DNA from: Lishizhenia tianjinensis
GTDB lineage: Bacteria; Bacteroidota; Bacteroidia; Flavobacteriales_D; Crocinitomicaceae
Direction: 5' to 3'
DNA: 64,000 bases
NCBI GenBank assembly: GCA_945902115.1
Contig: CAMDLY010000006.1
Location: forward strand, 1 to 64,000
Part shown: in pieces, positions 1 through 64,000 of the stretch
Layout of the letters: the number at the start of each line of letters is the position of its first letter
Position numbering within the stretch: position 1 is the first letter of the stretch
The notes under the pieces: generated by a model
What the model saw: the letters and a program-made list of their open reading frames with translations, nothing else
Told to the model about the DNA's origin: nothing
Database searches by the model: none
Translations under genes and position numbers: made by a program

Positions 1-2712
1 AATAAAAAACTAGGATCAAGCGGAAGCGAAGATTCAAGAGTATTGACGAAAGAGGACATTATCAATATCATCAAGTATTTGATACAACTGATTAATTCTA
101 AAGCTGACATAGATGATATCGATCACTTATCGAATCGTCGCGTAAGAACCGTTGGCGAACAGTTATATTCCCAATTTGGTGTAGGATTAGCAAGAATGGC
201 CCGTACGATTAGGGAGAGAATGAATGTTAGAGATAACGAGGTCTTCACCCCAATTGACTTAATAAATGCAAAAACTTTATCGTCTGTTATAAATTCCTTT
301 TTTGGGACGAATCAGCTTTCTCAATTCATGGATCAAACCAATCCGTTGTCAGAAGTAACGCACAAAAGACGTTTATCTGCACTAGGGCCTGGCGGTTTAT
401 CTCGAGAAAGAGCAGGTTTTGAAGTGCGTGACGTACATTACACTCATTATGGTCGTTTGTGTACTATCGAAACTCCAGAAGGACCTAATATTGGTTTGAT
501 TTCTTCATTGTGTGTTTTTGCAAAAGTGAATAAGTTAGGATTTATTGAGACGCCATATCGAAAAGTAGATAACGGAAAAGTAGCTTATTCAGAAACACCG
601 ATTTATTTGGCTGCAGAAGAGGAAGACACAAAAATTATTGCACAAGCAAATGCAAATGTCGATGACAAAGGGAATATACTTTCTGACCTGGTGAAGGCAA
701 GATGTGAAGGAGATTTTCCAGTGGTTGGTCCAAAAGAAATAAATTTGATGGATGTTGGCGCGAATCAAATTGCTTCGATAGCAGCTTCTTCAATACCTTT
801 CTTGGAGCATGATGATGCTAACCGTGCCCTGATGGGTTCAAACATGCAACGTCAGGCAGTTCCTTTGTTGAAACCAAATTCACCGATTGTTGGAACAGGT
901 ATAGAACAATTAGTGGCTAGAGATTCAAGAGTTTTAATTAATTCAGAAGGTTCCGGAATCGTTGAATATGTCGATTCAAATGAAATAGTTATAAGATATG
1001 ATTGGAACGAAGACGATAAACTTGTAAGTTTTGACTCAGAAGTTAGAACATACTCTCTTACTAAGTTCGCTAAAACGAATCAAAGTACGTGTATCAATTT
1101 AAAACCGATTGTTAAAAAAGGGGATAAAGTGAGTTTTGGACAAGTGCTTTGCGATGGGTATGCAACTCAAGATGGCGAGCTCGCTTTGGGTCAGAACCTC
1201 AAAGTGGCCTTCATGCCATGGAAAGGTTTTAACTTCGAGGATGCCATCGTAATTTCAGAGAAAGTAGTTAGGGATGATATATTCACATCTATTCATATAG
1301 ACGAATATTCATTGGAGGTGAGAGATACAAAACGTGGAATGGAAGAACTTACTTCTGATATTCCTAACGTGAGTGAAGATGCTACGAAAGACCTTGATGA
1401 TAACGGATTGATTCGAATTGGTGCAGAGATTAAAGAGGGAGATATCCTTATTGGAAAAATTACGCCAAAAGGAGAAACAGACCCATCGCCCGAGGAGAAG
1501 TTGTTACGTGCAATATTTGGTGACAAAGCTGGTGATGTAAAAGATGCTTCGCTTAAAGCAGGTCCATCTTTAAGAGGTGTTGTTATCGAAAAGAAACTTT
1601 TCTCAAGAGCGATTAAAGATAGGAAATCAAAAACTCAGGATAAACCAATTCTTGAAACTCTTGATGCCGAATACCAGAAAGATTTTGCTGAATTGAAAGA
1701 GAAATTAACTGAAAAGTTGATGCTTATTTTAGGGGAACAAAAGTCTTTAGGCGTATACAATAACTTTAAAGAGGAACTAATCAAAAAAGGAACAAAGTTC
1801 AATAACAAAGCTTTATTTCTATTAGATTATACCATAGTTAATCCTTTAAATTGGACATCAAACGAAAAAGTAAATCAACTAATAAGTAGACTGATTCATA
1901 ACTTCAGTATTAAAGCGAATGATTTACTTGGAAACTATAAACGTAAGAAGTTCCATATTTCTGTTGGTGACGAGCTCCCTGCGGGAATTGTAAAACTTGC
2001 TAAAGTATATATTGCCAAGAAGAGAAAACTTAAAGTTGGAGATAAAATGGCAGGTCGCCATGGTAATAAGGGTATCGTAGCGAATATAGTTCGACAAGAA
2101 GATATGCCGTTCCTTGAAGATGGAACACCAGTTGATATTGTATTAAATCCTTTAGGTGTACCGTCGCGAATGAACTTAGGTCAGATTTATGAGACTGTTC
2201 TTGGATGGGCAGGCGAAAAATTAGGGGTTAAATTTGCAACACCAATTTTTGATGGTGCAACGCCAGATCAAATTAACGAATGGACTGATAAGGCGGGAGT
2301 TCCAAGATCTGGTAAAACTTATCTATATGACGGAGGAACTGGAGAGCGATTCCATCAAACCGCAACAGTTGGGGTAATCTACATGCTAAAACTTTCACAC
2401 ATGGTGGACGATAAAATGCATGCACGATCTATAGGTCCATATTCACTCATTACTCAACAACCTCTTGGTGGTAAAGCACAATTTGGAGGTCAGCGTTTTG
2501 GTGAAATGGAGGTATGGGCGCTTGAAGCATTTGGAGCGGCAAATATCCTACAGGAGATTCTGACTGTGAAGTCTGATGATGTCACGGGTAGAGCTAAAGC
2601 ATACGAAGCGATCGTTAAAGGTGATAACATTCCAGAACCAGGTATCCCTGAGTCCTTCAATGTTCTCCTTCATGAGCTACGCGGACTGTGTCTGAACATA
2701 TCAATGGATTAA
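1..2712 (+). CDS. rpoB: DNA-directed RNA polymerase subunit beta, C-terminal part (5' truncated by window edge)
   Basis: Frame is open from base 1. Contains [65 protein letters not shown] and the C-terminal [12 protein letters not shown]. The M at 43 in the ORF track is an internal TTG codon. Confidence 0.99.
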
Positions 2713-2744
2713 TAATTAGTAAAAACGAAAACATTCATATTAAA

Positions 2745-5700
2745 ATGGCTTTCAAAAGAGAAATACCAAAAAAACAAAATAGCTTCAACAAAATAACCAT
2801 TTCATTAGCCTCTCCGGAGGTGATACTTGAGCAATCGAGTGGTGAAGTCTTGAAGCCTGAAACAATTAATTACAGAACATACAAACCTGAAAGAGATGGT
2901 TTGTTTTGTGAGCGTATTTTCGGACCTGTAAAAGATTACGAATGCCACTGTGGTAAGTACAAAAGAATCCGTTATAAGGGAATTGTTTGTGATCGTTGTG
3001 GAGTAGAAGTAACAGAAAAGAAAGTACGAAGAGAACGAATGGGTCATATTTCTTTAGTTGTTCCCGTGGCTCACATCTGGTACTTTAGATCCTTACCGAA
3101 TAAAATTGGATACCTTCTTGGGTTACCAACTAAAAAGTTAGATCAAATTATTTATTACGAGCGTTATGTAGTAATTAATCCAGGAGCTTCTTTGCAAATT
3201 GAAGGCTTGAATCTCAAGAAAATGGATTTTCTTTCGGAAGAAGAATACCTAGAGATCATTGATCATGATTTGTTAAAAGATAATCATTACTTAGAAGATT
3301 CTGATCCAAATAAGTTCATGGCGAAGATGGGTGCAGAGGCGCTACATGATTTATTGAAAGACTTGAATCTAGAAAATCTTTCATACGAACTAAGAGGTCG
3401 TGCGGAAAATGAGACTTCTGTTCAACGTAAAAATGAGGCGCTTAAAAGGCTTCAAGTGGTAGAAGCCATGCGTGAGTCACAAACTAGAATTGACAATCGC
3501 CCTGAGTGGATGATTGTTAAAGTGGTTCCTGTAATTCCACCTGAACTTCGCCCTTTGGTGCCATTAGACGGAGGTAGATTTGCTACATCAGATTTAAATG
3601 ACCTATATAGAAGGGTTATTATCCGCAATAATCGTTTAAAAAGATTAATTGAGATCAAAGCTCCAGAAGTAATTTTGCGCAATGAAAAAAGAATGTTACA
3701 AGAGTCTGTAGACTCCCTGTTTGACAATTCAAGAAAATCCAGTGCAGTAAAAACTGAGTCAAATAGAGCGTTAAAATCTTTATCAGATTCACTTAAAGGT
3801 AAGCAGGGCCGATTCCGGCAAAATTTATTGGGTAAGCGTGTTGATTATTCTGCCCGTTCGGTTATTGTCGTAGGTCCAGATTTGAAATTACACGAATGTG
3901 GTTTACCAAAAGACATGGCGGCCGAACTTTACAAACCATTTATCATTCGTAAAATGATTGAAAGAGGTATTGTAAAAACGGTGAAATCTGCAAAGAAAAT
4001 TGTTGATAGAAAAGAGCCAGTAGTTTGGGATATCCTAGAAAATGTATTGAAGGGTCATCCAGTATTATTGAACAGAGCACCAACACTTCACCGATTAGGT
4101 ATTCAAGCATTCCAGCCGAAACTTATCGAAGGTAAGGCGATACGCCTGCATCCTTTGGTTACTACAGCCTTTAACGCGGATTTCGATGGTGACCAAATGG
4201 CAGTTCATTTGCCTTTAGGCAATGCGGCAATTCTCGAAGCACAAATGTTGATGCTTGCCTCCCATAATATATTAAATCCAGCCAATGGCGCTCCAATTGC
4301 GGTGCCATCTCAAGACATGGTTCTTGGATTATATTATATTACAAAAGGTAAGAAATCTACTGAAAATGAAAAAGTTAAAGGAGAAGGTAGTATTTTCTAT
4401 TCTCCATCCGAGGTAATTATAGCTTATAACGAGGCTAAATTAGATTTGCATGCACACATCAAAGTTAAAACATACGATTTAAATCATATTGGCGAGCCCG
4501 AATTGAAGTTGATTGAGACCACTTGTGGTCGGGTGTTGTTTAATGAAAAAGTACCGAGAAAGGTGGGCTTCATTAATGATGTAATGACGAAAAAAGCTCT
4601 TCGTGATATCATCGGAGAAGTCCTTAAAATTTGTGGCACATCTAAAACAGCCCAGTTTCTGGACGATATTAAAACACTTGGTTATGAAATGGCCTTCAGA
4701 GGAGGTCTGTCATTCAATTTAGATGATATTATTATCCCTAAAGAGAAAGGGGCTCTTGTTGAAAAGGCGGGTAATGATGTGAAAGAGGTTATGATGAACT
4801 ACAATATGGGTCTTATAACCAATAATGAAAGATACAATCAAATAATTGATATATGGACGCACACCAATTCTAGGTTAACACATACGTTAATGGAGCAATT
4901 GAAAAGCGATAAACAAGGATTTAATTCCATTTACATGATGTTTGATTCTGGAGCTCGTGGATCTAAAGAACAGATTAGACAGCTTTCAGGGATGAGGGGA
5001 TTAATGGCGAAACCACAAAAATCAGGTGCTTCCGTTCAAGAAATTATCGAAAACCCAATTTTATCAAACTTTAAAGAAGGCTTATCGATTTTGGAATACT
5101 TTATTTCAACACACGGTGCTCGAAAAGGTCTTGCAGATACAGCTTTGAAGACTGCAGATGCAGGATATTTGACACGTCGTTTAGTTGACGTGGCTCAAGA
5201 TGTTGTTATCAATTCTAACGACTGTGGTACTTTGAGAGGTATAGTGGCAACAGCACTTAAGAAAAGTGATGAAATTGTTGAACCTTTATATGACCGTATT
5301 TTAGGAAGAACTTCAGTACATGACGTTTACTTTCCAGAGTCGGATAATTTAATAATATCTTCAGGAGAAATTATTTCAGAGGAAATAGCAAGAGAGATTG
5401 AGAAGGCCGGAATTGAGGAAGTAGAGATTCGATCTGTATTGACATGTGAAATGAGAAAAGGTGTTTGTTCTAAATGTTACGGAAGAAACCTATCAAATCA
5501 TAGATTAGCTCAAATTGGAGACGCTGTTGGCGTAATTGCCGCACAGTCTATTGGAGAACCGGGAACTCAGCTAACACTTCGTACTTTCCACGTCGGTGGT
5601 ACCGCATCAAACATTGCAGATATTTCTGATATGAAGGCGAAAGCAAATGGCAAACTAGAAATCGACGAATTAAGAACTATCGAACGTAAGAATGCAGACG

Positions 5701-7037
5701 GCTCTATGAAAACAATTGTAGTTGGTCGTTCAGCTGAATTAAAAATCACCGATGAAAAAACCGGTGTGGTGGTTATGAATGCGAATGTACCTTACGCTTC
5801 AGAGTTATTGGTTTCTACGAACTCAAAAATTAAAAAAGGAGATGTCATTTGTAAATGGGATCCATACAATGCGTTGATTGTTTCTGAGGTTGCTGGAAAA
5901 GTAGTATTTGAAGGCATACAAGAGAATATAACTTTTCGCGAAGAAATTGATGAGCAAACTGGATTTACCGAAAAAGTAATCATCGAATCTAGAGATAAGA
6001 AAAAATCCCCTGCAATACATATTCTAGATGCAAAAACAAAAGAGATTTTACGAGAATACTCTCTTCCAGTTAATGCGCATATTTCTGTCAATGTGGGAGA
6101 TAAAATAGAGGCGGGTGAAACGTTGGTTAAAATTCCAAGACTCGCGGGTAAAACGGGAGATATTACAGGTGGTTTACCACGAGTAACAGAATTATTTGAA
6201 GCACGTAACCCATCAAACCCTGCAGTTGTATCCGAAATTGATGGTACTGCGACGTTTGGAAATATCAAGAGAGGTAACAGAGAAATTAAAATAACTTCTA
6301 AGTTGGGTGAAGTGAAAATGTATTTAGTTCCCCTTTCGAAGCATATTTTAGTGCAGCAAAATGACTTTGTTCGCGCTGGTCAGCCTCTTTCAGATGGTGC
6401 TATTACACCAAATGATATACTGAATATTGAAGGACCTACAAAAGTTCAAGAATATATTGTGAACGAAATTCAGGAAGTATACCGTTTACAAGGGGTAAAA
6501 ATAAACGACAAACATTTTGAAGTAATAGTAAGACAGATGATGCTGAAGGCAGAAATTATCGAAGCAGGTGACACAATGTTCCTTGAGGGACAGTCTGTTC
6601 ACAAAGCTGACATTATGGAAGCCAATGACGCACTTTACGGAATGATGTTTATTAAAGATGCTGGTGACTCTCAGGAGTTGAAAAACGGTCAGCTAGTTTC
6701 ATTGCGTAGATTTCGCGATGAGAATTCTAAGTTAAAGAGAGAAGATAGAACATTAGTTGAGGCGAGGGAAGCAGTTCCGGCAACTTCAACGCCTCTTCTT
6801 CAAGGAATTACGCGCGCGTCTCTTCAAACGCAATCATTTATTTCTGCAGCTTCCTTCCAGGAAACTACGAAGGTACTTAATGAGGCAGCAATTTCAGGAA
6901 AAGAAGATCACCTATTAGGATTGAAAGAAAACGTAATTGTTGGCCATTTAATCCCTGCTGGTACGGGTGTTCGTAAATTCCAAAAGATGATTGTTGCATC
7001 GCAAGAGAAATATGATGAAATGCTTGAAAATGCATAA
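2745..7037 (+). CDS. rpoC: DNA-directed RNA polymerase subunit beta'
   Basis: Contains [15 protein letters not shown] and the zinc motif [23 protein letters not shown]. Likely start is the ATG at 2745 ([13 protein letters not shown]) rather than the track start at 2688. Confidence 0.98.
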
Positions 7038-7054
7038 ACGAAAGTAATTTGTAT

Positions 7055-7087
7055 AAAAAGGATGGTTTATACCATCCTTTTTTTTTG
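7055..7087 (+). terminator. Rho-independent terminator after rpoC
   Basis: AAAGGATGGT-TTAT-ACCATCCTTT stem-loop followed by a T-run. Confidence 0.85.
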
Positions 7088-7124
7088 CTAAATTTTTAGT
7101 TACTTTTATGAAAACATACATAAC

Positions 7125-7649
7125 ATGTTAGCTCCTTTTAATTTACAAAACTGGATTGATGAAAACAGGGATTTACTTAAACCCCCAATAGGAAACAAGA
7201 ATCTCTATAAGGAGGCGGGTGATTTCATCGTAATGGTCGTCGGAGGACCTAATGCTCGAAAAGATTACCACTACAATGAAAGTGAAGAATTATTTTACCA
7301 GGTTGAAGGTGATATAACTGTTCGTATTCAACACGAAGGGAAGGCGAAGGATATCCTTGTAAAAGAAGGAGAAATGTTTTTGCTACCCGGCAATACACCA
7401 CATTCACCAATGAGGGGAGCCAACACTGTTGGTTTGGTTATAGAAAAAGTTCGTAAAGGCACTAACCTAGTAGATGGTTTGATGTGGTTTTGTGAGAAAT
7501 GTAACCATCCACTACAATCGTACAGATTTCCATTGGAAAATATCGAAAAAGACTTTATACCTAGGTTCAAAGAATTTTACAATTCCCTCGAAATGAGAAC
7601 ATGTGACACCTGTGGTCACGTAATGGATGCTGATGAACGGTTTGTTTAA
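7125..7649 (+). CDS. 3-hydroxyanthranilate 3,4-dioxygenase
   Basis: Cupin protein with GGPNARKDYHYNESEELFYQVEGD, LPGNTPHSP, and C-terminal CxxC pairs (CEKCNHPL, CDTCGHVM) typical of bacterial HAAO. Confidence 0.9.
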   Translation: MLAPFNLQNWIDENRDLLKPPIGNKNLYKEAGDFIVMVVGGPNARKDYHYNESEELFYQVEGDITVRIQHEGKAKDILVKEGEMFLLPGNTPHSPMRGANTVGLVIEKVRKGTNLVDGLMWFCEKCNHPLQSYRFPLENIEKDFIPRFKEFYNSLEMRTCDTCGHVMDADERFV

Positions 7650-7657
7650 GAAGTTAT

Positions 7658-8095
7658 CTATCTACTGATATACGTCCACTCCTGTACATTGTTATTAATC
7701 GTACGACGTAACTTAAGACCCTTGCTTTTAAGTTCCCTTATCTCATAGTTAACAGCAAGAGATCCTTCCGATGATTCTGTCATAGATACTTGCCCTTGAC
7801 CTTCAAGGAATATCCATGTTCCGTGTGTGTGTGTGGATTGAATTTGACCTAAAGGATTTGTAACTGTGGATTCAGAATATGTACCATCTGATTCGATTGT
7901 AAGTTTAACCTCACTTTCTAATTCTACCTCACTGTTATTTAATGTTTTCTTTTCAAGAATCCATTCATTGGAAATTCTATCCATGCGAGTTAGTAAGGAA
8001 AAGCTCGGGCCTTCGGCGTATTTATTACATGAACCTAGCACGATAAGCGAAATTGATAATAATACTAAAACCTTCATTGTCTTATTTTTTTTCAA
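7658..8095 (-). CDS. Small lipoprotein, lipocalin-like
   Basis: Lipobox-like LIVLGSC signal; W(I/T)L...SDGTYSES...GTWIF pattern of lipocalin-like Bacteroidetes lipoproteins. Confidence 0.6.
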   Translation of the reverse strand: MKKNKTMKVLVLLSISLIVLGSCNKYAEGPSFSLLTRMDRISNEWILEKKTLNNSEVELESEVKLTIESDGTYSESTVTNPLGQIQSTHTHGTWIFLEGQGQVSMTESSEGSLAVNYEIRELKSKGLKLRRTINNNVQEWTYISR

Positions 8096-8144
8096 ATGTA
8101 ATATAAAAAATGTGCTAAGCCAAATTCTTTCAGTTTTAGGTATA

Positions 8145-8177
8145 TTGCCACAGTCTAACCCAAATACATTATTTTTG
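8145..8177 (+). promoter_or_regulatory. Putative Bacteroidetes promoter upstream of the 8186 operon
   Basis: TTG (8145-8147) - N22 - TATTTTTG (8170-8177). The -7 box is very close to the ATG at 8186. Confidence 0.35.
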
Positions 8178-8185
8178 TGTTAACC

Positions 8186-9235
8186 ATGATTCAAGGTAAA
8201 AATAAAAATACGGCAGTAATTCCGTTGGCATGGCCAAATATGACAGCGCGATCTCCGGGCAGTTTTCTACATTTCTTAAGGAAAATTGGTTTAATGAGAA
8301 ATATGAATGTCTTGGTTGGACACGCAGCTTTGTTGGTGGTTGATAATGATTCATTTGTCTATGCTGATTTTGGTAGATATATAACCCCAAAAGGATATGG
8401 TAGAGCGAGAAGTGCCGATACCGATCCAAAGCTCTCTCTGTCTTCAAAACCTAAGTGGTCGGAGCAAGGTGAGTTGTTAAATTTAGAAGAAGTGTGTTCA
8501 GAATTAGAGGGAATTAATAGGGCAACTCACGGCGAAGATGCTTTGTTTGCTTCAATTATATATAATGTCGATATTGACAGGGTACTATTTTTTATTCGAG
8601 CATTACAACTCAAAGGCTATGCTGCCTATAGCGGTCTTAAAAAAAAGGAAACGAATTGTGCTCGATTTGTAACTACTGCTATACTCGCTGGACTAGATAA
8701 AAATTCTCCTATACACAAGAGATACTCCAATCCTTCGACTATTGCACCTTCTCCATTTTTTAATATTGTGGCTGGAAATATAGAGGGTAAATATATAGTT
8801 TGGAAAAACGGCGAAGGGAGCTGGCATAACGACAAACCGAGCGCTGCGCGGAAAGATATAATAGTTAAACTCTCCTATTCCTTCCGTCCTTCGAAAGCTA
8901 AATTGCTCCCCACTGATGTTAAAGAAGGCCAGCTTCGGCCCCCTGATCGCCCTTCTGAGCTTCCTGTTAATGCTTATTACCTTGGAGGTATTGGTGAGGG
9001 TGCTTGGCATGTATTGGAGAAATTTGATAATGAGCATCTCAAAAAAAAACGATATTATTTGAATGGAGAATTGGAATATGAAAATATATACCAAGTAGAC
9101 GCAGATTGGGTGAGAGAATTTGAAAATAATTCAGCTGAAATTACTTACGATAGTCACTTTTCTTGGATAACTTTGTTCCACAAGCAAAAGAATACCAAAA
9201 TGAGATTTTATGCCAGAAATAGCAGACATAGATAA
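8186..9235 (+). CDS. DUF6695-like protein, possible permuted papain/LRAT-like fold
   Basis: NTAVIPLAWPN and GHAALLVVDNDSFVYADFGRYITPKGYGRARSADTDP match my memory of DUF6695. GHA (His) precedes TNCARFV (Cys). Track start 8177 is GTG; the ATG at 8186 is preferred. Confidence 0.65.
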   Translation: MIQGKNKNTAVIPLAWPNMTARSPGSFLHFLRKIGLMRNMNVLVGHAALLVVDNDSFVYADFGRYITPKGYGRARSADTDPKLSLSSKPKWSEQGELLNLEEVCSELEGINRATHGEDALFASIIYNVDIDRVLFFIRALQLKGYAAYSGLKKKETNCARFVTTAILAGLDKNSPIHKRYSNPSTIAPSPFFNIVAGNIEGKYIVWKNGEGSWHNDKPSAARKDIIVKLSYSFRPSKAKLLPTDVKEGQLRPPDRPSELPVNAYYLGGIGEGAWHVLEKFDNEHLKKKRYYLNGELEYENIYQVDADWVREFENNSAEITYDSHFSWITLFHKQKNTKMRFYARNSRHR

Positions 9236-10622
9236 TAAAGAAAAGCTTCTTGAAGTTCTTGTTTCAGGTTGTGATGAACGCATATTTTTACGTCCCGATA
9301 CTCAGGCTAATAAGTACCACCTAAATCCTCTCAACTACGAAGGGTTATTTCATCGTGGTTCTTGCACCTGTGGAACCTTAACACCATCTGGCTATGAGGT
9401 AGCAACCAAATTTCTGCAGTCCTTTAATCCAAAAGAATACCAACAAATAATAAATACACAAACTGCCGCCCTCAAAAAGCTATTGGATGATGGTCAAAAT
9501 AACTTCGAGGTTTTTTATGGACCCAGTGGGAGCGACATGATGTATCTGCCTATTATTTTCCAGGCATTGTTATTCGGTAGAAAAGATATAATTAATATCG
9601 TTTCATGTCCAGAGGAATTGGGCTCGGGTTCAAAAGCGGCTGCTGAGGGATTATTCTATTCAGAGTGGAATCAGTTCGGTAGAAAAATCCCAATGGGTGA
9701 AGAGGTTGCAAAAAATATAAAATCAAAAGTTTTTTATTTGGCTGCGCGTGAAGATAGCGGACACATATCTAATAGAAGTCAGTCTATACGAAAAATTATT
9801 GCTGAACATCCTAATCAACCTATCATTGGTAATTTAGTTTTTGGGAGTAAATCTGGTATTAAGGACGATCTTGAAATAATAGACGAATTTAAGGAAGGTA
9901 TAATGTGGGTGGTCGATATGTGTCAGTTTCGAACCGACACTGTTCTGATACATTCGATGCTTGATAAGGGCGTGATGTTGATGGTGACAGGATCAAAATT
10001 TTATCAATCTCCTCCCTTTTGTGGAGCTTTATTAGTTCCAAAATCATGGACTGAAAAAATATATAATAATGATGCTTCTATCATTAAAGGCTACGAAGAA
10101 TTATTTTCGGCTTATGATTTTCCAGAATCTTGCATAGAAATAAGAAAGCAGTTGTCCGACGAGATAAATCTTGGTTTGAGGATGCGTTGGGAAATAGCCA
10201 TAGAAGAAATGAAGGCCTATTTGGCATTTCCTTCCATTGAATCCAATGCACTCATCAGAAGATGGAATCAAGTTGTCACCGGAAGGTTGGCACAAAGCGA
10301 TTATTTTCAGTTGATGCCTAATATGGAGCTCACTAATGACAGTATTGTATCTTTCATGGTATTGGCAAACGGCAAACCTTTAAATAATGCAGGACTTAAA
10401 AAGTTATTTGATTATTTAGTATTGAACGAACATGAAGGACTGAATGGATTTAAAAAAGTTTTTCTAGGACAACCTGTTCAATATGGGGAAAAGTCATTTA
10501 TTCGTTTTGCCATAGGATCTTATTCTATCAGAAGACAGCTCGCAAACAAACGTTTCCTACCCCAAAATGATATCAAATTGATTGAAATCATAGAAAATGC
10601 AGTAGATATATTATTCCCATGA
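9210..10622 (+). CDS. Fold-type I PLP-dependent enzyme (aminotransferase-like), unknown substrate
   Basis: FYGPSGSDMMYLP phosphate-cup motif, WVVDMCQFRTD (Asp contacting the pyridine N), and VTGSKFYQSPPFCGALLVPK (Schiff-base Lys). Overlaps the upstream CDS by 26 bp. Confidence 0.75.
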   Translation: MPEIADIDNKEKLLEVLVSGCDERIFLRPDTQANKYHLNPLNYEGLFHRGSCTCGTLTPSGYEVATKFLQSFNPKEYQQIINTQTAALKKLLDDGQNNFEVFYGPSGSDMMYLPIIFQALLFGRKDIINIVSCPEELGSGSKAAAEGLFYSEWNQFGRKIPMGEEVAKNIKSKVFYLAAREDSGHISNRSQSIRKIIAEHPNQPIIGNLVFGSKSGIKDDLEIIDEFKEGIMWVVDMCQFRTDTVLIHSMLDKGVMLMVTGSKFYQSPPFCGALLVPKSWTEKIYNNDASIIKGYEELFSAYDFPESCIEIRKQLSDEINLGLRMRWEIAIEEMKAYLAFPSIESNALIRRWNQVVTGRLAQSDYFQLMPNMELTNDSIVSFMVLANGKPLNNAGLKKLFDYLVLNEHEGLNGFKKVFLGQPVQYGEKSFIRFAIGSYSIRRQLANKRFLPQNDIKLIEIIENAVDILFP

Positions 10623-11848
10623 ACCTACTAAAAGAAGAGGCACTTTGGTTCATAAAAAATTTTTCAGGACAACTGAAAACGGAAGACACCGCTATTATTT
10701 GTCAATCTTGGAATCAACTAGATAAATATCTTGAGCATTTAAAAGAGGCATTTTCTTTTTATTCAGCAATTCATGCGATTGCCATTAAAACAAATCCTCA
10801 TCCTGAAGTACTTCGCTATATTGTGTCCAAAGGCTTTGGTCTAGAAGCAGCATCTATGGAAGAAGTTGAAATGGCAATAGAGGCAGGGATTTCAACTGAA
10901 AAACTAGTATTTGATTCACCAGTAAAAACGAGAGCTGAAATAAAAAAGTGCAACGAAAAATATGCAGGAATTAAATTAAATGTAAACTCCCTCGAGGAAT
11001 TAAATCGTATTCCTGATAATCCCAATTTTTCACTGGGCCTCCGAATTAATCCTATGGTAGATGCCGGATCTCCTGATCTTTATCATGTTTCTAGCGATGA
11101 GTCTAAGTTTGGAGAGCCTATTTCTAATGATCAAGCCATAATATCTGCTTGCCAGCAATTTCCAATCACACAATTGCACATCCACTCTGGCAGTGCTCTT
11201 GGTAATTTAGAGGTTGCAACGGCAGCAATTGCAGCAGTAGTAGCCTTAGCCAATCGGATAAATGTACAATTGGAATTAGCGAGTAAAGATTACCGCATAA
11301 AAAGTATAGATATAGGTGGAGGATTAAAGCCAGAAAAGTTAGGAACCGACTTATCTCAAATGAAGCAATACGCCAATTTACTCGTCAAGAATGTCCCTGA
11401 TTTAGTAAATTTTGAGCTTGTTACAGAATTTGGTCAATGGTGTCATTTTTATTGTGGCTTTGCTTTTTCCACAGTAGAATATGTCATGTTTCGCGGTAAA
11501 AAACAATTAGCATTTGTGCATCTTGGTGCAGACTATTTTATGCGTGACGCATACGTGAAGCCCCGCGGAATTGAATTTATTTGTTTAGACAAAGAAGGCA
11601 AGGTCAATGACGGAGAAAAACACACTACTGATATTGCAGGACCCTTGTGTTTTGCGGGAGATTATCTTGTTAAAGATATTCCATTGTCATCATTATCTGA
11701 AGGCGACATCTTATTAATGTTAGGGACGGGATCTAATACATATGGTTTGTGGTCTCGTCATTGTTCACGGACTATTCCAAAAGTTGTGGGTGTGGACTTT
11801 GAAAAACTTACTTTTACGCTACTTTCCGAACGAATTAAATTATATTGA
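10619..11848 (+). CDS. Fold-type III PLP-dependent decarboxylase-like protein (DapDC/ODC family)
   Basis: HAIAIKTNPHPEVL (PLP Lys), LHIHSGSALG, DIGGGL, AGPLCFAGD and GTGSNTYG. EPGR motif replaced by EFGQ. ATGA overlap with the upstream gene. Confidence 0.8.
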   Translation: MNLLKEEALWFIKNFSGQLKTEDTAIICQSWNQLDKYLEHLKEAFSFYSAIHAIAIKTNPHPEVLRYIVSKGFGLEAASMEEVEMAIEAGISTEKLVFDSPVKTRAEIKKCNEKYAGIKLNVNSLEELNRIPDNPNFSLGLRINPMVDAGSPDLYHVSSDESKFGEPISNDQAIISACQQFPITQLHIHSGSALGNLEVATAAIAAVVALANRINVQLELASKDYRIKSIDIGGGLKPEKLGTDLSQMKQYANLLVKNVPDLVNFELVTEFGQWCHFYCGFAFSTVEYVMFRGKKQLAFVHLGADYFMRDAYVKPRGIEFICLDKEGKVNDGEKHTTDIAGPLCFAGDYLVKDIPLSSLSEGDILLMLGTGSNTYGLWSRHCSRTIPKVVGVDFEKLTFTLLSERIKLY

Positions 11849-11849
11849 T

Positions 11850-12236
11850 ATGAAAATAAATCACCTTGTTCCCATTGTAATTATGAGTTTTTTGGTTGCT
11901 TGTGAGAGTCAATCCAAAGAAGATACTAAAGCGGGAAATTCTACTCCTAAAAAGACTGAAATCTCAGTGATTCCCAATAAAGTAATAACAGCTGAGGTGA
12001 CAGGTATGACCTGTGAAAAAGGCTGCGGTGGAATAATTCGCAAGAATTTAAAAGCAACAGGTGCTGTAGCCAAAGTAGAGTTTGATTTTGTCGAGGACGC
12101 GGAAAAACAAGTTTGTCGAATATTTTTTGACGATAAAAAGATTTCTGAAACAAAAATCAGCGAGATTGTAAATAGCGTCAATGAGGAACATTATGCTATG
12201 ACTCTTCTAAGATCAGAGGGACTCACGAAGAAGTAA
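11850..12236 (+). CDS. Lipoprotein with heavy-metal-associated (HMA) domain
   Basis: Signal peptide MKINHLVPIVIMSFLVAC; ITAEVTGMTCEKGCGGIIRKNL. True start is the ATG at 11850, not 11742. Confidence 0.75.
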   Translation: MKINHLVPIVIMSFLVACESQSKEDTKAGNSTPKKTEISVIPNKVITAEVTGMTCEKGCGGIIRKNLKATGAVAKVEFDFVEDAEKQVCRIFFDDKKISETKISEIVNSVNEEHYAMTLLRSEGLTKK

Positions 12237-12997
12237 TGGAACTTTTTTACAGAGAAATTGGTGAGGGGAAACCTTTTGTCATCCTTCATGGTCTTTTCGG
12301 GTTTAGTGATAATTGGGCAACCCATGCAAAGAAACTAGCAGACTATTACCGGGTGATTTTGGTAGATTTAAGAAATCATGGGCATTCTCCTTGGTCCGAT
12401 GATTTTTCCTACGAGCACATGGTGGAGGATTTGTATGAACTGATAACGAGCTTAGGATGCTCGCGCTTTACTTTGATGGGACACTCCATGGGGGGGAAAG
12501 TTGCCATGCGCTATGCTCAAAAATACGGCGAAAATCTAGAAAAATTGGTAGTGGTAGATATGGGAATTAAATCCTATCCACCGCACCATCAACATATAAT
12601 AGACGCAATTTCGTCCCTGCCTTTGCACGAGTTAAATACTAGAAGCCAAGCAGAAGAACACTTGAGGAAATTTGTAGACAGTGAAGGAATTATACAATTC
12701 TTATTGAAGAATTTATATTGGAAAGAAAAGGGGAAGTTGGCATGGAGAATGAATTTTTTAGTGTTAGAAAATAAAATGTCAGAAATATTAAAGGAGATTC
12801 CTTTTGTTGAAACGTGGACATTAACTTTATTTATTCGGGGTGAATTATCTAATTATATTATCGACGATGATATATCTATGCTAGAGAGTTATTTTCCCGA
12901 TAGCCAAGTAGTAACTGTTGCGAATGCAGGTCATTGGGTGCATGCTGAGTCACAGGAGGAATTTATCACACAGGTATTATCCTTTTGTTTGAGATAA
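12236..12997 (+). CDS. Alpha/beta hydrolase (YbfF-type esterase)
   Basis: VILHGLFGFSDNW, LVDLRNHGHSP, LMGHSMGGKVAM (nucleophile elbow), and C-terminal AGHWVHAE catalytic His. TAATG overlap with the upstream gene. Confidence 0.88.
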   Translation: MELFYREIGEGKPFVILHGLFGFSDNWATHAKKLADYYRVILVDLRNHGHSPWSDDFSYEHMVEDLYELITSLGCSRFTLMGHSMGGKVAMRYAQKYGENLEKLVVVDMGIKSYPPHHQHIIDAISSLPLHELNTRSQAEEHLRKFVDSEGIIQFLLKNLYWKEKGKLAWRMNFLVLENKMSEILKEIPFVETWTLTLFIRGELSNYIIDDDISMLESYFPDSQVVTVANAGHWVHAESQEEFITQVLSFCLR

Positions 12998-13020
12998 AAA
13001 GCCTCTCGAAAGAGGCTTAG
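12997..13020. terminator. Bidirectional hairpin between convergent genes
   Basis: GCCTCT-CGAA-AGAGGC at 13001-13016, preceded by an A-run. Confidence 0.7.
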
Positions 13021-13021
13021 A

Positions 13022-13171
13022 TTAATTTTGAATTAAAAGCACAGCGTATTTTTTCCCTTTTTTGTGCACAAGCGATTTACTGTAATTGAGTAAAAATTGA
13101 ATGGTGCTGTTACGTGGCTTTTCGTCTTCTTTTAATTCTTTAGAACTGATTTTAGGGTATTTGTTAACCAT
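13022..13171 (-). CDS. Small protein of 49 aa, not in the supplied ORF track
   Basis: Translates as MVNKYPKISSKELKEDEKPRNSTIQFLLNYSKSLVHKKGKKYAVLLIQN*. Fills an otherwise empty gap and ends next to the hairpin. Confidence 0.55.
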   Translation of the reverse strand: MVNKYPKISSKELKEDEKPRNSTIQFLLNYSKSLVHKKGKKYAVLLIQN

Positions 13172-13259
13172 AGGCGCTTTAGTGTATTGAGTTAACGAGA
13201 ATTAATTTTAATTATTGTGCATGCTTCATTGTCGAATTACACTAAATCGTTCAGGATGT

Positions 13260-13288
13260 TTGTGTTTTCGTTACAATGCTTAACTTTG
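13260..13288 (+). promoter_or_regulatory. Bacteroidetes sigma-A promoter for fbaA
   Basis: TTG (13260-13262) - N18 - TAACTTTG (13281-13288). Confidence 0.65.
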
Positions 13289-13318
13289 TTCACCAATCAA
13301 CCGTCAGAATAAAAAAGA

Positions 13319-14392
13319 ATGAAAAACTTTTTAAAACCAGGAGTAGTAACAGGAGACGATGTTCAAGAGCTTTTCTCATATGCGAAGGAACATGGGTTTG
13401 CCATGCCAGCTATCAATGTAACGAGTACAAGTACCGTAAACGGAGTACTTGAGACTGCAGCTAGGTTAAAATCACCTGTGATCATTCAATTTTCGAACGG
13501 TGGAGCACATTATTTTGCCGGAAAGGGTTTAAAAAACGAAAAAGAGCAGGCAGCGATATTGGGTGGTATTTCAGGAGCAAAACATGTTCACACAATGGCA
13601 GAAGCCTATGGAGCTACTGTTATTTTACATACAGATCATTGCGCTAAGAAATTACTTCCTTGGATTGATGGTCTTTTGGACGCGGGAGAAATATTTTATA
13701 AAGAACAGGGAAAGCCTCTGTATTCCTCGCATATGATTGATCTTTCTGAGGAACCTATCGAGGAAAATATAGAATTATGTAAAATATACCTCCAACGTAT
13801 GAGTAAAATAGGTATGACCTTGGAAATTGAATTGGGTATAACTGGAGGCGAAGAAGATGGTGTGGATAATACGGATGTGGATAATGCAAAACTATATACC
13901 CAGCCGGAAGAAGTAGCCTACGCATACGAGGAGCTGTTAAAAATTTCCCCGAGATTCACAATTGCCGCTGCTTTTGGTAACGTGCATGGGGTTTATAAAC
14001 CAGGGAATGTTAGGCTAACACCAATTATATTGAAAAATTCTCAAAGCTATGTTCAGCAGAAATTTCAAACCAATCCAAACCCAATAGATTTTGTTTTTCA
14101 CGGTGGTTCTGGTTCTAGTGTCGAAGAAATAAGAGAGGCAATTGGTTACGGAGTGATTAAAATGAACATCGATACAGATTTACAATACGCATTTACAGAG
14201 GGAGTCCGTGATTATATTGTGTCTAAGCACGAATATTTAAAAGCGCAAATTGGAAATCCTGATGGGGATGACATACCTAATAAGAAATACTACGATCCTC
14301 GTAAATGGTTGAGAGAGGGAGAAATGACTTTCAATAAGCGATTGGAGCAAAGCTTTTCTGATTTAAATAATATTCAAACGATAACAACATGA
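13319..14392 (+). CDS. fbaA: Class II fructose-bisphosphate aldolase
   Basis: ILHTDHCAKKLLPWIDGLLD, EIELGITGGEEDGVDN, FHGGSGSS, KMNIDTDLQYAFT. Confidence 0.97.
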   Translation: MKNFLKPGVVTGDDVQELFSYAKEHGFAMPAINVTSTSTVNGVLETAARLKSPVIIQFSNGGAHYFAGKGLKNEKEQAAILGGISGAKHVHTMAEAYGATVILHTDHCAKKLLPWIDGLLDAGEIFYKEQGKPLYSSHMIDLSEEPIEENIELCKIYLQRMSKIGMTLEIELGITGGEEDGVDNTDVDNAKLYTQPEEVAYAYEELLKISPRFTIAAAFGNVHGVYKPGNVRLTPIILKNSQSYVQQKFQTNPNPIDFVFHGGSGSSVEEIREAIGYGVIKMNIDTDLQYAFTEGVRDYIVSKHEYLKAQIGNPDGDDIPNKKYYDPRKWLREGEMTFNKRLEQSFSDLNNIQTITT

Positions 14393-15234
14393 GTTGGTTT
14401 AAGAGAAAAAAAGAAGGAATTACCACTACTACAAGTGAGAAAAAAGAAACTCCAGAAGGCTTTTGGGTACGTTGTTCGAATTGTAAAACAATGTATACAT
14501 CAGATGAATTAATTAAACAAAATTATGTTTGTGATAGGTGTTCACATCACGAGAGAATTGGATCCAAGGAATATTTTTCAATAATATTTGATGAGTCTAA
14601 TTATACAGAATTGGATGCGGAATTAACTTCTGGGGATCCATTAAAATTTGAGGACACAAAAAAATACGCCGATAGAATTAAGTCTACACAAAAAGCGTCG
14701 GGATTAGTAGATGCAATACGCTCTGCAAAAGGTAAGTTGAACGGAAGAGACTTTGTCATCTCAGCGATGGATTTTGGTTTCATAGGGGGCTCTATGGGAT
14801 CGGTTATGGGGGAAAAGATATCCAGGGCTATAGATGAGGCAATAAAAATTAAAGCTCCTTTTATGATTATCTCTAAATCTGGAGGAGCGAGAATGATGGA
14901 GGCTGGGTATTCCTTGATGCAGATGGCCAAAGTATCGGGCAAATTAGGACAACTTGCTGATGCGGGATTACCTTATATTTCTTATCTCACAGATCCAACT
15001 ACTGGTGGCGTTACCGCCTCTTTTGCTATGTTGGGTGATATTAATATTGCAGAACCAGGAGCACTCATCGCTTTTGCCGGTCCCCGGGTAGTAAAAGAAA
15101 CTATAGGTAGAGATCTTCCCGATGGCTTTCAGACCTCTGAGTTTTTATTGGAACACGGTTTTCTTGATTATATAGTTGACAGAACAAAAATAAGAGAAGA
15201 ATTAGGCATGTCGATCGAATTATTCATGTCTTAA
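14389..15234 (+). CDS. accD: Acetyl-CoA carboxylase carboxyltransferase subunit beta
   Basis: Zinc ribbon WVRCSNCKTMYTSDELIKQNYVCDRC; MDFGFIGGSMGSVMGEK; SKSGGARMMEA; FAGPRVVKETI. Confidence 0.97.
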   Translation: MSWFKRKKEGITTTTSEKKETPEGFWVRCSNCKTMYTSDELIKQNYVCDRCSHHERIGSKEYFSIIFDESNYTELDAELTSGDPLKFEDTKKYADRIKSTQKASGLVDAIRSAKGKLNGRDFVISAMDFGFIGGSMGSVMGEKISRAIDEAIKIKAPFMIISKSGGARMMEAGYSLMQMAKVSGKLGQLADAGLPYISYLTDPTTGGVTASFAMLGDINIAEPGALIAFAGPRVVKETIGRDLPDGFQTSEFLLEHGFLDYIVDRTKIREELGMSIELFMS

Positions 15235-15286
15235 ATCTTGTTTTAAAATTGGATTAAATGGGGTATATTTGTTACAAATCGTAACA

Positions 15287-18200
15287 ATGAGAAAATTCCT
15301 TTTTTTTCTAGGCCTTCTGCTCTTTACAAGTGTTAAAGCCCAAGATACTACATGGGTTCAAACCTTTACCTTTGACTCAATCACCACGCGTAGATCAAAC
15401 TTTATATTTCCTCAAGAACTGAACACAAAGCGTTTTGAAAAAGTACTTATGTACTACAAATTAAAATGCAGCCCACTGACTTCTTGGGATCAATATGACT
15501 GTGGTGAATGGGATTATTTGACATATACCCGCGTTTTTGATCATACAGGAATTTTCGATTCTGTGCGGAGGGATAGTAATAGATATTTAGCTAATTGGTC
15601 AAGCCCAAGTACGATTGATTATACGCCATCTCCGAATGGTATTTTCGATACATATCTCCGTATAGAACAAGAAAGAACAGCAACAAACCTGAGCACCTTT
15701 GCCTTAAATAGTGGTTCCAGCAGCTCAACGTCATTCTTCAATACAGCAAAAAAAGGTTCGCGTTTTCAACAATTACTTTCTGTTACAGAACTTTTAGCTG
15801 CCGGTATTCAACCTGGAGAAATTCAAGGAATGATATTGGATATAATAAATATCGGGACAAACGGTATGCTTGCTAGTCCGAGTATTTCAATAAAAGCATC
15901 AACAGATGCAACACTTTCGTCTTTCCATACCTCAGGATTTTTAGAGGTCTACAACAGAACGAGAGGCACTTCGAATCCCTTAATTGTTGGCCCAAATGAG
16001 TTTTTATTTTTTCAGCCTTTCACATGGGATGGATCGAGTAACCTAATTATTGAATTTGCATATACTTCTGATGAGCCATCCGTAAATGGGATTATTTTTA
16101 ATTCTGAGTATTTGCCTGGTAATTCAGCATTGTCCTACGGAGACCGAAATGGTTATTTGAATTTATCGGGAACGAACTATACGTTAACTCAATTATCTGA
16201 TTTTACTGTTGGTCCCGAATTAACCGTTGAATTTTGGTCGAAAGGCAATGGAACAGCAGGAACCAATACAACATTACTTGAAGCATATGATTCGTTAAAT
16301 AACCGTATTCTTAATATTCACATGCCTTGGAGCGACAACAATGTCTACTTTGATGCCGGAGTTTCCTCAGGGTTCGATAGAATCAATAAAACAATGTCTG
16401 CCACTGAGTCCGACAACACATGGAATCATTGGGCTTTTGTTAAAAAACAAAGTACAGGGGAGATGTTCATCTACAAAAATGGAGTTTTATGGCATTCAGG
16501 AAGCAATAAAACGCGAAATATTGGATATATCCATCGCTTTGTCTTAGGGGCAAATGTGGATCAGGGATTAAGGTGGAAAGGTAAAATTGACGAGTTTAGG
16601 TTTTATAATTCTGCCTTGTCAGCCTCTACTATTCAATCGAATTATCTTAAGAAAGCAGACCCATCCCACCCAAATTGGTCTAATTTATTGGTATATTATG
16701 ATTTTGACAACGAAAATTATGCCCTTGACAAATCTACCAATGATTATTTATTGATGCCGTCAGAGCACAACATGATTCGTTTTGACGAACGTCCATTGTG
16801 CGGTGTTTCTCCTTCTGATGACAAACCCGTAATATCTTTTTTACAAGGACTTGTAGCTTCAATTGCCTCAAACATTTCAGTTACTGAGAAAAGATTAAAA
16901 CCGCATACAGTTATTTTTGAACAAGAACCGGTAAACCGTCATTTTGAAATAATCAATGGCTATGTGGGTAACCTACAAGGCAATAATATCCAATACGATG
17001 AAAATGGACAAATACTAGCTCAGGTTCCTTTTGTAGCCTCTGATCAATTGTTAAATGAACAAATTACCTGCTACAATCCGCCGTATGAAATAATTAAAGA
17101 TGTTGAAATTGCCAGATATATTACTCCTTATGGAATCCAATTTGATTTAGGTCCTAATGGATTTTCATGGATTTATGACGTTACTGATTACCAAGATTAC
17201 TTGAGAGATACAGTTGACTTGGCGGCCCACAATACACAAGAGTTATTGGATTTGAAACTTGCCTTTATTGAAGGTGTCCCACCAAGAGATTTACACAAAA
17301 GAGAGCCAATTTGGTCTGATTTTAGGTCCTATAACTTTGGGCAAATGGCTGCTGACCAAGTACTTCAGCCAACGCAGTTGCTCTTGTCAGACACTTCTAA
17401 TATGTTTAAAATTAAAACGAGAATGTCCGGTCACGGTCAAGTGGGGAATTACGCGTGTTGCGAATGGGTTCCAAACAACCATCAAATAAAAGTAGATGGT
17501 GTTTCGCGTTTTAACTGGAATATTTGGGAACCGACAGATTGTGGCGACAACCCAAATATTGGTCAAGGAGGAACATGGCCTTATGCTAGAGAGGGTTGGT
17601 GTCCTGGCGACCAAGTAAAGGAATATGAATTCGAATTGACACCCTTTGTTCATCCGGGAGATACAGTTACGTTGGATTATGCTATTAATGCTGTTCCTAC
17701 AAGTGACCCTGGACAATCTGGAGGTAATTATATTGCCGCTTACGACCTGATATCGTATTCTGCTCCTAATTTTCAGAACGACGCAGCAATCAAAGAAATA
17801 TTAAACCCTAACAACTACGAATATTTCCGTAAGTGGAATCCAACGTGTTCGAATCCAAGGGTGATTTTGAAAAATACAGGAGCAAATCCCCTTACGGCTT
17901 GTAAAATTACTTGTTGGGTTTCCTATGGAAATAATATTTCCTTGGACTGGACGGGGAACCTAGGATTCTTGGAAGAGGAAATTGTTGAAATCCCTGTCAA
18001 TGATTATAATTTTTGGGGTGGGTGGGATAGCAGTCAAACTTTTAAAGCGTTGGTGCAAAATGTAAATGGTATTCAAGGAAACGATGAGTATGCTCCGAAT
18101 AGTTCGAAAACAGTTCGATTCGATGCACCGGAAAGAATAGATGGGCCGTTCTTTGTATGGCTATCCACTAATAATAAGGCAAGCGAAAATAGGTATAGGT

Positions 18201-18745
18201 TACAAGATCATGCGGGAAATATTATTTTTGAGCGCACGCAGCTGACCAATCAAACACAGTATAAGGATACTTTCAATCTAGCTCCTGGATGTTATTCCAT
18301 CATTATTGAAGACACTGATAGTGATGGCTTATCTTTTTGGTATTCTTCCCAAGTAGAAGGCGAGACGGCAGGGACGATGCGATTAAGATTGGTAGGTGGA
18401 AGTTACATAGAGTTTTTCCCTGGTGATTTCGGAAACTATCATCGATATAATTTTTCTGTGGGCTTTACAATGGATGTCCCTGAAAATGAGTTGAAGCACG
18501 AAATTGCCATCTTCCCAAATCCTTCAAGTGGACTAACAACAGTTGAAGTAAGTGGCGATGTTAATAACGATGCCAGTATGGAAATACTTGATTTGACAGG
18601 GAGAATTGTGTACAGAGAAAAGATGAACGCCACGAAATATTTTGCGGAATCTTTCATAGATGTTTCGCCATTTCTAACGGGCTCATATCTTATAAGAATA
18701 ACAACAGGGAAATCGGTATATACCAAATCATTTTCTAAATTGTAA
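15287..18745 (+). CDS. Secreted PNGase F-like protein with internal LamG domain and T9SS C-terminal sorting domain
   Basis: N-terminal KVLMYYKLKCSPLTSWDQYDCGEWDYLTYTRV; LamG region FTVGPELTVEFWSKG...WNHWAFVKK...GKIDEFRFYNSAL; PNGF-C-like RMSGHGQVGNYACCEWVPNNHQIKVDG...GGTWPYAREGWCPGD; C-terminal IAIFPNPSSGLTTVEV...GSYLIRITTGKSVYTKSFSKL. ATG at 15287 preferred over 15269. Confidence 0.8.
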   Translation: MRKFLFFLGLLLFTSVKAQDTTWVQTFTFDSITTRRSNFIFPQELNTKRFEKVLMYYKLKCSPLTSWDQYDCGEWDYLTYTRVFDHTGIFDSVRRDSNRYLANWSSPSTIDYTPSPNGIFDTYLRIEQERTATNLSTFALNSGSSSSTSFFNTAKKGSRFQQLLSVTELLAAGIQPGEIQGMILDIINIGTNGMLASPSISIKASTDATLSSFHTSGFLEVYNRTRGTSNPLIVGPNEFLFFQPFTWDGSSNLIIEFAYTSDEPSVNGIIFNSEYLPGNSALSYGDRNGYLNLSGTNYTLTQLSDFTVGPELTVEFWSKGNGTAGTNTTLLEAYDSLNNRILNIHMPWSDNNVYFDAGVSSGFDRINKTMSATESDNTWNHWAFVKKQSTGEMFIYKNGVLWHSGSNKTRNIGYIHRFVLGANVDQGLRWKGKIDEFRFYNSALSASTIQSNYLKKADPSHPNWSNLLVYYDFDNENYALDKSTNDYLLMPSEHNMIRFDERPLCGVSPSDDKPVISFLQGLVASIASNISVTEKRLKPHTVIFEQEPVNRHFEIINGYVGNLQGNNIQYDENGQILAQVPFVASDQLLNEQITCYNPPYEIIKDVEIARYITPYGIQFDLGPNGFSWIYDVTDYQDYLRDTVDLAAHNTQELLDLKLAFIEGVPPRDLHKREPIWSDFRSYNFGQMAADQVLQPTQLLLSDTSNMFKIKTRMSGHGQVGNYACCEWVPNNHQIKVDGVSRFNWNIWEPTDCGDNPNIGQGGTWPYAREGWCPGDQVKEYEFELTPFVHPGDTVTLDYAINAVPTSDPGQSGGNYIAAYDLISYSAPNFQNDAAIKEILNPNNYEYFRKWNPTCSNPRVILKNTGANPLTACKITCWVSYGNNISLDWTGNLGFLEEEIVEIPVNDYNFWGGWDSSQTFKALVQNVNGIQGNDEYAPNSSKTVRFDAPERIDGPFFVWLSTNNKASENRYRLQDHAGNIIFERTQLTNQTQYKDTFNLAPGCYSIIIEDTDSDGLSFWYSSQVEGETAGTMRLRLVGGSYIEFFPGDFGNYHRYNFSVGFTMDVPENELKHEIAIFPNPSSGLTTVEVSGDVNNDASMEILDLTGRIVYREKMNATKYFAESFIDVSPFLTGSYLIRITTGKSVYTKSFSKL

Positions 18746-18748
18746 GTT

Positions 18749-19396
18749 ATGGTTACCAATCTTAGCCAATCATCTTCAATCTTTAATCAATTTATCGCTG
18801 AAATAAGGGATGAACAAGTCCAAAAAGACGCGATGCGATTTCGAAGAAATATGGAAAGAATCGCAGAGATTTTAGGATATGAGTTATCTAAAAAATTACC
18901 GTATCAAAAAGTCGAAGTTAAAACTCCCTTGGGTATTTCATCGGAATATAGTTTAAAAGAAAAACCCGTACTGGCTACAATATTAAGAGCAGGTTTAGCT
19001 ATGCATAATGGCTTGTTGAATGTCTTTGACAGCTGCGACAGTGCTTTTATCTCTGCTTACCGAAAACATACCACTCCAGAGGAATTTGATATCTATGTAG
19101 AGTATATGGCTGCCCCGCAACTAGACAATAAAATATGGATAATTAGTGATCCTATGTTGGCAACGGGAAATAGCATGGTAACCGTATACCAGGCAATGTT
19201 GGAGGTAGGCAAACCAAAACAAGTTTTTATTGTTTCTGCCATAGCAACGCCTGAGGCTCTTGATATGATTAATAAGAACTTTCCTGAAAATACTGAAGTT
19301 TTCGTTGGCGCGATTGACAATGAGTTGACTTCACAGTCATACATAGTTCCTGGATTGGGAGATGCTGGAGACTTAGCTTACGGAGAAAAATTATAA
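18749..19396 (+). CDS. upp: Uracil phosphoribosyltransferase
   Basis: ATILRAGLAMHNGLL; IISDPMLATGNSMV; PGLGDAGDLAYG. Confidence 0.95.
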   Translation: MVTNLSQSSSIFNQFIAEIRDEQVQKDAMRFRRNMERIAEILGYELSKKLPYQKVEVKTPLGISSEYSLKEKPVLATILRAGLAMHNGLLNVFDSCDSAFISAYRKHTTPEEFDIYVEYMAAPQLDNKIWIISDPMLATGNSMVTVYQAMLEVGKPKQVFIVSAIATPEALDMINKNFPENTEVFVGAIDNELTSQSYIVPGLGDAGDLAYGEKL

Positions 19397-19397
19397 T

Positions 19398-19817
19398 ATG
19401 AACTGGGCGGGATTTTCGAGTGTGTTTTTATTGGCAACAATTAAATTTATGTTTGCACCGTTTGGAGGTGTCCCTTTTGATCTCTCCTTTATGGAAACAT
19501 TCCTTGCGTCGTTTTTGGGTGGTTCAATAAGTTCTTTCATTTTTTATTTCTCTGCCAATTATTTTCTCAAAAAAACCAAAAGAAAAGAAGGAGCTAAAAT
19601 CCACACTAAAACCAATAAACTCATAGTCAAATTAAAAAGGAATACTGGTAAAATTGGTGTTTGCTTCTGGGCTCCATTTTTTTTATCTATTCCCTTGGGA
19701 AGCATCATTACAGCTAAATTTTATGGAAAATACCAAAGCACATTCTTTCTTATACTGTTGGGTATGGCCTTGAATGCCACAGTGATGACAACATTAGCAT
19801 ATGTCGTTTTCGGATAA
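19398..19817 (+). CDS. Small integral membrane protein, unknown function
   Basis: Several hydrophobic helices; starts one base after the upp stop and overlaps the next gene. Confidence 0.6.
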   Translation: MNWAGFSSVFLLATIKFMFAPFGGVPFDLSFMETFLASFLGGSISSFIFYFSANYFLKKTKRKEGAKIHTKTNKLIVKLKRNTGKIGVCFWAPFFLSIPLGSIITAKFYGKYQSTFFLILLGMALNATVMTTLAYVVFG

Positions 19818-20508
19818 TCATCTTTTTTTTGATCTTGATAGGACAATTTGGGACTTCGATCTAAATTCTGTTGAGACACTTAAGTTTATTATACAAAGAG
19901 AAAATCTCACACAACTTTCTAGAAATTTCAGAGCTTTTCATGCAATTTATAAAAAAGAAAATGGAAAATTATGGGATGCTTATGGAAAAGGATTAATCGA
20001 CAAAGAAAAGTTAAGGTATGCTAGATTTGAAAATACTTTAGCAAAATTTTCATTGTATGATGAACAATTAGTGAAGCGATTTGGAGATGCTTACGTAGAG
20101 TATTCCCCGCGTCAAACCCACCTTATCCCCGGAGTTTTACAAGCCATCAAGGAATTAAAGAACATGGGTTTTGCTTTGCATATTATTACCAATGGATTTA
20201 AAGAGGTTCAATTTTTAAAATTAGATAATTGTGGCTTAAGCCTTTTTTTTAATGCGGTGATTTGTTCGGAAGATATAGGAGTTAATAAACCCAAGCCTGC
20301 TATTTTTCTATATGCCTGTGAACAAGCTCAAGTAAAACCATCAGAGGCGCTTATGATTGGGGATGACTATCATGCGGATATACACGGTGCCGTTTCGGCA
20401 GGGATGAAAGCAATTTTTTATAACCCCAAAAAGCGAAATGCTTATCACCACGAGCATGAAATTAGACACATGGATGAATTGGTAACTAAAATATTACATG
20501 TAGTTTAA
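19801..20508 (+). CDS. YjjG-family HAD nucleotidase
   Basis: HAD motifs FFDLDRTIWDFD, ITNGF, MIGDDYHADIHGA. Confidence 0.88.
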   Translation: MSFSDNHLFFDLDRTIWDFDLNSVETLKFIIQRENLTQLSRNFRAFHAIYKKENGKLWDAYGKGLIDKEKLRYARFENTLAKFSLYDEQLVKRFGDAYVEYSPRQTHLIPGVLQAIKELKNMGFALHIITNGFKEVQFLKLDNCGLSLFFNAVICSEDIGVNKPKPAIFLYACEQAQVKPSEALMIGDDYHADIHGAVSAGMKAIFYNPKKRNAYHHEHEIRHMDELVTKILHVV

Positions 20509-20509
20509 T

Positions 20510-21280
20510 CTAATCTGTAAGTTGTTGGCGCATTCGCTCATACAAGATCATTCCTGTGGCAACCCCAACATTTAAAGAAGAAACACCCCCTTCCATAGGA
20601 ATATTGGTGCGTACGTCAGATAAATTCAACAAATCTTGAGTGATACCATTTTCCTCGGACCCCATGATGATAGCAACATTTCCTCTCAAGTTCACTTGAT
20701 ATAATGGGACACTAGATTTTTCTGTACAAGCGATAAGGCGTAATCCGCTTTGTTGCAAATAGAATAAGGTATTTTTGAGCTGATCGGTTTTACAAACTGG
20801 AATGGTATTCAATGCTCCGGAAGATGCCTTCATGGCATCAGAAGACACGAGAGCAGAACCACCGGAAGGAATCAAGATGGCATCAACTCCTTGGCACGCT
20901 GCCGTTCTTGCAATGGCACCGAAGTTTCGCACATCCGTAATTCTGTCAAGAACGAGTATGCAAGGCTTTTTCCCTTCCTCCAATAATTTTTCTACTAAGT
21001 CTTCGATGATATGGTAGGAAACGGGAGGTACAAATGCGACCATTCCTTGGTGATTTCCTGTTGTTAGAGAGTCAATTTTTTGAGCAGGGACAAATTGCAG
21101 TTGGTAATGTTTTCCGTGGAGTGCCTCTTTCAACTCCAAAAAAGTTTCCTTTTGTATGCCTTTTTGTATCAGAATTTTATTCAGTTCTTTATCGGTTTTT
21201 ATAGCCTCAATTACGGCATGTAAACCATATATGATATCTGTTCTTTCTTTTCTTTGATATTCTCTTTTAACTTCTTTCAT
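20510..21280 (-). CDS. rlmB: 23S rRNA (guanosine-2'-O-)-methyltransferase RlmB (SpoU/TrmH family)
   Basis: LVLDRITDVRNFGAIARTAACQGVDAI; IIMGSEENGI; IPMEGGVSSLNVGVATGMILYE. Confidence 0.92.
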   Translation of the reverse strand: MKEVKREYQRKERTDIIYGLHAVIEAIKTDKELNKILIQKGIQKETFLELKEALHGKHYQLQFVPAQKIDSLTTGNHQGMVAFVPPVSYHIIEDLVEKLLEEGKKPCILVLDRITDVRNFGAIARTAACQGVDAILIPSGGSALVSSDAMKASSGALNTIPVCKTDQLKNTLFYLQQSGLRLIACTEKSSVPLYQVNLRGNVAIIMGSEENGITQDLLNLSDVRTNIPMEGGVSSLNVGVATGMILYERMRQQLTD

Positions 21281-21750
21281 TCTTCAAATATAAATTCTAA
21301 CTCAACATTTCCTTCCAATGTTTTTGCCACTGGGCAAAGCTTTCCTGCCTGTATTACTTTAGCTTTAGTTTTCTCGTCCCACTTATTTCCTTCTAGGGAG
21401 ATTAGAACTATTATCTTTTCAATTCTTCTTGGATTGGCCCCCATAATTTTAGTAACTCTCGCCTCTGCATGTTCAAATGAAATTTCGTGCTGTTGGCAAT
21501 AGATTCCCATGATGGTAAGCATGCAAGATGCCAATGATGTAGCAACTAAGTCTGTTGGAGAGAATACTTCGCCTTTCCCATGATTATCAATTGGAGCATC
21601 GGTCATTATGGTATTTCCTGATGCAATATGAGTACATGAGGTTCTCAGATTACCAAGATAATTAACAACAGAAGTAGTCATGTTTGTAAAGTTACGTGAA
21701 TTAATGGTCTTAAACATGCTGTTTTCCTCGAATAAATTATATTTACGCAA
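21277..21750 (-). CDS. OsmC family protein (start uncertain; possibly 21717 or 21681)
   Basis: FSPTDLVATSLASCMLTIMGIYC; CPVAKTLEGNVELEF. Confidence 0.85.
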   Translation of the reverse strand: MRKYNLFEENSMFKTINSRNFTNMTTSVVNYLGNLRTSCTHIASGNTIMTDAPIDNHGKGEVFSPTDLVATSLASCMLTIMGIYCQQHEISFEHAEARVTKIMGANPRRIEKIIVLISLEGNKWDEKTKAKVIQAGKLCPVAKTLEGNVELEFIFEE

Positions 21751-21778
21751 CTTTTAAACTTAAAATATAGTCTTTCCA

Positions 21779-24421
21779 TTGATGAAAAAAGTTCTTTTCC
21801 TTTTATTTTTGCTCCGCTCCGTTGTGGGGGAAGCTCAAAGTATTCCTTGTCCCTTTGTCGATGCTGGTCCCGACCAAACAGCCGATTGTTCGGCAGCTCA
21901 GGGTTGCTCCAATTTAACGGCTACTTTTTTAGAAATTAGGGAAACATCAACCTACACTGTAGAAACCATGCCCCATTTACCGCCAATTCCTTACAACCAA
22001 GGAGGAGGTACAGCAGTTTCCATAAATACGGACGATGTTTGGAGTAATGCTATTACTTTGCCATTTACGTTCTGTTATTATGGTCAAACATATACTCAGT
22101 TATTAATTGGTTCCAATGGTAATTTGAATTTCAATTTAGGAAGTGCTGGTGGTTATTGTCCATGGGCTTTCACTGCTAGCTGTCCTTCGCCAAATCTCGT
22201 GAATATGGGAAATATTTTTGGGGTTTACCATGACATCGATCCAAGCGTTTGCGGCAATATTCGATACTATGTAAACGGAACTTTTCCTTGTCGACAGTTC
22301 ATTGTTTCTTTCGATGAAATTTGTCACTTTAGTTGTACATCTATCAAAAGTAGACACATGATTGTGTTGAATGAAACCACAAATTATATTGACGTTTATG
22401 TGCAGTCAAAACCCCTTTGTTTAGGTTGGAATGGAGGTAGAGCTATCATTGGCATTCAGAACACAAATGGATCCGTTGGAATTACAGCACCTAGTCGTAA
22501 TTCAGCTCCAACTTGGACGGTGACAACTCCAGAAGCATGGAGATTTAAACCATCTGGAACGCCACTTTATGCGTTCGAATGGTTTCAAGGTACTACATCA
22601 CTAGGATCAACTCCGGCAATCACTGTTTGTCCAAGCATACAAACGACCTACACAGCACAATTTACCTATACCAAATGTGGAGAGACTTCACCAACAATTT
22701 TGACAAATGATGTTGTTGTAATACCAGCACCTGGGTCAATTACCGCAAGTTTGACGTCCCAAGAATCAACTTGTGGTCAAGCAAACGGCTCGGTCACCAT
22801 TACAGCTTCTGGAGGAAGTGGTACTTTAGCTTACTCCAGTGATAATGTGAGCTATGGTGCATCAAATGTATTTAATGGACTCAGTTCGGGTAGTTATACC
22901 TTTTACATACAAGATCAAGGAGGTTGTTCGGTAAGTTTACCTGTGATAATTAATGATCTTTCAACACTTTCAGCAACAATAGATTCCGTTACTCCTACCT
23001 TGTGTTATGGGTCATCAGATGGTACAATTACGCTTGAGGCCTTTGGAGGAACTGCACCTTATTCTTACGTTTTAGGATCTAACTCCCCGGCAACGTCACC
23101 CTTATTTAGCGGTTTGCCAGCAGGAAATTACTCTTTTACGGTATTGGATACCCAAGGATGTCAAGTTCAATTATCTGCCTCAGTAAGCGAACCCTCAGCT
23201 TTACAAATTACCTTAGGCCCAACAATAAATTCAAGTTGTAATCTACCAAACGGAAGTCTTGAAGTATATGCGAATGGGGGAATTACCCCTTACCAGTTTT
23301 CGATAGACAATTTTAGCAATCAACAATCTCAGGGACTATTTTCATCTTTAAATGCGGGAACTTATACTGTTGAGGTAAGTGATTCCAACGGTTGCTTGAA
23401 TTTAATTTCTGTTGTTGTGAATGCAAATGATGCGGTGATTGCTGTTCCGGGTTCCATAGTGTTTCCCAATTGTTTTGGAGAATCATCAGGTTCCCTAAAT
23501 GTACATAGTTTTGGAGGACCATCACCATATCTATTTTCGATAAATAATGGCACATTTGGTGTTGATTCAGTTTTTAGCAACCTCAATTCGGGTGAATATA
23601 TTGTAGCAGTTCAGGATGCGAATGGTTGCATTGATTCGGTGAATATGACAATCGGTTCCCCAACTGCTCTTGAGATTGACCTTGGAGCAGCATCCACAAT
23701 TTGTTTGGGACAGTCTGCTATCTTGAATGGATCAGCAAGTGGAGGCACCGCACCTTACGTATTTACCTGGAATGGGCTTGTTCAAAACCCGCAAACGATT
23801 CAACCAATTTCTACACAAACTGAATTATTTACAGTAACGGATGCTAATGGATGTTTCAGTAGTGATTCACTTCTAACGACTGTCCTCCCTCTTCCCGTAG
23901 CATCAGCCATAGCGACTCCCATATCAGGTGGAGCACCGTTAGAAGTAACTGTTGAGAATTTTTCGCAGAACGCTAGTCAGTACACTTGGGACTTTGGCAA
24001 TGGTCAAAATCAAACTACCACAACCCTGAGTAGTGTGGTGGCAAATTATCCATCAGCAGGTTTTTACATCATTGAATTGATTGCTTCGAATGGTCTTTGC
24101 GACGATAGTTGGCAAGATACGATAGAGGTGATTCCCGTTTTACCTCTTGAGGTGGAAGTACCCAACGTATTCACACCTAATACAGATGGAAACAACGAGG
24201 GTTATTTTGTTTGGACAAAAAACGCAGCTTCCATAGAAGCGGTAATTGTTAATAGATGGGGTAATACAATGGTTGTAATAACTGATTTGCTCTATCAGTG
24301 GGACGGAAAAACACCTTCTGGATTGGATGCTGAGGCAGGGGTTTATTTTCTAAAGTATAAGGTCGTTGGCCTTGATGCAACGGTTGTAGAAGGACAAACC
24401 TTTTTTCACCTCATTCGATAA
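21779..24421 (+). CDS. Secreted SprB-repeat/PKD protein with type B (gliding-motility-associated) C-terminal domain
   Basis: N-terminal signal; tandem SprB-type repeats; PKD-like YTWDFGNGQNQT; C-terminal VFTPNTDGNNEGYFVW...VVNRWGNTMV...YQWDGKTPSG...AGVYFLKYKV. Confidence 0.88.
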   Translation: MMKKVLFLLFLLRSVVGEAQSIPCPFVDAGPDQTADCSAAQGCSNLTATFLEIRETSTYTVETMPHLPPIPYNQGGGTAVSINTDDVWSNAITLPFTFCYYGQTYTQLLIGSNGNLNFNLGSAGGYCPWAFTASCPSPNLVNMGNIFGVYHDIDPSVCGNIRYYVNGTFPCRQFIVSFDEICHFSCTSIKSRHMIVLNETTNYIDVYVQSKPLCLGWNGGRAIIGIQNTNGSVGITAPSRNSAPTWTVTTPEAWRFKPSGTPLYAFEWFQGTTSLGSTPAITVCPSIQTTYTAQFTYTKCGETSPTILTNDVVVIPAPGSITASLTSQESTCGQANGSVTITASGGSGTLAYSSDNVSYGASNVFNGLSSGSYTFYIQDQGGCSVSLPVIINDLSTLSATIDSVTPTLCYGSSDGTITLEAFGGTAPYSYVLGSNSPATSPLFSGLPAGNYSFTVLDTQGCQVQLSASVSEPSALQITLGPTINSSCNLPNGSLEVYANGGITPYQFSIDNFSNQQSQGLFSSLNAGTYTVEVSDSNGCLNLISVVVNANDAVIAVPGSIVFPNCFGESSGSLNVHSFGGPSPYLFSINNGTFGVDSVFSNLNSGEYIVAVQDANGCIDSVNMTIGSPTALEIDLGAASTICLGQSAILNGSASGGTAPYVFTWNGLVQNPQTIQPISTQTELFTVTDANGCFSSDSLLTTVLPLPVASAIATPISGGAPLEVTVENFSQNASQYTWDFGNGQNQTTTTLSSVVANYPSAGFYIIELIASNGLCDDSWQDTIEVIPVLPLEVEVPNVFTPNTDGNNEGYFVWTKNAASIEAVIVNRWGNTMVVITDLLYQWDGKTPSGLDAEAGVYFLKYKVVGLDATVVEGQTFFHLIR
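22735..23880 (+). repeat. Tandem SprB-type protein repeats, about 4-5 units of about 78 aa
   Basis: Recurring C..(A/P/S)NGS.....GG..PY.FS.......F..L..G.Y...V.D..GC pattern starting near 22735, 22965, 23200, 23436, with a more divergent unit after 23670. Confidence 0.8.
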
Positions 24422-24465
24422 GATCTCTTTTTATTATGTATTTTTAGCCTTCTAATTTTTAGGTT

Positions 24466-27400
24466 ATGAAATATATAGTTGCTTCGTTATTTGTACTAAC
24501 ATCTCTGTTAACAGGTATTGCTCAGAAAAAAAGTGATAAAAAAGAGGGGGTAAAGCTACCTTATGATGCTTCAACTATTGCTAATTTATCTTTTCGAATG
24601 GTAGGGCCAGCGTTAACATCAGGTAGAGTTGCTGATATCGCTGTCCACCCAAAAAATAAAGATAAGTGGTACGTTGCTGCTGCATCGGGAGGAGTATGGT
24701 ATACCGCTAATCATGGCATTACTTTTTCACCCATTTTTGATAATTATGGGTCATACTCCATTGCCTGTGTAGAGCTTGCTCCATCGAATCCTAACACCGT
24801 TTGGGTAGGTACTGGTGAAAATAATAATCAACGTTCAGTAGCCTATGGCGATGGCGTATATAAGTCCTTAGATGGTGGAAAGTCATTCGTGAATATGGGA
24901 TTAAAGGCTTCAGAACACATTGGTAATATAATTATACACCCTACAGATGAGAATACCGTTTGGGTAGCTGCCTACGGACCTTTGTGGAGCAGTGGGGGTG
25001 AAAGAGGAGTATATAAAACAACTGATGGAGGTAAAACATGGGAACGTACGCTATTTATTTCTGAGGAAACAGGAATAGCAGAAATAAGTATTGATCCGGT
25101 AGATCCAACTATTTTGTACGCCTCAGCTCACCAGCGGAGAAGACACGAATGGACCTATGTGGGAGGTGGACCTGAGTCTACTCTATACAAATCAACCGAC
25201 GGGGGAAAGACATGGAGAGAAATCGCCACTGGATTACCGAATCGAGATATGGGACGCGTTGGTATTGCAGTCGCACCGTCTGATCCAAATTATGTATATG
25301 CGATTGTCGAGGCTCGTTACGGAAAAGCGGGTGTATATTTATCCACTAACAAAGGAGAAAGTTGGTCAAAACAGGGTGATTTTAATACGAGTGGAAATTA
25401 CTATCAGGAAATTATGGTCGACCCACTTAATAAGAAAAAAGTTTTTGCCATGGATACATACTTGCATCACAGTGAAGATGCAGGTAAAACATTCGTTAAT
25501 ACGGGAGAATCCAATAAACACGTTGATAATCACGCTATTTGGATCGATCCAGAAAATACAGAACATTGGATAGTGGGCTGTGACGGCGGGATTTATGAGA
25601 CATATACGCACGCTAAGGAATGGAAGTACTACAGTAATTTACCTATCATTCAGTTTTATAAAGTTGCCACGGACAATTCAACACCTTTTTATAACATATA
25701 CGGCGGAACGCAAGACAATAATTCAATGGGTGGTCCAGCGGCTACGACAAATGTCGCAGGTATATTGAATACAGACTGGTATATCACCAACGGTGGAGAT
25801 GGTTTTGAGTCCGCTTGTGATTGGTCGAATCCAGCTATTGCCTATGCTCAAGCACAATACGGATGGCTGGTTCGTTACGATAAAGTCTCCGGTGAAAAAG
25901 TGCCTATTCAGCCTATGCCAGGTAAGGGAGAAGATGCGTACCGTTGGAATTGGGATGCACCATTGGTAGTGTCACATCATGATCCTTCGGTGCTTTATTT
26001 TGCTGCTAATAAGTTATTTAAATCTGACAATAAAGGAGACGACTGGTCGACAATATCACCAGACTTAACGCGTCAGTTGGATAGAAATAAATTAAAAGTT
26101 ATGGGGCAGGTATGGACCATAGATGCGGTAATGAAAAACGCTTCAACTACGATTTATGGAAATGTGGTGGCATTAGATGAATCCCCTAAAAAGAAAGGTC
26201 TTTTGTATGTTGGCACGGATGATGGACTCATTCAAGTTACAGAAAATGACGGTGAATTATGGACTAAAATTGAGCAGTTTCCGGGTGTACCCGTTCAAAC
26301 TCGCGTGAATATGATAACTGCTTCAAGTCATGACGAAAATGTGGTTTTTGCTGCATTTAACTCACAACGCAGTGGAGACTTTAAGCCTTATTTACTGAGG
26401 TCAACGGACAAAGGAAAAACGTGGATTTCTATCGCCTCCAATCTTCCAGCTAGAGGCAATGTTTATTGTATCAAACAAGACCACCTAGATCCTAACTTAT
26501 TATTTGTCGGGACTGAGTTCGGTGCGTTCTTTTCCAACGATGGCGGACAAAACTGGACTAAGTTAGCAGGGTTGCCAACCATAGCGGTTTATGACTTAGA
26601 TATTCAAAAACGTGAAAATGATTTAGTAGCAGCTACTTTTGGGAGAGGATTTTATGTCCTAGATAATTATTCCCCTTTAAGAGAATTGAAAAAAGAAAAT
26701 TTAGATAAACGAGCGCATTTATTTCCAATCAAAGATGCATTGCTTTATGTCCCCATGGACCCGCTTGGATTGGAGGGTACGGGTTTTCAAGGTCATAATT
26801 TATGGTTTTCAAAAAATCCGGCGTTTGGAGCCACTTTTCATCTACACCTAAATGATTCATGGAAGTCTTTAAAAGACAAGCGACAAGAGAAGGAAAAAGA
26901 ACTCGAAAAAGGTAAAAAAGATGTTCAATACCCTTCTTTTGATGAATTAACGAGAGAGGAGTTGGAGACGGCTCCAAAGTTAATTTGGTCAATCACTGAC
27001 GTGAAAGGGACAGAGATTAAAAGACATTCAAGCACATCGTCTAAAGGAATTAGCTCATATAATTGGAATCTCCGAACCCAAGCCACTAATCCAATAGGTA
27101 AGGGAGGAAACGGATTGTTGGTAACGTCAGGAATATACTATCTTTCAGTTTTTTACGTCGATCCAAATGTTCAGCAAACAGAAACATTAGTCAGTAAAAT
27201 TGCTTTTCAGGTGAAAGGATTGAATAACCAAACCTTATTGGCAAAAAATCCCGAGGAGCTTTCTAAATTCAGGGAAGATGTAAGTGAGTTGAATCGTAAA
27301 ATTGGCATTTTGACGAGTCAAATGACGGAGGCTAAAGAAAAATTTTCCCAACTCAATAAGGCAGTAATTGAAGCTACTAATGTTCCTGTTGAAATAGCAG

Positions 27401-27717
27401 GGACTTTGCAGAAAGTGAGAGTTGAGTTTAGTACCTTGAGTAAGTTAGTATACGGTGATAATATTAAAGCTTCTCGAGAATTTGAAACTGTGCCTTCGCT
27501 GACCTCTCGTTTCGGTATGTTAGAGTATCAATTATATGAGAATACCACCGGAGTGACTAAAACGCATCGTGCGAACAAGTCAATTGTTGAGCAAGAGCTG
27601 CTTGATGCGAGTCAGCAGTATACGCTTATCAATGATAAATTAGATAATATAGTTGATACGTTAAGAAAAATAGGTATCCCATATATACTTAATTCCGGTA
27701 GCTGGAAGGATGAGTAG
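24466..27717 (+). CDS. Secreted BNR/sortilin-like (VPS10) beta-propeller protein
   Basis: Signal peptide; repeated Asp-box-like motifs (KSLDGGKSF, KTTDGGKTWER, KSTDGGKTWRE, STNKGESW, RSTDKGKTW, SNDGGQNWTK). Confidence 0.85.
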   Translation: MKYIVASLFVLTSLLTGIAQKKSDKKEGVKLPYDASTIANLSFRMVGPALTSGRVADIAVHPKNKDKWYVAAASGGVWYTANHGITFSPIFDNYGSYSIACVELAPSNPNTVWVGTGENNNQRSVAYGDGVYKSLDGGKSFVNMGLKASEHIGNIIIHPTDENTVWVAAYGPLWSSGGERGVYKTTDGGKTWERTLFISEETGIAEISIDPVDPTILYASAHQRRRHEWTYVGGGPESTLYKSTDGGKTWREIATGLPNRDMGRVGIAVAPSDPNYVYAIVEARYGKAGVYLSTNKGESWSKQGDFNTSGNYYQEIMVDPLNKKKVFAMDTYLHHSEDAGKTFVNTGESNKHVDNHAIWIDPENTEHWIVGCDGGIYETYTHAKEWKYYSNLPIIQFYKVATDNSTPFYNIYGGTQDNNSMGGPAATTNVAGILNTDWYITNGGDGFESACDWSNPAIAYAQAQYGWLVRYDKVSGEKVPIQPMPGKGEDAYRWNWDAPLVVSHHDPSVLYFAANKLFKSDNKGDDWSTISPDLTRQLDRNKLKVMGQVWTIDAVMKNASTTIYGNVVALDESPKKKGLLYVGTDDGLIQVTENDGELWTKIEQFPGVPVQTRVNMITASSHDENVVFAAFNSQRSGDFKPYLLRSTDKGKTWISIASNLPARGNVYCIKQDHLDPNLLFVGTEFGAFFSNDGGQNWTKLAGLPTIAVYDLDIQKRENDLVAATFGRGFYVLDNYSPLRELKKENLDKRAHLFPIKDALLYVPMDPLGLEGTGFQGHNLWFSKNPAFGATFHLHLNDSWKSLKDKRQEKEKELEKGKKDVQYPSFDELTREELETAPKLIWSITDVKGTEIKRHSSTSSKGISSYNWNLRTQATNPIGKGGNGLLVTSGIYYLSVFYVDPNVQQTETLVSKIAFQVKGLNNQTLLAKNPEELSKFREDVSELNRKIGILTSQMTEAKEKFSQLNKAVIEATNVPVEIAGTLQKVRVEFSTLSKLVYGDNIKASREFETVPSLTSRFGMLEYQLYENTTGVTKTHRANKSIVEQELLDASQQYTLINDKLDNIVDTLRKIGIPYILNSGSWKDE

Positions 27718-27719
27718 CC

Positions 27720-29597
27720 TTAATTTTTTTTAGTCTTCCTAACTAGTGGACCAAACTTAGCGGATTCACTGTATCTCTCGAACTCTGTGGCGATTTCTTC
27801 TCTTAGATTCGTTGGCATCGTAAAGAGGTAATCTTGTACTTCTATTGGATCGGATTTCCAAAAATAGAGTTCTTCTCTGTTGGGGACGATATTAGTTCTA
27901 TATAGGTAATGCCATTTTTGATTTAATATAGATATTCCAGTATTAAAGTTTGCATAGGAATTTGAATTGAAAGTGATGACATACCTGTCTTCTGGTAGAG
28001 GCTTAAGCAAACTATACCCAGTGTAATTTTTACTGTATTTTGAGAAGTCTTTATCACTTTCTAAGTCCAACAAGTCAAAAATTGTTGGAGTTACATCAAT
28101 ATTGGAAGATAGTAATGGCAGGTTACTTTTTAAGTTATTGAGTTCCTCACTTTTTAGCAATCCGTTGGGAACGTACATCATCATCGGTATATCAAGGGTC
28201 TCAATATAATTAGTTTCGAGGTGGCCAATATTTTTATGTTCATTGATAGCCTCAGAATGATCACTGACGCAGATGATAATCGTATTGGACATAAGATTCT
28301 CCTTTTCCATATGCGTTATCAACCTTTTAAGCAATTGATCTTGATAATACATTGCGTTGAAGTAATTATCCATTATTTTTTCGTCACCCCACTTCATGAA
28401 TTCTTCAGGGACTGTATAAGGATAATGCGTCGTGTTGTATTGGATTACTCCAAAAAAACGATCATTTTTAAATTCGCTTAATTTTTTACTGAGTTGCTCG
28501 GTAGCAAATTTATCATCCATTCCCAATTCATTAAATAAAGGATTTCCCGAAATTTCTTGGTGGTAATAATAATCAAGAGCTGACTTGTCGTAGAAATCAT
28601 CGAAGGCAAACATACTTAATTGATGTGAAGAAAGGAAAAATGTTTTGTAGTTAAGCGCTTTAGCATATTCCCAGATCAAGGGTTGACTAAACATAGTCTC
28701 TTTATCTTGATAAGGACCAATACCATTTAAAATCGCAGGAACCGCTAACATTGTAGAGGTAGCGATGGTTTTTGGTTCTAAAAATTTATAAAAATTGTCT
28801 TTGTACTTTTCCTCAAAAGAGTTTAAAAATGGAGTGGTTTTCAATTTTTTGTCGTACAACCCCATACTCCGCTTGCGAGCTGATTCAAAAATTACGACTA
28901 GTACATTAAAATCCTTTGGGATTTTCTTTGTTTTTATTTCAGGAATGGATCTTTCCTTTAGACCTCCGCCAGGTCGGGAATAGTCCGCAAAATCAAATGC
29001 CGCACGTTGTATGTTCATTGCGAAATTGACATCTGCAATCGCACACTGATCGAATTTAGGTTGAAAAAGACAGACTATTTCAAATATAATAAGCTGCACT
29101 ACACCGTAATAGGTTAAAAATTGAGCGTGTGATTTTGGCACATGATTTCGAACGAATTTTCTCAAGACCATCCCAATGATAACAATTCCACTGAGTAGTA
29201 TTAATAAGACAGTTGTGTTGAGCGTATATGTTGCCAAAGTCCATGCACTATAAGGCTCCTCACGAATAAATAAGAAGGTGTGGTAATTTGGAAAAATACC
29301 ATTCATCGACTCGAATTGAAAAGAACCGAAAAAAGAAAATAGCCAAAGTGGACCGATGCAAAAATAGATGAGGTAAAAAAGCCAAGTTTTATTGATTACA
29401 TAACGAAGTATGAGTAAAATGAAAACAAAATACCCGAATGATAGCGCTATTGATACAATATAGAAGGTAAATTGCCATCCATCAAACAATAGTAATTGGT
29501 TAAATCTATAGCTGATATCCAATAATATAAAGGCCATTGGGACTAAAAAAATCTTCCAATATCCCTTTATGCCGATCCAAGAAAAATATACCTTCAT
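27720..29597 (-). CDS. Membrane sulfatase/LTA synthase-like phosphoglycerol transferase family protein
   Basis: N-terminal TM helices; VLVVIFESARKRSMGLYDKKLKTTPFL; NTIIICVSDHSEAINEHKNIGHLE; DIPMMMYVP. Confidence 0.85.
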   Translation of the reverse strand: MKVYFSWIGIKGYWKIFLVPMAFILLDISYRFNQLLLFDGWQFTFYIVSIALSFGYFVFILLILRYVINKTWLFYLIYFCIGPLWLFSFFGSFQFESMNGIFPNYHTFLFIREEPYSAWTLATYTLNTTVLLILLSGIVIIGMVLRKFVRNHVPKSHAQFLTYYGVVQLIIFEIVCLFQPKFDQCAIADVNFAMNIQRAAFDFADYSRPGGGLKERSIPEIKTKKIPKDFNVLVVIFESARKRSMGLYDKKLKTTPFLNSFEEKYKDNFYKFLEPKTIATSTMLAVPAILNGIGPYQDKETMFSQPLIWEYAKALNYKTFFLSSHQLSMFAFDDFYDKSALDYYYHQEISGNPLFNELGMDDKFATEQLSKKLSEFKNDRFFGVIQYNTTHYPYTVPEEFMKWGDEKIMDNYFNAMYYQDQLLKRLITHMEKENLMSNTIIICVSDHSEAINEHKNIGHLETNYIETLDIPMMMYVPNGLLKSEELNNLKSNLPLLSSNIDVTPTIFDLLDLESDKDFSKYSKNYTGYSLLKPLPEDRYVITFNSNSYANFNTGISILNQKWHYLYRTNIVPNREELYFWKSDPIEVQDYLFTMPTNLREEIATEFERYSESAKFGPLVRKTKKN

Positions 29598-29645
29598 CTA
29601 ATAATCTTATTCGGATTTATTGATAAAATGTTTCCTATGGATCCG

Positions 29646-30731
29646 TTATTTTATTTTATTTTTTTCAGAATTTATTTTTCCGATTTCCGATTTCGGAAAA
29701 TTAAGGCTCATCGCTGGAAAATATACATCACCAAGTATGAGGTGATTAAATACAAAATATTGACATTTAACTACTTGTTTATTTGGTAGCACACACCAAA
29801 ATTTGTTTAAGTCCATATTCACCAATTCGCCAAATTCATTTTCTTGCGGATTTTGGACTTGAATTCTATGCATTTTTAAAATCGTTGCAGTGCTTTTACC
29901 TCTTTCAGACAGAGACAATGTACAGAATGGAGGAGCTTTTAATAAACTATCACACTGTGCTTTGGATAGCTCGTAATTTGCTGATTCAAAATTGATTTTT
30001 TTATATTTTTGCAGGTATCGAATAACGTTTAAGGTGTCAAGTGTTTTAAGCGGTACTCCATTACTCGTCACACTGAAATTTGAACCGAAATTTTGAACGG
30101 AGAAATCTCTGTAAGGTTCTTGAGTAAAGGTGATTTCTACTTTGGAAATTTTTTCAGATTCTACATTGAAAATTTCTGTACATAACCACTTTCGAGAATC
30201 TGCAAAAAAACGAGGTTCTATAATTCCGTAAATACCCCTAATAGACATAATAACGGGTTTGTTATTTTTTTTCTTATCCGGCCCCTCCAACACCATAATT
30301 TGTCCATTATGGTCTTGTGCATTCGGACCAATATACCACCGCTTTGAAAAGTTACCATTTTGATAGAAATCAACTTTGATGTGATTGGTCATCATTAATT
30401 CAAGGAATTTTTTTTCAGCTTTTTCATTCAGATATGCCTTAAATTGAATTTTTGCAGCTGCCTCAAGAATATTGTGGACACCTTCTTTGTTGACACATTG
30501 ACCATTTTTATCAACCCACATACCATTTGATTTATTAAGTTCAAAGTTATTTGAATAGGCATCCGTAATGATAATTTTATCAATTGAATTAGTGTCTTCA
30601 ATCGCAAAGGACATCGCATCGAAAATCCTTTCCTCTTTGGGTTTCAATAAACGCAATACAAAAAAAGCTAAGACACCTATAGAAACTATGCCTGTGCAAA
30701 TAATAATGATTCTTTTAATTCGTCTTGACAT
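29646..30731 (-). CDS. DUF4340-like membrane-anchored protein downstream of gldG
   Basis: N-terminal TM anchor; IDKIIITDAYSNNFELNKSNGMWVDKNG resembles DUF4340; 2-bp gap after gldG. Confidence 0.55.
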   Translation of the reverse strand: MSRRIKRIIIICTGIVSIGVLAFFVLRLLKPKEERIFDAMSFAIEDTNSIDKIIITDAYSNNFELNKSNGMWVDKNGQCVNKEGVHNILEAAAKIQFKAYLNEKAEKKFLELMMTNHIKVDFYQNGNFSKRWYIGPNAQDHNGQIMVLEGPDKKKNNKPVIMSIRGIYGIIEPRFFADSRKWLCTEIFNVESEKISKVEITFTQEPYRDFSVQNFGSNFSVTSNGVPLKTLDTLNVIRYLQKYKKINFESANYELSKAQCDSLLKAPPFCTLSLSERGKSTATILKMHRIQVQNPQENEFGELVNMDLNKFWCVLPNKQVVKCQYFVFNHLILGDVYFPAMSLNFPKSEIGKINSEKNKIK

Positions 30732-30733
30732 AG

Positions 30734-32557
30734 TTAATTTCGTGTGTATTTTCTTCTGCGATAAAGGGTAATAACGAGTCCAAAGACACTTATTAGTGCT
30801 ATAGGTAAACCAATATTTAGAAAGGTATAATAGTTTTTTGTTTCTGCTATCTTATCCCGGTCCAACTCTTTGATTTGAATTTTTCGCGTGCGTAATTCAA
30901 ATATAGCGTTGTCGTCCAACATATAATCTACTAAATTTTGAATGAATGCTGCGTTATCAATTGGAAAAAGCATATTGAAATTTGCCAAGTGCCGATCAAG
31001 AATTAAGTCATCTTTTCCGATGGGTCTATATCTCGTAATTCCGTCTGAGTACCTCATTGAATCGATTGAATTAGCCAAGAAGGTCCCGTTTCCAACAGCA
31101 ACTATTTTCCCTGGTTTAACACTGTTCGGGGTGAATTTTGCATCAGGGTTAGCAGAAAATGTTGGATCTAGCTTATCGATAAAATGACTTGTGAAGGTTC
31201 CGGAAACTTCTGCTGCAAGGGTAAGTCGATTCACTTCGCTTTCTGGTTGATCATTCATTTTTAAAGGCTCACCAAAATTTTTGTGGTCAACATAGGTAAT
31301 AAGTGGCGCTTGTCTTGTAGGTAAAGAATTGGACGAACTTGTGAGAATCACTTTAAAATTGGAGGAAGATTTATTCGAGGAGCTAATTTCATTCACGAAT
31401 TTTAGCGAAATACGGTTGAGGTTTTTTGCTATCGGGTTGTCCTCAGCTGGAGTCGGCATTACATGGTGGAGAAAAGGAAAAGTGGCTTTATTCGTGGCTT
31501 GTCGCATTTTGGAAAGCCTATTATCAATGATATGATCTAAACAATTAGCATCCATAACAAGATGTTCATTTATTTTTAGTCCATAGTCAAATAGCATATT
31601 CTCTAATCCAATATTTTTTCTCATCGTATGGGTACCCAAATTGATTTCTAATGAATCAGTTGGAATATCGAGCGTATTCATAAAGACCATCAACTTCCCA
31701 CCTTTCATCACGAATTGATCAATAACATACAAATCTTTTTGTGAAAATGGTTTTTTGGGATCAGCAATAATGAGGGCCTCGAACTCGTCTAATTTATTAA
31801 GGCTATCGTTGATACTCACCTCATTCATGTAATAAAAATTCTTTAAAAGTAATTTTGCTGCTTTAGTCTCTTCAGGTTTTAATTCGCCATGACCTTGTAA
31901 AAAGCCAATGCGTTTTTTCTTTTTTAGAATGAGTTCGTGTATTCCTGCTGCTAAAAAGTATTCAATATCATTGAATGAATTATCAACTGCCCCTCTTATC
32001 ATTTCAAGACTGGTTAAACCGCCGGGTTTCGGAGGTATAAATTGCACATAGGTTTCCTTGGTAACACCATTTTGATTGTAAGAAAGCTTTGCGCCAGGCC
32101 AAATTCGCAATACATTTAATACTCCTTTATTATCTTTGTAATTGATTTCAACCGGTTTAACCCCTTTTCCTTCGTTAAAAATTTCAAGTTCTAAATCGTT
32201 TGGTTTTCCATTACCATCACTTTTAGGATTTATGAATTTAAAGTCAACTTTAGCATTTGAAAATTCTTTAAAGTTCTGAAGTTTCTCGTGAATCAGTTCT
32301 TTAAAAGAACGCAATTCTGCAGGTAGTTCACCGTCTAGATATACCTCAATAAAGACCTTACCTTCAATATCTTTTAATTTATTTAGAAAATTTTGGGCAG
32401 GCTCAGATAACGAATATCGTTTATCATCAGTCATGTCAATTTTGGTGTCGGAGAAATTCGCCAAAATATTGACCAAGATTACACCAATTACCAAAATAAT
32501 AAAAATGGAACTACCATATAACCATTTCACTAAAAATGTGGGAATCTTAATTCTCAT
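30734..32557 (-). CDS. gldG: Gliding motility-associated ABC transporter substrate-binding protein GldG
   Basis: DKRYSLSEPAQNFLNKLKD; KKKRIGFLQGHGELKPEE; FVMKGGKLMVFMN; C-terminal TM with LYRRRKYTRN. Confidence 0.93.
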   Translation of the reverse strand: MRIKIPTFLVKWLYGSSIFIILVIGVILVNILANFSDTKIDMTDDKRYSLSEPAQNFLNKLKDIEGKVFIEVYLDGELPAELRSFKELIHEKLQNFKEFSNAKVDFKFINPKSDGNGKPNDLELEIFNEGKGVKPVEINYKDNKGVLNVLRIWPGAKLSYNQNGVTKETYVQFIPPKPGGLTSLEMIRGAVDNSFNDIEYFLAAGIHELILKKKKRIGFLQGHGELKPEETKAAKLLLKNFYYMNEVSINDSLNKLDEFEALIIADPKKPFSQKDLYVIDQFVMKGGKLMVFMNTLDIPTDSLEINLGTHTMRKNIGLENMLFDYGLKINEHLVMDANCLDHIIDNRLSKMRQATNKATFPFLHHVMPTPAEDNPIAKNLNRISLKFVNEISSSNKSSSNFKVILTSSSNSLPTRQAPLITYVDHKNFGEPLKMNDQPESEVNRLTLAAEVSGTFTSHFIDKLDPTFSANPDAKFTPNSVKPGKIVAVGNGTFLANSIDSMRYSDGITRYRPIGKDDLILDRHLANFNMLFPIDNAAFIQNLVDYMLDDNAIFELRTRKIQIKELDRDKIAETKNYYTFLNIGLPIALISVFGLVITLYRRRKYTRN

Positions 32558-33285
32558 GATTTACTGACTTTCAGTGTGTACAAAGAAGAATATAAAAATA
32601 TGACAATCAATGACAGGAAGTATACTATATCACGCAGGTAAAGAACTCCTTTGCCTATCTTTTCGTAATGAGATGTCATACCCATATATTTGATAACGTA
32701 ATCATAGGACTTAAATGTCCCCCACGTCCCCAAGCGTTCGAATCCATCATAGAAAAACCAGCATAGAAACATCGCTAAAATGAATGAAATGATTTGACTA
32801 TTCGTAAGTGTACTGGCAAATATACCAATAGCTACGAAGACTGATCCTATTAAGATTAACCCTAAATATGAAGTAAATGTTGCTCCAGAATCAATGGATC
32901 CTACTGGCTTTCCAAGTTGGTAGATAGTTAAGTAATATACAACCGTTGGAAGTATGGCAATAATTAATAAAACCACTCCTGCGAAGTATTTTGCCAACAC
33001 GATTTTTATCTCCGAAATTGGCTTTGTGGCAAGTAGCTCGATCGTTCCAGTTCGTTTTTCTTCCGCAAATGAGCGCATAGTAATAGCAGGAATCAACATT
33101 AAGAATATCCATGGGGACAGACCGAAAAATGGAATCAAGTCGGCTTCGAAATTGTAAAATAAATTTGTTTGATTATCTAATACGAAGTGAAAAAGCCCTG
33201 AACTTACTAAATAGATTATGATGAAGACATAACCAATTAATGAATTTAGGAAACTGTTGATTTCTTTAAAAAATAATGCCCTCAT
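32554..33285 (-). CDS. gldF: Gliding motility-associated ABC transporter permease GldF
   Basis: MRALFFKEINSFLNSLIGYVFI; LIPAITMRSFAEEKRTGTIELLATKPISE; overlaps gldG by 4 bp. Confidence 0.93.
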   Translation of the reverse strand: MRALFFKEINSFLNSLIGYVFIIIYLVSSGLFHFVLDNQTNLFYNFEADLIPFFGLSPWIFLMLIPAITMRSFAEEKRTGTIELLATKPISEIKIVLAKYFAGVVLLIIAILPTVVYYLTIYQLGKPVGSIDSGATFTSYLGLILIGSVFVAIGIFASTLTNSQIISFILAMFLCWFFYDGFERLGTWGTFKSYDYVIKYMGMTSHYEKIGKGVLYLRDIVYFLSLIVIFLYSSLYTLKVSKS

Positions 33286-33370
33286 ATTTCTAGTAAACGT
33301 TCAAAATTAATCACTTTGTTGGTTCAGTAGTTAAAAATTTATCAGCGCATTTATGTTTATTAGTTACAAA

Positions 33371-33402
33371 TAAAAAAGGGCCTCTAAAAAGAGACCCTTT
33401 AA
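33371..33402 (-). terminator. Hairpin terminator downstream of cold-shock gene
   Basis: AAAGGGCCTCT-AAAA-AGAGACCCTTT with one mismatch, flanked by A-rich/T-rich tracts. Confidence 0.75.
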
Positions 33403-33423
33403 TGAAAGATTTAAAATAAAAAT

Positions 33424-33615
33424 TTATGCTTTTTTTACATTAACCGCATTCAAACCTCGACGACCTTCTTGAAGATCAAATTCTACTTCATCTTCTTGAC
33501 GAATTTTGTCAATTAATCCGGTTACATGTACAAAGTATTCTTTGTCTGTTCCCTCTTCTACAACAAATCCAAAACCTTTTGCTTCGTTGAAGAATTTTAC
33601 TGTTCCTTTACTCAT
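33424..33615 (-). CDS. Cold-shock domain protein
   Basis: MSKGTVKFFNEAKGFGFVVEEGTDKEYFVHVTGL; RNP-like KGFGFV and FVHV. Confidence 0.95.
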   Translation of the reverse strand: MSKGTVKFFNEAKGFGFVVEEGTDKEYFVHVTGLIDKIRQEDEVEFDLQEGRRGLNAVNVKKA

Positions 33616-33637
33616 TTTAATATAATTATAATTTCAG

Positions 33638-33668
33638 CAAATTTATACGTTTTTTTTAGGCTTTACAA
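33638..33668 (-). promoter_or_regulatory. Bacteroidetes promoter for cold-shock gene
   Basis: On the minus strand: TTG (33668-33666) - N20 - TAAATTTG (33645-33638). Confidence 0.7.
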
Positions 33669-33685
33669 ATTTTAGCACGATTATT

Positions 33686-33982
33686 TTAAAATCCACTGAA
33701 ATACTCATTAACAGACCATGCCTCTGCTTTAACTCTAAACCACGGCTTTATCATCTGCCATAAGCCCTGAAAAAAAGCTGAATTTCGGTAAATAAGTAAA
33801 GCTTCCTCATCTTCCCATTGGCTGTAAGTCAATACTATACAAGGGTCTTTGCTGTCCTGAAGTAATTTCATCCCTTGACAGCCAGGAAATTGATTTACCT
33901 GCCATTTCACTGATTCAAAATGTTGCAAGAAAGCCTCAATTTTATCTTCTTGAAATTCCAATTTTACAATCCGAATAATCAT
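33686..33982 (-). CDS. ABM-family putative monooxygenase
   Basis: MIIRIVKLEFQEDKIEAFLQHFES...CIVLTYSQWEDEEALLIYRNSAFF. Confidence 0.75.
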   Translation of the reverse strand: MIIRIVKLEFQEDKIEAFLQHFESVKWQVNQFPGCQGMKLLQDSKDPCIVLTYSQWEDEEALLIYRNSAFFQGLWQMIKPWFRVKAEAWSVNEYFSGF

Positions 33983-33983
33983 A

Positions 33984-34835
33984 CTAAAATAGAGAATGGA
34001 TGTCTTTCGCTGATCCTGGGGGGTGAAATTCTATTGTAATAACATTTCCAACACGGACTCCAAACAGGTTATTAGCTCCTCCTGTGCTACCATTTGCGCC
34101 TTTATTGATGGCAATTTCTAATAAATCGCTACTGTTGAATATAGCCACTTTTTCACCCATTGCAACGTCATTGTAGGTTTTTGAGATGGTATCTATGAAA
34201 TACGTCTTATTTACGTAAAATATGGTAAAAGGGGTATTAGGTCCGAATCTGTCAAAGTCTTTTTTTGAGATGTTCGTAATGATATTTCCGTAGGCATCAA
34301 TATGCACAACATTACCGAGCATGCGGTTATGCTCAATTGTTGGTTTTTGAATAAATGCTTTCTTGAAAGTATACGATTCAACGCATATTTCGGATAAATC
34401 TATCTTATTGCTTACCATAGCAGCTAAAGGGATGAACGTATTCTTCGTTGGAAATTTGTGGTAGTCTTCAATTGCGGTTGGCTTTTCCAACTTGTATAAT
34501 TTTTCGGGTACATCATCTTCTAAAAACGTTCCGAAAAAACCGTTATCGTTAGATATAAAATATTGGTCTTTGAATAACATTACCATAGGAAAACTTGGAT
34601 TTGTTTCACTGAAAACAGGTTCAGAGTCAACTCCAATAATGTGAATGGTTCCAGCAGGAAATGTATGATAACAGCATTTCAATTGAAAAACAGCCTCGGC
34701 GACATTAAAGGGTTTAATAGAATGAGAAATGTCTATAATATTGGCAGAGGGGATTTGATTTAAAATGGCTCCCTTAGTTGCTGCAACATAGTAATCTTGC
34801 AGTCCAAAATCTGTTGTTAAAGTGATGATTTGCAT
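33984..34835 (-). CDS. SAM hydroxide adenosyltransferase (DUF62/SAM-hydrolase family)
   Basis: ITLTTDFGLQDYYVAATKGAIL; IIDISHSIKPFNVAEAVFQL; ISNDNGFF; IDAYGNIITNI. Confidence 0.93.
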   Translation of the reverse strand: MQIITLTTDFGLQDYYVAATKGAILNQIPSANIIDISHSIKPFNVAEAVFQLKCCYHTFPAGTIHIIGVDSEPVFSETNPSFPMVMLFKDQYFISNDNGFFGTFLEDDVPEKLYKLEKPTAIEDYHKFPTKNTFIPLAAMVSNKIDLSEICVESYTFKKAFIQKPTIEHNRMLGNVVHIDAYGNIITNISKKDFDRFGPNTPFTIFYVNKTYFIDTISKTYNDVAMGEKVAIFNSSDLLEIAINKGANGSTGGANNLFGVRVGNVITIEFHPPGSAKDIHSLF

Positions 34836-34929
34836 GTCAAATCAAGGCTTGAATGGCATTTAATTTATACTTTTACCAAAAGTAATGTAAATCGAGCATT
34901 TCGAGCGAAACTTATAGTAAAATTTATTT

Positions 34930-35916
34930 GTGACGGGTAGTAGAAATATTGAAATTCAGGGGATTAATCCCGCTGAGCTGTTTGGAGTAAATGATGTTAA
35001 TTTTAGGCATCTTAAGACACTTTTTCCTAAGTTGAAGGTTACCGCAAGGGGACATTTGGTATCTATCAGCGGTGATGAAGAGCTTATGGATGAATTTGAA
35101 CGAAAGTTCAATCTTATTCTTCAGCATTTTCACAAGTATAATTCTATTTCTGAAAATAATATCGATAATTTGATGCTTAGCGATGGAAGTTCGTTATTGA
35201 GCACAGACGATGGCTCAGAAACTATTGTTCACGGAAATGCTGGAACGAAAATCAAGGCGCGCACCGTTAATCAAAAAAAACTAGTTCAGTCTATTAATGA
35301 AAACGATATGGTTTTTGCCGTCGGGCCAGCAGGGACGGGAAAGACTTACACCGCAGTTGCATTAGCTGTTAGAGCCCTCAAAGCAAAGGAGGTAAAGCGA
35401 ATTGTATTAACGAGGCCAGCCGTTGAGGCGGGTGAAAATCTCGGGTTTCTACCAGGCGATTTGAAAGAAAAGCTCGATCCCTATTTAATGCCTCTCTACG
35501 ATGCATTGCGGGATATGATACCTCCAGAGAAATTGGGAGACATGATAGAATTTGGCATTATTGAAATTGCGCCATTGGCATTTATGCGTGGCCGAACACT
35601 TGATAAGGCTTTTGTAATTTTGGATGAAGCGCAGAATACCACGACTATGCAAATGAAAATGTTTTTAACACGAATGGGTATGACGGCTCGGTTTGTCATT
35701 ACCGGGGATATGTCTCAAGTTGACCTACCTCATCGTCAGCGATCAGGATTATCCTATGCGTTGGATGTATTAAAAGACGTTGAAGGTATTGGAGTAGTCA
35801 GGTTTGGTCAAAGTGATATCATTCGCCATCGCTTGGTGAAACGTATCGTGGCGGCATTTGACGTCGCTGAAGCAGAGGAACGGAAAAACGAATCGAAAAA
35901 AGTGATAAATAGATGA
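34930..35916 (+). CDS. phoH: PhoH family ATPase
   Basis: [75 protein letters not shown]. Start is GTG. Confidence 0.93.
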
Positions 35917-36869
35917 AAGCAATTACGAATATTGAATTCATTTTCCCTGGTCAGACAAAAACATACCATGGTAAGGTCAGAGATGTGTATACCTTGGAAA
36001 ATGGATTGTTGGTGATGGTGGCATCAGATAGAATTTCTGCATTTGACCACATTTTACCCAAAGGGATTCCTTACAAAGGACAAGTACTAAATCAAGTGGC
36101 AACTTATTTTTTACAAGCTACTCGAGATATTTGTCCTAATTGGTTAATTGCCACACCTGATCCATCTGTGGCTATCGGATTGGCTTGTGAACCGATACGT
36201 GTGGAGATGGTTATTCGCGGATATTTAGCTGGTCACGCTGCGCGTGAATACAAGGCGGGAAAGCGCACCCTTTGTGGTGTTTCGATGCCTGAGGGATTGA
36301 AGGAAAATGATAGGTTCCCTACGCCAATAATAACTCCTGCCACTAAAGCCGATGAAGGACACGACGAGGATATCTCACGAGAAGATATTTTGTCCAATGG
36401 AGTCGTGCCTAAAGAGATTTACGAGACCATGGAAAGATATACCCGCGAACTTTTTCAACGAGGATCTGATATGGCAGCAGAAAGAGGATTGATTTTGGTC
36501 GATACCAAATACGAGTTTGGTATTAGAAACGGGGAAGTAATTCTAATTGATGAAATCCATACGCCAGATTCTTCGCGCTATTTTTATTTAGAAGGATATG
36601 AAAAACGTCAGGAGCAAGGTGAACCACAAAAACAACTTTCGAAAGAATTCGTTCGCCAATGGTTAATTGAAAATGGATTCCAAGGTTTGATAGGGCAGGA
36701 AATGCCTTTTATGCCCGATGAATTTGTAAACACAATAACAGCGCGGTATATCGAACTGTATGAGAAAATTACCGGTAATATTTTCGTTAAAAGCGATCTA
36801 GCCAACATACCGGAGCGTATTCAACGAAATGTAACCGCTTACCTTTCGGAAAAGTTAGAATCAAATTAA
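35913..36869 (+). CDS. purC: Phosphoribosylaminoimidazole-succinocarboxamide synthase
   Basis: [62 protein letters not shown]. Confidence 0.96.
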
Positions 36870-36880
36870 CTGAAAATACC

Positions 36881-37696
36881 ATGTCAATACACAAACAAGT
36901 TAAAAAAGTTACGACACATACACTCCATGAAATGAAACAAGCAGGAGAAAAAATCTCCATGCTTACAGGGTATGATTTCTCGATGGCAAAAATTATTGAT
37001 GCTGCCGGTGTTGATGTTATTTTGGTGGGCGACTCAGCTTCTAACGTCATGGCTGGGCATGAAACCACCTTGCCAATTACTTTGGATCAAATGATCTACC
37101 ACGCCTCATCAGTAGTGCGTGCGGTTGACCGAGCATTGGTCGTAGTGGACATGCCTTTCGGTTCTTATCAAGGTAATTCCAAAGAAGCCTTGTCAAGCGC
37201 AATTCGTATAATGAAAGAGTCAGGCAGCCATGCTGTGAAAATGGAAGGTGGTCAGGAAATATTAGAATCCATAAAGCGAATCCTAACAGCGGGAATACCC
37301 GTAATGGGTCATTTGGGATTGACACCTCAATCGATCTATAAATTTGGTACTTACGTGGTACGCGCAAAAGAGGAAGAAGAAGCAAGTAGGCTTTTGGAGG
37401 ATGCAAAAGCCTTAGAGGAAGCTGGTTGTTTTGCTATTGTTGTAGAAAAAATACCTTCAAAATTGGCCGAAAAAGTGGCGAAACAAGTGAAGATTCCAAT
37501 CATAGGAATTGGCGCAGGAAACGGTGTAGATGGCCAGGTATTAGTGGTGCATGATATGTTGGGAATCAATAACGAATTCAGTCCACGGTTTTTGAGAAAA
37601 TACAATAATTTATACGATCAGATGTTGCACTCTTTTCAGCGTTACATTACCGACGTCAGGTCTGGGGACTTTCCAAATTCTACAGAACAATATTGA
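36881..37696 (+). CDS. panB: 3-methyl-2-oxobutanoate hydroxymethyltransferase
   Basis: [71 protein letters not shown]. Confidence 0.97.
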
Positions 37697-38751
37697 TGAA
37701 AATTTGGTTTTTGTCGCTAGTATGGGTTCTCTTATTGACGGCTTGTTCTAACAATCAAGAAATCAGCCCTATTTCTGATGAAAAAAATATCTGTCGTTAC
37801 AGTAAATGGTTGCGTATTGAAGAATTCCCGGAGTATACGCGCTTAGACATAATCAATCCAGACGACAATAAACTCTTACATTCATTTAATATAGTAAAGG
37901 GTGCTGTTGTAACAGATTCTAAATTAGCTGTATTTTCATCAACACATATTGGAATGCTAGCGGAGTTGAATAGTTTATCTGATGTTGTAGCTGTTTCCGA
38001 TATTCGCTTTGTGTATAATGAACTGTTAATCAATAAGTATAATAATTCCAGACTTACCTCCTTTGACAGTGAAAATTCTTACAATCCAGAAAAACTAATT
38101 AAAACAGGAGCAAAAGTGATTGTACATAGCGCATTTTCAGGTCCATTTCCGAATCAGGATAAATTAATAAAACAAGGCATTCAGTGTCTAGCTAATTTTG
38201 ATTGGAAAGAAACTCATCCGTTGGGAAAAGCTGAGTGGATTCTCTTATTTGGATATTTGACAGGTAAATCTGACTTAGCGAAAGAAAAATTTAAAGCTAT
38301 AGAAACTGCCTACCTCTCTGAAGTTAAATTAGCCAAACGGACGGGTGTTACAGTGATTTCAGGGAATGTATACGGTGATTTTTGGGATACTCCAGCTGGG
38401 GAGAGTTACCACGCCAAATTAATCGAGGATGCAGGAGGTGCGTACATTTATGCCAATACCAAAGGGACGGGTAGTCTCTCGCTACAACTTGAAAAGGTTA
38501 TCTCTGACGGGCAAGCAGCGAAAATTTGGCTTAATCCTAGTTTTTCTTCAAAAGAAAAATTACTTGTTGCCAATCCCAAGGCCCAATTTATCGGAGCATT
38601 TAAAAATGGAAAAATATATTGCTATGCTCATGAGAAAAATAGGTTTTGGGAAATGAATGCGATTCAACCGCATTTGATTCTTCGCGATTACCGCCGTATT
38701 TTTGAGCAAGTAGATTTAGAAAATCTTCACTTTTACAAAGAGGTAAAATGA
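37696..38751 (+). CDS. Periplasmic substrate-binding lipoprotein of cobalamin/siderophore ABC importer (BtuF/FhuD-like)
   Basis: Lipobox LLLTAC; GMLAELNSLSDVVAVSD; ISGNVYGDFWDTPAGESYHAKLIEDAGG. ATG at 37696 overlaps the panB stop (ATGA). Confidence 0.85.
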   Translation: MKIWFLSLVWVLLLTACSNNQEISPISDEKNICRYSKWLRIEEFPEYTRLDIINPDDNKLLHSFNIVKGAVVTDSKLAVFSSTHIGMLAELNSLSDVVAVSDIRFVYNELLINKYNNSRLTSFDSENSYNPEKLIKTGAKVIVHSAFSGPFPNQDKLIKQGIQCLANFDWKETHPLGKAEWILLFGYLTGKSDLAKEKFKAIETAYLSEVKLAKRTGVTVISGNVYGDFWDTPAGESYHAKLIEDAGGAYIYANTKGTGSLSLQLEKVISDGQAAKIWLNPSFSSKEKLLVANPKAQFIGAFKNGKIYCYAHEKNRFWEMNAIQPHLILRDYRRIFEQVDLENLHFYKEVK

Positions 38752-39743
38752 AATATCGCATTTGGTTCTTGATAGCAATTACACTAAGTGTGGCCTTACC
38801 TCTCGCTTTATGGCTACATGCATCATCTGGAGATACCGCAGTTCCTTTTCAAGTTATGATTGATTCCCTCTGGAATTACAACCCAAATAATGTTGATGAG
38901 GTTATTTTTAGAGAATTTCGATTGAGCAGAACATTAACGGCCATGTTGGCTGGCTCAGCTCTTGCGTTAAGTGGTATGTTGATGCAAACCTTGTTTCAAA
39001 ATCCTCTGGCTGGCCCCTATATTTTAGGAATAAATTCCGGAGCGAGCCTTTTTGTAGCCTTACTTTTATTATCCGGTATTTCAATAGGTGGCGCGCAGAT
39101 AGGAATTGTTGGTTCTGCTTTACTTGGTGCACTTTTATCTAGTGCTTTCATGATTTTTCTATCTGGATTTCTGCGAAATCAAATTTCGTTATTACTTGCG
39201 GGAATGATGTTTGGAAGTTTTACCTCAGCAATTGTGGCAATTTTACAGCAAGTCAGTGGGGCAGAAGCGCTGAAAGCATTCACTATGTGGTCGATGGGTA
39301 CCTTGCAACAAGTTAGTTTCAACGAGTTGAGTATTTTTTCATTGGTGGTTATTTGTGGTATTTTGATATCCCTATTCATGGCAAAATACCTCAACGTTCT
39401 TGTATTAGGAGAAAAGCCCGCTCGGCTGCTGGGAGTGAATATTTTACGAACAAGGGTTCTTGTGTTGTTGGCGGTTTCTATTTTAGCTGGCGTCACCACG
39501 GCATTTTGTGGTCCGATTGCATTTGTGGGAATGGCTGTTCCAAATTTAACCCGTTTATTGGTAAAAACGCAACAACATCATCTGTTGATAAGTCTTAATC
39601 TTTTATTTGGCGCATTATTTCTTTTGTTGAGTGATGCACTTATCTTGCAGTGTTCGGAGATTATACCAATCCCCCTGAATGCATTTACCTCGCTTATTGG
39701 AGCCCCTTTTATTTTACTGATTTTATTACGACGGGTACGATGA
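38748..39743 (+). CDS. FecCD/BtuC-family ABC permease
   Basis: REFRLSRTLTAMLAGSALALSGMLMQTLFQNPLAGPYILGINSGASL; GPIAFVGMAVPNLTRLL. Confidence 0.95.
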   Translation: MKYRIWFLIAITLSVALPLALWLHASSGDTAVPFQVMIDSLWNYNPNNVDEVIFREFRLSRTLTAMLAGSALALSGMLMQTLFQNPLAGPYILGINSGASLFVALLLLSGISIGGAQIGIVGSALLGALLSSAFMIFLSGFLRNQISLLLAGMMFGSFTSAIVAILQQVSGAEALKAFTMWSMGTLQQVSFNELSIFSLVVICGILISLFMAKYLNVLVLGEKPARLLGVNILRTRVLVLLAVSILAGVTTAFCGPIAFVGMAVPNLTRLLVKTQQHHLLISLNLLFGALFLLLSDALILQCSEIIPIPLNAFTSLIGAPFILLILLRRVR

Positions 39744-40435
39744 TAGAAATAGAACATGCCATAATCGGACATAACCGGCCCTTAATTGAAATAGAGGACT
39801 TGACCCTGAAGAGTGGAAAAGTATATGCTGTTATCGGAAGAAATGGGGTAGGGAAGTCTACTTTCCTCAATTCAATTTTGGGATATGTACCCCTAATGTC
39901 TGGTAAGATTCTCTTGAACAGCAAAAATATACATACCCTAAAGCGCAATGAATTATCCAACAATGTGGCATTTGTTGCAAGTAAATTCGAAGGGGTAGAA
40001 TATTTACGTGTGAGGGAATATGTATCCTTAGGTAAATTTGCCAATAGTTCCTTTTTCGGTAAGCTCAATCCAGAGGACACGAACCATGTCGACTTGTTGA
40101 TGGAGGAGTTGTCAATCCTACATTTAGCAGATAAATTTACAGACAAAATTTCTGATGGAGAAAGACAGTTGGCAGCAGTAGCTAGGGCCTTAGCTCAAGA
40201 TACTCCAGTATTACTATTGGATGAACCCACCGCTTTTTTAGACTATAGTAATAAAAAGAGGATGATCGAAAAGTTAGTAAGGATTGCAACTGAGAAAAAT
40301 AAATGTATTTTACTTTCTACACATGAATTGGACTTGGCAATGGACAATTCTCTTCCCTTTTTAGCAGCACATCGCGGGATATTGGAGGTACTCCCTAGTT
40401 TACGAAAAGAAAATATCTCCGATTATTTCCACTAA
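39740..40435 (+). CDS. ABC transporter ATP-binding protein (FecE/BtuD-like)
   Basis: Walker A GRNGVGKSTF; signature SDGERQLAAVARALAQD; Walker B VLLLDEPTAFLD. True start is the ATG at 39740, overlapping the permease stop. Confidence 0.94.
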   Translation: MIEIEHAIIGHNRPLIEIEDLTLKSGKVYAVIGRNGVGKSTFLNSILGYVPLMSGKILLNSKNIHTLKRNELSNNVAFVASKFEGVEYLRVREYVSLGKFANSSFFGKLNPEDTNHVDLLMEELSILHLADKFTDKISDGERQLAAVARALAQDTPVLLLDEPTAFLDYSNKKRMIEKLVRIATEKNKCILLSTHELDLAMDNSLPFLAAHRGILEVLPSLRKENISDYFH

Positions 40436-40515
40436 TTACGATCTTTCCCGTAAAACTTTCACAATAAAATCTATAGGATTCTCATAAAAGAGAAGATTTC
40501 ATTTGTCAATAAACA

Positions 40516-40545
40516 AAAAAAGGCTGTTAATTTAACAGCCTTCTA
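40516..40545 (-). terminator. Hairpin terminator downstream of rpmE2
   Basis: AAGGCTGTTAA/TTTAACAGCCTT inverted repeat with an A-tract on the + strand (U-tract for minus transcription). Confidence 0.8.
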
Positions 40546-40561
40546 CATATTTTTTTGGATA

Positions 40562-40819
40562 TTATTTATTCAAATGACGACCGTAACGGGTTTTGAATTT
40601 ATCAATTCTACCTGCAGTATCGACGAATTGAGCGATACCTGTAAAGAAAGGATGAGACTTATGAGAAATATCTAGCTTTACTAATGGATATTCATTACCA
40701 TCTTCCCAAGTGATATTTTCTTTTGTCGCAGCGCAAGATGGACAAACAAACGAGTAGCCATTTGACATATCTTTGAATACGACCATTCTGTAATCTTCTG
40801 GATGAATATCTTTTCTCAT
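40562..40819 (-). CDS. rpmE2: 50S ribosomal protein L31 type B-like
   Basis: MRKDIHPEDYRMVVFKDMSNGYSFVCPSCAATKENI...SHPFFTGIAQFVDTAGRIDKFKTRYGRH. Confidence 0.95.
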   Translation of the reverse strand: MRKDIHPEDYRMVVFKDMSNGYSFVCPSCAATKENITWEDGNEYPLVKLDISHKSHPFFTGIAQFVDTAGRIDKFKTRYGRHLNK

Positions 40820-40829
40820 GTTAAATCTA

Positions 40830-40870
40830 TTTCAAATTGGATTGCAAATTTAGTGTTTTCTTTTGAAAAT
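40830..40870 (-). promoter_or_regulatory. Bacteroidetes promoter for rpmE2
   Basis: Minus strand reads TTG-N19-TAAATTTG upstream of the L31 start. Confidence 0.65.
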
Positions 40871-40992
40871 ACAAGAGCTAAATAAATTTCATTACCATTT
40901 TTTCCGAATTTAAACATTTCATGGGTGAAAACTATTGCTTGAGAACGATTTTACAGCTAATTCTTCGCTTAATTTAACACCTTAGGAATACT

Positions 40993-41916
40993 ATGAAATT
41001 TGATAAGGCATACGCATTAGAAACTTTTTGTGCATTGTTTGGATTCGACTTTTTCGGAGATAAAGAGCATATGGTCTTGGGTATTAACGAGATTCACATG
41101 GTGGAAAATGGAGATATTGTATTTGTTGATCATCCTAAGTATTACGAAAAAGCCCTTTCTTCTGCTGCAACAACAATCATAATTGATAAAAAAGTCGATT
41201 GCCCAAAGGGAAAAGCACTCATCATACACGATAGACCATTTGATGCATTCAATACTATTACTAGGCATTTCATGCCACAGAGGAATGTCAATGATATGCC
41301 AAGTCAAACTGTAGAAGTTTCTGCACAAATTCACGCTAATGTCCAGTTAGGTAATAATGTGCGAATAGGTAAGAATTCAATTCTTTATTCTGGCGTAGTG
41401 ATTATGGATAATGTAACAATTGAGGACAATGTTATCATTGGAGCAAACTCAGTAATCGGTCACAATGCTTTTTATTACAAGAAAAAAATAGAGGGTTACG
41501 ATAGATTGCATACTTGTGGGAGGGTATTGATTGAGTCAGGTGTTGAAATTGGTGCACTTTGCTGTATTGATGCAGGAGTTACTGGAATGACGAAAATCGG
41601 AAGAGGAACGAAGATAGATAACCTAGTTCAAATTGGACATGATACTCAAATAGGTGAGCACTGTCTTTTCGCAGCGGGTGTCGGTATTGCAGGTTGCGTA
41701 CGTATAGCTTCTCATGTTACATTTTGGGGGCAGGTGGGTTGTGCAAGCGATGTGTCAATAGGAGAGGGAGTTACGGTCTTGGCACAGTCTGGAATTTCAA
41801 AAGACCTAGAACCAGGTAAAACATATTTTGGAAGCCCTTGTGGTGAGGTTAAGGAGAAATTTAAAGAAATGGCTGCATTGCGTATGTTACCAGAATTTAT
41901 AAAAGGAAAAAAATGA
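40993..41916 (+). CDS. LpxD-like left-handed beta-helix acyltransferase
   Basis: Hexapeptide repeats (IHANVQLGNNVRIGKNSILYSGVVIMDNVTIEDNVIIGANSVIGHNAF), DNLVQIGHDTQIGEHCLFAAGVGIAGCVRI. Confidence 0.88.
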   Translation: MKFDKAYALETFCALFGFDFFGDKEHMVLGINEIHMVENGDIVFVDHPKYYEKALSSAATTIIIDKKVDCPKGKALIIHDRPFDAFNTITRHFMPQRNVNDMPSQTVEVSAQIHANVQLGNNVRIGKNSILYSGVVIMDNVTIEDNVIIGANSVIGHNAFYYKKKIEGYDRLHTCGRVLIESGVEIGALCCIDAGVTGMTKIGRGTKIDNLVQIGHDTQIGEHCLFAAGVGIAGCVRIASHVTFWGQVGCASDVSIGEGVTVLAQSGISKDLEPGKTYFGSPCGEVKEKFKEMAALRMLPEFIKGKK

Positions 41917-43136
41917 TCATATCCAAGATTAAAGATGTGCATTATCAACTTGAGCTTAAAGACCATAAGCTCAATTCCTTATTGGAAATAACCAATGCGA
42001 TAAACCTCAATTTTCCTACGGAAAAATTACTTAAAATTTATGCCTTTATTTTAAAGGAACAGCTAGGATTTCGAAAATTTGTTCTGTTGCATGCAAACGA
42101 AAATTGGGATTGCATTGTAAAAGTTGGTTTTCGGGGAAAATTAGATTTCAATCATATTCAATTACACCTAAATAGAATTCGCGAAATTACCTTGGTTGAG
42201 AGTTCTAACTATTCCTTGCTAAAGGAATTTCAGGCAGTAATCCCGGTATTTCATCTCGAAAAACCATTGGCCTATTTATTAATTTCCTCTAATGTGCCGA
42301 GTGCCCAATTGGAAACAAGTCATTTTCATTTTACGCAGACACTTACCAATATTATTACGGTAGCCATTGAAAACAAACGCTTGGTCAAACAAAGTATTAT
42401 CAAGGAGCGAATATCTAAAGAATTAGAGGTGGCCTCTGAGATGCAGAAGTTATTGTTCCCTTCCGATTTACCAACGAACAGGAAAATGGATGTGACTGCA
42501 AGGTACATACCGAGGCACGCAATTGGTGGTGATTATTATGATTTCATTCCGCTAGGGGATGAGGAATACATAATTTGTATCGCAGATGTTTCAGGGAAAG
42601 GAATTAGTGCAGCACTGTTGATGGCAAATTTTCAAGCGACAATAAGAACCTTATTCAAATACCAACGGTTTGAGTTGCCCTTCATTATGGAAGAGCTCAA
42701 TAAAAAAGTTATGAAAAGCGCGAATGGCGAGAAGTTTATTACTTTTTTCCTCGCTCATTACAATGCGCATACCCGAAAACTAAAATATGTGAATGCTGGA
42801 CACAATCATCCAGTATTATGGCATGGTAAAAAAGCCACTTTATTGAAAGATGGTTGTATTGGCTTGGGGATGCTGGATGAATTACCCTACGTAAATATCG
42901 GCCGTATAGATTTATTGCCTAATACTACATTTGTTTTATATACAGATGGTGTTGTAGAATTAGAAAATGAAAAGGGAGAACAATTTGGTTTAGATCGCTT
43001 AATTAAAAACGTTCAATCGTACTCCCCTCTGGCGATGGAAGATATGAACAATATCATTCTTTCTAAATTAGATGACTGGCGAGGTAATTTAAATTTCGTG
43101 GATGATACGGCAATCTTAAGCTGTAAGTTTTTCTAA
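41913..43136 (+). CDS. GAF-like plus PP2C/SpoIIE (RsbU-type) serine phosphatase
   Basis: EVASEMQKLLFPSDLP...ARYIPRHAIGGDYYDFIPLGDEEYIICIADVSGKGISAALLMANFQA; YVNAGHNHPVL; LYTDGVVELENEKGEQFG. Confidence 0.92.
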   Translation: MIISKIKDVHYQLELKDHKLNSLLEITNAINLNFPTEKLLKIYAFILKEQLGFRKFVLLHANENWDCIVKVGFRGKLDFNHIQLHLNRIREITLVESSNYSLLKEFQAVIPVFHLEKPLAYLLISSNVPSAQLETSHFHFTQTLTNIITVAIENKRLVKQSIIKERISKELEVASEMQKLLFPSDLPTNRKMDVTARYIPRHAIGGDYYDFIPLGDEEYIICIADVSGKGISAALLMANFQATIRTLFKYQRFELPFIMEELNKKVMKSANGEKFITFFLAHYNAHTRKLKYVNAGHNHPVLWHGKKATLLKDGCIGLGMLDELPYVNIGRIDLLPNTTFVLYTDGVVELENEKGEQFGLDRLIKNVQSYSPLAMEDMNNIILSKLDDWRGNLNFVDDTAILSCKFF

Positions 43137-46100
43137 CGAATCAAATACATTTTTCCGAATCCATTTTTAAAATAATCATCAGCTCCTGATTCAAGCTGTT
43201 TAATTTCCTTGCCCCCGATTTGTGCTTTCACACGATATAAATAAACGCCATTCGCTACTAAATCACCAAAACGATCTCTGCCATCCCACGCAAAAGAGGA
43301 AATGTTTTTACCAATAAATACAGGCCCGAGTTCTGCTTCGTCTATTTCTCGAATAACTTTTCCGGTAACTGTGAAAATTTGGATTTGAAATTCATCAGGA
43401 ACCTCAGAACCCGTTAAGGTAAAAACAAATTTGGTTGATGTAGAAAATGGGTTAGGGTAATTGAGTAATTGTGTGATACTTGATTCGAGAATAATTTTGA
43501 ATGTAATGCGGTATTCCAAGTCGCCCGATAGATTACCACTTTTATCTGTCCCTTGCACAAGTAATTCGTATAACCCGTTTTGGGTGAGTTGAGTCGGGAA
43601 AACGATTTTAAATTTTTTGTTTTGCTCCGTGGCAGGAGTCCATTGCATGATGGAATTCCCTTGATTATCGATGAAAGGAATGCGCACTTGATTTCCGTCA
43701 GGATATTTCAAATACACCCCAAATCTTGAGGTATCCGAATCTTCACTCATGATTAAAAAGGGATTTTCATCTTTTAACGTAATCAATATCTCACTGGTAG
43801 GTGAGACGATATCCTCATTCATAATTCTTCTACCATCGAAGCTAACGTCTAAAAGCGGATTTATCTCTTCAGCTTTCACGACGAACGGTAATTGCAGGAT
43901 GTTGTTGATATGCGTGAGTTCTGGCTGGTCTAGGAGGGTTTGTGTTAAATCTTCGTATGGATTGACTACCATGCATAAGTAATTTAATCCAACTAAATCT
44001 TTGGTGTCAAATTCAATAGAGTCTTTTAATAGGCCATTCACACGCAAAGAATCTTGTCTTGGATAGAATATGTCATGTTTTTGTTGATTTGCATCTAGAA
44101 TATAATAGTCCACTAAAAGGGAATCCATGGCAAGAGAACTGATATTTTTTATTCCGATACTAAAAATTCCTTTTTGTCCTTCTTGCAAGGTGTCATTTGC
44201 TTGTATGCCGTATGATATTTCATTTCCATCAATGGCTGCTTCAGGAAGCGGTGAATATAAAATATGCCAATTTTTTATCTGCGAAGGTGTTTGAGATACA
44301 TCATCTTTATATACTGCCTTGAGTTTGAGATAAGGATAGATGGAAGCATCGAGTTGACCAGTTAAGTTGAACAGTGAGTCACCGGAGGGCACTAATGTGT
44401 CGATAGAAAATTGGTAAGAACCGAAGGTATTGTATGCATCTATTTTAATTCGTGTACTGTCTGAAGAATTCAATTCCAAGGGTGAATGATTCCAGAAAAA
44501 AGACTTCCATTCTGCCGCAGGGCCAATTAATGGACTTGTTTCATTTCCGATTAATTCTAATCCAGTTATAACCGCATCAATGGAAATATCCTCATTATTT
44601 TGTGAAAACACTTCAAGTGCAAAACTTGGATCGCCTTTTCTCGTTAAGAATATAAATGGTCTGTTCGGTCTATTTGCCCCCGCATAGATACTATCGGATC
44701 CTAAACTTTGAAAAAGTGAGTATATTTCCGGTCCATAGCCATAGGCATTCCACCAATCGTATCTTGTGGTTAGCGGGGTGTAAATCAAAATATAATCCCC
44801 GTTGACTGTTTTATTTTCAATCAACGAAATCATGGAATCAATATGAACAGGATTGTCCTGATGGAAGGTAAAGAATCCCATTGGCCTTGGTTCGCATGCA
44901 CCATTATCATTCGCATTACCATAATTATTAGTTGGATTTGCAACTGTTCCGTCTGAATAAGTGTAGCGTGTTTTCCTCGCTGTCAAGGTAGAGCGATCAA
45001 TTATACCTACATGGAATTTGGGTGTAAAATTACACACGTTATATTCTTGCTGAATACCATTAAGCGTCCACTCATTGTAGAGATGTCCAGGGGCACTATA
45101 TATAGCATTGGCAAGACAGGTTATCTCAGCTGAAATAGGTTGAAATAGGCGGTAACCGGTATTCTCATCCAATGAAATTCCAAGAAAGTTATTCTCAGTA
45201 AATTGATGTAAATCTGCTTGTCCCCATCCTTCTTTGGATGGTATATACTGAAATGAACGATTTTTCCACTGATTTTGGCCATTTACTTTTACACGCCAGT
45301 AATAAACCGTACTGTCGGAAAGAATTAAAGAGTCCGTTTGACCAGCAGAGTTCATCCATTGGTTGTAGGGGACCTGCTTAAGCCCACCATTTCCACTTAC
45401 AAGAGCAGATTTCTTGAAACCACTAGAAAAATTATGATTCGTATCAATTTCAAAACGATAAGTCGTGAACGTTGCAAGGGGATTTATGGTTGATGCGTAA
45501 AGAGTGACCTTTTTGTCGGGGACTACTGCGAAATTACTCGGGCTGATAGGCTCGATACCCTCGATGTCAATAAAAAAGCTCTTGATGACTTGATTGTTGG
45601 TAATTTCATCATATTGCTCAGGCACTATGGAAGGAATATCTACATTAACTTGAAACTTGTTAAGACCAATTCCTATTGTGGGTTGAAAAGCTACCTTAAA
45701 TTGTAAATTTTTCTCGTAGTCCAATCCATCTATGGGATAAAAGTAGATAGAGTCTGTCAAACTTCCTGGAAAGTCTCGTGTAATTTGAACAGTAAACGTA
45801 TCGACAATACTTTTTCCTAAATTTCTCAAGGTTATATTAATTTCAATGGAGTCTGTGGCCAATGAAATATTGCTAGGTCCAAAAAAAACTCTCGATTCCG
45901 TAAGTTCTACTTCAGGTTTATTATGATAATTAACCTTGAGCATAGGATCGCCATTCAAAGTCATTTGACAAAATGTTGCTTCAGACGACAATGAAGAAGA
46001 GCTTGTTAAATTGGAGTCGATGGTTTGTTGAATGTGTTCTGCAATAGTTCCGCCGTAATTATACTTTGAGAACTGCTTGTAAAATGACCTACTGTAACCA

Positions 46101-48313
46101 TTCAACGAATTGGCAAATCCATAATTTATCGTACCTATGTAGGCAATAACCCCGGCATTAGGAATTAGGGTAAATGTTTGGGAATTTGATGTGGAATTGT
46201 GAAAAATATTTCCGTTGTAACAGGAATTGGCAAAAAGTATAGGGTATTTACCTTGATTATCCCAATTTTGCGGGTCATCAATATTTACATCAAATCCACT
46301 TTCAGATGTGGTAAAGTGACCAAAGAAATTCATAATGCTTACCCCGTCAGAAATTCGCTGCTTGATATTTTCTAATTCCGAAGGAGAAATAGGATCCTCA
46401 GAGTCCTTAGCCACAGTCGTCACCTTTCCTGCAAAATAATCGTCCTCGGCAATACCGGCCATGGTGTTTAGGTAGTTTTGGAAAGTTTGCTGTTCATTCG
46501 CATTGCTTCCTCCGGCAAAATGTAAGATATGTTTTTGCCAATCTTTGGTTCCTGTTGTGTATATTGAATTTTGTTTCTGTTCGTTTTCGTATTCAATTAC
46601 CTTGTCGAGGTAGATATCAAGCTCTTCATTGGTTTGTGCAGAAATTCTTCCTGTCGGAATCAGTGGCCGAAATTTGTTCGTACCAGGAAGGTTTGAGGTT
46701 ATACATTGATCACAAGAGGGTTGTCCGAAGGAAGGAACTAAGTTGTTTTTATAGGCAATAGCATTTGTTCTAGATCCCGCACCAATGCTTGTTGTAGAAG
46801 TAATATTCGCCTCGCGAATGCCTTTCCCCATTAAAAATAGGCCCTTGGGTTTTACTGTTGCCATATCATAAACCATCTGCGAAAAACGACGTATGGCAGC
46901 GATGTGCTTTGGAATACCGCCTCCAAATTGCAGATATAATTCCTCTACATTCGCGAGAATCACGTTATAATTTCCACCCTCCACTGACATGCGATAATCC
47001 TTATATTCTAGAACTTTTGACGCGAGTTTTTTTGGATAAATAAAAATCAATGCCTCTTCGGGGTTTATGGAGCTTGTAAATGGTGTAAAAAATCCCGACT
47101 CGTTGATAATTTTTAACGAAGTGACAGGCGTAATTGTCGAATTATCCTGAAAAATAACTTCTTGATTAGGGCCACTTATACTGTTAGGAATAAGTGCTTG
47201 AATTTGACCGTTAGAGAGCGTCAGAGGAATGTAGCGAGGGCTATTTCCTAACGTTATCATAATCGGATTAGGCATATTTACATTCGTAACACTGACTCTT
47301 GACTTTGCGGCACCTTGGGCATTGTCAATCCAAAAATTTAACTTCGATAGATTTGAAAATGAAGTGGATCTCGGATAGATAAAAGAGTAGTAATTTATCG
47401 ATTGAAAATCTGTCGCTACGTTTAAACCCGATACGGGTAAAATGGATACTTTAAAATTTGAATTGCCCGAGGAGGGCAAGTTGCTTGCGGGAAAGCTTGC
47501 ATTTGCATAAACACTCGTATAACCAACAAAAATAGAATCGAATAATACCCCATTTGAATTACCTATGGTGTGTCGGGTGTGATGATTACCCAAAGCGTTT
47601 GTGTAGGCAGCATCTGAGTTTCCAACAATGACTGAACGATATTTTACAGGCGGGGCATCCGGTTGTTGATAAATGTTCTCAAAGCTGAGTGAACCGAAGT
47701 CCCATGTGTAACCTGTTTGTCCGCCATTTACAGGAGTTTTTCCCCAGCCCTCACCTTGAACAAAAAAGGAACTCGAGGCATCAGAAGATTTTTTCCCTTC
47801 ATTATATTTCTCGTTAAACCATGCATCTTTTTCAAATAGAACAAACGGAACAGGTGTGTAAGGGGAAAAATCAACATCTATTTCTTTTTGGATGCGCAAG
47901 TTAGTTGAGGAATTATTCCAAGTGAGGAAATATTGAATGGTATCGTTATACATGGAGTATTTTGGGTTCCCCATCCAATTAGGGTCGTCAAACAATGTGG
48001 AGTCAAGCCAACTGTCATTGCGTTGGGCATAAAACAACAGATAATCTCCAGGATTTAACTGATTATCACCACCATCTTCAATTAAAACAGAAATTTCTTT
48101 TTCTCTACCGAAAATTTGAATATTGGCAGATGTGAAAGCGCTCAGAGGAACCCCTGCATTCGTGAGTGTATTGTAATCAATTTTATGAAGTCCGGATTGG
48201 GTTATGTTAAATGAGAAGTAACGCTGGTTGTAGTTTATCCATTCATTCCCGTACTGTTGCGCGAATGCACCCAGTGAGAAGAAAAAACACATGACCAATA
48301 TGAAGCGTATCAT
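43133..48313 (-). CDS. C25-family peptidase, T9SS sortase-like (PorU2-type), with FlgD-like C-terminal Ig domain
   Basis: GNEWINYNQRYFSFNITQSGLHKIDYNTLTNAGV; catalytic-like His in IMNFFGHFTTSESG (near 46316) and Cys in FANSCYNGNIF (near 46220); C-terminal LLNYPNPFSTSTKFVFTL...FAWDGRDRFGDLVANGVYLYRV; 1726 aa. Confidence 0.85.
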   Translation of the reverse strand: MIRFILVMCFFFSLGAFAQQYGNEWINYNQRYFSFNITQSGLHKIDYNTLTNAGVPLSAFTSANIQIFGREKEISVLIEDGGDNQLNPGDYLLFYAQRNDSWLDSTLFDDPNWMGNPKYSMYNDTIQYFLTWNNSSTNLRIQKEIDVDFSPYTPVPFVLFEKDAWFNEKYNEGKKSSDASSSFFVQGEGWGKTPVNGGQTGYTWDFGSLSFENIYQQPDAPPVKYRSVIVGNSDAAYTNALGNHHTRHTIGNSNGVLFDSIFVGYTSVYANASFPASNLPSSGNSNFKVSILPVSGLNVATDFQSINYYSFIYPRSTSFSNLSKLNFWIDNAQGAAKSRVSVTNVNMPNPIMITLGNSPRYIPLTLSNGQIQALIPNSISGPNQEVIFQDNSTITPVTSLKIINESGFFTPFTSSINPEEALIFIYPKKLASKVLEYKDYRMSVEGGNYNVILANVEELYLQFGGGIPKHIAAIRRFSQMVYDMATVKPKGLFLMGKGIREANITSTTSIGAGSRTNAIAYKNNLVPSFGQPSCDQCITSNLPGTNKFRPLIPTGRISAQTNEELDIYLDKVIEYENEQKQNSIYTTGTKDWQKHILHFAGGSNANEQQTFQNYLNTMAGIAEDDYFAGKVTTVAKDSEDPISPSELENIKQRISDGVSIMNFFGHFTTSESGFDVNIDDPQNWDNQGKYPILFANSCYNGNIFHNSTSNSQTFTLIPNAGVIAYIGTINYGFANSLNGYSRSFYKQFSKYNYGGTIAEHIQQTIDSNLTSSSSLSSEATFCQMTLNGDPMLKVNYHNKPEVELTESRVFFGPSNISLATDSIEINITLRNLGKSIVDTFTVQITRDFPGSLTDSIYFYPIDGLDYEKNLQFKVAFQPTIGIGLNKFQVNVDIPSIVPEQYDEITNNQVIKSFFIDIEGIEPISPSNFAVVPDKKVTLYASTINPLATFTTYRFEIDTNHNFSSGFKKSALVSGNGGLKQVPYNQWMNSAGQTDSLILSDSTVYYWRVKVNGQNQWKNRSFQYIPSKEGWGQADLHQFTENNFLGISLDENTGYRLFQPISAEITCLANAIYSAPGHLYNEWTLNGIQQEYNVCNFTPKFHVGIIDRSTLTARKTRYTYSDGTVANPTNNYGNANDNGACEPRPMGFFTFHQDNPVHIDSMISLIENKTVNGDYILIYTPLTTRYDWWNAYGYGPEIYSLFQSLGSDSIYAGANRPNRPFIFLTRKGDPSFALEVFSQNNEDISIDAVITGLELIGNETSPLIGPAAEWKSFFWNHSPLELNSSDSTRIKIDAYNTFGSYQFSIDTLVPSGDSLFNLTGQLDASIYPYLKLKAVYKDDVSQTPSQIKNWHILYSPLPEAAIDGNEISYGIQANDTLQEGQKGIFSIGIKNISSLAMDSLLVDYYILDANQQKHDIFYPRQDSLRVNGLLKDSIEFDTKDLVGLNYLCMVVNPYEDLTQTLLDQPELTHINNILQLPFVVKAEEINPLLDVSFDGRRIMNEDIVSPTSEILITLKDENPFLIMSEDSDTSRFGVYLKYPDGNQVRIPFIDNQGNSIMQWTPATEQNKKFKIVFPTQLTQNGLYELLVQGTDKSGNLSGDLEYRITFKIILESSITQLLNYPNPFSTSTKFVFTLTGSEVPDEFQIQIFTVTGKVIREIDEAELGPVFIGKNISSFAWDGRDRFGDLVANGVYLYRVKAQIGGKEIKQLESGADDYFKNGFGKMYLIR

Positions 48314-49410
48314 CGCAAAGCGTTCTTGGGTTTATCTAATTTAAGTCTTAGTGAAATAACGTGAGAATACAACGCAACAGAAGCATCACCGATGTCTGTA
48401 AATGCATAGTCTAAATGAAAACCTTTAACAGCTAATCCCAACCCTATGGATGGCTGCACATTCAATGAGCGTTTATCATCGAGTGAAGTAACGCGCTGTA
48501 TATTACTGATTCCAGCCCGCACTTTTATAAATTCTTTAAACCCAATCTGAATTCCCGCATGCGGGTCTATTGAAAAGGGGGATGCACTGATCAAAACGTT
48601 TCTTTTTCCATCGGTGGTAACATCAATATCGATTTCTCCTCCCACATTAAATCCCGCACTACCAATCGGAACCTTACCTCCAAATCCAAGAATGAGTTTT
48701 GGTAAAGTAAGTTCTAATCCATTTTCAGGAAGTGCATTTCCGGTGGCTAAGAAAACATCACTTGTTTCCTCGTCGAGGTTGAACGACCACGCATTAAATG
48801 TGGAGGTTACGTCGCGAAGCATGGCAGCTGCAGTCCAATTTTTACCTATTTGGTATCGCATACCAGCATCCAATCCAAACCCCCAAGACCGAGCAAAATC
48901 TCCAACATTTCGGTAAATGATTTTAGCTGTACCACCTAACGAAAAGGAATTCCCTATTTTCCTTGCGTAAGAGCCTAAAAAGGCATAATCACCGGCATTA
49001 AATGAGGTTATATTGTCATAATTAATGACGCCGTTATTGTCTATAAGCTGTGTGGTATTGGGGATATCGTCGACACCAAATCGAATAACAGTAAATCCCA
49101 AAGCACTTTTTTCATCGATAGAGTGGGCAACACTAAGTTGATCATACTTGGCTATTCCCGCGAAATACTCTGAGTGCATGAAACTAACTTCCAACCATTT
49201 GTTAACGCCCAATAAACCGGCAGGATTCCAAAATCCAGATGATGCTCCCGAGGAATTTGCCACAAAAGCATTACCCATACCTAAAGCATCTGCTCCAACT
49301 CCAATAGAAAGAAATTCATTCGAATATTTTGGTGCAATAGACGATTCTTGAGCACGAATATTGCTCAAGAAAAACAAAATAATTGCTGTTAAATAAATTC
49401 TAAATTTCAT
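48310..49410 (-). CDS. PorV/PorQ-family outer membrane protein (PorV2-like)
   Basis: Signal peptide; FLSIGVGADALGMGNAFVANSSGASSGFWNPAGLLG; outer-membrane beta-barrel-like. Likely start MKFRIYLT at 49410; overlaps the C25 gene by 4 bp. Confidence 0.82.
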   Translation of the reverse strand: MKFRIYLTAIILFFLSNIRAQESSIAPKYSNEFLSIGVGADALGMGNAFVANSSGASSGFWNPAGLLGVNKWLEVSFMHSEYFAGIAKYDQLSVAHSIDEKSALGFTVIRFGVDDIPNTTQLIDNNGVINYDNITSFNAGDYAFLGSYARKIGNSFSLGGTAKIIYRNVGDFARSWGFGLDAGMRYQIGKNWTAAAMLRDVTSTFNAWSFNLDEETSDVFLATGNALPENGLELTLPKLILGFGGKVPIGSAGFNVGGEIDIDVTTDGKRNVLISASPFSIDPHAGIQIGFKEFIKVRAGISNIQRVTSLDDKRSLNVQPSIGLGLAVKGFHLDYAFTDIGDASVALYSHVISLRLKLDKPKNALR

Positions 49411-49467
49411 AAAATGTTTATGACATAAACACGCAAATTCATAAAAAATTGTGTTCTTTGCCTCGTA

Positions 49468-49483
49468 CACGTAAAGATACGTG
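49468..49483. promoter_or_regulatory. Perfect inverted repeat in divergent porV-like/pssA intergenic region
   Basis: CACGTA-AAGA-TACGTG. Confidence 0.4.
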
Positions 49484-49508
49484 ATAATTCCGAAAATTAA
49501 GTGCTAGC

Positions 49509-50414
49509 ATGAATATTTTACGACATCCGGTTTATAATTTCGCCAATCTCCTTACCGCTTTCAATTTGATGCTTGGTCTTTTAAGTATTTTATGTGCTAT
49601 CAATGGTAAATTAGACTGGGCCTGTTATGCATTATTACTTGCCATGCTTTGCGATTTTCTCGATGGATTTATAGCGAGACTTCTCAACGTAAGCGGAGAA
49701 TTTGGAAAGCAACTAGACTCACTCGCAGACATGGTGTCTTTTGGTGTTGCGCCTGGAGTCTTTATGTTTGTCATGATCATCATTGGTATTGACATAGACA
49801 CCTGGAAAGGCTTATCGTCTGACTACAGTGGATGTTCGATCAATGCAAGTCAATTTGCTCAATTAAAGATTCAAGAATGGTCTGACGCCTTCTTTCATCA
49901 AACAAGGGATGGCTACGAAATGTATAATCCATGTGTTCAAAAGCCTTCCCCGAATCCCTATGATGCATCTATTAAATATTTGCCATTCGCGGCACTTTTG
50001 ATTCCTCTTTTTTCAATGCTTAGATTGGCAAAATTCAATATAGATGAAAATCAAAAAGATGCATTTGTAGGAGTGCCAACCCCGATGAATACCTTCTTTT
50101 TCATGTTTTTCCCATTGTTTTTTGTTACGAACTTCGATGCATTATCGACTCAATCAGAAATGGTTTTTATACTTTTTGATTGTTATACTTTGAGTGGTAT
50201 TGTGGTAGTGTTTTCTGCCCTGATGATGGCCCCGATAACCTTAATTGCCATGAAATTTAAATCGTTCAGCTTTAGAGATAACAAAATTAGATTTTTACTT
50301 GTTGGTTTATCGTTGATAAGTATCCCTATTTTTAAATTGTGGTCTTTGCCATTTATCCTAATTTTGTATATTGGTTTATCAATTTTACAACGTATTTTAA
50401 CCCGAAAGCAATGA
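49509..50414 (+). CDS. pssA: CDP-diacylglycerol--serine O-phosphatidyltransferase
   Basis: CDP-alcohol phosphatidyltransferase signature CDFLDGFIARLLNVSGEFGKQLDSLADMVSFGVAPG. Confidence 0.95.
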   Translation: MNILRHPVYNFANLLTAFNLMLGLLSILCAINGKLDWACYALLLAMLCDFLDGFIARLLNVSGEFGKQLDSLADMVSFGVAPGVFMFVMIIIGIDIDTWKGLSSDYSGCSINASQFAQLKIQEWSDAFFHQTRDGYEMYNPCVQKPSPNPYDASIKYLPFAALLIPLFSMLRLAKFNIDENQKDAFVGVPTPMNTFFFMFFPLFFVTNFDALSTQSEMVFILFDCYTLSGIVVVFSALMMAPITLIAMKFKSFSFRDNKIRFLLVGLSLISIPIFKLWSLPFILILYIGLSILQRILTRKQ

Positions 50415-50662
50415 AATTTAAAGCTGAAATAGACGTAATGCCCCACGATGCTTTGTTAGACCCGCAAGGTAAAGCTGTATCAAATTCTTTGAAAACTATT
50501 GGTCTCTCGTCAGTTGACGGGGTAAGAATTGGAAAGCATATCCGTTTATTTGTAGAAGCGCCAAGTATAGAGGAGGCTAATGTTATGGTAGAGGAGGCAT
50601 GCAAGAAAATGTTGGTAAATCAAATAATGGAAGCTTATCACTTTACCTTAAGCGTTGCCTAA
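50411..50662 (+). CDS. purS: Phosphoribosylformylglycinamidine synthase subunit PurS
   Basis: MKFKAEIDVMPHDALLDPQGKAVSNSLKTIGLSSVDGVRIGKHIRL. ATG at 50411 overlaps the pssA stop. Confidence 0.88.
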   Translation: MKFKAEIDVMPHDALLDPQGKAVSNSLKTIGLSSVDGVRIGKHIRLFVEAPSIEEANVMVEEACKKMLVNQIMEAYHFTLSVA

Positions 50663-52094
50663 AAATTTTATAAGACCTTACAATCATAATTTTCATCAGG
50701 AGGGTTCTAATCTATATCATCCTGATAACTGGGAGGCTATATCGATACTGATTAATCCTTTGTTAACAACACCTAAATCTGAAGCACACGAAGTATCCAT
50801 AGATTTGAGGCTTGCGTTATTTCAGAAAATAAAATCTTCACTTTCCAAAGTATCAGCTGACTTATGCTCGATATATTGCGAAGAAACTGGTTTAACAGAA
50901 TTGCGTTTTAATCGGGAATTTGAACGAGTTTTATTTCAACTTGATCATTTTTCAGCGTTCATACAAAGTGGGGGTTTATCAGTTTCCGAAGAGTGCAAGG
51001 TTATTAATGGGAAAGCAGTTACCTACAAAAGATCTTTTTGCCCAATCGGAAATGTTTTCGTAATCGGAGCCAGTAATTTCCCATTGGCATATTCAACAAT
51101 CGGAGGCGACGTGGTTTCAGCACTTTCAGCAGGTTGTCGTGTGGTGTATAAGGCCCACCCTTTCCATGTAGGAACTAGTTTATTCGTAGCAAATTTGATA
51201 CAGAAGTGTCTTCAAGAATTGCAGCTGCCCAAAAACTTATTTGTCCACTTTATAGATGATAAAGATCATACCATAAGCACCTCTTTGATTCAGTCCGGAT
51301 GGATACATGCTGTGGGATTTACAGGCTCACAAGCTGTGGGACGCTATTTGATGGATCAATGCGCTGCACTAAGTCGTCCAATTCCTGTTTTTGCTGAAAT
51401 GGGTAGCGTAAACCCTGTGGTGCTTTTACCAAAACAGATTTCTGAAAACATATCCGAATACGCTTCGCTGTTAGCCTCCTCTGTAGCCACAGATGCTGGT
51501 CAATTTTGCACCAAACCTGGAATTATATTTTATCCAAAATCATCTTCGGGCAAATCGTTTAAAGAGGCATTAATTGCATCCTTTTGTCAACAGCCGCACT
51601 ACCATATGTTACATCCTTTGATACACGAGCGTTACCAAAAATCTTTGACGGCGTTATCGGGGATTAAAGATGTGGAGGTAATACTAAACATACCTGGCGA
51701 GAAAATGATTGAAGGCGAAAAAATGCTTGTAGAAGTAAGTGCCTCAACATTCATGAAAATGCCGGAATTGCATGAGGAAGTTTTTGGTCCGTTTGCATTG
51801 CTTGTATCATTTGAGAATATAAAGGAGTTGGTTGAGGCCTTAAAAATGATCGAAGGGCAGCTAACAGGCACAATAATTGGAGATAAAAGTGAAGATGGCT
51901 TTCTAGAGGTATTAACGGAATTTAAAAATAGTTGCGGTCGAATTATATTGAACGGAGTACCAACTGGAGTGAATGTTTCGTCCCTGATGCAACATGGTGG
52001 CCCTTACCCAAGTTCGAGTGATTCAAGATTTACTGCGGTAGGGTCAAACAGTATCTGGCGATTCATTAGACCTATAACTTTTCAGAATTTTTAG
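50655..52094 (+). CDS. Aldehyde dehydrogenase, alpha-ketoglutaric semialdehyde dehydrogenase-like
   Basis: FVIGASNFPLAYSTIGGDVVSALSAGCRVVYKAHPFH; GFTGSQAVGRYLMDQ; VFAEMGSVNPVVLLP; DAGQFCTKPGI; GVPTGVNVSSLMQHGGPYPSSSD. Apparent TTG start, since an in-frame stop lies just upstream at 50649. Confidence 0.88.
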   Translation: MPKNFIRPYNHNFHQEGSNLYHPDNWEAISILINPLLTTPKSEAHEVSIDLRLALFQKIKSSLSKVSADLCSIYCEETGLTELRFNREFERVLFQLDHFSAFIQSGGLSVSEECKVINGKAVTYKRSFCPIGNVFVIGASNFPLAYSTIGGDVVSALSAGCRVVYKAHPFHVGTSLFVANLIQKCLQELQLPKNLFVHFIDDKDHTISTSLIQSGWIHAVGFTGSQAVGRYLMDQCAALSRPIPVFAEMGSVNPVVLLPKQISENISEYASLLASSVATDAGQFCTKPGIIFYPKSSSGKSFKEALIASFCQQPHYHMLHPLIHERYQKSLTALSGIKDVEVILNIPGEKMIEGEKMLVEVSASTFMKMPELHEEVFGPFALLVSFENIKELVEALKMIEGQLTGTIIGDKSEDGFLEVLTEFKNSCGRIILNGVPTGVNVSSLMQHGGPYPSSSDSRFTAVGSNSIWRFIRPITFQNF

Positions 52095-52141
52095 TATTTT
52101 GAGAAACCATTATTATGTAATTTTGACTAAAATTTAAAGAT

Positions 52142-53098
52142 ATGAGCGAAGAAACACCAAAGAACTCAAGTGGCCTGATCTACTTGATATTGATTCTGTT
52201 ATTACTCGGAGGACTTTCTTTTGTGGCATACAAATGGTCTGGCTCCAAATCTCTCAGTGAGGAATGCGCAAATGAGAAGGCTTTGTTAGAAAGCGAAATC
52301 AAAGACATGGAGCAAATGATGTCCGGATATGTTGGTGATTTGTCGAACGATATGCGGAAAGATTTAAAAGCAATGCTTCAAACGTATGATGATTTAATCA
52401 AGAAGGATTCGAGTAAAAAGGACTCGCTGAATGCGCAAAAAGAGGAAATACTTCAGATTATGAAGCAACTCGATCAAAATAAACGTTTGTCAGCTAGGGA
52501 ATTATCCAAGTTAAAAAGAGAAAATGAAACACTGAAAGGAATCATGAGGGGATATGTTCGTCAAATAGATTCGCTGTACACAATAAATAAACGTTTGGAA
52601 CTTGATTTAGATGTCACCTCAACAAAACTAAATGAAACCTCTGAGGAACGTGATATTTATAAAAAAGAAGCCGAAGAAAAAGATGAACAAGTAAAAAAGG
52701 GGAGTAAATTGCGCGCCTACAACATCAGTTCAGGTGCTTTAAGAATGAAGACAAATAATACTACTGAAGCGACAGATCGTGCGAAAAAGGTATATCAATT
52801 GAAATCAACTTTTACCCTGCAGGAGAATGTTTTGGCAAGAGCAGGAAAGAGAACAATTTATATGGCTGTTACCGCTCCAAATGGTCAGATTTTACAATCT
52901 AAAAGTTCCAATATTTTAACTACCGATCAAGGATCAGTTGCCTATTCGGATAGAAAGGATGTAGATTATAACAATCAAGCATTGGATGTTACTATTTTCT
53001 ACGACGTGAACAGTGATGCTATCGAAAAAGGCACTTATCGAGTAAGTCTTTATTGCGACGGGGTGAGGATAGGAGAAGATAGTTTCGTGTTAAAATAA
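52142..53098 (+). CDS. Conserved membrane-anchored coiled-coil protein, unknown function
   Basis: One N-terminal TM (LIYLILILLLLGGLSFVAYKW), a long heptad-like region, and a C-terminal beta-rich domain. Confidence 0.7.
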   Translation: MSEETPKNSSGLIYLILILLLLGGLSFVAYKWSGSKSLSEECANEKALLESEIKDMEQMMSGYVGDLSNDMRKDLKAMLQTYDDLIKKDSSKKDSLNAQKEEILQIMKQLDQNKRLSARELSKLKRENETLKGIMRGYVRQIDSLYTINKRLELDLDVTSTKLNETSEERDIYKKEAEEKDEQVKKGSKLRAYNISSGALRMKTNNTTEATDRAKKVYQLKSTFTLQENVLARAGKRTIYMAVTAPNGQILQSKSSNILTTDQGSVAYSDRKDVDYNNQALDVTIFYDVNSDAIEKGTYRVSLYCDGVRIGEDSFVLK

Positions 53099-53105
53099 AA
53101 TAATT

Positions 53106-53879
53106 ATGACAGCTATTATAGATCAAGGATTTGTCTCTTACGAGGTGAATAATCACGGGATTGGCACCATAACATTTGGTCATCCGATGAGCAATTCTTT
53201 ACCGGGTAAACTTTTAAGAAAATTAGCCGAAACTATAACTGAGTTAGGACAAAACACTGAGGTAAAAGTAATTGTATTGCAATCAGACGGCGAAAAAGCT
53301 TTTTGTGCAGGTGCCAGTTTTGACGAGCTAATTTCTATAGAGGATTTTTCCACTGGGAAAACTTTTTTTTCTGGGTTTGCTCAAGTGATAAACGCCTGTA
53401 GAACATGTCCCAAATTTATCATTGGACGAGTACAGGGTAAAGCTGTTGGCGGCGGGGTTGGAGTAGCAGCTTCGGTAGACTACTGCTTGGCCACCACACA
53501 AGCAGATGTAAAACTTTCAGAATTGGCGGTTGGTATCGGTCCATTTGTAGTAGGTCCTGCAGTGGAAAGAAAAATTGGTTTAGCAGCCATGAGCGAATTA
53601 GCCATAAATGCAACTGAATGGAGGTCTGCTGATTGGGCAAAAAGAAAAGGATTGTATGTAGAGGTTTTTGATTCAGTAGAGGAGTTGAATAAAGAGATCA
53701 ACCGTTTGTCAATGCAGCTTTCCAATTCGAATCCTGAAGCTATGAGTATGTTAAAAGCTGTATTTTGGAAAGGCACCGATGATTGGTCTGAATTATTAAT
53801 GGAAAGAGCAGAAATGAGTGGTAAATTGGTGCTTAGTGATTTTACGAGAAATGCTATAAACACATTTAAAAAGAAATAG
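53106..53879 (+). CDS. Enoyl-CoA hydratase/isomerase family protein
   Basis: VIVLQSDGEKAFCAGASFDELIS; GRVQGKAVGGGVGVAASVDYCLA. Confidence 0.93.
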   Translation: MTAIIDQGFVSYEVNNHGIGTITFGHPMSNSLPGKLLRKLAETITELGQNTEVKVIVLQSDGEKAFCAGASFDELISIEDFSTGKTFFSGFAQVINACRTCPKFIIGRVQGKAVGGGVGVAASVDYCLATTQADVKLSELAVGIGPFVVGPAVERKIGLAAMSELAINATEWRSADWAKRKGLYVEVFDSVEELNKEINRLSMQLSNSNPEAMSMLKAVFWKGTDDWSELLMERAEMSGKLVLSDFTRNAINTFKKK

Positions 53880-53901
53880 CACCTATTTTTTTATTTTCCT
53901 T

Positions 53902-53931
53902 TTGTTAGTTTAAAGAATTACGTTATCTTTG
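53902..53931 (+). promoter_or_regulatory. Bacteroidetes promoter for rplM operon
   Basis: TTG (53902-53904) - N19 - TATCTTTG (53924-53931). Confidence 0.8.
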
Positions 53932-53978
53932 CACCCCTCTTTTGATGGAAAAGTATAATTTTTTAAACAAATTTTACC

Positions 53979-54434
53979 GTGAATACATTAAGTTACAAGA
54001 CATTATCGGGCAATACCGAAACAGCCAATAAAAAATGGTTTATTGTAGATGCTGAAGGTCAACCAGTGGGAAGATTGGCAAGTAAGGTGGCTAAAATCAT
54101 CCGAGGAAAACATAAAACATGTTTCACGCCTCATGCAGATTGTGGTGACAACGTTATTGTGATAAACGCAGAAAAAGTGGCATTTTCCGGAACAAAGCTG
54201 AAGGATAAAGAATATGTAAGATTTTCAGGTTATCCTGGAGGTCAACGTTTTACAAGTGCGGAAAAAATGTTGAAAAACCATCCCGAAAGATTGATTGAAA
54301 AAGCAGTAAAAGGGATGTTACCGAAAAATACACTTGGAAGAAAACTATATACCAATTTAAAAGTTTACACCGGTTCAGTGCACAAACACGAAGCGCAACA
54401 ACCGGAAGTATTAAATCTTGATACACTTAAATAA
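53979..54434 (+). CDS. rplM: 50S ribosomal protein L13 (GTG start)
   Basis: [48 protein letters not shown]. Confidence 0.98.
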
Positions 54435-54439
54435 ACAAC

Positions 54440-54826
54440 ATGGAAGTAATCAACGCATTAGGAAGAAGAAAGACAGCAGTTGCTCGTGTTTACCTTACAA
54501 AAGGTAAAGGAAAAGTTTCTGTTAACAAAAAAGATGTGAATGAGGCATTTCCAATAGATGTCCTTCAAGCAAAAATCAAAAAACCTTTTGAATTAACAGA
54601 TACTGTCGGACAGTACGACGTAAAGGTTAATGTTTCAGGTGGTGGCATAAATGGCCAAGCTGAAGCAATTCGATTAGGTATTTCTAGAGCACTTGTAGAA
54701 ATTTCCGCTGATTATAAACCATTGTTGAAGGCAGAAGGTTTGATGACGCGCGACCCAAGAATGGTTGAGCGTAAAAAGCCAGGTCAACCAAAAGCACGTA
54801 AGAAATTCCAGTTCTCTAAACGTTAA
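54440..54826 (+). CDS. rpsI: 30S ribosomal protein S9
   Basis: [20 protein letters not shown]...[19 protein letters not shown]...[24 protein letters not shown]. Confidence 0.98.
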
Positions 54827-54928
54827 TCGTTTATACTGGTTGTTTAGCATCCAAATGTAGGAGTACCTTGATAACAATCACCCTCCCTCATTGATGAAAT
54901 TATAAAATAGGAACGTAAACACATATAT

Positions 54929-55696
54929 ATGTCTAAATTATCTTTTGAAACTTTATTAGAAGCTGGTGTTCATTTTGGCCACTTGAAGAGAAAATGGAAT
55001 CCAGCAATGGCTCCATATATTTTTGAGGAGAAAAAAGGAATCCATATTATTGATTTGAACAAAACTATTGTTCACCTTGACCACGCATGTGCGGCAATGA
55101 AGCAGATCGCAAAGTCGGGGAAAAAAGTATTATTTGTTGCTACCAAAAAACAAGCGAAAGAGATTGTCTCTAACCTAGTATCTGAGGTAAATATGCCTTT
55201 TGTTACTGAACGATGGTCGGGTGGTATGTTAACTAATTTTCAAACAACAAGAAAGTCGATTCGCAAAATGTCGTCGATAGACAAAATGAAGTCAGACGGT
55301 TCTTGGGACACATTGAACAAAAGAGAAAAATTATTCAAGACTCGTCAACGTGAGAAATTGGAGAAAACATTCGGTTCTATTGCCGAAATGACCCGTCAAC
55401 CTGCTGCAATCTTTATCGTTGATATCCTAAAAGAACACATTGCATTGGCAGAGGCTAGAAGATTGTCTATACCTACTTTCGCCATGGTAGATACTAACTC
55501 AAATCCAAAATTAGTAGACTTCCCAATACCGTCAAATGACGATGCGACAAAATCAATTTCCTTGGTTCTTGAAGCAATATGTAACGCAATGAAAGAAGGC
55601 TTGGAAGAAAGAAAAAATATGAAATCTACGGATAAGGAAGAAGTGGCTCAGACTGTTGAGGTCGTTGAAAGCGCTACTGAGGAATCTGCAGAATAA
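54929..55696 (+). CDS. rpsB: 30S ribosomal protein S2
   Basis: LLEAGVHFGHLKRKWNPAMAPYIFEEKKGIHIIDLNKT. Confidence 0.98.
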   Translation: MSKLSFETLLEAGVHFGHLKRKWNPAMAPYIFEEKKGIHIIDLNKTIVHLDHACAAMKQIAKSGKKVLFVATKKQAKEIVSNLVSEVNMPFVTERWSGGMLTNFQTTRKSIRKMSSIDKMKSDGSWDTLNKREKLFKTRQREKLEKTFGSIAEMTRQPAAIFIVDILKEHIALAEARRLSIPTFAMVDTNSNPKLVDFPIPSNDDATKSISLVLEAICNAMKEGLEERKNMKSTDKEEVAQTVEVVESATEESAE

Positions 55697-55722
55697 TTTT
55701 TAATACTTAAATATTTTACAAC

Positions 55723-56553
55723 ATGTCAATTACAGCATCAGATGTAAACAAGCTTCGCCAACAGACTGGCGCAGGAATGATGGACTGCAAAAACGCATTG
55801 GTTGAAGCCAATGGTGATTTTGAAATGGCAGTCGATATCCTTAGGAAAAAAGGACAAAAAATTGCAGCGAAAAGAGGTGATAATGAAGCAAAAGAAGGAG
55901 TTATTTTAGCACAAGCTTCTTCAGATTCTAAAACTGGAGTAATTCTTTCATTAAATTGTGAAACAGATTTTGTTGCGAAAAATGACGGATACGTAAGTTT
56001 GGTTCAATCACTGTTAGATTTAGCACTTGTTAAACTTCCTTCTAGCGTGGAAGAGTTTAAGGCTTTATCTTATGACAATAGATTATCAGTCGAGGAAAAA
56101 ATCATTGAACAGATTGGCGTTATTGGTGAAAAATTGGATTTAACCAACTATGCTGTTGTCAAGGCGGAAAAGGTTGTTGCCTATAACCATCCAGGAAATC
56201 GTTTGGCTACGTTAGTAGGATTTAACTCAAATTCAGAGGCAGTTAAGGAAGCAGGTCGTCAAGTTGCAATGCAAGTTGCGGCGATGGATCCAATTGCAAT
56301 AAATAAAGAAGGTGTTGATGAAAAAACTATTCAAAGAGAACTTGAAGTAGGTAAAGATTTGGCTATTCAGGAGGGTAAACCAGCAGAAATGGCTGAAAAA
56401 ATTGCCCAAGGTCGTTTAAATAAGTTCTTCCAAGAAAATACGCTGTTAAGTCAGCAGTTTATTAGTGATAATAAATTAACTGTTGAACAATACTTAACGA
56501 ATTCAGAAAAAGGCTTAGCCGTAACGGAGTTCAAAAGATTTTCATTGAGTTAA
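55723..56553 (+). CDS. tsf: Elongation factor Ts
   Basis: [50 protein letters not shown]. Confidence 0.98.
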
Positions 56554-56566
56554 TAAAATTTATTTC

Positions 56567-56600
56567 AAAAAAAGCTATCGAAAGATGGCTTTTTTTTTAT
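56567..56600 (+). terminator. Hairpin terminator after tsf
   Basis: AAAGCTATC-GAAA-GATGGCTTT (one wobble) followed by a T-run. Confidence 0.8.
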
Positions 56601-56644
56601 CCCAACATTTAAAGAAAGAAGTTACATTTGTGATAGAGAAAATT

Positions 56645-57352
56645 ATGAAATATAAACGAATACTGTTAAAATTAAGTGGAGAGTCACTTATGGGCTCAAA
56701 ACAATTTGGTATCGATAATCAGCGACTAGCTGAATATGCTCATCAAATAAAAGAAACAGTTAGTGCCGGAATAGAAGTAGCTATTGTCATTGGTGGGGGA
56801 AATATTTTTAGAGGAGTTCAAGCGGAACAAGGTGGAATGGACCGGACGCATGGAGATTATATGGGAATGTTAGCTACCATGATTAATTCAATGGCCCTAC
56901 AGGCGTCATTAGAATCTGTTGGAGTAAAAACAAGACTATTGTCAGCCATAGAAATGAAAGAAATTGCTGAACCCTTCATCAGAAGAAGAGCTGTTCGACA
57001 TTTGGAAAAAGGTCGTGTTGTAATTTTTGGAGCAGGTACTGGTAACCCGTTTTTCACGACCGATTCAGCAGCATCGCTAAGGGCAATAGAAATAAATGCA
57101 GATGTTATTTTGAAAGGAACAAGAGTTGACGGTATTTACACAGCTGATCCCGAAAAAGACAAATCCGCAACGAAATATGATACCATAAGTTTTGATGAGG
57201 TTTATGCGAAGGGATTGAATATTATGGATTTAACAGCATTCACTCTTTGTAAAGAAAATAATCTTCCAATAATCGTATTTGATATGGATACTCCAGGAAA
57301 TTTGAAAAAAATATTGGAAGGAAAGATCGTGGGTACCACAGTTTGTAATTAA
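56645..57352 (+). CDS. pyrH: UMP kinase
   Basis: [51 protein letters not shown]. Track start 56585 lies inside the tsf terminator, so the ATG at 56645 is preferred. Confidence 0.97.
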
Positions 57353-57361
57353 TTTTGCTTT

Positions 57362-57925
57362 ATGACAGAAGAATTAGAATTGATTTACGATGAGTGTAAG
57401 GATTCCAATCAGAAGACGCTGGAGCATTTAGAGAATGAACTAATTAAAATAAGAGCAGGAAAAGCTTCTCCTTCTATGCTCCAAGGAGTTATGATAGAAT
57501 ATTATGGAGCCTTAACCCCACTTCAGCAAGTTGCCAACGTGAATACAATGGACGCCCGAACCATAGTTGTTCAACCTTGGGAAAAGGCGCTACTGAATGA
57601 TATAGCCCGAGGGATTATAAATGCAAATTTAGGACTCAATCCACAAAATAATGGCGAACAACTACTCATTGCTGTTCCTCCTTTGACTGAAGAACGGCGA
57701 AGAGATTTAGTGAAGCGTGCCAAAGTTGAGGCCGAAAATGGAAAAGTGGGGATGAGAAATAATAGAAAAGATGCCCTCGATTTGATTAAAGATCTTAAGA
57801 AAGAGGGTTTGTCCGAAGACATGGAGAAAGATGCCGAGGAAGAGGTACAAAAAATCACTAACGCTTACAGTAAAAAGATAGACGATTTACTTGAGATAAA
57901 AGAAAAAGATATTATGACCGTGTAA
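57362..57925 (+). CDS. frr: Ribosome recycling factor
   Basis: LENELIKIRAGKASPSMLQGVMIEYYGALTPLQQVANV; PPLTEERRRDLVKRAK. Confidence 0.98.
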   Translation: MTEELELIYDECKDSNQKTLEHLENELIKIRAGKASPSMLQGVMIEYYGALTPLQQVANVNTMDARTIVVQPWEKALLNDIARGIINANLGLNPQNNGEQLLIAVPPLTEERRRDLVKRAKVEAENGKVGMRNNRKDALDLIKDLKKEGLSEDMEKDAEEEVQKITNAYSKKIDDLLEIKEKDIMTV

Positions 57926-57935
57926 ACGGTATTTT

Positions 57936-58913
57936 TCATTTGTTGTATTTTGCAACCGCTCGATTAAGCCTATCGTTAATAGCAATTCCGATTCCTTGTT
58001 CAGGGAGTTTTTCAATGAATATATGAGAGTATCCCTTCCCATCCATTTCATGTAACAAGGCATATAGATTTTTAGCCGCCTCCTCTAAATCACCTCTTCG
58101 ACTCAAATAGGATATATTTTCATCTGATTTCTCAGGATATTTTTCATTGAACATCAAATAACCAGCTGTGGCATCGAAAGGAAGGCTCGAATGGTAATAA
58201 CTACAACTTGTTGCCGGGGCATAGTGATATTTTACCATTCCGCTCGCAGTGGGCAATTCATCTGCGTGAATTTTTAATCCGGGTAAATACCCTAATTGCC
58301 GAGAAAGATCTTCTGGAGTGATACTGCCCAACCTGTAGATGACAACTTCATTTTTCTCTATTCCAATTATGGTCGATTCTATACCTTTTGCACATTCTTT
58401 TCCATCCAATATGTACGGGATTTTTCCCCCTAATTGTTCAAGGACATGACTAGCTAGAGTAGGACTAAGTTTTCCATAGAGATTCGCGCTTGGCGCTGCT
58501 ACTGGTTTGCCCAATAATTGCAGCAATCGGAGTGTGATTGGGTGGTTTGGAATCCGAACCGCAACTCGGGCGTTTCCAGCTGTTATAAGATCAGAGACCA
58601 ATCCTGATTTCGGCATTAAAAACGTTAATGGGCCCGGACAAAATTCATTGGCTAGTTGCTTAAATATCATCGGGAATTTTGAGACGTATGGCTGAATTTT
58701 TTCAAGAGAATCAACATGTAATATTAATGGATTGGAACTTGGCCGTTGTTTGACCTTAAAAATATTTTGTATAGCATTTTCATCAGTAGCAAGTCCCGCA
58801 AGCCCATAAACCGTTTCTGTGGGTATAGCAACTATTTCTCCCGCCTTTAACAAGGATATAGCTTCGTTAACGTCTTCTCCGATTCTAGTTATCACGTTAC
58901 AAAGATAAAGCAT
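57936..58913 (-). CDS. L-threonylcarbamoyladenylate synthase (Sua5/YrdC family)
   Basis: GEIVAIPTETVYGLAGLATDENAIQNIFKVKQRPSSNPLILHV; AAPSANLYGKLSPT; SGMVKYHYAP. Confidence 0.95.
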   Translation of the reverse strand: MLYLCNVITRIGEDVNEAISLLKAGEIVAIPTETVYGLAGLATDENAIQNIFKVKQRPSSNPLILHVDSLEKIQPYVSKFPMIFKQLANEFCPGPLTFLMPKSGLVSDLITAGNARVAVRIPNHPITLRLLQLLGKPVAAPSANLYGKLSPTLASHVLEQLGGKIPYILDGKECAKGIESTIIGIEKNEVVIYRLGSITPEDLSRQLGYLPGLKIHADELPTASGMVKYHYAPATSCSYYHSSLPFDATAGYLMFNEKYPEKSDENISYLSRRGDLEEAAKNLYALLHEMDGKGYSHIFIEKLPEQGIGIAINDRLNRAVAKYNK

Positions 58914-58998
58914 TTCTTAGGCTATAAAAATTGAGTTCAAGTTCGATAGATTAGGCTATTTGTATTATATTTGCTTGTTTAAAATCAATCTAAATAAG

Positions 58999-59673
58999 AT
59001 GAGGCTTGTTCTAGCAGATAGCAACGATTTGATTCGCATAGGTTTACGCACTATATTGTCTAAAGATCCCAATGCTATAATTGTTGGCGAGGCGATTAAT
59101 GAACAAGAATTATTGAATCAGGTTATCTCTTTTGACCCAAGTCTCGTTTTAATTGATTACACCTCATTTGGATTTTCTATTGATGTGGTTCCAAAAATAC
59201 TTCAATTAAATAAGTCGTTAAAAGTAATTGCCATTACACCCGAGCAAAGTGCTCAAGTGTTGGTAGATGCGCTACGTTCTGGCGTTACGAGTTATATAAA
59301 AAAAGATTGTGATCTCGCAGAAATACAGGATGCGGTGTCCGAAACGAACAAAGGAAATAAGTTTTTTTGTGGACAAATATTAGAAACAATTCAAAGGGCC
59401 AATATCGATGTAGATGACCTTGATGTCGGATCATTTACTTGCGGCTCAGTGCTAATTTCGGATAGAGAAAATGAAATAATAGTGCTAATTGCTGAGGGAT
59501 TGACGAATGAGCACATCGCAGAACAATTATTTTTGAGTAAGCATACTGTAAATACCCACAGAAAAAATATTATGGCAAAATTAGGTGTGAAGAATACCGC
59601 TGGAATAGTACTTTATGCCGTTAAAACAAATTTAGTCTCTCCAAATAAATTTTTATTTGCGCCAACTAGTTAA
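58999..59673 (+). CDS. NarL/LuxR-type response regulator with degenerate receiver acidic pocket
   Basis: Receiver-like MRLVLADSNDLIRIGLRTIL...LVLIDYTS...SYIKKD; HTH LISDRENEIIVLIAEGLTNEHIAEQLFLSKHTVNTHRKNIMAKLGVKN. ATG at 58999 follows a TATATTTG box at 58966-58973. Confidence 0.88.
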   Translation: MRLVLADSNDLIRIGLRTILSKDPNAIIVGEAINEQELLNQVISFDPSLVLIDYTSFGFSIDVVPKILQLNKSLKVIAITPEQSAQVLVDALRSGVTSYIKKDCDLAEIQDAVSETNKGNKFFCGQILETIQRANIDVDDLDVGSFTCGSVLISDRENEIIVLIAEGLTNEHIAEQLFLSKHTVNTHRKNIMAKLGVKNTAGIVLYAVKTNLVSPNKFLFAPTS

Positions 59674-62297
59674 AATTGTAAAAGTAATTTTAAGTTAATC
59701 CTCCTATTTGTGAGGTAATTGGGAACAGAAAAGAAGGTGCCATTTACATCTTGAATCCATTGTTTTGACAGGACATTTCTAATGCCGAGAAGGTTGAATA
59801 TCTCAAGGCTAATTTCTGCATTCTCAAATAAAGCAATGAGTCTTTTGTTTTTGATTTTCGATTGCTCTGACAAAAGATCGTATGAAAATCCAATGTCTAC
59901 TCTGAAATAAGATTTCATTCTAAGAGTATCTTTAAAGCGTTCTCTATCGGGTGGGCCATAAGGTAGCCTTGAGCCATATTGTAATCCCATTTGTACGGAG
60001 AATTGCTCGAAATTTGGCATTTGGTCCTGTATAAGCATGCCTACTGTCAGCAATTGATCCGTCGGTCTTGGAATAAATCCAGGTTCAATAATTGCAGAAT
60101 CTGCAACGGTTTGGTCCTCGCTGTAACCAAAAATAATTCGTTCACCGTTTTGGTTGTAATAGACTTTGTAAGCGTCACCTTCAATATCCTCCTGAACTGT
60201 CATGAGGCCAACTTTGAAAAAAGATTCAATTCCAGGCACGAATTCGCCATTTATATTGGCATCAATACCATAAGCGAAGCCCCGTGCATTATTGGTGGCA
60301 TAATAGCGAGTTCGTACATTATCAATTTCGTAAGGGTTGATATTCCATAGGTATTTATAATAAATTTCAGCACTTAATTTGAAAGGAGTATTTCTGCCCC
60401 ATAATTGAAAAAAGTAATCTGTTCCTAAAATAGCATGCAACGATTTTTGCGATTTAACATCCAGTTGTAAATTCCCTCCAAAATCCCGAAATTCTCGGTA
60501 AAAGGGAGGTTGATAGTATAAACCGGTGGCAAATCGATACACTACTTGTCTTCTCACCAACTTATTTTTTTGAACCATATAATTTCTGGGAAAATACTGA
60601 AGAGAAAATCTTGGAGTCACATATAGTTCTTTATTTACGGATGTATAGCCCATGCGCGAACCAATTGAAATAGCCCACTTAGAAGCAGATTCCTGAAGAG
60701 TATCTAACCAGATCTTTTTAATTGCTTTTCCTGAGGTAAGGTCTTTATAGGGGACAGATATTTGCACATTTTTTTTAATATTCGCACGAATAATATTCCA
60801 TTGTAAATATGCTGTAGAACGTGAACCATTCAGTTGTGCTCTATTTTTTATTGTTTCAAATAATTCCACCTCAGTTGGTGATCCTTGGGGTAGGCTATAA
60901 CCTGCAGAATCAAGTAATTTCCACTCACTTAAGGTATCTGAAAATTGATCTACCTGAAAATTTAAGCCCCATTTAAGCTGATGCTGTAAGAGGGATGAGG
61001 TGGTTTTAATAGATTTAAAGCGAAACTCGCCCTCGTGATAAACATTGGCAATTGTTGCCTTCAATCTATTTCTTCCGTGATTTAGAAAAGAACCAATGCC
61101 AAGTACGGCAATGGAGTCACCAAACTCTTCTTTCGATGGATCTGTCTCTAGTTGATTGATGTAATACTGACCTAACACATCGAAATACTCCTTTTCATCA
61201 GAATAAAAAATGGTAGAATAAAAATCAAGATTTAATTGTTTAGTAGGTCTGTACTTAAGAGCAAGTCCTCCCATGCTGGTTTCAAATTTTGTCTGTTCTT
61301 GTCCGTCAAAATATATAGAGAATGTATACGCTTCATTTGCCACGCCAAAATCAGTTTTTTGTGACTCAGGGCTAAACCTGAAGTTATTGGAGGAGTAATG
61401 ACCTAGCAAAACGAGGTCTGTCTTTTCCGTTAAAGAATAGGTAGCTAATAACTGAGCATCCATAAAAACCGGATTATATGCTCCTTTAGTCGGTAAAGAA
61501 TTCAATAGATAGCCATTTGATCGGTATCGTGAACCGATGAGGTAATTAAAACGCTGATTTACACGCTGTCCGACATACGCTTCTACACCGAGTAATGAAA
61601 TAAGTGCTCCAGATTCCAAGCTATCAGGTGATTTATATGTGATATCCAATACAGAACTCAACCTATCCCCATAGTTTGCCTGGAATCCGCCTGCTGAGAA
61701 TTGTAGTGATTGCACCAAAGAACTATGTATAAAGCTCATTCCCTCTTGTTGCCCACTTCTAGTTAAAAAGGGACGATAAACCTGAAATCCGTTAACGTAA
61801 ACAAGATTTTCATCATAATTTCCTCCACGAACATTGTAATTTGAAGTTAATTCGTTGTTGCTAGTTGCAGGAGTACTGTAAACTAAGCTCTTCTCGACAG
61901 AGCCAGTAATTTTTCGATAGTCTAAGGGTTTAAGATATTCTAACTCGAATGGATCTTTTTTTTCTTCAACTAGGGTAATTTGACGAATATTTGAGATATT
62001 GAATTTTACTGTTTCAATTGTTTGCGCTGCACTTTCAATTACAATTGTTTCTCTCTGAATAAATTGCCCATCAAATCTATAACGTACTTTTAGTGTATCT
62101 CCTCTATTCGCGAAAAAAGTATATTCTCCCGTGGAGTCCGAAATAAATGAATTTCTTTTGTACGTGGAAACTTCAATTACAACTCCTTGTATACCTTGAT
62201 TATTTTTTGAAACACATTTTCCACTGACTTTTACAAGTTGCGCTTGCACCGAAAAGCAGGAAAAAAGCAAAAAAACGAGTAAAAACAAGAATTTCAT
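59670..62297 (-). CDS. TonB-dependent outer membrane receptor with N-terminal carboxypeptidase-regulatory-like domain
   Basis: VSGKCVSKNNQGIQGVVIEVSTY...; plug NELTSNYNVRGGNYDENLVYVNGFQVYRPF...SLVQSLQFSAGGFQANYGDRLSSVLDI. Confidence 0.92.
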   Translation of the reverse strand: MKFLFLLVFLLFSCFSVQAQLVKVSGKCVSKNNQGIQGVVIEVSTYKRNSFISDSTGEYTFFANRGDTLKVRYRFDGQFIQRETIVIESAAQTIETVKFNISNIRQITLVEEKKDPFELEYLKPLDYRKITGSVEKSLVYSTPATSNNELTSNYNVRGGNYDENLVYVNGFQVYRPFLTRSGQQEGMSFIHSSLVQSLQFSAGGFQANYGDRLSSVLDITYKSPDSLESGALISLLGVEAYVGQRVNQRFNYLIGSRYRSNGYLLNSLPTKGAYNPVFMDAQLLATYSLTEKTDLVLLGHYSSNNFRFSPESQKTDFGVANEAYTFSIYFDGQEQTKFETSMGGLALKYRPTKQLNLDFYSTIFYSDEKEYFDVLGQYYINQLETDPSKEEFGDSIAVLGIGSFLNHGRNRLKATIANVYHEGEFRFKSIKTTSSLLQHQLKWGLNFQVDQFSDTLSEWKLLDSAGYSLPQGSPTEVELFETIKNRAQLNGSRSTAYLQWNIIRANIKKNVQISVPYKDLTSGKAIKKIWLDTLQESASKWAISIGSRMGYTSVNKELYVTPRFSLQYFPRNYMVQKNKLVRRQVVYRFATGLYYQPPFYREFRDFGGNLQLDVKSQKSLHAILGTDYFFQLWGRNTPFKLSAEIYYKYLWNINPYEIDNVRTRYYATNNARGFAYGIDANINGEFVPGIESFFKVGLMTVQEDIEGDAYKVYYNQNGERIIFGYSEDQTVADSAIIEPGFIPRPTDQLLTVGMLIQDQMPNFEQFSVQMGLQYGSRLPYGPPDRERFKDTLRMKSYFRVDIGFSYDLLSEQSKIKNKRLIALFENAEISLEIFNLLGIRNVLSKQWIQDVNGTFFSVPNYLTNRRINLKLLLQF

Positions 62298-62482
62298 GAG
62301 TGTAAAATTAAACCTTTAACGCATTATTTACGTATTTATTTTTGGCATTTGGGCCAAGCCTACTAAAAGACTAACTTTACGTTATTGGAATATATGAAGC
62401 AGAATTAATCCTCATTTTATTCAAACTTTTATTAGGGAAAGAAATAATTATTGGCAATATAATTTATTAAAAAGACGTATAA

Positions 62483-64000
62483 ATGAAAATAATTAACATT
62501 TTAATAGTTTCATTAGTTAGTACAATGAGCTCGGGCCTCCTGGCCCAATTCTCACCAGAGAAGTTTTTTGGCTACGCGATAGGCAGCAAATTTACCCGTC
62601 ATGATAGGGTAGTGGCCTATTTTCAGGAATTACAGGATAACTTCCCCAAAAGTGTAAAAACTATTCCCTACGGTAAAACATATGAAGGCAGAGAGTTACT
62701 AACCGTATTTATCGGTTCAGAGGAAATTATCAAAAATATCGAGGGGATTAAAAATAATCATTCACTTCTCGATAAAGAAAATGTAGCGATTGTCTGGCTC
62801 AGTTATAACGTGCATGGGAATGAAAGTTCAGGAACAGAAGCGGCAATGCAAACAGCCTACCGATTGTTAACGGACAAGCAAGATTACTTAAAAAATGTTC
62901 TCGTAATTATGGACCCATGTTTGAATCCAGATGGTCGCGATCGTTATGTAAATTTTTATAATCAGTATGGTAATGCACCTTTCGATCCACATAGTTTTTC
63001 AGTAGAACATAATGAAACTTGGCCGGGGGGAAGACCAAATCATTACCTTTTCGATCTGAACAGGGATTGGGCTTGGATGACACAGATAGAGTCAAAGCAG
63101 CGAGTAGCGGTTTATAACCAATGGTTACCCCATGTTCACGTGGACTTTCATGAACAGGGAATTAATGAGCCTTATTATTTCCCTCCAGCTGCAGAACCGT
63201 TTCATGAAGTCATTACCAATTGGCAGCGAGACTTTCAAAAAGATATAGGAAAGAATCACGCTTCCTATTTTGATAAAGAGGGATGGTTGTACTTTTCTAA
63301 AGAAATTTTCGATTTGCTTTATCCTAGTTACGGGGACACCTATCCCACTTACAGCGGATCAATTGGAATGACATACGAACAAGGCGGTAGTGGTAGAGCA
63401 GGACTCGCGGTAATCACACAGGTGGGTGACACGCTTACACTTTTAGATCGTGTGAAGCATCATGTTACTACAGGATTGTCAACTGTTGAAATGGCATCAA
63501 TCCATGCAGGAAAATTAATCAAAGAATTTAAATCGTTTCACAGCGTAAAAAATTATAAATATAAAACCTTCATTCTAGCAGGTGAAGAGCAACGGCTTTC
63601 CTCTTTATTAAAATTGTTAGACAACAATAATGTGGAATATCACAAGTCAACTGAGAATACAACCGTGAAAGCATATAATTATTTATCTACGAAGCAAGAG
63701 CAAGTCAAATTAACGGGTAAAGAATATATTGTATCTATAAATCAAAGTAAAGGGACCCTAGTCAACGTTCTTTTCGAACCGAAAACTTACTTGGCAGATT
63801 CTCTTACCTACGATATTTCTGCTTGGACATTGCCTTATGCTTACGGGTTGGATTGTTGGGCTTCAGCAGATTTTGTAAAAGTGGACGATAAAAGAAAAGG
63901 AATGCTTTCGACGAAGATCATAAAACTGGATCCTAGTGCTTATGCCTATGTGGTGGATTGGAATTCTTTTCAGTCTGCAAGGTTTTTGGCACAAGCACTG
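62483..64000 (+). CDS. M14-family zinc metallocarboxypeptidase (3' truncated by window edge)
   Basis: My translation from the ATG at 62483: MKIINILIVSLVSTMSSGLLAQFSPEKFFGYAIGSKFTRHDRVVAYFQEL...AIVWLSYNVHGNESSGTEAAMQTAYRLL. Zinc-site-like HGNES; frame open to the window end. Absent from the ORF track because no stop is reached. Confidence 0.85.
   Translation, partial: MKIINILIVSLVSTMSSGLLAQFSPEKFFGYAIGSKFTRHDRVVAYFQELQDNFPKSVKTIPYGKTYEGRELLTVFIGSEEIIKNIEGIKNNHSLLDKENVAIVWLSYNVHGNESSGTEAAMQTAYRLLTDKQDYLKNVLVIMDPCLNPDGRDRYVNFYNQYGNAPFDPHSFSVEHNETWPGGRPNHYLFDLNRDWAWMTQIESKQRVAVYNQWLPHVHVDFHEQGINEPYYFPPAAEPFHEVITNWQRDFQKDIGKNHASYFDKEGWLYFSKEIFDLLYPSYGDTYPTYSGSIGMTYEQGGSGRAGLAVITQVGDTLTLLDRVKHHVTTGLSTVEMASIHAGKLIKEFKSFHSVKNYKYKTFILAGEEQRLSSLLKLLDNNNVEYHKSTENTTVKAYNYLSTKQEQVKLTGKEYIVSINQSKGTLVNVLFEPKTYLADSLTYDISAWTLPYAYGLDCWASADFVKVDDKRKGMLSTKIIKLDPSAYAYVVDWNSFQSARFLAQAL

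What the first reader, a model, noticed from the sequence alone, without database searches (positions are those of the whole stretch)
8186..11848. Coupled three-gene cassette: DUF6695/permuted-papain-like protein, fold-I PLP enzyme and fold-III PLP decarboxylase-like enzyme
Seen in sequence: the first two genes overlap by 26 bp (9210-9235) and the second and third by 4 bp (ATGA, 10619-10622). A possible TTG-N22-TATTTTTG promoter precedes them. Two PLP enzymes of unrelated folds are translationally coupled to a protein with GHA...NCARFV order. Inference: this is a small-molecule or amino-acid-modifying pathway in which the fold-I enzyme and decarboxylase-like enzyme act on a shared substrate, possibly one released or conjugated by the papain-like protein. 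I do not recognise the cassette as a characterised pathway.
Basis: partly seen in the sequence, partly recalled or inferred. Interest (0 to 1): 0.72.

Follow-up and report, generated by a model that had tools for sequence, protein, structure and literature searches.

The report
Three-gene amino-acid-to-amine cassette, TseH-linked
Three overlapping genes in a Flavobacteriales genome encode a previously unclassified vitamin-B6 enzyme, an amino-acid decarboxylase with an altered substrate pocket, and a papain-like protein known so far as a bacterial weapon; they travel together through many genomes and probably make, and then use, a small acidic amine.

Summary
In detail: three overlapping genes, g1 (8186-9235), g2 (9210-10622) and g3 (10619-11848). 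g1 is a TseH-like permuted NlpC/P60 protein with a DUF6695 C-domain. g2 is a confidently modelled fold-I PLP enzyme that matches no Pfam or NCBIfam family and no PDB sequence. g3 is a fold-III decarboxylase with an intact catalytic set and a non-DAP pocket. The cassette is conserved. Of 36 g2 clusters at 60% identity, 27 have g3 directly downstream and 29 have some decarboxylase; in two distant lineages g3 is replaced by an unrelated group II decarboxylase, once fused to g2. g1 joined once, in a Cryomorphaceae/Schleiferiaceae-like clade. Elsewhere in Bacteroidota, g1's relatives sit in a parallel cassette, [CysK-like PLP enzyme]-[TseH]-[second, dedicated PanD decarboxylase]. TseH here therefore looks like a metabolic partner of amino-acid decarboxylases, not a secreted toxin. 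Best reading: g2 makes or remodels an acidic amino acid, g3 decarboxylates it, and g1 does lipid-type acyl or amide chemistry on the amine. The amino-acid-to-amine logic is well supported; substrate, product and g1's reaction are inferred. No characterised pathway was found.

The parts
8186..9235 (+). g1: TseH-like permuted NlpC/P60 protein with DUF6695 C-terminal domain (349 aa); H46 codon 8321-8323, C158 codon 8657-8659
   Evidence: Pfam PF25218 2e-38 and PF20405 1e-9; AF2 pLDDT 88.3; Foldseek 6v98 TseH E 3.4e-6, the only PDB hit below 0.001; H46 and C158 invariant
9210..10622 (+). g2: fold-type-I PLP enzyme of an unnamed family (470 aa); Schiff-base lysine K263 (codon 9996-9998) in TGSKFY, D236 and Q239 in DxCQ, carboxylate-site Arg R432
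   Evidence: No Pfam hit in the window protein or consistently in 55 homologs, no NCBIfam hit, no significant PDB sequence hit with a 55-row profile; AF2 pLDDT 91.2, pTM 0.90; Foldseek to class-V-type fold-I enzymes, TM about 0.55-0.6
10619..11848 (+). g3: fold-type-III (alanine-racemase-fold) amino-acid decarboxylase (409 aa); K57 (codon 10787-10789), H189, E270 and C344 kept; F345 in place of the acidic residue after the catalytic Cys
   Evidence: PF02784 2e-28 and PF00278 3.6e-8; NCBIfam lysA 153 bits against a cut-off of 297.9; residue counts over 35 homologs
9210..9235 (+). 26-nt overlap of g1 and g2
10619..10622 (+). 4-nt ATGA overlap of g2 and g3
8145..8177 (+). possible Bacteroidota-type promoter TTG-N22-TATTTTTG, 8 nt before the g1 start
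   Evidence: sequence; 27 loose matches in the window, so weak

Best explanation
The cassette is an amino-acid-to-amine pathway with a dedicated downstream step. g2, a fold-I PLP enzyme of a new family, makes or modifies an alpha-amino acid; g3 removes its alpha-carboxyl group to give a primary amine; g1, a permuted NlpC/P60 protein, then does acyl/amide chemistry on that amine, most likely transferring a lipid acyl group to it. g3's pocket suggests an amino acid whose side chain ends in a carboxylate-like group (carboxylate, sulfonate or phosphate) and carries no second amine. Likelihood by step (my estimates): g2 and g3 are active PLP enzymes, 0.85; they act in sequence in one pathway, 0.75; acidic-side-chain substrate, 0.45; g1 acts on the amine product, 0.5; g1 is an N-acyltransferase rather than a hydrolase, 0.35. 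Shown here: folds, conserved residues, gene order, decarboxylase swapping. Inferred: reactions, substrates, product.
For: g2-g3 adjacency: 27 of 36 clusters at 60% identity, 29 of 36 with any decarboxylase, across Flavobacteriales, Saprospiraceae, a Calditrichota MAG and a cyanobacterial MAG. Decarboxylase swap: group II decarboxylase adjacent in L101/L102, fused in L103, overlapping on a Rhizobium tumorigenes plasmid; the plasmid and L101 enzymes are 43% identical. Decarboxylase coupling of g1's family: 19 of 50 g1-like loci outside the g2-g3 cassette are CysK-TseH-PanD and 8 more are TseH-PanD; in 4 of 5 genomes tested this PanD is a second copy, and the catalytic residues stand in the five paralogs aligned. 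TseH tree: all decarboxylase-coupled forms fall in one part of the tree, support 92. g3: K57, H189, E270, C344 and R309 invariant, F345 invariant; in DAPDC the Arg at the R309 position binds the distal carboxylate and the acidic residue after the Cys binds the side-chain amine (PMC7857480). g1: relatives Tox-Act1, LRAT and YiiX act on lipid acyl groups, and V. cholerae TseH showed phospholipase activity in one assay (PMC12994826).
Against: No activity or substrate is known for any of the three. g2 occurs without g3 in about a third of the loci (for example L049-L060 next to a FemAB/GNAT-like gene, or after an NRPS gene on rhizobial plasmids), so g2's product is not always decarboxylated by a neighbour. 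In 24 of 54 g1-less loci the pair lies among glycan genes, so the amine may go to glycans, not lipids. Many TseH-like proteins sit beside neither decarboxylase type. g3 residue roles are transferred by alignment; g3 was not modelled.
Confidence: 0.6

Rival explanations
1. The amine made by g2-g3 is built into a cell-surface glycan, and g1 is an accessory that deacylates or amidates the conjugate.
For: 24 of 54 g1-less loci carry two or more glycan-gene families (UDP-Glc dehydrogenase, NeuB/NeuA, sulfotransferase, flippase, AsnB-like), against 0 of 26 g1 loci (Fisher p 1e-5; loci are related, so the p-value is too small). A TupA-like ATP-grasp gene follows in L062.
Against: In the window clade no glycan gene lies nearby, and flanks differ between sites. 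About half of the g1-less loci also lack glycan genes.
Confidence: 0.25
2. g1 is a secreted antibacterial (T6SS-type) effector and the PLP genes are unrelated passengers.
For: g1 matches TseH, a T6SS effector, by Pfam and by fold.
Against: No VipB/TssC match in the window genome (one family only, Bacteroidota TssC may diverge). No immunity-like neighbour. g1, g2 and g3 stay together with parallel divergence in 24 complete cassettes (r 0.94). Relatives sit in metabolic operons with PanD.
Confidence: 0.07
3. g3 is the genome's diaminopimelate decarboxylase (lysine synthesis) and g2 an associated aminotransferase.
For: The window genome has no lysA match above the curated cut-off; g3 is its best lysA hit (152.6 bits).
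Against: g3 is far below the cut-off of 297.9; the acidic residue that binds the side-chain amine is Phe in 35 of 35 homologs. Congeners mostly lack both lysA and g3 (3 of 37 genomes have each, and not the same ones), while G038 has a true lysA and g3.
Confidence: 0.06
4. The pair makes a polyamine or diamine (aminotransferase plus decarboxylase, like the diaminobutyrate/1,3-diaminopropane route).
For: The group II decarboxylase partner's best NCBIfam hit is L-2,4-diaminobutyrate decarboxylase (126.6 bits, cut-off 900).
Against: g2 belongs to no aminotransferase family; g3 has lost the acidic residue that holds a side-chain amine.
Confidence: 0.1

Closest known systems
TseH / Tox-Act1 permuted NlpC/P60 proteins (PF25218, PF20405)
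   Same: g1 has the same domain, permuted H-then-C order and fold
   Different: g1 has a metabolic operon context, no T6SS core hit in the genome and no immunity gene; activity untested
Diaminopimelate decarboxylase and its relatives (LysA, BtrK, SbnH, FslC/FigC)
   Same: Both Pfam domains, catalytic Lys/His/Glu/Cys and the Arg for a distal carboxylate
   Different: Acidic residue after the catalytic Cys is Phe in all 35; the GAY Tyr is Asn in 34 of 35; an invariant W378 and H381; below the lysA cut-off
Class-V-type fold-I PLP enzymes (AGT, AEP transaminase, Cys desulfurase)
   Same: Fold (TM about 0.55-0.6), PLP Asp followed by Gln, Schiff-base Lys, C-terminal Arg
   Different: 11-15% identity; no Pfam membership; own motifs (EELGSG, SKSGI, TGSKFYQxPPFCG)
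CapA-CapB sulfonolipid (capnine) pathway
   Same: A PLP-based route from an acidic amino acid toward a lipid; a distant g2 homolog lies convergently next to true CapA in four genomes of one genus
   Different: g2 is not CapA or an AONS-type CapB; the window cassette has no CapA
CysK-like - TseH - PanD operons of other Bacteroidota (found here)
   Same: Same make-up: PLP enzyme, TseH-DUF6695, decarboxylase
   Different: Fold-II PLP enzyme and pyruvoyl decarboxylase fill the two enzyme slots; gene order differs (TseH in the middle)

Membership tests
TseH-like permuted NlpC/P60 (PF25218) | Profile match above the gathering score | tested here: met
   132.3 bits against 27
TseH-like permuted NlpC/P60 (PF25218) | His before Cys catalytic residues | tested here: met
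   H46 and C158 invariant in 17
T6SS effector | T6SS core genes in the genome | tested here: not met
   No PF05943 hit in G000; E. coli control rings; one family only
T6SS effector | Secretion and toxicity | not testable with these tools
   Needs experiment
Diaminopimelate decarboxylase (LysA) | Score above the TIGR01048 cut-off | tested here: not met
   153.2 against 297.9 bits
Diaminopimelate decarboxylase (LysA) | Acidic residue after the catalytic Cys that binds the side-chain amine | tested here: not met
   Phe in 35 of 35; role from PMC7857480
Fold-III amino-acid decarboxylase | Catalytic Lys, His, Glu and Cys, Gly-rich loop | tested here: met
   K57, H189, E270, C344, G233-235 invariant
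Fold-I PLP enzyme | Fold | tested here: met
   AF2 and Foldseek E about 1e-14
Fold-I PLP enzyme | PLP lysine, Asp and substrate-carboxylate Arg | tested here: met
   K263, D236, R432 invariant in 55; roles assigned by motif, not by structure superposition
Aminotransferase class V / Cys desulfurase | Pfam membership | tested here: not met
   No Pfam hit for the window protein; stray weak hits only among 55 homologs
Capnine (sulfonolipid) pathway | CapA in the cassette | tested here: not met
   No CapA or CysK-like gene next to the window cassette; g2 has no NCBIfam hit

The most novel reading that the evidence does not exclude
TseH/DUF6695 proteins of Bacteroidota are not effectors but lipid-linked amine N-acyltransferases. 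They partner with interchangeable enzyme pairs (new fold-I g2 plus fold-III g3, or CysK-like plus a dedicated PanD paralog) that make a small acidic amine such as taurine or beta-alanine, giving an undescribed class of acidic N-acyl-amine membrane lipids. g2 would found a new PLP enzyme family.
Probability: 0.2. Interest if true: 0.85.

Novelty: new variant of a known kind. Interest (0 to 1): 0.62.

Why it matters
g2 defines an enzyme family that no searched family library covers, and it sits in a repeated genetic logic whose decarboxylase slot has been filled by unrelated enzymes. The same logic, filled with other enzymes again, surrounds TseH-like proteins, a family described so far as antibacterial effectors. 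That points to a metabolic origin or second career of a toxin family and gives a short route to finding its natural substrate. If the product is a lipid, it could help explain the unidentified aminolipids often reported in descriptions of Bacteroidota species (my general knowledge).

Tried and rejected
Promoter as evidence of an operon: rejected as uninformative (27 loose matches; sigma-70 scan at the shuffle level). g3 as a LysA substitute: rejected. g1 as effector: rejected on context. Phage or viral cargo: no match in phages or viral contigs. Recent foreign DNA by composition: GC of the cassette (0.374) equals the window's (0.375). Known NRPS product on Sinorhizobium plasmids: no paper found. 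Literature on DUF6695: one paper only. Taurine and N-acyltaurine literature: nothing usable.

Full report
Observation. The gene upstream runs the other way (7658-8095), so g1 starts the transcription unit. A gene for a small lipoprotein with a GMTCEKGC motif starts 2 nt after the g3 stop, but it is shared only with the nearest relative L006. The promoter-like match is present but common in the window.

What the proteins are. g1 matches TseH (PF25218, 2e-38) and the DUF6695 C-terminal domain. Its model (pLDDT 88.3) has one significant PDB match, V. cholerae TseH 6v98. H46 and C158, in permuted order, are invariant in 17 homologs. g3 has both fold-III decarboxylase domains, and its profile finds DAPDC, BtrK, ornithine and citryl-ornithine decarboxylases in the PDB. 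g2 has no Pfam or NCBIfam hit; 55 homologs give only stray weak hits, and a 55-row profile finds nothing significant in the PDB by sequence. Its model is confident (pLDDT 91.2, pTM 0.90) and Foldseek places it among fold-I PLP enzymes nearest alanine-glyoxylate aminotransferase, AEP transaminase and cysteine desulfurase, at 11-15% identity. K263 (TGSKFY), D236, Q239 and R432 are invariant in 55.

g3's pocket. Lys, His, Glu and Cys of catalysis are all kept. In DAPDC an Arg of the specificity helix binds the substrate's distal carboxylate, and the acidic residue after the catalytic Cys binds the side-chain amine (PMC7857480). By alignment g3 keeps that Arg (R309, 35 of 35) and has Phe instead of the acid (F345, 35 of 35); the GAY Tyr is Asn in 34 of 35. 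This suggests an amino acid with an acidic side-chain end and no second amine. It is an inference from alignment.

Conservation. A scan of 84,980 species genomes gave 80 loci. g2 and g3 are neighbours in most of them. With distant homologs added, 65 of 97 g2 genes are followed directly by g3; at 60% identity 27 of 36 clusters have g3 and 29 have g3 or another decarboxylase. 42 of 59 pairs overlap; g1-g2 gaps are 22 nt or less in all 27. g2-g3 distances correlate at r 0.88 and g1-g2 at 0.94, which shows co-inheritance but does not separate it from shared ancestry. On the g2 tree the g1 label needs two changes: one gain at the base of a 28-row clade and one loss (L024); no g1 is left in the L024 genome. 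The cassette is accessory: 3 of 37 genomes of the genus have it and 15 of 396 across the phylum have g2. Its flanks change from site to site.

Swapped partners. In L101 and L102 the gene after a g2-like gene encodes a group II PLP decarboxylase (PF00282), and in L103 the two are one open frame. On a Rhizobium tumorigenes plasmid a g2-like gene overlaps a group II decarboxylase by one base, 43% identical to that of L101. So a decarboxylase beside g2 is the recurring feature, its fold is not. Other distant g2-like genes lie after an NRPS gene on Sinorhizobium plasmids, near asnB and DAHP synthase on a Rhizobium plasmid, or convergent with true CapA cysteate synthase in four genomes of one genus. 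In a clade of small marine genomes a FemAB/GNAT-like gene follows g2 where context is visible, and in those genomes no g3 was found elsewhere.

g1's relatives. Outside the g2-g3 cassette, 50 g1-like loci from Bacteroidota were read: 19 are [CysK/CBS-like]-[TseH]-[PanD] and 8 more TseH-[PanD], mostly with gaps of a few bases or overlaps (two loci are duplicates and many come from one genus). In 4 of 5 genomes checked the genome has another, better-scoring PanD, so the TseH-linked one is a dedicated paralog; its K9-H11, G24-S25, R54, T57-Y58 and N72 are intact (residue roles from general knowledge of PanD). On the TseH tree the g2-g3-linked, PanD-linked and CysK-PanD-linked forms fall on one side of a branch with support 92, with nine unlinked rows among them. 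The remaining forms follow polyprenyl synthetase, an Lrp-type regulator or an NRDE gene (these names are read from the sequences by eye).

How it most likely works. Two cassettes with non-homologous enzymes share one plan: a PLP enzyme that can build or remodel an amino acid, an amino-acid decarboxylase, and TseH. The simplest common function for TseH is to act on the amine. Its superfamily (LRAT, YiiX, Tox-Act1) handles lipid acyl groups, and TseH itself showed phospholipase activity in a liposome assay (PMC12994826). Transfer of an acyl group to the amine is therefore my first choice, hydrolysis the second. Both decarboxylases keep an Arg that would hold an acidic side chain, which fits aspartate, cysteine sulfinate, cysteate, phosphoserine or similar. 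The CapA-like partners hint at cysteate and taurine, but the CysK-like enzyme of the PanD cassette is below the CapA cut-off (278 against 600 bits), so I hold that lightly.

Rivals. A glycan destination is real for part of the family (24 of 54 g1-less loci, 0 of 26 g1 loci). A T6SS effector role for g1 is unlikely (and the operon context). g3 as LysA is unlikely: most congeners lack both genes, and G038 has both.

Limits. No biochemical evidence exists. Gene calls in related loci are mechanical ORF calls. Many loci come from MAGs, and the cyanobacterial and Calditrichota cases rest on single contigs. TssC was sought with one family only. L030's missing g3 may be a contig-end artefact.

Noticed in passing
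L105, L106, L129, L130, L133, L164-L192: Bacteroidota carry a second, dedicated panD paralog in an operon with a TseH/DUF6695 gene, often preceded by a CysK/CBS-like gene.
   Followed up: partly
L149 8953-10488, L154 8953-10488: Distant g2 homologs on Rhizobium and Sinorhizobium accessory plasmids; in L154 the gene overlaps an NRPS gene, with SagB-type dehydrogenase and phosphopantetheinyl transferase nearby; in L149 asnB and DAHP synthase are nearby.
   Followed up: partly
L094-L100: Members of one bacterial family (f17) have a 690-aa g2-like protein with an N-terminal extension of about 170-200 aa and no Pfam match; in four of them CapA cysteate synthase lies convergently next door.
   Followed up: partly
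G000 and congeners: Only 3 of 37 genomes of the window's genus have a lysA above the curated cut-off, so most may be lysine auxotrophs or use another enzyme.
   Followed up: no
window 11851-12236: Small predicted lipoprotein with a heavy-metal-binding-like GMTCEKGC motif directly after g3, overlapped by an alpha/beta hydrolase gene; shared with L006 only.
   Followed up: no
L049-L060, L067: In a clade of small marine genomes g2 is followed by a FemAB/GNAT-like gene instead of g3.
   Followed up: partly
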